Assembly: GCA_003211755.1 (NCBI GenBank)
Contig: QCRS01000008.1
Span: forward strand, 1-35,693
Reading direction: 5' to 3'
DNA from: Prochlorococcus sp. AG-463-F15
GTDB taxonomy: Bacteria > Cyanobacteriota > Cyanobacteriia > PCC-6307 > Cyanobiaceae
DNA length: 35,693 nucleotides
This document shows, one piece after another, positions 1 through 35,693 of the stretch. Made by a program: the position numbers and the translations under genes. Position 1 is the stretch's first letter. The number at the start of each line of letters is the position of its first letter. Under the pieces are notes generated by a model, which saw only the letters and a list, made by a program, of their open reading frames with translations, made no database searches and had not been told where the DNA came from.

Positions 1-1
1 A

Positions 2-379
2 AAGGCACGAGTCACTTTGATGCGCAAGGTTCCTAAGGGAGTAGGTGTTAGTTATGGTCATCGTTTTATTACAAAACGCCCTACATTATTAGCTGTAGTT
101 GGGATTGGTTATGCAGATGGAGTTAATCGCGCACTTTCGGGAAAGATGTTAGCTCTAATCAATAGTCAATCCTTGCCTCAAGTAGGAGCTATTACAATGG
201 ATCAGTTGGTTCTTGATGCTACTGATTACCCTGAAATAACGGTCGGAAGTGTTGTTACTTTGTTGGGTCAAGATGGTAAGAATTGCATAACGCCGAAGCA
301 ATGGACTGATTGGAGTGGTTCTATTCCATGGGAAGTGCTGTGTGGCTTTAAGCATCGTCTCCCCCGCATAGTCATTTGA
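2..379 (+). CDS. alr: Alanine racemase, C-terminal part (5' end outside the window)
   Basis: Alanine racemase is a PLP enzyme that interconverts L- and D-alanine and so supplies D-Ala for peptidoglycan. The frame is open from base 2 and reads KARVTLMRKVP...GVSYGHRF...VVGIGYADG, typical of the C-terminal beta domain of bacterial Alr. It includes the YGHRF stretch and the GYADG motif. The downstream QVGAITMDQLVLD stretch also fits the family, where this region carries the catalytic-loop Met-Asp. About 125 residues are visible, roughly a third of a usual 370-400 aa enzyme. The ATG at 17 in the ORF track is only an internal Met, and the true start lies left of the window. tRNA-Ser follows on the same strand after about 60 bases. 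Confidence 0.92.
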   Translation, partial: KARVTLMRKVPKGVGVSYGHRFITKRPTLLAVVGIGYADGVNRALSGKMLALINSQSLPQVGAITMDQLVLDATDYPEITVGSVVTLLGQDGKNCITPKQWTDWSGSIPWEVLCGFKHRLPRIVI

Positions 380-441
380 TGACTATGGATGCGATATAGA
401 TCTTTAGGGGATAAAGCTCTTGATAATGTATCTAAGCTGCT

Positions 442-530
442 GGAGAGGTGGCTGAGTGGTTGAAAGCGGCTCCCTGCTAAGGAGTTACAGGAGGCAACTT
501 CTGTCGAGGGTTCGAATCCCTCCCTCTCCG
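442..530 (+). tRNA. tRNA-Ser (anticodon GCU)
   Basis: A complete class II tRNA can be folded. The acceptor GGAGAGG pairs with CCTCTCC and is followed by discriminator G at 530. The D arm is GCTGAGTGG...; the anticodon stem GCTCC/GGAGT encloses the loop CTGCTAA, giving anticodon GCT. A long variable arm precedes the T arm GAGGGTTCGAATCCCTC. The long variable arm plus the GCU anticodon identify serine (AGC/AGU codons). CCA is not encoded. It lies between alr and the repeat protein on the same strand. Confidence 0.95.
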
Positions 531-764
531 TTTCAAAAACTTTGGCAAGGTGGTTAATTCATATCGTTGTTATTGGATTTCAGGATTTACTAAATTAAGA
601 ACTCTTATGAATGTTCCATTCTTTTTGCTGAGTTCATTATTACAAACCTCATTTTTATTTAATGATTAGAAGTCAATTACCGCAGTTGCTTTCAACGAAG
701 GTCTTTTAGTGATTTTTGCTACTACCAGGGTGCTTGAATAAGTTGATATTTCTTAGAGCAACCA

Positions 765-1598
765 GTGGCAGAGAAGAACGCATTAGCCGAGAAGAAAGCA
801 GCCGCTGAGAAGAAGGCAGCAGCTGATAAGAAAGCAGCCGCTGAGAAGAAGGCAGCAGCTGATAAGAAAGCAGCCGCTGAGAAGAAGGCAGCAGCTGATA
901 AGAAAGCAGCAGCTGAGAAGAAGGCAGCAGCTGATAAGAAAGCAGCCGCTGAGAAGAAGGCAGCAGCTGATAAGAAAGCAGCCGCTGAGAAGAAGGCAGC
1001 AGCTGATAAGAAAGCAGCCGCTGAGAAGAAGGCAGCAGCTGATAAGAAAGCAGCCGCTGAGAAGAAGGCAGCAGCTGATAAGAAAGCCGCCGCTGAGAAG
1101 AAGGCAGCAGCTGATAAGAAAGCAGCCGCTGAGAAGAAGGCAGCAGCTGAGAAGAAGGCAGCAGCTGAGAAGAAGGCAGCAGCTGAGAAGAAAGCAGCAG
1201 CTGAGAAGAAGGCAGCAGCTGATAAGAAAGCAGCAGCTGATAAGAAAGCAGCAGCTGATAAGAAAGCAGCAGCTGAGAAGAAGGCAGCAGCTGATAAGAA
1301 AGCAGCAGCTGAGAAGAAAGCAGCAGCTGAGAAGAAGGCAGCAGCTGATAAGAAGGCAGCAGCTGATAAGAAAGCCGCCGCTGATAAGAAAGCAGCCTTA
1401 GCCCGGAAACAAGGAAGTGCTAATCAGATTTCACCTGTTACGAAATCCAAGTCAGTATCTGAAAAGAAACGTGACGAACGAGCTCAGTTGTTGACTGTTT
1501 CGGTTTCAGTGAATACAGGGAAAATTGCAGGATTAGTTTCTATTGGGGTTGTTGCTTCAGCATTGTTGGTGGCAGCTTTAGCTTTCATTGCTAACTGA
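765..1598 (+). CDS. Lys-rich hexapeptide-repeat protein with C-terminal membrane anchor (unknown function)
   Basis: The protein has 277 aa. It starts at GTG 765; a stop lies in frame at 744-746 and no better start is present. After MAEKNALAEKK come 33 uninterrupted AAA(E/D)KK hexapeptides (residues 12-209). A linker (210-240) follows, then LLTVSVSVNTGKI and one hydrophobic helix (about 254-275) two residues from the C-terminus. This is a tail-anchored layout, and by the positive-inside rule the rod should be cytoplasmic. Each Lys can pair with an acidic residue at i+4, which favours a long, stable, non-amphipathic helix about 30 nm long. The repeat carries 66 Lys against 33 acidic residues, a net charge near +33. 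Composition resembles the TolA stalk and Lys/Ala-rich H1-like bacterial proteins, but composition alone does not establish homology. Its juxtamembrane motif recurs in the next two genes. Function unknown; nucleic-acid or membrane-surface tethering is only a guess. Confidence 0.8.
   Translation: MAEKNALAEKKAAAEKKAAADKKAAAEKKAAADKKAAAEKKAAADKKAAAEKKAAADKKAAAEKKAAADKKAAAEKKAAADKKAAAEKKAAADKKAAAEKKAAADKKAAAEKKAAADKKAAAEKKAAAEKKAAAEKKAAAEKKAAAEKKAAADKKAAADKKAAADKKAAAEKKAAADKKAAAEKKAAAEKKAAADKKAAADKKAAADKKAALARKQGSANQISPVTKSKSVSEKKRDERAQLLTVSVSVNTGKIAGLVSIGVVASALLVAALAFIAN
798..1391 (+). repeat. In-frame 18-bp tandem repeat, 33 copies, with a 36-bp higher-order period
   Basis: There are 33 perfect-length 18-bp units with no indel. 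The first 18 units alternate strictly E, D, E, D. Most E units read gcagccgctgagaagaag and the D units gcagcagctgataagaaa, so the effective period there is 36 bp, nine copies. The remaining 15 units are irregular: five E, three D, then E D E E D D D. Variants are confined to a few third positions (gca/gcc, aag/aaa). Near identity at synonymous sites suggests recent expansion or homogenisation by slippage or unequal recombination. Confidence 0.97.
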
Positions 1599-1635
1599 TT
1601 AAAGAAGAATTTCTTCTTTTGGTTTTTGTAATAGC

Positions 1636-2172
1636 TTGCATTGGCTATCAATAGAAGTTCTCTCCCGATGCTTGAATTGGTATTACTTGCATGAAGAACA
1701 AGTGCTAAGGGAGAGAATCAAGGAGTTGGTTGATTTTGCAACGACTGAATCACCTTATAGGGACGCAAATAAAGGATGGCTAAGCGAGGATGTCTATGTT
1801 CAGTTGGGATCATCGCCAGAATCAAGCCCAAAATCAGGCGTTGAGTTGGCAAATGTTTCTGTCTTTTGGAATCCAATAAATCAATTAGCATTAATTCTCT
1901 TGGTTGTTGTTTTAACAGCTTCAACTTTCGTATTTATTTCCGTTTCTTTTGCTCATGGAAGGTTTGAAACCTCTTCACCAACTTCTGAGTTAAGTACCAA
2001 GGTCGCTCCAGTCGTTCAAAGTACGGATAAATTAGAAATATCTCAGCAAGACAATACTGAGGTTTCTATAGAGGTAGCTCCAACCGACGAAAGGAAGCTC
2101 GAATTAGATACAACAAAGAGGAGTTCCGAATTTGCTGCTGCTGCTCTTGGAGGCCAACAGATCCAACGTTAG
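1636..2172 (+). CDS. Single-pass membrane protein of unknown function, paralogous motif to its neighbours
   Basis: The ORF gives up to 178 aa from TTG 1636. There is no in-frame ATG near the N-terminus, so the start is uncertain and a later TTG such as the one near 1673 is possible. Residues 20-33 (EEQVLRERIKELVD) are helical and charged. GVELANVSVFWNP (about 68-80) leads into one transmembrane helix (about 83-105). A soluble tail of about 70 residues, rich in Ser, Thr and acidic residues, ends in AAAALGGQQIQR. The ELANVSVFWN stretch just before the helix matches ELASISVYLN in the 44-aa protein at 2363 and LLTVSVSVN in the repeat protein at 765, so the three appear to share one membrane module. 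It lies 37 bases after the repeat gene on the same strand, so co-transcription is likely. I do not recognise the family. Confidence 0.6.
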   Translation: MHWLSIEVLSRCLNWYYLHEEQVLRERIKELVDFATTESPYRDANKGWLSEDVYVQLGSSPESSPKSGVELANVSVFWNPINQLALILLVVVLTASTFVFISVSFAHGRFETSSPTSELSTKVAPVVQSTDKLEISQQDNTEVSIEVAPTDERKLELDTTKRSSEFAAAALGGQQIQR

Positions 2173-2362
2173 TAATATCAATGAATATTGCTTTCCTCCA
2201 AAGACAATCATCTTTAATGTCTACGCAAAAATGAATCAGGTTTGATTCGTGGTGTGTAAAGGATTGCAGAAGTTTTTATAGGAATTGTTTTTAGGAGTGC
2301 TCTCTTGGACATTTCTGGTTATATGTGGTGCTTGAATATTGGGGCGAATTGCAGGTTCAAAA

Positions 2363-2497
2363 GTGGCAGAAAAACAAGGAAATGAGTTGGCCAGCATATC
2401 CGTTTATTTGAATACACCAATAGTGGCAGTCCTTTTGGGAGTTGGGTTCATTGTTGGTTCTGTTTTGTTCGCTGGTGTGATGTTGATAGCCAGATGA
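2363..2497 (+). CDS. 44-aa single-pass membrane protein (not in ORF track)
   Basis: GTG 2363 opens MAEKQGNELASISVYLNTPIVAVLLGVGFIVGSVL..., ending with TGA at 2495-2497. It consists of a short polar N-terminus, the ELASISVYLN motif, one transmembrane helix and a terminal Arg. It begins GTG-GCA-GA like the repeat protein (MAEK...), and its C-terminal 38 residues align without gaps to the last 39 of that protein (LASISVYLNT versus LLTVSVSVNT, then helix). It therefore looks like the same protein without the Lys-rich rod. An alternative in-frame start is TTG 2339. Its size escapes a 60-aa ORF cutoff. The similarity to two neighbours is the main reason to believe it is real. Confidence 0.65.
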   Translation: MAEKQGNELASISVYLNTPIVAVLLGVGFIVGSVLFAGVMLIAR

Positions 2498-2745
2498 TTG
2501 ATGAGGTGCGGTGAGAACGCGTTTTTATCCGCATAAAATAGCTATCTTGCAAATTTCTCTATATGGATTAGTCAATATGGCTAGTTCATTGGCTTTTTCA
2601 AAAATTAATTTTGCGATTCCAACAAGACTTTTGAGAAGAGGGCAAAATTTAATTTAGTTTTTTGGGGCTGGTCTTTTTGCAATGATATGCAGTCGTTTGG
2701 TTATTTTGATTCTTTACTAAGCATTTCATTAGGCCAGTAGAAAGT

Positions 2746-3648
2746 TCAATCCATTTCTTGGTGAAGGTTCATGAGCTCTTTTGCTAATGCAGGCAATAGA
2801 ACTTTGTCATTTGCATTTTGTTTACCCTGACTAAATACTACTAACAACATTGGATTTCCTTGTGGCCGACAACACCAGGCTGCATCGTGACGGACTTGGC
2901 TCATCCACCCTGCTTTACTCCAAATGCGAGTGCCTTTGGGGAGACCTTCTCCTAGAAAGCCATCTATTTGATTCTCCGGGTTTTCTTTACGCTGCCTTTC
3001 ATCTAAAGATCTCGAGAGAAGTGTCCTTAATCTTTTGCAAGCTGGTGGAGAAACAATTCCATTAGTCATTACAGCTTCAAATATTCTTGCTGTACATGAG
3101 CTGCTAAGTGCATTGCGGTTCACGTAGCCATCTTTATAGAAGTCTTGTTCACGCCCATATGGTCGATCTTCCCAAGTCTTTTGACAACAATTAATTCCTT
3201 TAAGTTCTGGCCAGTTCAAGCCATCTAACCATTTATTTACCAGAAGACGTTGTTTTTTCCAAGCTTGCCATCTTTCCCCAAACAATGAAGGTCCACTGGT
3301 GGTGCCAGACAACAGATCGAGCACGAGGCTTGTTGCATCGTTACTCGAATTGCTAAGCATCTCTTGCATAGCTCTGCGTAGTTCTGAACTCTCAAGGAGT
3401 AAGTCCTTTTGTAACCACGCTTCTACAGCTATTGCATAAAAGAGTTTTACAACACTTGCTGGATAGATAAGCTTTTGTTCTGACCAGCCTGTTCCTATCC
3501 CGCTGCAGGGTTCTGGATTGGGACTTGTATAACGAATCCAACTTATAGCAATGTTCTTATGAAGTCCTGGGCGGTTTTTTTTGGCAAACTCATTCAACAG
3601 CTCACCAAGCTGCGATTGCATTTGAGGATCAGGACGGTAGAACGCCAT
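2746..3648 (-). CDS. Class A beta-lactamase-fold serine hydrolase
   Basis: This belongs to the penicillin-recognising serine hydrolases. Counting from ATG 3648 (300 aa), the SxxK motif is S65-V-V-K68 in YPASVVKLF, an SxN-type motif lies at S101-S-N103 in SNSSNDATS, and a KTG-like KAG lies near the C-terminus in WSKAGWM. The ORF track starts at TTG 3693, but that extension would overlap the divergent NlpC gene; ATG 3648 gives a normal fold length and removes the overlap. No signal peptide is visible from either start, which is odd for an enzyme acting on periplasmic peptidoglycan or antibiotics. A housekeeping peptidase or amidase role is at least as likely as resistance. It is divergent from the NlpC/P60 gene with only 17 bp between starts, so promoters must sit inside the opposing genes or the starts are further in. 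Confidence 0.8.
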   Translation of the reverse strand: MAFYRPDPQMQSQLGELLNEFAKKNRPGLHKNIAISWIRYTSPNPEPCSGIGTGWSEQKLIYPASVVKLFYAIAVEAWLQKDLLLESSELRRAMQEMLSNSSNDATSLVLDLLSGTTSGPSLFGERWQAWKKQRLLVNKWLDGLNWPELKGINCCQKTWEDRPYGREQDFYKDGYVNRNALSSSCTARIFEAVMTNGIVSPPACKRLRTLLSRSLDERQRKENPENQIDGFLGEGLPKGTRIWSKAGWMSQVRHDAAWCCRPQGNPMLLVVFSQGKQNANDKVLLPALAKELMNLHQEMD

Positions 3649-3665
3649 AGCGCCCGCAATATTCA

Positions 3666-4421
3666 ATGATGACCTTAGGTGTCCCAATAACAATAGAAAA
3701 GACGCTTTCAGGAAGTTGTTGGCAACTGAATGTTTCAGTTAATGGTTATCAAGATTCAACAAGTGCTGATTTGGTTACACAAGCTGTAGTAGGGCGCAGC
3801 TTTGAAGTTATTGATGCTTTTCCCAAAGAGTCTTGTAGAACTAATGAGTTTTGTCGATTAAATGTTCGTCTCTTAGAGGATGGTTATCAGTGCTGGATTG
3901 ACTTTTCAGAGGTAATTGGTCGAGCTTTTGAACGTGGGCCATGGCAACCTCAATTATTTACGAAGGATCAAATTCAGATGAAAATCCCAGATATCTTGAG
4001 TTGGTTACAAAAAACACAGACCCACGAGAATCACTACCTTTGGGGGGGGGCTATTGGTCCGGACTTTGATTGCTCAGGTTTGGTTCAGGCAGCATTTGCT
4101 AGTCAAAATATATGGTTGCCTCGTGATGCTTATCAACAAGAAAGATTTTGCGAAATGATAGAAATCTCTTCAACGAATTATCAACAATTGATCCCAGGCG
4201 ATCTCTTGTTCTTTGGAAATTTTCAAAGATGTACCCATGTAGCTATTTATATGGGTGAGGGAATGTATTGCCATAGTTCTGGAAGTATTAATGGGCGCAA
4301 TGGCATTGGGTGCGATTCACTTCAAGTAAGCGATAACAATTCGATTGCTTCTTATTACCTCTCCCAACTCCGAGGAGCTGGGAGAGTGATTTGCTGTCAT
4401 GACGGCAGGACGCTCCCATAA
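3666..4421 (+). CDS. NlpC/P60 cysteine endopeptidase with N-terminal SH3-like domain
   Basis: The protein has 251 aa. The N-terminal 110 residues look like bacterial SH3-type strands. The C-terminal half is an NlpC/P60 domain: YLWGGAIGPDFDCSGL carries the nucleophile Cys136, THVAIYMG carries His191, and CHSSGS supplies the third polar residue at His203. Family knowledge: cyanobacterial members with this SH3-NlpC layout and no signal peptide are gamma-D-glutamyl-L-diamino acid endopeptidases for peptidoglycan recycling, cutting L-Ala-D-Glu-DAP peptides. That specificity is inferred here. No signal peptide is visible. ATG codons at 3666 and 3669 are equivalent candidate starts. A run of nine G (4042-4050) encodes the Trp-Gly-Gly just upstream of the nucleophile. 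The GT2 gene follows after 42 bases and may be co-transcribed. Confidence 0.88.
   Translation: MMTLGVPITIEKTLSGSCWQLNVSVNGYQDSTSADLVTQAVVGRSFEVIDAFPKESCRTNEFCRLNVRLLEDGYQCWIDFSEVIGRAFERGPWQPQLFTKDQIQMKIPDILSWLQKTQTHENHYLWGGAIGPDFDCSGLVQAAFASQNIWLPRDAYQQERFCEMIEISSTNYQQLIPGDLLFFGNFQRCTHVAIYMGEGMYCHSSGSINGRNGIGCDSLQVSDNNSIASYYLSQLRGAGRVICCHDGRTLP
4042..4050 (+). repeat. G9 homopolymer inside the NlpC/P60 catalytic domain
   Basis: The codons TGG-GGG-GGG-Gct (W-G-G-A) form nine consecutive G. The two glycines are conserved in the family, but writing both as GGG in an AT-rich genome is unusual. A one-base slip would shift the frame before the catalytic Cys. Confidence 0.95.
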
Positions 4422-4463
4422 TGTTATTGCTTATTCAGACTCTCTTCACAGCGAATTAATGGG

Positions 4464-5435
4464 ATGACAAACCCCATAGACATCTCAGTAGTAGTCCCTC
4501 TATATAACGAAGAAGATAGTCTTCCTCAATTAGTAGAGCAGTTATTGGATGCTATGCGTCCTACTGGAGAATCTTTTGAATTGGTTTTGGTAAATGATGG
4601 TTCTATTGATCGAAGTGGTGAGGTTTTAGCGCGTTTAAGTTCTGAAGTGCCAGAATTGGTCTGTGTTTTACTTCGTAAGAACTATGGCCAGACTGCCGCT
4701 ATGGCAGCTGGTTTTGATATATCTCGTGGAAAGATAGTTGTCAGTTTGGATGGAGACCTTCAGAACGATCCAGCTGATATTCCCTTACTGGTATCTAAGT
4801 TGAGGGATGGGTTCGATTTGGTTAGTGGCTGGCGTTATCAACGTAAGGATGCTGCACTTCGGAGAAAATTACCTTCCAGAATTGCGAATCGTTTGATCGG
4901 GCTTGTAACAGGTGTGAGTCTTCATGACTATGGATGTTCGTTAAAGGCTTATCGGCGAGAAGTTCTTTCGGATATGCGCCTATATGGAGAGTTGCACCGT
5001 TTCTTACCTGTCTTAGCAAATATTGAGGGAGCAAGAATCACTGAGGTCAAAGTCAATCATCGTGCACGTCAATATGGCAATAGCAAATACGGAATAGATC
5101 GGACTTTCCGAGTACTTATGGATTTGCTCACTGTTTGGTTTATGAACCGATTCTTAACTCGTCCTATGTATGTCTTTGGCTCTGGAGGCATTATTTCAAT
5201 TTTAGGGAGTTTATTGGTTAGCACCTATCTATTGTTTCTCAAGCTTTTCGGAGAAGATATTGGAACTAGACCTCTTCTTCCATTCGCTTTATTACTAGGT
5301 ATTGCTGGAGTGCAGCTTTTCTGCTTTGGCCTTCTAGGTGAGTTACAAATTCGTACTTATCACGAAAGTCAAGGCCGTCCAATTTATCGCATTAGGGCTA
5401 CGTTGCGGGGTGGTTGTCGTGTATCTGATTCTTGA
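4464..5435 (+). CDS. GT2 family glycosyltransferase, polyprenyl-phosphate (DPM1/GtrB) type
   Basis: The protein has 323 aa. The N-terminal GT-A domain opens ISVVVPLYNEEDSLPQL and contains LVNDGSIDRSG and the metal/nucleotide motif LDGDLQNDP (DxD). It continues through GWRYQRKDAALRRKLPSR and NYGQTAAMAAG, all typical of enzymes that move a sugar from a nucleotide donor to dolichyl- or undecaprenyl-phosphate. Two C-terminal transmembrane helices (about residues 237-260 and 270-292) fit the GtrB-like subgroup at the inner membrane. The sugar and final acceptor cannot be read from sequence; arabinose-, glucose- or mannose-phospholipid synthesis are options. It follows the NlpC gene by 42 bases. 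Its last 52 bases overlap the convergent gene at 5384. Confidence 0.9.
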   Translation: MTNPIDISVVVPLYNEEDSLPQLVEQLLDAMRPTGESFELVLVNDGSIDRSGEVLARLSSEVPELVCVLLRKNYGQTAAMAAGFDISRGKIVVSLDGDLQNDPADIPLLVSKLRDGFDLVSGWRYQRKDAALRRKLPSRIANRLIGLVTGVSLHDYGCSLKAYRREVLSDMRLYGELHRFLPVLANIEGARITEVKVNHRARQYGNSKYGIDRTFRVLMDLLTVWFMNRFLTRPMYVFGSGGIISILGSLLVSTYLLFLKLFGEDIGTRPLLPFALLLGIAGVQLFCFGLLGELQIRTYHESQGRPIYRIRATLRGGCRVSDS

Positions 5436-5869
5436 TCTTTTGGAATTGGGAGACCTCTATATTTCTCTAAAGCTTTAGCGGCTGCAACAACAACATCACT
5501 ATTTGCATCTTTGAGCCCGCGCCTAATTATTGGCAACACAGTTAAATGGGCCCATAGGTCAGCAAGAATGACTGCCTGAAGCCTATCTTCAGGACCACTA
5601 GCCATTAATAGCCTGAGCTTTTTACGAAGGAGAATCTGTTCTTGGATAGTTTTGGGAGGTATCCAATTAATTTCGAACTTCGAGTTGACTTGATTTCGCT
5701 TGCCTTTTGCATCGTTGCGGTCTTTACCAATTACTAGCTCTTGGTTTGTTGTTGATTCTAAGAATTCTGAGCCTTTATTCTGAGTGAATAGACTTCTTGG
5801 CTTCTTCCCAAACCCCCATAGCAACAACGCAATTATGACAGCGGTAGTTCCTGCGAGGACTTGATTCAT
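5384..5869 (-). CDS. Membrane-anchored protein with HEAT-like repeat (unknown function)
   Basis: The protein has 161 aa and starts at ATG 5869. One N-terminal hydrophobic helix (VLAGTTAVIIALLLWGFG, residues 4-21) is followed by a basic, low-complexity stretch. A C-terminal helical part, ILADLWAHLTVLPIIRRGLKDANSDVVVAAAKALEKY (about 105-141), has the spacing and the Asp/Val pattern of a HEAT repeat. HEAT repeats usually serve protein-protein contact, and in cyanobacteria some act in phycobiliprotein handling, but nothing here supports a specific role. The 3' end overlaps the convergent GT2 gene by 52 bases. The start is 141 bp from psaI on the opposite strand, so the two share a divergent promoter region. 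Confidence 0.7.
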   Translation of the reverse strand: MNQVLAGTTAVIIALLLWGFGKKPRSLFTQNKGSEFLESTTNQELVIGKDRNDAKGKRNQVNSKFEINWIPPKTIQEQILLRKKLRLLMASGPEDRLQAVILADLWAHLTVLPIIRRGLKDANSDVVVAAAKALEKYRGLPIPKDQESDTRQPPRNVALMR

Positions 5870-6010
5870 GGCATAAATGGGGAAAGATCTGATGTTGATC
5901 GAAGCTGCAACCAGACGTGACGGATTGAACTTTTATGTCACCAATGTGCTTTAAAGGACACCATCACAACAGCAATCTATACAGTAACTATGGATCTTTA
6001 GGTATATGTC

Positions 6011-6127
6011 ATGTCTAGCGAGTTTGCCGCTAACTGGCTTCCAGGTGTATTTGTTCCTCTAATTGGACTTGTTGCACCTGCTGTTTTCATCGTCTTAGTT
6101 GGTCGTCACATTACGGCAACAGACTGA
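6011..6127 (+). CDS. psaI: Photosystem I subunit VIII
   Basis: This 38-aa ORF is missing from the ORF track: MSSEFAANWLPGVFVPLIGLVAPAVFIVLVGRHITATD. Length, the single transmembrane helix and the WLP...PLIGLV..A.FIV pattern match PsaI, the small subunit that contacts PsaL in the PSI trimerisation region. psaL starts 43 bases downstream on the same strand, the usual psaI-psaL pair in cyanobacteria, so I infer a dicistronic transcript ending at the hairpin at 6810. Confidence 0.93.
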   Translation: MSSEFAANWLPGVFVPLIGLVAPAVFIVLVGRHITATD

Positions 6128-6170
6128 TCACCAGTCGTTTCTTATTCGTCAACCCAGTTCTTCATAGCCA

Positions 6171-6770
6171 ATGACTGAATTCCAAGACCCATTTTTGAAG
6201 TCCGGCGAGCCCGTTAAAATCAACCCAAAGTACGTTGACAGCACCGTACGACCTGATGACATCGGCATTGCTGACCAGTGGGCTGTGAAGCCAGCCGCTG
6301 ACCCTTGTGTAGGTGACTTGGTCACTCCAGTTAATAGTGGATACTTCACCAAGGCTTGGGTGAACAATTTGCCTTTTTACCGAGCAGGACTTTCACCAAA
6401 TTTCCGTGGCCTAGAAGTAGGCGCGATATTTGGATACTTTCTCTATGGCCCTTTTACTATTACTGGACCATTTCGTAATAGTGATTTCGCTTTGACAGCA
6501 GGCTTATTGAGCGCTGTTGGTGCGATGCATATTCTTACTGCCCTATTGGTGCTTTATAACGCTCCAGGTAAAGGACCCAATGTTCAGCCTGCGGACATCA
6601 CAATTGAAAATCCGCCTTCTGATCTGTTTACTAGGACTGGTTGGGCAGACTTTACGAGTGGTTTTTGGCTTGGTGGCTGCGGAGGCGCGGTATTTGCGTG
6701 GTTACTCTGTGGAACTTTGCATGTAGACACCTTATTGAAACAAGGAGCTTTCTTCCCTTGGGTTGGTTGA
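6171..6770 (+). CDS. psaL: Photosystem I reaction centre subunit XI
   Basis: PsaL is the thylakoid subunit that holds cyanobacterial PSI trimers together and binds chlorophyll and carotenoid. The 199-aa product carries family stretches [19 protein letters not shown] and FGYFLYGPF. Three hydrophobic segments follow: the first around [18 protein letters not shown], the second [21 protein letters not shown], and the third [20 protein letters not shown]. The N-terminus ([32 protein letters not shown]) is extended and polar, as is common in marine picocyanobacteria. It lies 43 bases after psaI and is followed by a rho-independent terminator 40 bases after its stop. Confidence 0.97.
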
Positions 6771-6809
6771 GTTTCATTACTGAAACACTCAACAATATTG
6801 AAGAAGATA

Positions 6810-6849
6810 ATTGTCCTGAGCACTAGGTTTGCTTCAGGACAATTTTTTT
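6810..6849 (+). terminator. Rho-independent terminator after psaI-psaL
   Basis: The arms ATTGTCCTGA (6810-6819) and TCAGGACAAT (6834-6843) form a perfect 10-bp stem, followed by a run of T (6843-6849). It lies 40 bases downstream of the psaL stop. Confidence 0.9.
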
Positions 6850-6940
6850 GACTAGAGCAAGAAATTGTCCCATACTTTGAAGTATTTTCTATCTCACTGG
6901 AGCTAAGGCCTAATTAGTTAAGTATGAATAACTGAGACCT

Positions 6941-7198
6941 ATGCCAAGTACTGAATATTTAACTAGACAGCTCTTCTTATTTCTTTCCGATATAAGTCAC
7001 CCAATAGAAGGAACATTTTATTTAATTTTAATAGCTCTCATAGTGAGATGGAGATTTCCAATAATTTGGAATAATTTCCTGAAAAGGATTTCAGCACCTA
7101 TTGAAACGAATATGAATCAAAAAGATCTAAATCCGGACATCGAGTCTCAAGCAATACTGAATGATGCTTCTGAATTAAATAACTCACTAGATGATTAA
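6941..7198 (+). CDS. Small single-pass membrane protein (hypothetical)
   Basis: The 85-aa product starts at ATG 6941. An N-terminal region (MPSTEYLTRQLFLFLSDISHPIEG) leads into one hydrophobic helix (about 25-35, TFYLILIALIV) and then a basic patch (RWRFPIIWNNFLKR). The tail of about 40 residues is acidic and Asn-rich (NPDIESQAILNDASELNNSLDD). No family is recognised. The basic patch just after the helix suggests the tail is cytoplasmic. It sits alone between the psaL terminator and the psaB terminator, so it has its own promoter if expressed. The ORF is AT-rich like the local background, so coding status is only moderately supported. Confidence 0.5.
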   Translation: MPSTEYLTRQLFLFLSDISHPIEGTFYLILIALIVRWRFPIIWNNFLKRISAPIETNMNQKDLNPDIESQAILNDASELNNSLDD

Positions 7199-7533
7199 TA
7201 AATAGCTATTCGAGTTAAGACAATACTTTAGGAAGGAAATATTATTGCCAAACAGAAATACAATCGAGTATATGAATACAAAGACTTGATACTAGGCTTT
7301 GTAAGGTCTCCAAGAACTTTATATGTGCTTAGTCAACATTGATGATGCTTATTTAACTACTTTTCATTCAATTCCATTATATTTGAGGATGGATTAATCA
7401 GTGACTTGGTTTTCATTGAAAGGCCTTCAACCTTGTCAATTCCAGTAGTTATTAGTTTGTTTTTAGATATAGACATCCTTCTTGAAACCCTTACTTTCTA
7501 TTTCTTAGACAAGTAATCTTGGCCTGTAAGTTT
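7199..7533. other. Intergenic region with no recognised feature
   Basis: This is 335 bases of AT-rich sequence between the small ORF at 6941 and the psaAB terminator. I find no ORF with coding character, tRNA or strong inverted repeat on either strand. An uncharacterised small RNA cannot be excluded by eye. Confidence 0.6.
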
Positions 7534-7570
7534 AAAAAAATCCCCGTCAGTGAATAGCTGACGGGGATTT
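7534..7570 (-). terminator. Rho-independent terminator of psaA-psaB
   Basis: Read on the minus strand, ATCCCCGTCAG pairs perfectly with CTGACGGGGAT around a 7-base loop and is followed by a run of T (the A run at 7534-7540 on the plus strand). It is a GC-rich stem in AT-rich surroundings, 33 bases after the psaB stop. Confidence 0.93.
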
Positions 7571-7602
7571 ACCTCTCGTTTAGTTGACCTTGTAAATAGG
7601 TT

Positions 7603-9831
7603 TTATCCGAATTTACCTGCAGTTGAACCGATCACGAAGGCGGCATATGTAATTGCCGTTCCGACAACGAAGTGGGTAACACCCGTTAGTCGAGCCTGCA
7701 CGATTGAGAGAGCAACAGGCTTATCTCTCCAACCAACTAGGTTGGCGATAGGCGTACGTTGATGTGCCCATACAAGAGTTTCAATTAGCTCTTGCCAGTA
7801 ACCCCTCCAGGAAATCAGGAACATAAACCCTGTTGCCCATATCAAGTGCCCGAATAAGAATATCCAAGCCCAGACAGATAATGAGTTAACACCAAATGGG
7901 TTATATCCATTGATTAACTGTGAGCTGTTGAGCCACAGATAATCTCTAAACCAACCCATTAGATAGGTCCCTGATTCATTGAATTGAGCTACATTTCCTT
8001 GCCATATGGCTAGGTGCTTCCAATGCCAGTAGAACTGAACCCATGCGATTGTGTTGACGGCCCAGAAAAGAGCCATATATGTTGCGTCCCAAGCTGAAGA
8101 GTCACATGTACCCCCTCTACCTGGACCGTCGCATGGATAAGCGTAGCCAAAGTCCTTTTTGTCTGGGATCAACTTCGTTCCTCTTGCATCCAAAGCACCT
8201 TTGATAAGGATCAAAGCTGTTGTATGCACACCCAATGCAATACCGTGGTGAACCAAAAAGTCAGCTGGTCCAATTGGAAGGAAGTTGCTCGTCGCGTCAG
8301 ACGCGTTGATCATATCCATCCAATAGTGATTGCCTGGAATTTGTTGAGAAGCGATAGTCGCTGCACTATTGGAATTAGCTAACAGTGCATCGATTCCATA
8401 CATCATTTTTCCGCTAGCAGCTTGAATAAACTGTGCGAAAACTGGTTCGATCAGGATTTGCTTCTCAGGTGTGCCGAATGCAATTACTACATCGTTATGG
8501 ACATATAAGCCCAAGGTATGGAAACCGAGGAGCATGCATACCCAGCTGAGATGACTAATTAGTGCTTCTTTGGTCCCTAAAACTCTTGCAAGAACGTTGT
8601 CTTTGTTGAGTTCTGGATCATAGTCACGTACAAAAAAGATTGCACCGTGAGAGAAGGCTCCACACATCAACAAAATCGCAATGTATTGATGATGTGTATA
8701 AAGAGCTGCTTGAGTTGTGTAGTCCCTAGCTATGTAGGCATAGGAGGGTAATGCACCCATATGGTGCGCCACTAAACTGCAAACAGTTCCGAGGGCCGCT
8801 AGAGCTAGACCAAGTTGGAAGTGGAGAGAATTGTTGACAGTTTCATAAATTCCCTTGTGACTAATACCGAAATGCCCTGTGTGAGGGTCATTTGGATGGT
8901 CAGTGTTGTGCCCTTCTGTGATTTCCCTCAGAGTGTGGCCAATACCAAATGTGTTTCGGTACATATGACCACCAATGATCATCACTACGCCAAGTGCGAG
9001 GTGGTGATGAGCAATATCAGTTAGCCAAAGAGATTCAGTCCCTGGATGCAAGCCACCCATAAAGGTATACATTGCGGTTCCGGCACCCTGCGAGGTGCCA
9101 AAAACATGTTCCAAAGAATCTGGATTCTGGGCATAGGCACCCCAGTTACCAGTAAAGAAAGGGGCTAAACCCGCTGGGTGGGGAAGCACTGTTAGCCAGT
9201 TATCCCAACCAACATGTTGTCCACGGGACTCAGGAATAGCTACGTGGACAAGGTGTGCATTCCAGGCGATATTGCTGAAACCAAATAGGACAGCAATGTG
9301 GTGGTTTAGTTGAGCTTCAGCATTTTTGAACCATGCCAAAGAGGGACGGAACTTTGGCTGAAGATGCAACCAACCTGCAAAGAGGAGCCAACAAACCAAG
9401 ATGTTGATGAAGATTGCACCTTGGAATAGTTGCTCATTTGTGCGCATTCCGATGGTGTACCACCAGTGGTAAAGACCGGAATAAGCAATATTTACAGGGC
9501 CACTTGCACCTGCTTGGGTCATGGCATCAGTAATGCCTTGTCCAAAGTGGGGATCCCAGATTGCGTGTGCAATGGGACGAACATGCAGTGGGTCAGTGAC
9601 CCATTGCTCAAAGTTGCCTTGCCAGGCGATATGGAACAGGTTCCCAGCAACCCAAAGACCAATGATTGCAAGATGACCGAAATGTGTGGAGAAAATCTTT
9701 TGATAAAGACGCTCCTCGGTCATGCCATCGTGGCTCTCAAAATCGTGAGCCGTGGCGATGCCGTACCAAATACGACGGGTTGTGGGGTCCTGTGCCAGAC
9801 CCTGACTAAACGAAGGAAATTTCGTTGCCAT
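7603..9831 (-). CDS. psaB: Photosystem I P700 apoprotein A2
   Basis: PsaB is one half of the PSI reaction-centre heterodimer. It binds half of P700, antenna chlorophyll and two of the four Cys ligands of the shared 4Fe-4S centre FX. The 742-aa product (family length about 734-742) starts [32 protein letters not shown], a classic PsaB N-terminus. The FX motif [18 protein letters not shown] lies about three-quarters through. The C-terminal helices include the [21 protein letters not shown] region. It begins 22 bases after the psaA stop, so the two are one transcript closed by the hairpin at 7534. No anomaly was seen. Confidence 0.98.
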
Positions 9832-9853
9832 GTGGGAATAAGGTCAGGAGAGG

Positions 9854-12133
9854 TCAGCCGAGGCCAATAAGGCGGGCGTGGAAGAAGGCCCAGGTGGTAA
9901 CTATTCCGCCTAGGAGGAAGTGAGTAACACCTACTGCACGGCCTTGGGTGATAGATAGAGCTCGTGGTTGGATTGTTGGTGCCAACTTGAGCTTGCTATG
10001 AGCCCAAATGATGGACTCAAACAATTCTTGCCAATAGCCGCGGCCTGTGAATAAGAACATCAGGCTGAATGCCCAGATGAAATGGGCGCCAAGGAACAAC
10101 AAGCTGTAGCCAGCTGTTGCTTGACCATAGCCAGTAAGTACCTGTGAGGATTGAGCCCATAGGAAATCACGCAGCCACCCATTGATTGTGATGGAGCTTT
10201 GCGCAAAGTTTCCACCAGTGAGTCCCCATACATCGCTTTGCATCTTCCAAGAGAAATAGAAGATAACTACGGAAAGGGAGTTGTACATCCAGAAGAGACC
10301 TAGGAATACATGGTCCCATGAGGAAACCTGACATGTACCTCCACGTCCTGGGCCATCACAAGGGAAGCGGAAACCAAGCTTTGCCTTATCAGGAATCAAG
10401 CGTGAGCTTCTTGCATAAAGGACACCCTTTAGAAGAATTAGGAGGGTTACATGGATGGTGAAAGCATGTACATGGTGGATCATTAAATCCGCCGTTCCCA
10501 AGGGTATTGAGAAAGCATCACTAACCCCACCAGGAATTGGACCAGCTCCAACAAGATCTCCTGTTCCTACAGAACCTTTCCAGAGATTTTGTACCCACTG
10601 AGCAAGTACTGGCTGTAATTGGATGGCAGTGTCGCTAAACATGTCACTTGGACGTCCCAGTGCGCGCATTACATCGTTGTGGATATAAAGCCCAAAGCTA
10701 TGGAAACCAATAAACATGCAAACCCAGTTCAGTTGACTGATGATTGCGTCACGCGCTTTCAATATTCGATCAAGAACGTTGTCTATATGTAGAGCTGGAT
10801 CGTAGTCACGAATCATGGCAATTCCGCCATGTGCAGCAGCACCACAAATAAACAACCCTCCTATCCACATGTGATGAGTGAAAAGGCCAAGGACAGTTGG
10901 GTAATCAAGTGACAGATATGGATAGGCAGGAAGTGCATATTGATGATGAGCAACAACAATGCTTCCAGAACCAATCATCGCCAGATTGATACTTAGCTGA
11001 CCATGCCAGCTATTGCTTAAGAAATCGAAGATTCCTTCATGCCCTTTTGGAGCAGGGAAGAGGATGGGATCACCTTTATGGTTATCCATAATTTCCTTCA
11101 TCCTGTGGCCAACTCCGTGGACGCTATTGCCCCACATGTGGCCACCGATAATTGCAAACACACCCCATGCCAAATGGTGATGGGAGATGTCTGTCATCCA
11201 GAGACTTCCTGTAACTGGATTTAAGCCTCCTTTATTGGTGAGGATATCGCTAAAGGCCCACCAATTAAGAGTGAAGAAATTTTCAACTGTGCGACCAGCG
11301 AGGCTAGGAAAAATCTGTCCTGCTACTTGAGGGTCACAGAGCCTGGTGGAGAGGTTGGTAATGTCGGCAGCGCTAGCAATGGTTACGCCATCAACAACAA
11401 GCGGCGAGCCGGCATCAATGGCATCCATCATTGCCGCAACAGGTGCACCGATATGAATCAGGTGACCAGCCCAGGCAATTGATCCCAAACCAAACAGAAC
11501 AATCTGATGGTGCTGCATCATTGGTTCAATTTTTTGGAACCAACTCAGCTTTGGAGCTGCCTTGTGATAGTGGTAGATACCTCCATGGAGCATTAAACCC
11601 GCAAACACAACAGCACCAATGGCTAATGCCATTAACTGTGTCTCGCTGGTGATGCCCCAAGATCTCCACATCTGGAAAATACCTGAGGTGATCTGAAGGC
11701 CATGGAATCCGGCCCCCACATCACCATTCATCACTTCTTGCCCCACAATTGGCCAGACAACCTGCGCACTAGGTTTTACATGCGTTGGGTCTGCTAACCA
11801 ACCGGAGTAATTAGAGAAGCGAGCGCCATGGAAAAAGGCACCACTCATCCAGATGAAGACGATTGCTAGATGACCGAAGTGGGCCGAAAAGATCTTTCGG
11901 CTTGTTTCTTCAAGATCACCTATATGGGTGTCAAAGTCGTGAGCGTCAGCGTGGAGATTCCAAATCCATGTTGTGGTTTTGGGTCCTTTAGCGAGGCTTC
12001 GTGACCAGAAACCGGCATTACCGGCTTTTTCAAGATCGGCTGGGACATGGTCCCTGTCGACAGGCTGGTTATAAGGAGTCGGAACTCCTGAAGCGTTTGC
12101 TTTCTCCCCACGTTCTGGTGGGCTAATGGTCAT
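9854..12133 (-). CDS. psaA: Photosystem I P700 apoprotein A1
   Basis: PsaA is the partner of PsaB in the thylakoid PSI core and binds the other half of P700, A0/A1 cofactors and two ligands of FX. The product has 759 aa from ATG 12133. The N-terminal [31 protein letters not shown] is followed by [15 protein letters not shown], typical of PsaA. The FX motif [18 protein letters not shown] is present, and the C-terminus ends [34 protein letters not shown] lumenal loop around [22 protein letters not shown] shows picocyanobacterial variation. psaB follows after 22 bases. The 5' leader carries two clean hairpins and a GAGG about 10 bases before the ATG. Confidence 0.98.
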
Positions 12134-12161
12134 CGAGAGATTCCTCGAGGTATGGGATCGA

Positions 12162-12201
12162 GGTGGTTTTCCACCGCATAGACAAGGGTTGAAACTTGTC
12201 T
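12162..12201 (-). promoter_or_regulatory. Paired hairpins in the psaA 5' leader
   Basis: Just upstream of the psaA ATG lie two perfect inverted repeats. GGTGG-TTTT-CCACC spans 12162-12175, and AGACAAG-8nt-CTTGTCT spans 12180-12201. Read towards psaA they are consecutive stems 28 to 68 bases before the start codon. Read on the plus strand the second stem is followed by TTTT, so it could instead be a weak forward terminator. A role in light-dependent translation or mRNA stability is possible but only inferred. Confidence 0.45.
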
Positions 12202-12364
12202 TTTGCCATAAGTCACCACTACTTTATTTGGTAGAGCTGACTTGTGGATGTAAGTGTCAGCAAGGGATTTCCTTTGCTAACACTGTTGAAAGGGTTCCCT
12301 GGTTTAGGGTCCGCATCCTAAAAGCTTAGAACCGAGAGTCTGTTACTACCTGGCCACGTAACAA

Positions 12365-13450
12365 ATGTTCTACCCACTGGGCATTCCTACCTGCTTTTGG
12401 AAATATCGCAAAATGCTTGTGGGCCTTCTTGTTGCATTGCTTTTGCACTTCTTTTCAGCTTTTCCTGTCAGCGCCTTATCTAACTTTTCATCTGATGAAG
12501 GAGGACTCAATAACGAAGAATTGGTTGAATCCAAACCTTTTGAAGGTGGATTGCAAGAGGTGTCTCCTCCAGTAGGAACTGAAAAAATTCGAGAAAGATT
12601 AGGGCGTTACCACCCTCAATTGAGCCTTTTGTCTCCCTCGCAAGAGGAAATTCTTTTAAAAGGAATTAACGAAAAGTGGGAGCTTGTTTTTAATTTGAGT
12701 GATTGGCCTTTAGCTGAAGATGCTGAATTGGGCTTAGGACCTCATCTTGTCGTTCAGGTGGATGATGACCACCCAATTCGAATCGCTTCTTCAGTTGGGC
12801 AAAGGATCGTGATACCTATGGATGGATTAAATCCAGGCACACACAGGATAGGAGCTTATCTTGCCTTTCCTTGGGGAGAAGCTTTAAAGGAACCAGGTAC
12901 AAGTATTCAATCGAGAATTAGTTTCTTCAAAAAAACTGAGGGGACACAACCAGACCTTGATCAACCTTGGTTGACAGTTGTAAGCCCTTCTACCTTGACT
13001 TTTAAAGAACCATTATTAATTGATACTTTAATATGGAATGCACCTTTGCAAGGTTTAAAGGAAGGGGATGATAGATGGAGATTGAATATAATTATTAATG
13101 GTGATAGTTTTTTGATGGATCGTCAGGAGGCTATTTGGGTAAAAGGACTTGATTCAGGAACAAATGTTGTTCAATTTCAACTATTGGATACTTTTGGGGA
13201 GCTTATTGATCCGATTTTCAATAACCAGTTAAGGCTTTTTAACAGTTCCGACGCTGAAGACCCAATTTGGTTGGATTCAATCTTGAGCCCAAATGATTTG
13301 TTCAAATTGCTAGGAGAGAATGATGAGTCAAAGGTAACTTCACTATCTAAAGATCAAAGTGGTTTTGAGAATCAATTTACTCTTCCAAAAGAAAAAGATG
13401 ATCCTTCAATTGCAAAATATGAGTTACTTTTTCCACTACAGCCAAAGTAA
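12365..13450 (+). CDS. Exported protein with two internal repeat domains (unknown function)
   Basis: The product is 361 aa from ATG 12365. ATG 12413, preceded by a weak GGAA, gives a shorter and more typical signal peptide, MLVGLLVALLLHFFSAFPVSA, with a likely signal peptidase I site after VSA. After an acidic linker there are two analogous beta-rich domains, about 85-188 and 203-292. Each opens L(S/T)xxSPS (LSLLSPSQEE, LTVVSPSTLT). Each then has a strand ending in a negatively charged or Gly turn (VVQVDDDHP, NIIINGDSF). Each closes with a GL(N/D)xGT strand and a terminal LxF (GLNPGTHRIGAYL...SRISFF, GLDSGTNVVQFQL...QLRLF). This suggests duplication of an Ig-like or FN3-like fold. The C-terminal 70 residues are polar. 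Divergent from psaA. I do not recognise the family; the product is probably periplasmic or lumenal. Confidence 0.75.
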   Translation: MFYPLGIPTCFWKYRKMLVGLLVALLLHFFSAFPVSALSNFSSDEGGLNNEELVESKPFEGGLQEVSPPVGTEKIRERLGRYHPQLSLLSPSQEEILLKGINEKWELVFNLSDWPLAEDAELGLGPHLVVQVDDDHPIRIASSVGQRIVIPMDGLNPGTHRIGAYLAFPWGEALKEPGTSIQSRISFFKKTEGTQPDLDQPWLTVVSPSTLTFKEPLLIDTLIWNAPLQGLKEGDDRWRLNIIINGDSFLMDRQEAIWVKGLDSGTNVVQFQLLDTFGELIDPIFNNQLRLFNSSDAEDPIWLDSILSPNDLFKLLGENDESKVTSLSKDQSGFENQFTLPKEKDDPSIAKYELLFPLQPK

Positions 13451-13699
13451 AAATCTTTCTGATTACTTTATTAAAGTGAAGTATTCTTATTGATTTTATT
13501 GATCTTAACAAGATAGCTTGTCAAAGTAGTTTTGTTAAGACATAGTTTTTATTTAAAGTTAGACATCATTTACTTTCCTTTTTTTTGAAATCCCCTGATT
13601 AACCCTAATTCCTCAAACAGTATTAAAAGAATCGCACTCGGACTTTCTAGTAGTTCCTGGAAATTACTCCAAAGGCTAAAAGCGCGAAAGCATGTTGAT

Positions 13700-15436
13700 T
13701 TGTTGGCTCTTACCCCTGGGGCTGCTTCTCAATTGGATTGCTTATCTGAAGACTTACTAGTTGGCTCAGCTTCTGAAATACTTCTTACGCATTGGCGTCC
13801 AGGTGGTTCATTAATTGTTGTCGGTGCAATAGGGGCTGTTACACGCTTAATAGCGCCTTTATTAGGTAGTAAGGAAGATGATCCAGCTGTAGTTGTATTG
13901 GATGCAAGTGGATTGAATGTTGTACCTGTTTTGGGAGGCCATAAGGCTGGTGCAGAACAGTTGGCTTTGCAGCTAGCTGAGGAATTAGGGGGTAATGCTG
14001 TCCTTACAGGTGATTCGAGTAGCCAAGGACTTCTTCCCTTAGACAGTTTTGGAGAAGCTTGGGGCTGGCAACGTATGGGTGCAAGTTCCTCCTGGCATGA
14101 ATTGATGTTGCATCAGGCGAGAGGAGGGTGTTTGCAAGTTGTTCAGTCTTCAGGCTCTAAATTGTGGTTCACTTCTAAAGCTGCAATTAACTCTTTAGAT
14201 GTTAATAAAAGAGATGAACTTTGCTCACCTAAAAATTTTCTTATTGGTCCATATGCTTCGAAGGAGTGTTGTTGGCATCCATCAACACTCTGGGTTGGGA
14301 TTGGTTGTGAAAGAAATTCAAGCCAAAGTTTGCTTGAACGTGCATTGGAAAATGCTTTAGCAGAAGTTGGTTTGGCCAGTGAGGCTATAGCTGGCTTTGC
14401 AAGTATTGAGCTCAAATCTGATGAGCCTGCTTTGTTAGCTCTTTCGAAGAAGAAAAGTAGGCCTATTCGATTTTTTAAGGCTGAAATGCTTGCACAAGTT
14501 TCTGTGCCCAATCCCTCTGAAGCTGTTAAAGCAGCAGTTGGTTCATCTTCAGTGGCTGAAGCTGCTGCGATTCTGGCTGCAGAAAAAGATGGAATGTTGT
14601 TGAAGGAGAAGCAGGTTTATTTACCTCTACCCGGAGAACAAGGTGCTGTCACGATTGCTATATCTCAAGCAAAGGTACCTTTCGCTCCAAAACTTGGGGA
14701 GCTTCATTTGATTGGGAGTGGTCCAGGCGATCTTGCTTATTTAACTAATGATGCACGTTTTGCTTTGTCAAGAAGTGCAGTTTGGATTGGTTATGAACGT
14801 TATCTAGATTTATTGGAACCAATACGAAGGTGTGATCAAGTGCGTATAGACGGGCAACTCACATATGAGCATGATCGTTGTCGGCAAGCTCTTGAGTTGG
14901 CAAGAGAAGGTATTCGAGTTGCTCTTATATCTTCTGGTGATAGTGGCATTTATGGCATGGCTGGTTTGGCTTTGGAACTCTGGTTAGAGGAACCTGAAAT
15001 TGAGCGTCCAAGCTTCTCGATTCATCCTGGAATCACTGCTGTGCAATTAGCAGCTTCGCGGCTAGGGGGACCCTTGATGAATGATTTCTGTACACTAAGT
15101 CTTAGTGATAAGTTGACTCCTTGGCGAGTAATTAAGGAGCGCCTTAAGGGAGCTCTTATAGGAAACTTTGTAATTGCTATTTATAATCCTAAATCAAATG
15201 ATCGTGATTGGCAGCTTCAATCTGCATTGAATATAATTAGAGAATATCGTGCGGAGAATACTCCAGTAGCATTTGCTCGTCAATTAGCAAGATCAGAGGA
15301 GAAAATCGATGTATATACTCTTGCTAATTGTCCTGTAGATAAAGTTGATATGCTTACGACAGTATTAATAGGGAATACTCAAAGCTTTTTAAAGCATGAT
15401 TATTTTGTTACTCCTCGTGGATATTTAAGCCCTTGA
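13700..15436 (+). CDS. cobJ: CbiG-CobJ fusion, cobalamin corrin-ring synthesis
   Basis: This is a two-enzyme fusion in adenosylcobalamin (in cyanobacteria pseudocobalamin) synthesis. Residues 1-320 are CbiG-like (cobalt-precorrin-5A hydrolase): GGSLIVVGAIGAVTRLIAPLL, VVVLDASGLNVVPVLGGHKAGAEQLA, then STLWVGIGCERNSSQSLLERAL and GFASIELKSDEPALLAL. Residues about 330-578 are the SAM-dependent precorrin-3B C17-methyltransferase CobJ/CbiH: LHLIGSGPGDLAYLT, SSGDSGIYGMAGLAL, HPGITAVQLAASRLGGPLMNDFC, IYNPKS. The fusion is known in cyanobacteria. The annotated start is TTG 13700. The frame stays open upstream to a stop at 13586 without ATG, GTG or TTG, and reads ...IKRIALGLSSSSWKLLQRLKARKHVDLLALTPG. 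A rare start such as ATT is possible. Confidence 0.92.
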   Translation: MLALTPGAASQLDCLSEDLLVGSASEILLTHWRPGGSLIVVGAIGAVTRLIAPLLGSKEDDPAVVVLDASGLNVVPVLGGHKAGAEQLALQLAEELGGNAVLTGDSSSQGLLPLDSFGEAWGWQRMGASSSWHELMLHQARGGCLQVVQSSGSKLWFTSKAAINSLDVNKRDELCSPKNFLIGPYASKECCWHPSTLWVGIGCERNSSQSLLERALENALAEVGLASEAIAGFASIELKSDEPALLALSKKKSRPIRFFKAEMLAQVSVPNPSEAVKAAVGSSSVAEAAAILAAEKDGMLLKEKQVYLPLPGEQGAVTIAISQAKVPFAPKLGELHLIGSGPGDLAYLTNDARFALSRSAVWIGYERYLDLLEPIRRCDQVRIDGQLTYEHDRCRQALELAREGIRVALISSGDSGIYGMAGLALELWLEEPEIERPSFSIHPGITAVQLAASRLGGPLMNDFCTLSLSDKLTPWRVIKERLKGALIGNFVIAIYNPKSNDRDWQLQSALNIIREYRAENTPVAFARQLARSEEKIDVYTLANCPVDKVDMLTTVLIGNTQSFLKHDYFVTPRGYLSP

Positions 15437-15457
15437 AAAGTAGTCAAGCCTTCCTAA

Positions 15458-15531
15458 TCGGGATGACAGGATTCGAACCTGCGGCCCCTTCGTCCCGAAC
15501 GAAGTGCGCTACCAAACTGCGCCACATCCCG
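15458..15531 (-). tRNA. tRNA-Pro (anticodon CGG)
   Basis: On the minus strand the acceptor CGGGATG pairs with CATCCCG and is followed by discriminator A at 15458. The D arm is GGCGCAGTTTGGTAGCGC. The anticodon stem CTTCG/CGAAG encloses a TTCGGGA loop, giving anticodon CGG. The T arm is GCAGGTTCGAATCCTGT. Length is 74 nt, with no encoded CCA. It lies antisense between cobJ and lipA, 21 bases from the cobJ stop. Confidence 0.95.
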
Positions 15532-15613
15532 AAGAGCTGAGTTTAGAAGATTTTGCAAAAAAAGATTGTTTTGCCTCCAGTGTTTCTAGAGTGGTTTTAT
15601 TAGAGGCACTGCC

Positions 15614-16483
15614 TTGCTTAAACCCGATTGGTTACGCGTTAAGGCTCCCCAGCAAGAACGCATTGGCACAGTATCTGACCTTCTGGCAGATTTGAATCTA
15701 AATACGGTTTGTCAAGAAGCTAGTTGTCCAAATATTGGCGAATGCTTTGCAGGTGGCACGGCTACATTTTTGATCATGGGACCAGGCTGTACCAGGGCCT
15801 GCCCTTACTGCGATATTGATTTTGATAAAAGTGTTCGTGCATTGGATCCAACAGAACCCTTTCGCCTTGGAGAAGCGGTTGCTCGTATGGGCCTCAGTCA
15901 TGTTGTGATTACTTCTGTTAATCGTGATGATTTAGTGGATGGTGGAGCTAATCAATTTGTTGCTTGCATTGAACAGATTCGCAATCGTTCTTTGAACACA
16001 ACAATTGAATTATTGGTACCTGACTTTTGTGGAAATTGGGATGCTTTGAGTTGTGTTTTGGATGCAGCACCAAATGTGCTAAATCATAATATTGAGACTG
16101 TACCTAGACTATATAAAAAGACTAGGCCACAGGGAGATTATAAACTTTCTTTAGATCTTTTAAAACGTGTTAGAGATGGCTGGGCTAATGTTTATACAAA
16201 ATCAGGCTTAATGGTTGGTTTGGGAGAAACAGATGATGAAGTGATGAAGGTGATATCAGATTTAAGCTTGCATCACGTTGATATCGTAACGATTGGACAA
16301 TACCTTTCCCCTAGCCCTAAGCACTTGCCAGTACAAAGATATGTCACCCCAAAGGAGTTTGATTGTTATAAAAAATTTGGGGAAGAAGAACTTGGTTTTT
16401 TACAGGTTATTAGTTCACCTTTGACACGTAGTAGTTATCATGCTGGTGAAGTTCAGAAGCTTATGAAAACTCACCCTCGCTGA
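15614..16483 (+). CDS. lipA: Lipoyl synthase (radical SAM)
   Basis: LipA inserts two sulfurs into protein-bound octanoyl groups to make the lipoyl cofactor of 2-oxoacid dehydrogenases and the glycine cleavage H protein. The 289-aa product begins [17 protein letters not shown]. It has the auxiliary-cluster motif [12 protein letters not shown], the radical SAM motif [10 protein letters not shown] (CxxxCxxC), and the C-terminal SSYHAGE with the conserved RSSY(H) that ligates the auxiliary cluster. The start is TTG 15614; an in-frame stop at 15587 leaves no ATG or GTG upstream. Total length matches cyanobacterial LipA. The 3' end is convergent with the YCII gene, with 2 bases between stops. Confidence 0.95.
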
Positions 16484-16485
16484 TA

Positions 16486-16794
16486 TTAGATTAATGGCCT
16501 ACCTGAAACTGGGACCCATTCTTGTAGTTTCCATGTTACTAGTCCCGCAAGGATTATGGGATCTCTTTCAATTATAGATTTAGCCTTTTGGAAGGAATCA
16601 GCTTCAATCATTAATAATCCACCACCACCGGGGGCTCCATTTTTGTCGACTAGATAACCACTCGAGACTGTAATTCCTAAATCTTTCAATTTCAATACCC
16701 AAGAATAATGCTCATTGATATATTTCATTCTTACTTCTTGATCAAGCTTGATTGTTTCAGAAGTAAAATGTTCAGTTTTTATATACCAAGGCAT
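16486..16794 (-). CDS. YCII-related (YciI-like) protein
   Basis: This 102-aa single-domain protein starts at ATG 16794. It has the YCII/dimeric alpha-beta barrel layout: NEHYSWVLKLKDLGITVSSGYLVDKNGAPGGGGLLMIEADSFQKAKSIIERDPIILAGLVTWKLQEW. The features are a central helix, the G(Y)L.D..G...GG strand, an EA(D)S..KA helix and the DP motif. YciI-like proteins have a conserved His-Asp proposed to be catalytic, but for most the substrate is unknown. It starts 3 bases before the gltB stop codon region ends on the same strand, so it probably lies directly downstream of gltB in one transcript; any link with ammonia assimilation is inference. Confidence 0.8.
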   Translation of the reverse strand: MPWYIKTEHFTSETIKLDQEVRMKYINEHYSWVLKLKDLGITVSSGYLVDKNGAPGGGGLLMIEADSFQKAKSIIERDPIILAGLVTWKLQEWVPVSGRPLI

Positions 16795-16797
16795 AAA

Positions 16798-19700
16798 TCA
16801 AGAGGCTACTTTTTCTAGAACCGTTATGCCTAACTTTTCCTTTTCACTTGGAGGTACAAGCATCTTAAACCTCTTCTTCCATAAGATCCAATCAGAAAGA
16901 ATTTCCTTGGCTTTTTGACTTTGAGTGTGATGATAATGTGATTTTACAAGTGTTTGAAGAATGTTTTCTTGATATTCATTAGAGAGCTGATGAATTTGAA
17001 CAATTTCTTTGTTGATTCGATCAATTACCTCGTTATTTTCATCAAGTAGGAATGTCACTCCACCTGTCATTCCTGCGCCTACATTGCGACCTGTGGAACC
17101 TAATATGACGATGACACCGCCAGTCATGTATTCGCAACAATGGTCACCTGTTCCTTCGATAACGGCTGTCACTCCACTGTTGCGAACAGCGAAACGTTCA
17201 CCTGCTCTTCCAAGGGCAAATAGTTCTCCGCCAGTAGCACCATATAGACATGTATTGCCCAGTATTACTTGATTCCTAATTTCTTGATTGTTTGATGGAG
17301 GGACAATTATTAAGCGACCACCATTTATACCTTTTCCTACATAATCATTGGCTTCACCAACGAGACGAATATTCATACCTTGAATAACAAAAGCCCCGAA
17401 GCTCTGACCAGCAGATCCGGAAAAAGTGAAGTCAAGTTGGCCTTTAAATCCTTTGTTGCCATGCCGCTCTGCGATCTCGCCAGAAATTCGAGCACATACA
17501 CTGCGATCAGTGTTTTGGATGTTTATTGTTTTAGCGGCTTTGCCATGGCTATGAATTGCTGCAATTAGTTCGGGATCATTGAGAAGTTGTTTTTCGAGAA
17601 CTTCGCCATTCCCATGAGCGCTGGTTTCATGACATAGCCATGATCTATCTTCTGCTTCTTTTATTGGTTTTAGAAGGCAGGAGAGATCAATTGCATTGGT
17701 TTTTGCCAGTTTGACTTTTCTTGGTTCCAGTAAATCTGTACGACCAATTAGGTCTTCAAGACGGCTCACACCAAGAGTGCTCATTAGTTGACGTACTTCC
17801 TCAGCAATGAAAATAAAAAAGTTCACAACATGCTCTGGGGTTCCAGGAAAACGTTTGCGTAAAGCTTCTTGTTGAGTTGCCACTCCTACCGGACACTTGT
17901 TGGTATGACATACCCGAGCCATGATGCATCCTTCCGCGATCATGGCTACTGAGCCAAATCCATATTCCTCAGCACCAAGCAATGCTGCTATTACTACGTC
18001 CCAGCCAGTTTTTAAGCCGCCATCAGCTCGAAGTAAAACACGATCACGCAAACCATTCTCAAGCAGTGAGCGATGTACTTCGCTGAGCCCTAATTCCCAG
18101 GGACTGCCTGCATGTTTTATTGAACTCAGTGGAGAGGCACCAGTACCTCCGTCATGGCCGGAAATTTGGATTACATCAGCATTTGCCTTGGCTACTCCTG
18201 CAGCAATAGTTCCGATGCCGATTTCAGCTACTAATTTGACGCTGACTTTTGCGGTTGGGTGAACTTGATGCAGATCATGAATTAATTGAGCTAAATCTTC
18301 AATTGAATAGATGTCGTGGTGCGGTGGAGGTGAAATAAGCGCAACCCCAGGCTTGCTATTCCGTAATTTCGCTATATATCGATCTACCTTTGGACCAGGT
18401 AGCTGGCCTCCTTCTCCAGGCTTTGCTCCTTGTGCAACTTTTATCTCAAGTTGCTTTCCACTGCGAAGATACTCAGGGGTTACGCCAAAGCGTCCTGAAG
18501 CAATTTGTTTGATTGCAGAGCAAGCAGTATCACCATTTCTTAGTCCCTTAATTGTGGGCAATGTTGCTGAGCGACTATCTGCATTTACGTCATCAAGGAT
18601 TTTGAAACGTGCAGGATCTTCCCCTCCTTCGCCGCTATTGCTTTTGCCGCCAATTCGATTCATTGCCACTGCGAGGACTTCATGAGCTTCTCTAGAGAGT
18701 GCTCCAAGACTCATGCCACCAGTGCAAAAACGTTTGCAAATATTTTCTACACTTTCCACTTGATCTAATGGGATAGGTTTTATTGCTTTTCGCAGGTTTA
18801 GTAAATCGCGTAGAGAAGTTGAAGGCCTATTTTCTAGCAAGGTTTGATATGTTGAAAAGTGGTTATAACCTGGCCCAGCTTTTACTGCCTTGTGAAGGGC
18901 TTTAGACATTTCAGGAGTGTTGAGATGAAACTCTCCACCACTTCGATATTGAACGAACCCCATAAATTCCAACTTATTGCGATCTAGTTCTGGAAATGCC
19001 TTGGTATGGAAGGTAATTGTCTCGCTAGCTAATTCTTGAAGGCTTAGGCCTGCCACTCTGCTAGTGGTGCCTTTAAAAGCTAAATCAATCAGATCAGCTC
19101 CAATGCCGATGGCCTCAAAAATCTGAGCACCGTGGTAACTAGCTAGTAGTGATATTCCAATTTTGGAGAGGATCTTACGTACTCCATCTTCAAGGGCCTT
19201 GCGCAAGTTGGCTTGTGCCTCGCAAATGTTCAGGTTTGTGAGTTTGCCAGTTTCAATAAGCTTTTGAGTTCTTGGATGTTTCCACCAATGTCTTGTTGTT
19301 TCCCAAGTTAGCCAAGGACACACCGCGCTTGCCCCGTAACCGATCAGACATGCCATATGGTGAGTGCTCCAGCACTGTGCTGTATCAACAACTATTGAGG
19401 CATTAAGTCGTAAGCCTTGCTTAAGCAGATGGTGATGAACTGCCCCAACTGCTAATAAAGGTGGAATGTAGCTATTGCTTGCATTGACTCCTCTATCAGA
19501 CAGCACCAAGATTTGCATGCCATTGCGAACTGCATCCTCAGCTTCAAGACATAGGGAGTTGACTTTCTGGGCTAGCCCTGAGGGCCCATCACAAATTGGG
19601 AGCAATGTAGAAAGAGTTTTCGCGCTGAGGCCTTGGTGAACTAACTGGTGAAGTTCAGCTTCATTAAGAACAGGAGTTTGGAGGTGAATTACAGAAGCTG

Positions 19701-21381
19701 CACTGGATTTAGGTAATAAAGGTGATCCACGTTTGCCCAAATGCATTTCTAGACTCATTACAAGCTTTTCGCGTAATGGGTCTATAGGTGGGTTGGTTAC
19801 CTGCGCAAATCTTTGTTTGAAGTAGTCGTAAAGCAGATGAGGTTTTCCAGAAAGGATTGCTAGAGGTATGTCATCGCCCATACAGAAGGTAGGTTCCTTG
19901 GCCCCTCCAGCCATTGCATCGATGATCAAGTCGAAGTCTTCAGAGGAGAAGCCAAAGGTTGTTTGTTGTTGAAGTAGTTCGAAACTTCCTAGCTTTGTTT
20001 TCTCTTCCCATGCTTGTGGAAGGAGAGCTTTCCTATTTTGAGTTAGCCAATTTTGATAAGGATTGCGTCTGGCTGCTTCTTTTTTAACGTCCCAATTTCG
20101 AAGAATTCGACCTTTCTCAAGATCAACAGCAAGCATTTGGCCAGGACCTAGGCGTCCTTTTTCAATTATTCGACTCTCTTCAAGTTCAACGACACCAGTT
20201 TCAGAACCCATAATCACAAAACCATCCTTTGTTATGCAATAACGGGCGGGACGCAAACCGTTTCGATCAAGTGTTGCTCCAACAGAGCAACCATCTGAAA
20301 AGACAAGTAATGCTGGTCCATCCCAAGCTTCTTGAGTACATGCAGAAAATTCGTAGAAAGCTTGTATTTCTGGTTGTTCTTTTAGTTCTGGTTGCTCGCG
20401 AAATGCTTCTGGGACTAGGGTTAGAAGACTTTCGGTAATAGGGCGACCACTTCGGACTAGCAGCTCTAAAGTTGCATCAAGGTTTGCAGAATCACTAAAG
20501 GAAGGATTCACGACTGGTTTCAAATCTGCTGCTTTTTCCCCCCAGACTTCATCAAGGTTGACTTCCGTCGCTTTTGCCCAATTGAGATTTCCTAGAAGCG
20601 TATTGATTTCACCGTTATGTCCTAATAGACGCATTGGTTGAGCTAATGGCCAGCGAGGAAGAGTATTTGTGCTGAATCGGCGATGATAAACAGCAAATGC
20701 AATTTCGAAGCGCGGGTCTCTTAGATCTGAATAGAAGGCTGATAGGACTTCAGATCTGACCATCGCTTTGTAAACAACTGTTCTGCTGCTTAAAGAGGCT
20801 ATATAAAGCTCATTGGAGCTTTCTCCCCAGTTTTGTCTAGCCCGTTCACCAATGCGTCTGCGCAATCGAAATAACTCAGCCTCTAACCCATTGCCTGTTT
20901 TTGATCCTTCGACTAACCATTGCTCGATAAATGGTGCTGTATCACGAGCAAGAGGCCCTAAGACTGAACTATCGATTGGTACTACTCGCCACCCCCTTGA
21001 GTTGAGTCCTATGGCTTTTGCTTCTTGTTCACAAAAATGTTTGGCTTGACTTCTGAGGGAAGGATCACGAGGCATAAAAATCATGCCCAGGCCAGTTGAT
21101 TCGCTTTTGGTATTAGCTCCTTGCCAAATCTGCTTTAAATAATTCCAAGGAATCGCGCAAAGGATGCCTGCCCCGTCGCCAGAATCACTATCACCCCCAC
21201 AGCCACCTCTGTGCTCCATGCAGCTCAAGCCGCGCAGAGCTTGTTGGAGAACCCAATTGCTCTGTTCACCTTTTATTTGGGCTAAAAAGCCTACGCCACA
21301 GGAATCCCTCTCTCCAGAGATGGAATTAGGGGCGCTGCTGTCGCAGTAAGGCCAATTAGAACTACGTGGAAGTTGAGACAT
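16798..21381 (-). CDS. gltB: Glutamate synthase, ferredoxin-dependent type (Fd-GOGAT)
   Basis: This enzyme converts glutamine plus 2-oxoglutarate to two glutamates, completing the GS-GOGAT route of ammonia assimilation. The track start is TTG 21468; ATG 21381 (1527 aa) is preferred because it leaves a 27-residue propeptide before the catalytic Cys in RDSCGVGF, the usual layout. Domains in order are class II glutaminase (about 28-420), central domain, FMN-binding synthase domain (GGKSNSGEGGEDPARF, KPGEGGQLPG, SGHDGGTGASP) with 3Fe-4S Cys in CIMARVCHTNKCPVG, and the GXGXG beta-helix (GSAGQSFGAF ... GGVIVILG). Cyanobacteria mostly use ferredoxin as donor (also called glsF), and no gltD-like reductase gene is adjacent; donor choice is inferred. 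It is divergent from the str operon. Confidence 0.95.
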   Translation of the reverse strand: MSQLPRSSNWPYCDSSAPNSISGERDSCGVGFLAQIKGEQSNWVLQQALRGLSCMEHRGGCGGDSDSGDGAGILCAIPWNYLKQIWQGANTKSESTGLGMIFMPRDPSLRSQAKHFCEQEAKAIGLNSRGWRVVPIDSSVLGPLARDTAPFIEQWLVEGSKTGNGLEAELFRLRRRIGERARQNWGESSNELYIASLSSRTVVYKAMVRSEVLSAFYSDLRDPRFEIAFAVYHRRFSTNTLPRWPLAQPMRLLGHNGEINTLLGNLNWAKATEVNLDEVWGEKAADLKPVVNPSFSDSANLDATLELLVRSGRPITESLLTLVPEAFREQPELKEQPEIQAFYEFSACTQEAWDGPALLVFSDGCSVGATLDRNGLRPARYCITKDGFVIMGSETGVVELEESRIIEKGRLGPGQMLAVDLEKGRILRNWDVKKEAARRNPYQNWLTQNRKALLPQAWEEKTKLGSFELLQQQTTFGFSSEDFDLIIDAMAGGAKEPTFCMGDDIPLAILSGKPHLLYDYFKQRFAQVTNPPIDPLREKLVMSLEMHLGKRGSPLLPKSSAASVIHLQTPVLNEAELHQLVHQGLSAKTLSTLLPICDGPSGLAQKVNSLCLEAEDAVRNGMQILVLSDRGVNASNSYIPPLLAVGAVHHHLLKQGLRLNASIVVDTAQCWSTHHMACLIGYGASAVCPWLTWETTRHWWKHPRTQKLIETGKLTNLNICEAQANLRKALEDGVRKILSKIGISLLASYHGAQIFEAIGIGADLIDLAFKGTTSRVAGLSLQELASETITFHTKAFPELDRNKLEFMGFVQYRSGGEFHLNTPEMSKALHKAVKAGPGYNHFSTYQTLLENRPSTSLRDLLNLRKAIKPIPLDQVESVENICKRFCTGGMSLGALSREAHEVLAVAMNRIGGKSNSGEGGEDPARFKILDDVNADSRSATLPTIKGLRNGDTACSAIKQIASGRFGVTPEYLRSGKQLEIKVAQGAKPGEGGQLPGPKVDRYIAKLRNSKPGVALISPPPHHDIYSIEDLAQLIHDLHQVHPTAKVSVKLVAEIGIGTIAAGVAKANADVIQISGHDGGTGASPLSSIKHAGSPWELGLSEVHRSLLENGLRDRVLLRADGGLKTGWDVVIAALLGAEEYGFGSVAMIAEGCIMARVCHTNKCPVGVATQQEALRKRFPGTPEHVVNFFIFIAEEVRQLMSTLGVSRLEDLIGRTDLLEPRKVKLAKTNAIDLSCLLKPIKEAEDRSWLCHETSAHGNGEVLEKQLLNDPELIAAIHSHGKAAKTINIQNTDRSVCARISGEIAERHGNKGFKGQLDFTFSGSAGQSFGAFVIQGMNIRLVGEANDYVGKGINGGRLIIVPPSNNQEIRNQVILGNTCLYGATGGELFALGRAGERFAVRNSGVTAVIEGTGDHCCEYMTGGVIVILGSTGRNVGAGMTGGVTFLLDENNEVIDRINKEIVQIHQLSNEYQENILQTLVKSHYHHTQSQKAKEILSDWILWKKRFKMLVPPSEKEKLGITVLEKVAS

Positions 21382-21766
21382 AAACTTCAACCGAATTCTT
21401 TCCTGACGCCGAAGCGAATGGGAAGCAGTGGAAGGGGCAATTAATAATCCTAGAGAGGAATCTCCCAATAATTGAATAGGCAGAGCTAAGGATGTTGTAA
21501 GTAATCCATCTGAGATTCAATATTTCTATAGCTGAACTAGAGCGCAAAGGGGATTGTTGCTTGTAATGGCTTTGCATCTTTCGAAGAACATTCCTTTGCA
21601 TTCAGAAGTATCGGTTTAAATAAGTTCCTTTTTTGTTCCAATAGTTGGCTTTTTGGATTGATGGTTTTTGCTTAGTTAACTGGTCCACTTGGTGCTTGGT
21701 CAGGCGAACCAGTAATGTGTTGGATTATGGAGTTAGGTCGGATCTCCGGCCAAATGTTGATAGTCG
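21382..21766. other. Divergent intergenic region between gltB and rpsL
   Basis: This 385-bp gap should contain the promoters of gltB (minus) and the str operon (plus). I see no convincing ORF (the 79-aa minus ORF has no coding character), no tRNA and no strong hairpin. AT-rich hexamers occur but I could not choose a promoter with confidence. An NtcA-type site (GTA-N8-TAC) would be expected for gltB, but I did not find a clear one by eye. Confidence 0.5.
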
Positions 21767-22141
21767 ATGCCAACCATCCAACAGTTAATTCGTACTGAGC
21801 GTCAGCGCCTTACGCGTAAAACCAAATCACCAGCTTTGCGTGCTTGTCCTGAACGTAGAGGAGTTTGTACGAGGGTTTACACCTCTACCCCGAAAAAACC
21901 AAATTCGGCGTTACGCAAAGTTGCGCGTGTTCGCTTAACTTCAGGTTTCGAAGTTACTGCTTATATCCCTGGGATTGGTCACAATTTGCAAGAACACTCT
22001 GTTGTTTTGCTACGAGGAGGAAGAGTCAAAGACTTGCCAGGGGTTCGTTACCACATAATCCGGGGAACTCTCGATACAGCAGGTGTAAAAGATCGTCGTC
22101 AGGCACGCTCCAAGTACGGCGCAAAAGCCCCCAAAGAATAG
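21767..22141 (+). CDS. rpsL: 30S ribosomal protein S12
   Basis: S12 sits at the decoding centre of the small subunit and controls accuracy. The 124-aa product begins [15 protein letters not shown]. It has the conserved [17 protein letters not shown] and [17 protein letters not shown] loops, with Lys present at the positions where streptomycin resistance substitutions occur in other bacteria, so it looks wild type. It is the first gene of the str operon (rpsL-rpsG-fusA-tuf-rpsJ), with 52 bases to rpsG. Confidence 0.98.
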
Positions 22142-22193
22142 AAGATTGAAAACTACTCTTCTTTTAGTTCATTTCATTTAATCCTGACTCTTT

Positions 22194-22664
22194 ATGTCTC
22201 GTCGTAACGCTGCAGAGAAACGTCCGGTTCTTCCTGATCCTCAGTTCAACAGTCGATTGGCCACCATGATGGTTGCCAGATTGATGAAACATGGTAAAAA
22301 ATCTACAGCCCAAAGAATTTTGTCTGAAGCTTTTGGATTAATAAATGAGAGGACAGGAAACGATCCTATTGAGCTTTTTGAAACAGCAATTAAAAATGCA
22401 ACTCCACTTGTTGAAGTAAGGGCCAGAAGGGTTGGTGGAGCGACTTATCAGGTTCCCATGGAGGTTCGTCAGGAGCGTGGAACTGCAATGGCACTTCGTT
22501 GGTTAGTTAATTTCTCAAGGTCAAGAAATGGTCGCAGTATGGCTCAAAAGCTTGCTGCTGAACTTATGGATGCCGCTAATGAGTCTGGAAGTGCTGTTCG
22601 CAAACGAGAAGAAACTCATAAGATGGCAGAAGCGAATAAAGCATTTGCTCATTACCGATATTGA
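22194..22664 (+). CDS. rpsG: 30S ribosomal protein S7
   Basis: S7 nucleates assembly of the 30S head and lies at the E site. The 156-aa product is the normal length: [42 protein letters not shown], then [19 protein letters not shown] and a C-terminal [20 protein letters not shown]. It is the second gene of the str operon, with 99 bases before fusA. Confidence 0.98.
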
Positions 22665-22763
22665 GAATTTAATTAATCAATTCAGCCATCTTTATCCCTC
22701 AATGGAGGGGGCTGACCTGTAGAGTCACAGCCGCTTTTATTCCCCAATCCCGGAGATTTTCCC

Positions 22764-24839
22764 GTGGCTCGTGCCTTCCCCTTGGAACGCGTCAGAAATA
22801 TAGGAATCGCAGCCCATATTGACGCTGGTAAAACAACTTGTACTGAGCGCATCTTGTTTTATTCAGGTGTAGTTCACAAGATGGGAGAGGTCCATGATGG
22901 AGCTGCTGTAACTGACTGGATGGCGCAGGAAAGAGAAAGGGGAATAACAATTACGGCAGCTGCTATTTCTACAACTTGGCAAGAGCACAGAATTAATATC
23001 ATTGATACTCCAGGTCACGTTGACTTCACTATCGAAGTTGAACGCTCCATGAGAGTGCTTGATGGAGTGATTGCTGTTTTTTGTGCAGTTGGTGGAGTTC
23101 AGCCTCAATCAGAAACTGTGTGGCGTCAGGCTGACCGCTACTCGGTTCCTAGGATGGTGTTTGTGAATAAGATGGATCGAACAGGTGCAGACTTCCTAAA
23201 AGTTTATGGGCAGATCAAGGATCGTTTAAAAGCAAATGCAGCCCCAATTCAATTGCCAATAGGAGCTGAAAATGATTTAAAAGGCATTGTTGATCTTGTT
23301 AGTAATAAGGCCTTTATTTATAAAGATGATCTAGGTAAGGATATTGAGGAGACAGAAATTCCTGCTGACATGAAAGAGCTTGCGGCTGAATGGAGATCTA
23401 AGTTGATGGAGTCTGTTGCTGAAACTGATGAAAATCTTATTGAGACATTCTTAGAAGAAGGTGAACTTAACCAAGAGCAACTTGAGAAAGGAATCCGAGA
23501 AGGGGTTTTAAAGCATGGATTAGTGCCAATGCTTTGTGGATCTGCCTTTAAGAATAAAGGTGTTCAATTACTTCTTGATGCTGTTGTTAATTACCTTCCA
23601 GCTCCTGTAGATGTCCCTCCTATTCAAGGTTTACTTCCTAATGGGAATGAGGCCTTGCGTACATCTGATGACAATGCACCTTTTAGTGCTTTGGCGTTCA
23701 AGGTCATGTCCGATCCTTATGGAAAGTTGACCTTTGTAAGGATGTATTCAGGTGTTCTTTCTAAAGGTAGTTATGTACTTAACTCCACGAAGGATGAAAA
23801 GGAGAGAATATCTCGTTTGATCATTCTTAAGGCTGATGACCGTGAAGAGGTTGATGAGCTTAGAGCAGGAGATCTAGGGGCAGTTCTTGGTTTGAAGAAC
23901 ACCACCACAGGTGACACTTTGTGCACTACTGATGATCCAATCGTTCTGGAGACTCTTTTCATACCAGAACCTGTGATCTCAGTAGCAGTAGAACCCAAGA
24001 CAAAAGGTGATATGGAAAAGCTTTCAAAGGCATTAACTGCCTTGGCAGAAGAAGATCCTACTTTTCGTGTAAGTACTGATCCTGAAACTAATCAAACTGT
24101 CATTGCTGGCATGGGGGAACTACACCTAGAGATTCTGGTTGATCGAATGTTGCGTGAGTTCAAGGTAGAAGCAAATATTGGGGCGCCACAGGTTTCTTAT
24201 AGAGAAACAATTCGTGCAAGCGCATCTGGTGAAGGCAAGTTTGCGAGGCAAACAGGAGGAAAAGGTCAATATGGACATGTTGTTGTTGAAGTTGAACCAG
24301 GAGAGCCAGGAACAGGCTTTGAGTTTGTAAATAAAATTGTTGGTGGTGTTGTTCCTAGGGAATACATCAAACCTGCCGAATCTGGTATGAAGGAAACCTC
24401 AGAGTCTGGGGTGATTGCAGGCTATCCATTGATTGATGTGAAAGTCACACTTGTCGATGGCTCATATCACGATGTTGACTCATCAGAAATGGCTTTTAAA
24501 ATTGCCGGCTCAATGGCATTCAAAGATGGAGTTAGAAAGTGCAACCCTGTACTCCTTGAGCCAATGATGAAGGTCGAAGTCGAGGTCCCAGAGGACTTCC
24601 TTGGCTCCGTAATTGGCGACTTGTCTTCACGCAGAGGACAGGTTGAAGGACAGTCCATCGACGATGGACTGTCTAAAGTAAATGCCAAAGTGCCTCTGGC
24701 TGAAATGTTTGGCTACGCCACTACGCTCCGATCAATGACCCAAGGTCGGGGTATCTTTTCTATGGAGTTCAGCAATTACGAGGAAGTTCCTCGTAATGTG
24801 GCTGAAGCAATTATCTCCAAGAATCAGGGCAATTCCTGA
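22764..24839 (+). CDS. fusA: Translation elongation factor G
   Basis: EF-G is the GTPase that drives ribosomal translocation. The 691-aa product starts at GTG 22764. G motifs: [10 protein letters not shown] (P loop), DTPGHVDF (switch II) and NKMDRTGAD, with the RGITI switch I element. Domain IV carries [19 protein letters not shown] and domain V ends [21 protein letters not shown]. Length fits a canonical EF-G, not EF-G2 or a tetracycline-protection protein. It precedes tuf by 39 bases in the str operon. Confidence 0.98.
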
Positions 24840-24878
24840 TCTCTAACACCTCTTTTTTACCCCCGATTCTTTAACACA

Positions 24879-26078
24879 ATGGCCCGCGAGAAGTTTGAGA
24901 GGAACAAGCCTCACGTCAACATCGGTACCATTGGTCATGTTGACCACGGTAAAACCACCCTTACTGCAGCAATTACTAATGTGCTCTCCAAGAAAGGGCA
25001 GGCTAAGGCACAAGATTATGGCGACATAGATGGTGCCCCAGAAGAGCGTGAACGCGGTATCACAATCAATACTGCTCACGTGGAATATGAGACCGATGGT
25101 CGTCACTATGCTCACGTGGATTGTCCTGGTCACGCGGATTATGTGAAAAATATGATTACAGGTGCAGCTCAGATGGACGGAGCAATCATTGTTGTTGCTG
25201 CCACTGATGGTGCAATGGCGCAAACTAAGGAGCACATTCTTTTAGCTAAGCAAGTTGGCGTACCTTCTTTGGTAGTAGCTCTCAACAAATGCGACATGGT
25301 TGATGATGAAGAAATGATTGAACTCGTGGAGATGGAGATTCGAGAGCTCCTTTCTAGTTATGACTTCCCTGGAGATGACATTCCAGTAGTTCAGGTTTCA
25401 GCTCTTAAGGCTTTAGAAGGAGATTCTTCATGGGAAGGCAAGATTGACGAATTGATGTCAGCTGTTGACGAGTCAATCCCTGAACCTGAGAGAGAGGTGG
25501 ACAAACCATTCCTTATGGCTGTTGAGGATGTCTTCTCAATTACTGGCCGTGGAACAGTTGCTACTGGCCGAATTGAGAGAGGAAAAGTCACAGTCGGAGA
25601 AGAGGTGGAAATAGTGGGCATCAAAGATACCCGCTTGACTACTGTTACTGGTGTTGAGATGTTCCGCAAACTTCTTGATGAAGGTATGGCAGGTGACAAC
25701 GTGGGACTATTGCTAAGAGGAATTCAGAAGGAAGATATAGAACGTGGAATGGTGCTTGTTAAAAAAGGCTCAATTACTCCTCATACAAAGTTTGAAGGAG
25801 AAGTTTATGTTCTGAAGAAAGAAGAAGGTGGTCGGCATACTCCTTTCTTTGCTGGATATCGCCCACAGTTCTATATCAGGACAACTGACGTGACAGGTCA
25901 AATAACTGCTTTTACTGCAGATGACGGCAGTAATGTAGAAATGGTTATGCCTGGTGACAGAATTAAAATGACTGGCGAGCTTATTTGTCCAGTCGCTATA
26001 GAGAAGAATATGCGTTTTGCTATCAGAGAAGGTGGTCGTACCATTGGTGCGGGTGTTGTCTCAAAGATTCTCGAGTAG
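24879..26078 (+). CDS. tuf: Translation elongation factor Tu
   Basis: EF-Tu delivers aminoacyl-tRNA to the ribosome as a GTP complex. The product is 399 aa: [18 protein letters not shown] (P loop), [12 protein letters not shown] (switch I), [23 protein letters not shown] (switch II) and [10 protein letters not shown]. Domain 2 carries [17 protein letters not shown] and domain 3 ends [16 protein letters not shown]. Codons are more regular and GC-richer than in neighbouring accessory genes, as expected for a highly expressed gene. It is followed by a 136-bp gap with a hairpin before rpsJ. Confidence 0.98.
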
Positions 26079-26090
26079 TTTGCAGGTGGG

Positions 26091-26116
26091 GATGGCTAGA
26101 TTTTTCACTAGTCATC
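26091..26116 (+). promoter_or_regulatory. Hairpin between tuf and rpsJ
   Basis: GATGGCTAG pairs with CTAGTCATC (one G-T pair) around an 8-base loop, 12 bases after the tuf stop. It has no T run immediately after it, so it is more likely a processing or stability element than a full terminator. It could let rpsJ be expressed at a lower level than tuf. Confidence 0.4.
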
Positions 26117-26214
26117 CTCTAGTCTGAATTCTGGGGCAAATAAATTTTGCCGCACTGCAAACGAACCTTGAAAATCAATCTTAAAAACCTTTAAGGGAAC
26201 AAACAGGAATTTTT

Positions 26215-26535
26215 ATGTCTACGGCAATTGCTCAGCAAAAGATACGTATCCGCCTTAAAGCTTTTGACAGGCGTATGCTCGATCTCTCCTGTGAAAAAAT
26301 CATAGAGACCGCAGATAACACATCTGCCACGGCAATCGGCCCTATTCCATTGCCTACCAAAAGAAAGATTTATTGCGTACTTCGTTCCCCCCACGTTGAT
26401 AAAGATTCAAGGGAGCATTTTGAAACTCGTACTCATAGACGGATTATTGATATTTACAGCCCTTCTGCGAAGACCATCGATGCGTTAATGAAGCTAGATC
26501 TTCCAAGTGGAGTTGATATTGAAGTTAAGCTCTGA
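26215..26535 (+). CDS. rpsJ: 30S ribosomal protein S10
   Basis: S10 is a 30S head protein that also acts in transcription antitermination (NusE). The product is 106 aa: [15 protein letters not shown], the [42 protein letters not shown] core, and a C-terminal [11 protein letters not shown]. In cyanobacteria rpsJ follows tuf in the str operon rather than heading the S10 operon, as seen here. Next gene after 64 bases. Confidence 0.98.
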
Positions 26536-26599
26536 TGCTTTCACTACTACCAACTCAACATAAGTTCTCTAGGATTTAGTTCTGTTTGGGAAGATTCCC

Positions 26600-27262
26600 G
26601 TGACCGATCTGGCAGTCAGGGAGTTGCCACTTTTTCCATTACCGGATGTAGTGCTCTTCCCTCAGGAAGTTTTGCCACTTCATATATTCGAGTCTCGCTA
26701 CAGGATTATGTTGCGGAGTGTTTTGGAACGTGATAGCCGTTTTGGTGTTGTTCGTTGGGATCCAGTAACTAAGACAATGTCAGATGTGGGATGTTGTGCA
26801 GAGATCATTAAATGCCATACATCTGAAGATGGTCGCAGCAATATCATCACTCTCGGTCAGCAAAGATTCCGAGTACTTGAGATAATTAGAGAAGCACCCT
26901 TTCTCACTGCAATGGTTAGTTGGATAGAGGATGAAGAAGTTAAAAATCCAGATGAATTGAATCAGTTATCTGATTCGGTTTTAATAGCTCTCCAAGATGT
27001 GGTGTCCCTGACAGGTAAATTGCGAGATTCCGAGACAGTTTTACCTGATGACTTACCCGATCTACCAAGAGAACTTTCATTTTGGATTGGCGCACATTTA
27101 GCAGGACCGGTTGCTAAAGAACAACAGAATTTACTAGAAATTAGTAACACCCTTGATCGGTTAAAACGTGAATATGAGATGCTTGACAATACTCGCAGAC
27201 AGCTTGCTGCAAGAACAGTAATCAAAGAAACTTTGTCAAATGTAGATCAGGCAAATAGTTAA
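26600..27262 (+). CDS. Lon N-terminal (LAN/substrate-binding) domain protein
   Basis: This 220-aa protein, from GTG 26600, consists of the Lon protease N-terminal domain alone: VRELPLFPLPDVVLFPQEVLPLHIFESRYRIMLRSVLERDSRFGVV near the start, a beta-rich middle (GRSNIITLGQQRFRVLEI) and a helical C-terminal half. There is no AAA+ module and no Ser-Lys protease domain. Stand-alone proteins of this kind are conserved in cyanobacteria and are presumed to bind unfolded or specific proteins; the partner is unknown. The stop TAA overlaps the ATG of the next gene (TAATG), so the two are probably translationally coupled and co-transcribed with the str operon. Confidence 0.9.
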   Translation: MTDLAVRELPLFPLPDVVLFPQEVLPLHIFESRYRIMLRSVLERDSRFGVVRWDPVTKTMSDVGCCAEIIKCHTSEDGRSNIITLGQQRFRVLEIIREAPFLTAMVSWIEDEEVKNPDELNQLSDSVLIALQDVVSLTGKLRDSETVLPDDLPDLPRELSFWIGAHLAGPVAKEQQNLLEISNTLDRLKREYEMLDNTRRQLAARTVIKETLSNVDQANS

Positions 27263-28197
27263 TGGAGGCTTCTATTTTGATATTGATTGCTCTGGTTCTT
27301 ACACTCATATTAGCTTTGATTATTTGGTCAAATAAGGATAGAAAGTATCAATCAAGCTTCAGTGTTGCTTCTGCATATGATGCTTGGACAAATGACCAGC
27401 TCCTTGAAAAATTGTGGGGAGAACATGTTCATCTTGGCTATTACACTGATTCATTCCTAAAAACGGATTTTCGGGCTGCAAAGATTGATTTCGTCCATCA
27501 GTTGGTGAGTTGGAGTGGCTTAGATCAACTCCCTAAAGGTTCTAGGATCCTTGATGTTGGATGTGGGATTGGTGGCAGTGCAAGAATTTTGGCGAGTGAT
27601 TATGGTTTTGATGTTGTAGGAATAACAATCAGTCCAGAGCAGGTTAGACGAGCTACTGATTTAACACCCAAGACTCTTTTATGTAGATACGAGTTAATGG
27701 ATGCTCTTGACTTAAAGTTTGAAAAAGGAAGTTTTGATGGAGTTTGGAGTGTAGAAGCAGGCCCTCATATGCCTGATAAGCAGCTTTATGCAGATGAAAT
27801 GCTCAGAGTTCTAAGGCCTGGTGGTGTTTTGGCTGTAGCGGATTGGAATTCGCGAGATTCATCCAATCGCTTACTGAGCAGCTTTGAAAAGTTTGTGATG
27901 AATCAACTACTTAATCAGTGGGCTCATCCTGAATTTGCAACTATTAAAGGCTTTCGTCTGAATTTGTTAAATAGTCGTTTTTGTGGAGGCTCTGTCCAAA
28001 CAGATAATTGGACAAACTTCACTATTCCTTCTTGGATAGACTCTATTTTGGAAGGCTTTCGTCGCCCTGTTTCAGTTATTCGCTTGGGTCCATTGGCTGT
28101 ATTAAAGGGATTAAGGGAAATTCCAACTATTTTGTTAATGCGCTGGGCATTTAAAAATGGTCTTATGCAATTTGGTGTCTTTCGCACACGTGGTTGA
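27262..28197 (+). CDS. 2-methyl-6-phytyl/solanyl-benzoquinone methyltransferase-like (Sll0418 type)
   Basis: The 311-aa product has one N-terminal membrane helix (ILILIALVLTLILALIIW, residues 4-21), then a class I SAM methyltransferase domain. Key stretches are SVASAYDAWTNDQLLEKLWGEHVHLGYY, ILDVGCGIGGSARILASDYGFDVVGITISPEQV (SAM site), VWSVEAGPHMPDK and LRVLRPGGVLAVADWN. The order, the membrane anchor and the C-terminal REIPTILLMRWAF agree closely, from memory, with Synechocystis Sll0418. That enzyme methylates 2-methyl-6-phytyl- and -solanyl-benzoquinol in tocopherol and plastoquinone synthesis. Prochlorococcus certainly needs plastoquinone, so that is the likelier product here, which is inference. 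It overlaps the Lon-domain gene by one base (TAATG). The 3' end is 3 bases from the convergent pheA stop. Confidence 0.85.
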   Translation: MEASILILIALVLTLILALIIWSNKDRKYQSSFSVASAYDAWTNDQLLEKLWGEHVHLGYYTDSFLKTDFRAAKIDFVHQLVSWSGLDQLPKGSRILDVGCGIGGSARILASDYGFDVVGITISPEQVRRATDLTPKTLLCRYELMDALDLKFEKGSFDGVWSVEAGPHMPDKQLYADEMLRVLRPGGVLAVADWNSRDSSNRLLSSFEKFVMNQLLNQWAHPEFATIKGFRLNLLNSRFCGGSVQTDNWTNFTIPSWIDSILEGFRRPVSVIRLGPLAVLKGLREIPTILLMRWAFKNGLMQFGVFRTRG

Positions 28198-28200
28198 CAC

Positions 28201-29043
28201 TTAGTCGGCTTCTATTTCACTACTTGGATAAGCACCAAAATGTACTAGATGTTCACACAATGGTTTCAATCTCTTCATTAATTTCTTATGTGCCCCAGCT
28301 ACTGAATTTGATAATTCTAAATCTATAAAGAATATATATTCACCTAGCTCTCTTTTTGATGGTCTTGATTCAATTCGACTCATATTTAACCCTAGATAGG
28401 CAATTTGGGAAAGGGCCTTTAGTAATGCCCCAGGTTCATTCGCGCGCAATGAAAAAGCAAGACTTGCTATGTGGCCATTTTGCTCAACCTCCTCTCGTTG
28501 AAGTAAAACAAATCTTGTCCTATTTCCTTGAATATCATTAATGGGGTACGCAAGTTCTTGAAGATCTATCAAGTTGTTGGCACATTTTGATCCAATTGCT
28601 GCACGAAACTTGCTATTTCTTACCATTTTCACTGCTTCTGCAGTTGAGTTGGTTGGTAATTGAAGTGCATTGGGTAGATTTTTATTTAACCAACCACTGC
28701 ATTGTGCGAGGGCTTGTGGGTGGGATAGAACTTCCGAAATTTCATTAATAGAACCACTACTTAATAAGCAATGCCTGATTGGCAGTATCAATGCTCTGCG
28801 GATAAACAAGTCTGGATGGCTCCAGAGCCCATCAAGACTTGTTGTTACTCCACCTTCGACTGAGTTTTCTATAGGCACTACTGCTACATCGCAAAGTTTC
28901 TTTGCGGCATGTTCTATTACTGAGCGCAGGCCTACACAGGGTACAAACTTAGGATTTTCCATTTTTTCTAGCCTAGCCAGTGCAACAGCAGCTTTTTCTG
29001 CATAAGTTCCTTCTGGCCCTAGATAAGCGACTTGTGTCGGCAT
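28201..29043 (-). CDS. pheA: Prephenate dehydratase
   Basis: This enzyme converts prephenate to phenylpyruvate in phenylalanine synthesis. The monofunctional 280-aa protein (no chorismate mutase domain) begins VAYLGPEGTYAEKAAVAL. It has VVPIENSVEGGVTTSLDGL, IRRALILPIRHCLLS and the catalytic TRF motif in GNRTRFVLLQ. A C-terminal ACT domain (SLAFSLRANEPGALLKALSQIAYLGLNMSRIESRPSK) with the ESRP motif implies feedback inhibition by phenylalanine. ATG 29043 lies 32 bases from the divergent DUF1997 gene, so the two share a tight promoter region. Confidence 0.96.
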   Translation of the reverse strand: MPTQVAYLGPEGTYAEKAAVALARLEKMENPKFVPCVGLRSVIEHAAKKLCDVAVVPIENSVEGGVTTSLDGLWSHPDLFIRRALILPIRHCLLSSGSINEISEVLSHPQALAQCSGWLNKNLPNALQLPTNSTAEAVKMVRNSKFRAAIGSKCANNLIDLQELAYPINDIQGNRTRFVLLQREEVEQNGHIASLAFSLRANEPGALLKALSQIAYLGLNMSRIESRPSKRELGEYIFFIDLELSNSVAGAHKKLMKRLKPLCEHLVHFGAYPSSEIEAD

Positions 29044-29075
29044 TCGGTAAATCGAACTGAAGGGTCGATAGGATC

Positions 29076-29606
29076 ATGGCGCGTCAGTCGCCGATTATGA
29101 GTCTGGCTTTTGAAGCCAAGCAGAAACTTGATCTGCCTGTGGTCAACAACGCCGATCGTCTTTCTGACTATCTCCTTCAACAGGAGAGAGTCGTTGGTGC
29201 AATGTTGGATGCAACCAAACTCACTCTTCTTGCTCCAGGAAGCTATCGGTATAACGTAACGAGCTTTAGGGTTTTTCAGTTAGAAGTAAATCCAGTTGTA
29301 TCAATTGCGGCTCTTAATAGTGAAGGAAAACTCCGTATGTATGCAACTGATAGTGAGCTTGAGGGCCTTGGCCTAGTTGATGACTTCGTCTTGAAATTGG
29401 ATGCAACTCTAGAGGCAACGCTCAAAGGGCTTGAGGGAGAAGCCTTGCTTGGGGTGACAGTGAGCCCCCCACCACTGTTGAAATTGATTCCTCGCCAAGT
29501 GCTTGAAAGCACAGGTCAATCTATTCTGAGCACTATTTTGCTTGGAATAAAGGCTCGTGTTAGTAAGCAACTGGTTGAAGATTTCAGTAAATGGTGTGAT
29601 GAATAA
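29076..29606 (+). CDS. DUF1997 family protein
   Basis: This 176-aa protein resembles the cyanobacterial and plastid DUF1997 family (START/SRPBCC-like beta-rich fold with a C-terminal helix). Visible features are LSDYLLQQERVVGAMLDATKLTLLAPGSYRYNVTSFRVFQLEVNPVVSI, then LEGEALLGVTVSPPPLLKLIPRQVLESTGQSILSTILLGIKARVSKQLVEDFSKW. The pattern of a membrane- or ligand-binding beta sheet followed by a long helix is typical. No biochemical role is established that I can cite. Family assignment is from memory of the pattern. It is divergent from pheA (32 bp) and convergent with rnhB (22 bp between stops). Confidence 0.75.
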   Translation: MARQSPIMSLAFEAKQKLDLPVVNNADRLSDYLLQQERVVGAMLDATKLTLLAPGSYRYNVTSFRVFQLEVNPVVSIAALNSEGKLRMYATDSELEGLGLVDDFVLKLDATLEATLKGLEGEALLGVTVSPPPLLKLIPRQVLESTGQSILSTILLGIKARVSKQLVEDFSKWCDE

Positions 29607-29628
29607 AGTGGTTATTGAAAAAGAAATT

Positions 29629-30213
29629 TTAAGTTAGAAGTTTTAAAAGGAATGATTGACGATGTAGACGTGTTGGTCCTATCGCAAGTAGAACTTCTCT
29701 ATGAGCTTTGGTGCCATAACCAACATTGGTCTTGAGTCCATATTCTGGATAATGCGCTGACAAACGTTTTATAAGGTCATCACGTGCTTCTTTTGCTAGA
29801 ACACTTGCTGCGGCAATGGCTGGAGATTTGCTTTCTCCATGAATCAAAGTTTGTTGAGGGCCTTTCCAAGGTCTGATTGGTAGCAATCCATCTACTAGAA
29901 CCAAATCTATTGGCTGCGTGAGTCTTTGCAGAGCTCTAAGCATTGCAAGTTCAGTTGCTTTACGTATCCCAACCGTGTCGATTTCTCTAGAAGAGGCTTG
30001 ACCCAGTGTCCAACCTTTAGATTCTTGCTTAATCAGAGGAACCAGCATTGCACGTCTTTTTGCGGTAATGACTTTGCTGTCTTTTAAACCTGCATTGAGC
30101 AATGTGACTCCAGCATCGTTCTCTAGAACAACTGCACTTGCAAAAACTGGACCAAATAAGGATCCTCTGCCAACTTCATCTACTCCTGCGATTAATTGCT
30201 TTTTAGGCTTCAT
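29629..30213 (-). CDS. rnhB: Ribonuclease HII
   Basis: RNase HII cuts the RNA strand of RNA-DNA hybrids and removes single ribonucleotides from DNA. The 194-aa protein begins [22 protein letters not shown], which holds the first catalytic Asp-Glu pair and the GRG motif. [12 protein letters not shown] follows, then VLVDGL (third acidic residue) and [18 protein letters not shown] (fourth). C-terminal [14 protein letters not shown] is typical. Its first 11 bases overlap the end of rne, so the two are almost certainly one transcript, with RNA-processing functions grouped together. Confidence 0.95.
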
Positions 30214-32143
30214 TTTCGGTCGTAGCTGATGAACGACGGCGACGGCGACGTGGATCCTCTACTTCTTTTTCTACTTCAGGTAAAGATTCAGCTCCTGACA
30301 ATTCAATACTTTCCGATTGATGACTTCTTTCCTCATCATTAATTTCTATAGTGGAATCTTCTTTTTTCTCTACAGGATGGGAGGTCTTAATGAGATCTTC
30401 TCCATTAATTGAAGAAGATGTAGTTACCTCACTTCGACTGATTACACGATTAGTACCATTTCCACCTTTCCCTCTTCTTCGACGACGGTTTGCTGTCCCA
30501 ACAAGTTGTTTCCTGGACTCTTCTAAGACTTTTTCGATCTCTTCATCAGGCCTAATTACACGCACAATTAGGTTTTCATTTGTTGGTGTTTGATCGAGCA
30601 ATAGCAGGGGATTTAATCCTAAATAGCTAAAAACTTCTTCTTGCTCAGAATCCATGCAAACGCCAATGAGTTCTGGATCTTGCCTAGGAACGGAGTTATC
30701 AGAAGAGGTCGTATCTGATGATGGCTCTTGAAGATTCGTATTTGAAACGTCCTCAGGCACTGTTTCATTTGCAAGTGATACTGAAGTGATCTCATTGCTA
30801 CGGTTTTTCCCTAATCGCTTGAGACGAAGATTATTATTTTCTAATGAGACTTGTTCATCTGATCCTGAAGGACTATTAGATCTCACCAATCCAGTAGCTG
30901 TGGCTAAAGGTTGTGGAAGCTCTTTTCCAGGGAGCGCAGCTGTCTGGCCAATACCTCCACAGGTTTGGCAGGTTTTACCAAATAATTCATAAATATTTTG
31001 ACCTTGGCGTTTCCTGGTTAGTTCAACTAGTCCCAACTCAGTAAGCTGTGCGATTTGTGGACGAGAAGAATCCTCTCTTACTGCTGAGGTGAAATGCTCA
31101 AGTAATTGCAATTGATCTCGACGTGATTCCATATCTATGAAATCGATGATGATTACACCGCCTATATTGCGAAGCTTGAGTTGCCGAGCTATCTCTATTG
31201 CTGCTTCACAATTGGTCCACAAGACTGTCTCTCTAGAATTTGCTGAGCGTGTGAAAGATCCTGAGTTGACATCAATAACTGTCATTGCCTCAGTTGGCTC
31301 GATGACTACGTAACCACCTGAGGGCAAATTCACCCTTGGCTGTAGTGCATCATGTATAGCTGAGTTGACCCTGAAATGATTTAGTAAATCGTTAGGCTCG
31401 CTGTGAGCCTCAACTATGACGTTCGGAGCATCTTGAGCTAAAAAACTGCTAACACGGTCTACAGCATTAACTTCGTCAACGACCACTCGTACTAGATCAC
31501 GACCAATATGATCACGTAAGACCCTGTGAATGAAGTCTTCATCACGATTTAAAAGTATTGGTGGGGCATAACTTTCAGCAGCTTGTTGAATAGCTTCCCA
31601 CTGATGCAGAAGATTCTCAAGGTCATTAATTAGTAGTTCTTCGTTGACACCATTTGCTTCGGTGCGCATTAAAAGGCCATTCCCAGGAGGTTTGATTAAT
31701 ACTCCTAAGGCTCTTAGCCTGTTCCTCTCTGATTCAGAATTTATTCGACGAGAAATATTGACACCTTGACCATGGGGTTGAAGGACTAGGTAGCGTCCTG
31801 GTAATGAAAGATTGCCTGTGAGCCTGGGACCTTTCGTCCCAGTGGGCTCTTTCATTACCTGCACCAAAACTTGTTGACGAGGCTCAAGGAGCTCTGTTAT
31901 TCCAGCGGCACCTTTCTTAAGTCTCAATGGACCTAAGTCAGTGACGTGAATGAACCCATTTTTCTCACTCTCTCCAATATTTACGAAGGCAGCATCGATT
32001 CCAGGAAGTACGTTCTCAACAGTGCCTAAATAGACATCTCCAATTTGGTATCGACCCTGGGCGACAATTAATTCATCGACTCGCTCATCTGTGAGCAATG
32101 CTGCTATACGCAGCTGCTCTGCGATGACAATTTGCTGGGGCAT
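30203..32143 (-). CDS. rne: Ribonuclease E/G
   Basis: This is the endoribonuclease of bulk mRNA decay and rRNA/tRNA processing. The 646-aa product has an N-terminal S1 domain ([39 protein letters not shown]), a 5' sensor and DNase I-like catalytic region with VIDVNSGSF and [15 protein letters not shown] (catalytic Asp), and a Zn-link CQTCGGIG. The C-terminal 250 residues are low complexity and acidic, with two basic patches: [10 protein letters not shown] and the terminal [15 protein letters not shown]. In cyanobacteria the RRRRRRSSA nonapeptide recruits polynucleotide phosphorylase (established in Anabaena); it is present here intact. Membrane-binding and large scaffold domains of the E. coli type are absent. 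It overlaps rnhB by 11 bases. Confidence 0.96.
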
Positions 32144-32222
32144 ATATAGGAAAAAGTAGGAGCCCTACTTGGCTCTGAAACGATTGCAAACTTGCAGTTA
32201 CTCTGCGAAGTTTTGAAATTCA

Positions 32223-32363
32223 ATGGTTAACGACCAAAGGTCGATTGAAGTAATTATGGAGCAAGTACTCCATTTAAATGCGATGGATGCTCATCCGGAG
32301 CTGACGGACCGGAAGATGCGAGGGGCAAAAGGCCTCGATTTCCTCAAGACTGGGGTGAACTAA
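32223..32363 (+). CDS. 46-aa hydrophilic ORF between rne and the radical SAM gene (hypothetical)
   Basis: ATG 32223 opens MVNDQRSIEVIMEQVLHLNAMDAHPELTDRKMRGAKGLDFLKTGVN with TAA at 32361. It is too short for the ORF track. Reasons to believe it: amino-acid composition is balanced, the predicted structure is two helices with a basic turn, the local GC is higher than in real intergenic DNA here, and it ends 6 bases before an inverted-repeat terminator candidate. It has no membrane helix or recognised motif. It is divergent from rne (79 bp) and convergent with the radical SAM gene. It could be a regulatory leader of unrelated function or non-coding. Confidence 0.5.
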   Translation: MVNDQRSIEVIMEQVLHLNAMDAHPELTDRKMRGAKGLDFLKTGVN

Positions 32364-32368
32364 GGCCT

Positions 32369-32410
32369 ATACGCGTTTGTGGCAAAAGTTGCCCGAATCG
32401 TCGCGTATTT
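32369..32410 (+). terminator. Candidate terminator after the 46-aa ORF
   Basis: ATACGCG (32369-32375) pairs with CGCGTAT (32402-32408) and encloses an inner hairpin GGCAA-AAG-TTGCC (32381-32393). Only three T follow, so termination may be weak. It lies between convergent genes and could serve both. Confidence 0.5.
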
Positions 32411-32416
32411 ATGACC

Positions 32417-35086
32417 CTAGCATTCAAGTAACTGGATTTCATCTCTTTGTACACGTGAAATTATTAGGGGTTGTCCTAGAGATTCCTCTATCCAATGCTT
32501 TATCTGCAAAGGCTTAATACTTCTTCCAAATGGATCTACCAAAGTATTTAGTTTCAGGCGGATTGGTAATGCGGCTTCATCATTTCTTTTGAGAGTTATT
32601 TGCAGAGAGCGTAGCTGTGAACGACAGTTTCTTTTTCGAGGTTTTCCTTTTTTGTCAGTGTCATCCCAAATCAGTCCTTCCGAGCTGAAAAGAGAATCGA
32701 TGGCATGCTGCCATTCATATTCGGAGGGATCATATCCTGTCCTGACTTGGAGATTAAAACTCCAGACAGAAGAAGCTAGTTTTTGAGAAATACTTCCAGA
32801 ACTAATCGCTACAACTTTTGCATTTATTAGGGCTAAGCCTAAAGGTAAATTGATTTGCAATTTTTGTCTTACGTATTCAGCCTCAACTTGTTCTGAAAAG
32901 TCTATATCCATCCATTCTCCGAAAGCTTCAACCCCTAGTGGTAAAGCCAGAGCAATTTGTAGTCGCGGCAGAGGATGAAAACCCGCACTAAAACTAACTG
33001 GTAATTTGCTTCGTCGAAGTGCTCTTTCTAATAAACGCAAAAGATCCAAATGACTTAAAAGGTTCATAGGGCTTGTTTTCGCAAACTTGAAGCGGAGTCG
33101 ACAGATTCGTTCACTAGGAGGAGATTTCTTGATCCTTTGAATAGGTATTTCTGGAGGAGAGACAGTTATGTTTTGTCCAAGTTCAGGGCCACATACGCCA
33201 CATTTACTGCAGCTACTAAATGAACAGTCGGGGACGACTAATGAATCAAGAGCCCGCTGCAGATCTTCTCCTAGCCACTCTTTATCTATGCCTGTATCAA
33301 TGTGATCCCATGGCAGTGGTTGAGAACAAAATTTTTTTAGATCATCTCGACGGAGTGCTTCTACATCACTCCAGCAACCCAGCTCAAGCTTTCTATAATT
33401 CCCTTCCAGACCGGCCCTAGCAATAGCTTTGGACCATGCTGCATAAGCATTGTCTAAGGATTCGAACCAGGCGTCCATTCCAGCACCTTCTCGCCAAGCT
33501 GCTTCGATTACTCCTGCCAGTTGCCTGTCTCCTCTTCCAATGAAGTCTTCCATTGCAGAAAGACGCAAATCTGTGAAATTACTTTTTATACCTTTTAATG
33601 AACGGAATCTTTGCTTTAAAAGCTTTTGTCTTCTCTCTAATTCAGTCTTTGCGACACTGTGCCATTGAAAAGGGGTATGAGGTTTTGGAGTGAAGTTGCT
33701 TATCGTTATGTTCAATTTCAAGTGTCCTAAGTCTCTACAGTTTTCTTGCAACATTTGGCAAGTATCTCCAATCCCTATGACATCTGCATCTGTTTCTCCA
33801 GGAAGTCCAATCATGAAATAGAGCTTTACTTTCCTATATCCGTTTTCCATTGCTATGCGAATACCTTTTATAAGATCAGCATCTGTAAGCCCTTTATTAA
33901 CGATGTTTCTTAGTCTTTGAGTACCCGCTTCAGGAGCAAAAGTCAGGCTTGATTTTCTATTGCCACCCAAGATATGAGCAATATCATCACTAAAGCGATC
34001 TATACGTTGACTAGGTAATTGTAAGGAGACATTTTTCTCTGCGAGTCGATTCTTTAATTCGATTCCTACTGCAGGTAATGCTAGGTAATCACTACAACTA
34101 AGAGAAAGCAGAGAAAAGTCGCTATATCCAGTTTTCTCAAGACCCATTTCCACCGCACTGATTATCTCTTTTGGCTCCACATCTCTGGCAGGCCGGGTTA
34201 TCATTCCTGGTTGACAGAAACGACATCCCCGGGTGCAACCTCTCCGGATTTCTATAGTTAATCGATCGTGGACTGTTGAGATATTTGGAACTAAACCCAC
34301 TGCATAGTGGGGCATGGGAGTGGCAACTCTTCTAATGACCCTTTTAGGGACGAAGGAATCTATTGGAATAAGAGTTGTTTGATCTTTTCCATATTTATAG
34401 AGAGAGGGTATGTAGACCCCTGGTATTTCAGATAGATCACGTAGTAATGCTGATCGTGAAATCTGAGTGGCTTTAGATTCGGAAATTACAAGGCCAATTT
34501 CTGGTAAAAGTTCTTCACCATCACCTAGAGCAAAAAAGTCAAAGAAATTTGAATAAGGCTCAGGATTACTTGTGGCAGTTGGCCCTCCTGCAAAGATTAG
34601 TGGAGGGGAATTGGGATGATTTAGAGGCAAATTTCCACGATCTTGGGAATGCAATGGAATATCTGCCAAGTCCAACATTTCTAAAATGTTTGTAGCACCT
34701 AGCTCGTAGCTAAGACTGAAGCCAAGAATATCGAACGCGAAAAGTGGTCTACGGCTTTCAATACCAAATAAATATTCTGAGCTTTTTCGAAGACGTTGGG
34801 CGAGATCATTGGCCGGAAGATAAGCCCTATCACATATTTGACCAGGGATTGAATTCAGAATGGAGTAGAGAATTATGTGTCCAGAATTACTGATGCCAAT
34901 TTCGTATAGATCTGGATAGGTAAGAGCCCAGCGAACCTTTGCTTTTTCCCAATCACGTGGTTTAACTCCTAATTCATGCCCTATATATCGCGCTGGTTTA
35001 TTGATATCTACATCGACCAATGCCTCAAAATCAATTGGTTTGAGGTGATTAGTTCGATTTAGAAGGTCCTTAGAGGCAAGAGTCAT
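32417..35086 (-). CDS. Radical SAM protein fused to DUF2344 (TIGR03960-TIGR03936 type)
   Basis: The N-terminal two-thirds is a radical SAM enzyme of the uncharacterised TIGR03960 type: INKPARYIGHELG, ALTYPDLYEIGISNSGH, FAGGPTATSNPEPYSNFFDFFALGDGEELLPE, then the cluster motif RRGCTRGCRFCQPGMITRPAR (CxxxCxxC). A Cys-rich linker CSFSSCSKCGVCGPELG leads into a C-terminal DUF2344 domain (RLRFKFAKTSPMNLLSHLDLLRLLERALRRSKLPVSFSAGFHPLPRLQIALALPLGVE). ATG codons at 35146, 35116 and 35086 are all possible. I chose 35086 (889 aa) because the conserved region starts about 30 residues later and this leaves room for the divergent dapL promoter. Family knowledge: DUF2344 genes are repeatedly found beside RNase E/G genes, as here; substrate unknown, RNA or ribosome modification is a guess. 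Confidence 0.9.
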   Translation of the reverse strand: MTLASKDLLNRTNHLKPIDFEALVDVDINKPARYIGHELGVKPRDWEKAKVRWALTYPDLYEIGISNSGHIILYSILNSIPGQICDRAYLPANDLAQRLRKSSEYLFGIESRRPLFAFDILGFSLSYELGATNILEMLDLADIPLHSQDRGNLPLNHPNSPPLIFAGGPTATSNPEPYSNFFDFFALGDGEELLPEIGLVISESKATQISRSALLRDLSEIPGVYIPSLYKYGKDQTTLIPIDSFVPKRVIRRVATPMPHYAVGLVPNISTVHDRLTIEIRRGCTRGCRFCQPGMITRPARDVEPKEIISAVEMGLEKTGYSDFSLLSLSCSDYLALPAVGIELKNRLAEKNVSLQLPSQRIDRFSDDIAHILGGNRKSSLTFAPEAGTQRLRNIVNKGLTDADLIKGIRIAMENGYRKVKLYFMIGLPGETDADVIGIGDTCQMLQENCRDLGHLKLNITISNFTPKPHTPFQWHSVAKTELERRQKLLKQRFRSLKGIKSNFTDLRLSAMEDFIGRGDRQLAGVIEAAWREGAGMDAWFESLDNAYAAWSKAIARAGLEGNYRKLELGCWSDVEALRRDDLKKFCSQPLPWDHIDTGIDKEWLGEDLQRALDSLVVPDCSFSSCSKCGVCGPELGQNITVSPPEIPIQRIKKSPPSERICRLRFKFAKTSPMNLLSHLDLLRLLERALRRSKLPVSFSAGFHPLPRLQIALALPLGVEAFGEWMDIDFSEQVEAEYVRQKLQINLPLGLALINAKVVAISSGSISQKLASSVWSFNLQVRTGYDPSEYEWQHAIDSLFSSEGLIWDDTDKKGKPRKRNCRSQLRSLQITLKRNDEAALPIRLKLNTLVDPFGRSIKPLQIKHWIEESLGQPLIISRVQRDEIQLLEC

Positions 35087-35183
35087 AACAGAGAAAAAAC
35101 CTTCTCTGAAATACATCGTATGGAAGGACTCCACAGATGGACACATTCCATAGCAGTATGAAGTTGCTTATGCATTTGCTTGT

Positions 35184-35693
35184 GTGGTTAAGGTCAATTC
35201 CAACTACCTCAAACTCAAGGCTGGGTATTTGTTCCCTGAAATTGCTAGACGAGTTAAGGCATTTAATTTGGAGCATCCTCACGCAAATCTCATTCGATTA
35301 GGCATAGGAGATGTAACAGAACCTCTTCCTTTGACCTGTCGAAATGCAATGAAAAAAGCCATTGATGAGATGGGTACTGAATCTGGGTTTCATGGGTATG
35401 GTCCAGAGCAAGGTTATAACTGGCTTAGGGAAACAATTGCTAACTTCGATTACAAGAAACGTGGCTGTGAAGTTTCTGCAGATGAGATATTTATTTCTGA
35501 TGGCTCAAAGTGTGATAGCAGCAATATTCTCGATATTCTTGGAGAAGAGAATCGTATTGCAGTTACAGATCCGGTTTATCCAGTTTATGTAGATAGTAAT
35601 GTTATGACTGGCCGAACTGGTAAGTCTGTAGAAACTGGAGAATATGAAGGCCTTGCTTATTTACCAATAAATGAGGCCAATAACTTTCAGCCA
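35184..35693 (+). CDS. dapL: LL-diaminopimelate aminotransferase, N-terminal part (3' end outside window)
   Basis: This PLP enzyme makes LL-diaminopimelate directly from tetrahydrodipicolinate, the lysine and peptidoglycan route in cyanobacteria, plants and Chlamydia. It is missing from the ORF track because no stop is reached. GTG 35184 opens [27 protein letters not shown], then [45 protein letters not shown] and [13 protein letters not shown]. This order of substrate and PLP-phosphate contacts is characteristic of DapL. In-frame stop at 35151 bounds the N-terminus and no ATG is available. 170 residues are visible of about 408. It is divergent from the radical SAM gene. Confidence 0.95.

Follow-up and report, generated by a model that had tools for sequence, protein, structure and literature searches.

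Three tandem Prochlorococcus genes with paralogous membrane anchors, a common upstream element and, in one of them, a cationic repeat rod

What relates three consecutive genes whose products look alike only at a membrane anchor, and what might such proteins do together? The genes, here called A, B and C, lie on one strand (+) of contig QCRS01000008.1 of Prochlorococcus sp. AG-463-F15, contig C8 of an assembly of 1.08 Mb that is 55% complete; the whole contig stretch of 35,693 nucleotides is referred to as the window. Those of its relatives that carry a name are almost all Prochlorococcus. They stand downstream of a partial alr gene and a tRNA-Ser(GCT) gene (441–531), and C is followed by a beta-lactamase2-like gene and then an NlpC/P60 gene. 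An initial annotation, made from the window alone, described one juxtamembrane motif followed by a helix in all three proteins, joined to dissimilar soluble parts. The soluble parts of A, B and C are indeed dissimilar. The ORFs and motifs are where that annotation placed them (A at 765–1598; C, 44 aa, from GTG 2363), and A and C do begin alike with GTG-GCA-GA (MAEK). Its 178-aa version of B, starting at TTG 1636, had to be shortened: an alignment of 42 relatives shows the conserved start to be GTG 1702, giving 156 aa. Where the ORF list gives 178 aa or 52 aa, an upstream start was chosen. Table 1 lists the features.

Table 1. Features of the three-gene locus, in window positions
Feature	Positions	Strand	Basis
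Upstream element of A, TGCTTGAATA	731..740	+	DNA motif search
Gene A, 277 aa, GTG start; cationic hexad-repeat rod and C-terminal anchor	765..1598	+	ORF; profile A1 matches anchor, E 1.9e-19
Rod-coding tandem array, 36-nt unit x 17.4 (two hexads, AAAEKK/AAADKK)	771..1396	+	TRF
Anchor of A, LLTVSVSVN then helix TGKIAGLVSIGVVASALLVAALAFIAN	~1488..1595	+	Homologous to C anchor, hhalign E 1.6e-15
Upstream element of B, TGCTTGAATT	1669..1678	+	DNA motif search
Gene B, 156 aa, GTG 1702; N-terminal segment, anchor, disordered tail	1702..2172	+	Relatives' alignment; AF2
Anchor of B, ELANVSVFWN then helix	~1843..1953	+	Class-profile comparison
Upstream element of C, TGCTTGAATA	2329..2338	+	DNA motif search
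Gene C, 44 aa, GTG start; anchor alone	2363..2497	+	Relatives' lengths, pN/pS, AF2
Anchor of C, ELASISVYLN then helix TPIVAVLLGVGFIVGSVLFAGVMLIAR	2384..2494	+	Relatives' alignment

The three window copies were compared pairwise, with anchor scores set against 5000 shuffles. A and C score 59 against 25 for shuffled sequence (p<2e-4), and the similarity beats a control in which only the helix is shuffled (p=0.0014). B and C score 49 against 22 (p<2e-4) and fail the helix-only control (p=0.36), so their signal is carried by the motif. A and B are no more similar than shuffles (p=0.33). Comparing the helix alone with shuffled helices gives p=0.01 for A–C, p=0.05 for B–C and p=0.62 for A–B, again in the three window copies only. 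The initial annotation had named a shuffled-helix control as a test of its claim; within the window A–C passes it, the B–C helix does not, and A–B has no similarity to put to it. Convergence, in which three unrelated small membrane proteins resemble each other through low-complexity hydrophobic sequence, draws on the A–B and B–C helix results, which equal shuffles. For A–C it is already refuted, and for the family as a whole we consider it very improbable in view of the comparisons that follow.

Class-specific profiles built from relatives match each other far above decoys: hhalign gives 98.5% probability (E 1.6e-15) for A–C, 97.5% (E 5.9e-12) for B–C and 93% (E 2.7e-7) for A–B, while among all ORFs of the fetched loci the best unrelated ORF reaches 0.23 and the best reversed decoy 0.013. 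A C-only profile searched against eight whole genomes ranks C first (1e-21 to 1e-28), followed by the anchor of A (G061, G010 and G003; 9e-10 to 2e-6) or by a short form of B (G100; 5e-12); long B is matched weakly (0.03 to 3.8). In genomes that have C and lack B, the next match of the B profile is C. The short B, found in MIT9313-like genomes, is an intermediate between B and C, and its existence also counts against convergence, as does a rare upstream element common to all three genes (below). In MIT 0701 (L124; same contig as L037) and its relatives B has only 88 aa and a C-like anchor, MSIYWNTGIGAIIFGIGFVVTTLLLAGVSLIAW. A tree of only 44 columns recovers one clade for A (100/99), one for long B (100/99) and one for triplet-type C (97/89), with the short B branching between B and the others. 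At the level of sequence, A, B and C are confirmed as paralogues, one family with a homologous juxtamembrane motif and helix. The single motif and helix first noticed in the window stand on class profiles, genome-wide searches and the short B; homology of A with B, and of the B and C helices, rests on intermediates in relatives and not on the window copies.

The upstream element, RTGCTTGAATA, is new here and had been missed by the initial annotation. In the window TGCTTGAATW occurs three times, once per gene, where 0.4 copies are expected and 100 shuffles never give three. The genomes of four relatives (1.8–2.0 Mb) each hold 3–5 copies of RTGCTTGAATA; three belong to A, B and C, and the remainder are in unrelated places. 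The core TGCTT[GT]AAT typically lies 31–36 nt before the start codon (for A, 21–35 nt before the called start). It is present in 27 of 32 distinct A upstream regions, most of the five misses being starts called inside the element, and in 32 of 33 triplet-type C upstream regions (0 of 26 for the other type of C). B retains it in 26 of 66 cases; it is lost or altered in the NATL-like clade. In the TTnAAT part the third base varies, as in a −10 box, and the element may be an extended −10 promoter (TGC-TTnAAT). A consensus promoter scan gave no match at the element, and there is no evident −35 box. The reading of RTG CTT GAA (M-L-E) as coding sequence, be it an extension of the gene or a small ORF ahead of it, fits less well and was rejected: the following codon is variable, and the spacing to the start does not stay at a fixed multiple of three. 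Being common to A, B and C, the element adds evidence for duplication or co-regulation.

Tandem duplication, as initially proposed, is supported by these results. The accompanying idea that the soluble part was then swapped is partly right and does not hold as worded: the single clades of A, long B and triplet-type C mark the classes as old and vertically inherited, and the rod of A looks grown in place. C starts VAEKKG and A starts VAEKNA-LAEKKA-AAEKKA, with hexad and phase in common. In some MIT9313-like genomes (L037/L064) C itself starts VAEKKA-VAEKKG through an 18-nt tandem duplication that sister genomes (L067) do not have, and a duplication of this kind could have been the seed of the rod. 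The rod probably arose by extension of the AEKK hexad at the N terminus of a C-like protein. In the simplest scheme a C-like gene would have been duplicated, one copy becoming A by hexad expansion and another becoming B by gaining an N-terminal segment and, later, a tail. The direction from C-like to A is our inference; the alternative is loss of A in the MIT9313 lineage.

Homologues are abundant in related genomes; their absence, the other outcome that the initial annotation had named as refuting, did not occur. Of 400 genomes sampled from the taxonomic family, a profile search finds the anchor in 122, and about 80 have a full B. Across 244 genomes of the phylum, full-length matches are confined to Prochlorococcus-type genera, other matches being partial (E 0.004 at best). 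The family's larger genomes (2.2–3.9 Mb, presumably Synechococcus) have no anchor, with the exception of MIT9313-like ones. For orientation we take G100 to be MIT9313, G017 SS120, G107 MIT9211, G137 NATL2A and G144 MIT9312. NATL-like genomes and many deep-branching single-cell genera have A-B-C; SS120/MIT9211-like genomes have A and B together and C elsewhere; MIT9313-like genomes have C and the short B, without A; HL-like genomes have C only, and some have none of the three. The expected clustering at alr/tRNA-Ser is accordingly found in many relatives and is not universal, given the separate C of SS120-like genomes, the C-B pair of MIT9313-like ones and the reduced state in HL-like ones. HL-type genomes with only C or nothing indicate that the rod is dispensable for the genus. 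A phage origin was also considered, and tblastn of B and C against 50,697 phage records gave no match.

C is the minimal member. Every fetched relative has a C of 44–48 aa, most often of exactly 44; L9, A10, V14, L16, N17, T18, G28, F29 and F36 are invariant among them, and pN/pS against triplet-type relatives is 0.04–0.3; by these sequence measures it is a real coding gene under strong purifying selection. AF2 predicts one helix over residues 3–43 (mean pLDDT 86) that runs continuously through SVxxN, and a beta-strand at that motif was rejected on this ground. Small single-helix subunits of the photosystems, the b6f complex and NDH (Psb, Pet and Ndh) resemble C in size and strict length. C could then belong, as a small subunit, to a photosynthetic or NDH complex of Prochlorococcus, with A and B as derived, perhaps regulatory, versions, and it is in keeping with this that convincing matches occur only in Prochlorococcus-type genomes, whose owners use Pcb antennas. 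We regard it as rather unlikely, since at E<1 no Pfam model for a small subunit of a photosystem, b6f or NDH matches any of the A, B and C anchors, searches of solved chains with profiles A1 and A2 gave no convincing match, and some HL-type genomes have no anchor. A and B also differ from such subunits in being paralogues with large additions, without a profile or structure match. In HL-like genomes with C only, a gene for a soluble protein lies 3' of C on the same strand (L038:2407-3030 (-) and L160:2559-3008 (-)); one of the two proteins has EEDRLAIEKAK repeats and the other a weak Rho_N-like similarity (E 0.02).

B has a conserved N-terminal segment of about 40 residues (R/E/F/PY/A/W) before its anchor in the alignment of relatives. 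AF2 predicts helices at 2–14 and 45–84, with low confidence outside them and a pTM of 0.32, and the membrane topology is ambiguous from the sequence. A disordered C-terminal tail is usual outside MIT9313-like genomes. Many long B proteins (A2/A4 alignment) end in T-A-x-D-L-F-Q-x-K after about 80 disordered residues; this motif, possibly a docking peptide, is absent from the window copy. In MIT9313-like genomes the GTG of B directly follows the TAA of C, and the adjacency of C to a short B with a C-like anchor suggests that the two proteins are partners.

The rod of A keeps its charge while its sequence changes. In twelve one-contig genomes rods have 222–377 residues with a period of 6/12 (11 in one), and would be 33–57 nm long if fully helical, with about +1 charge per 0.9 nm. 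The measured rods of triplet-type A proteins carry a net 9.4–13.2 charges per 10 nm despite differing hexads (AAAEKK, AEAKKA/AEVRKA, ALAEKK). K is often followed by E four residues later (i+4), E hardly ever by K at that spacing, and there is almost no G or P. Assemblies of relatives often break inside the repeat (contig ends in L003, L004, L006, L011-L014 and others), which makes the rod lengths of single-cell assemblies untrustworthy; the shorter ones may be collapsed repeats. A second paralogue of A occurs at other loci, without B or C. One of these (L180:4423-7068 (-)) has 882 aa, an 11-residue EAERKAAEEKK repeat, an acidic N terminus, DLSAEEASAEEA, and a lower rod charge density (3.2 per 10 nm). 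Similar paralogues adjoin aroQ in L047 and L051.

The claim that no described family fits was borne out: Pfam, NCBIfam, PHROGs and PDB sequences gave chance-level matches only, and full-text literature searches found no description of the anchor family. DUF2275 (PF10039) matched B in one of 16 members, at 16.5 bits against a gathering cut-off of 24.6. Three known systems nevertheless resemble A in part. Domain II of TolA (Tol-Pal) resembles A in sequence, being likewise a long Ala/Lys/Glu helical spacer with one membrane helix. In TolA the anchor is N-terminal, the rod lies in the periplasm and a receptor domain forms the C terminus, whereas A has a C-terminal anchor with nothing after it and a net +1 per hexad; A lacks both the N-terminal transmembrane anchor and the C-terminal TolA domain, and no Pfam TolA model matches it. 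Single alpha-helix (ER/K) domains share with the rod regularly alternating charges, a near absence of G and P and the lack of a hydrophobic heptad, and by this likeness the rod would be expected to be monomeric and rigid. It differs from them in its Ala-rich hexads, in pairing K with a later E at i+4 but hardly ever E with a later K, and in being net cationic.

HC2 (PF07382) and similar Lys/Ala tails, the third system, share Lys/Ala-rich repeats and positive charge with A. They bear on a reading in which the rod is a membrane-tethered DNA- or RNA-binding arm, an H1-like Lys/Ala tail that holds the nucleoid or polysomes, with C and B as assembly partners. The composition and steady positive charge of the rod are equally suited to nucleic-acid binding, and the rod of the 882-aa paralogue matches HC2 with E 1.3e-8 (35.6 bits, below the gathering cut-off of 40). 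That match is likely compositional, and the 277-aa A of the window has no Pfam match. HC2 is soluble, whereas A has a membrane anchor; the single acidic residue in each of its hexads cuts the charge by half, a difference from typical H1 tails. We rate this reading as unlikely, though worth keeping in mind.

The explanation that we prefer, tentatively and short of calling it probable, combines paralogous anchors, one promoter-like element and an A rod that would serve, through its charge, as a spacer or tether at the cytoplasmic side of a membrane. C would be the minimal anchor, A the C anchor with an amplified AEKK rod, and B the anchor with an N-terminal segment and usually a tail. A and C end 0–3 residues past the helix in most relatives, as single C-terminal helices. 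By the positive-inside rule a basic flank stays on the inner side, and the very basic N side of A, with about one residue past the helix, points to an N-inside, tail-anchored protein. A would then be inserted tail-first, with the rod at the cytoplasmic side of either the plasma or the thylakoid membrane. The shared helices have small residues along one side (GxGF...S/AxxFA) and may pack side by side, which makes mixed assemblies of C, B and A plausible. C and B would determine where the rods stand and how densely, and the rods would space or tether acidic surfaces: an apposed membrane, the nucleoid or ribosomes. A more specific version is speculative, and we would not bet on it: a scaffold of low-light Prochlorococcus in which packed C and B anchors display cationic A bristles of 33–57 nm that space or tether membranes, nucleoid and ribosomes, under a promoter element dedicated to these genes alone.

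No photosynthetic organism is more abundant than Prochlorococcus, whose genome is strongly reduced. A 44-aa gene that stands outside curated families, and is easily missed by gene callers, has been kept in it from HL-type to MIT9313-type clades. The stepwise birth of a new protein may be visible in its relatives, from a minimal anchor through an 18-nt duplication of the start to a rod of dozens of hexads, with charge density held constant as the hexad sequence changes. Since A and B are absent from HL-type genomes and A from MIT9313-type ones, a link to low-light cell architecture would be testable in cultured strains.
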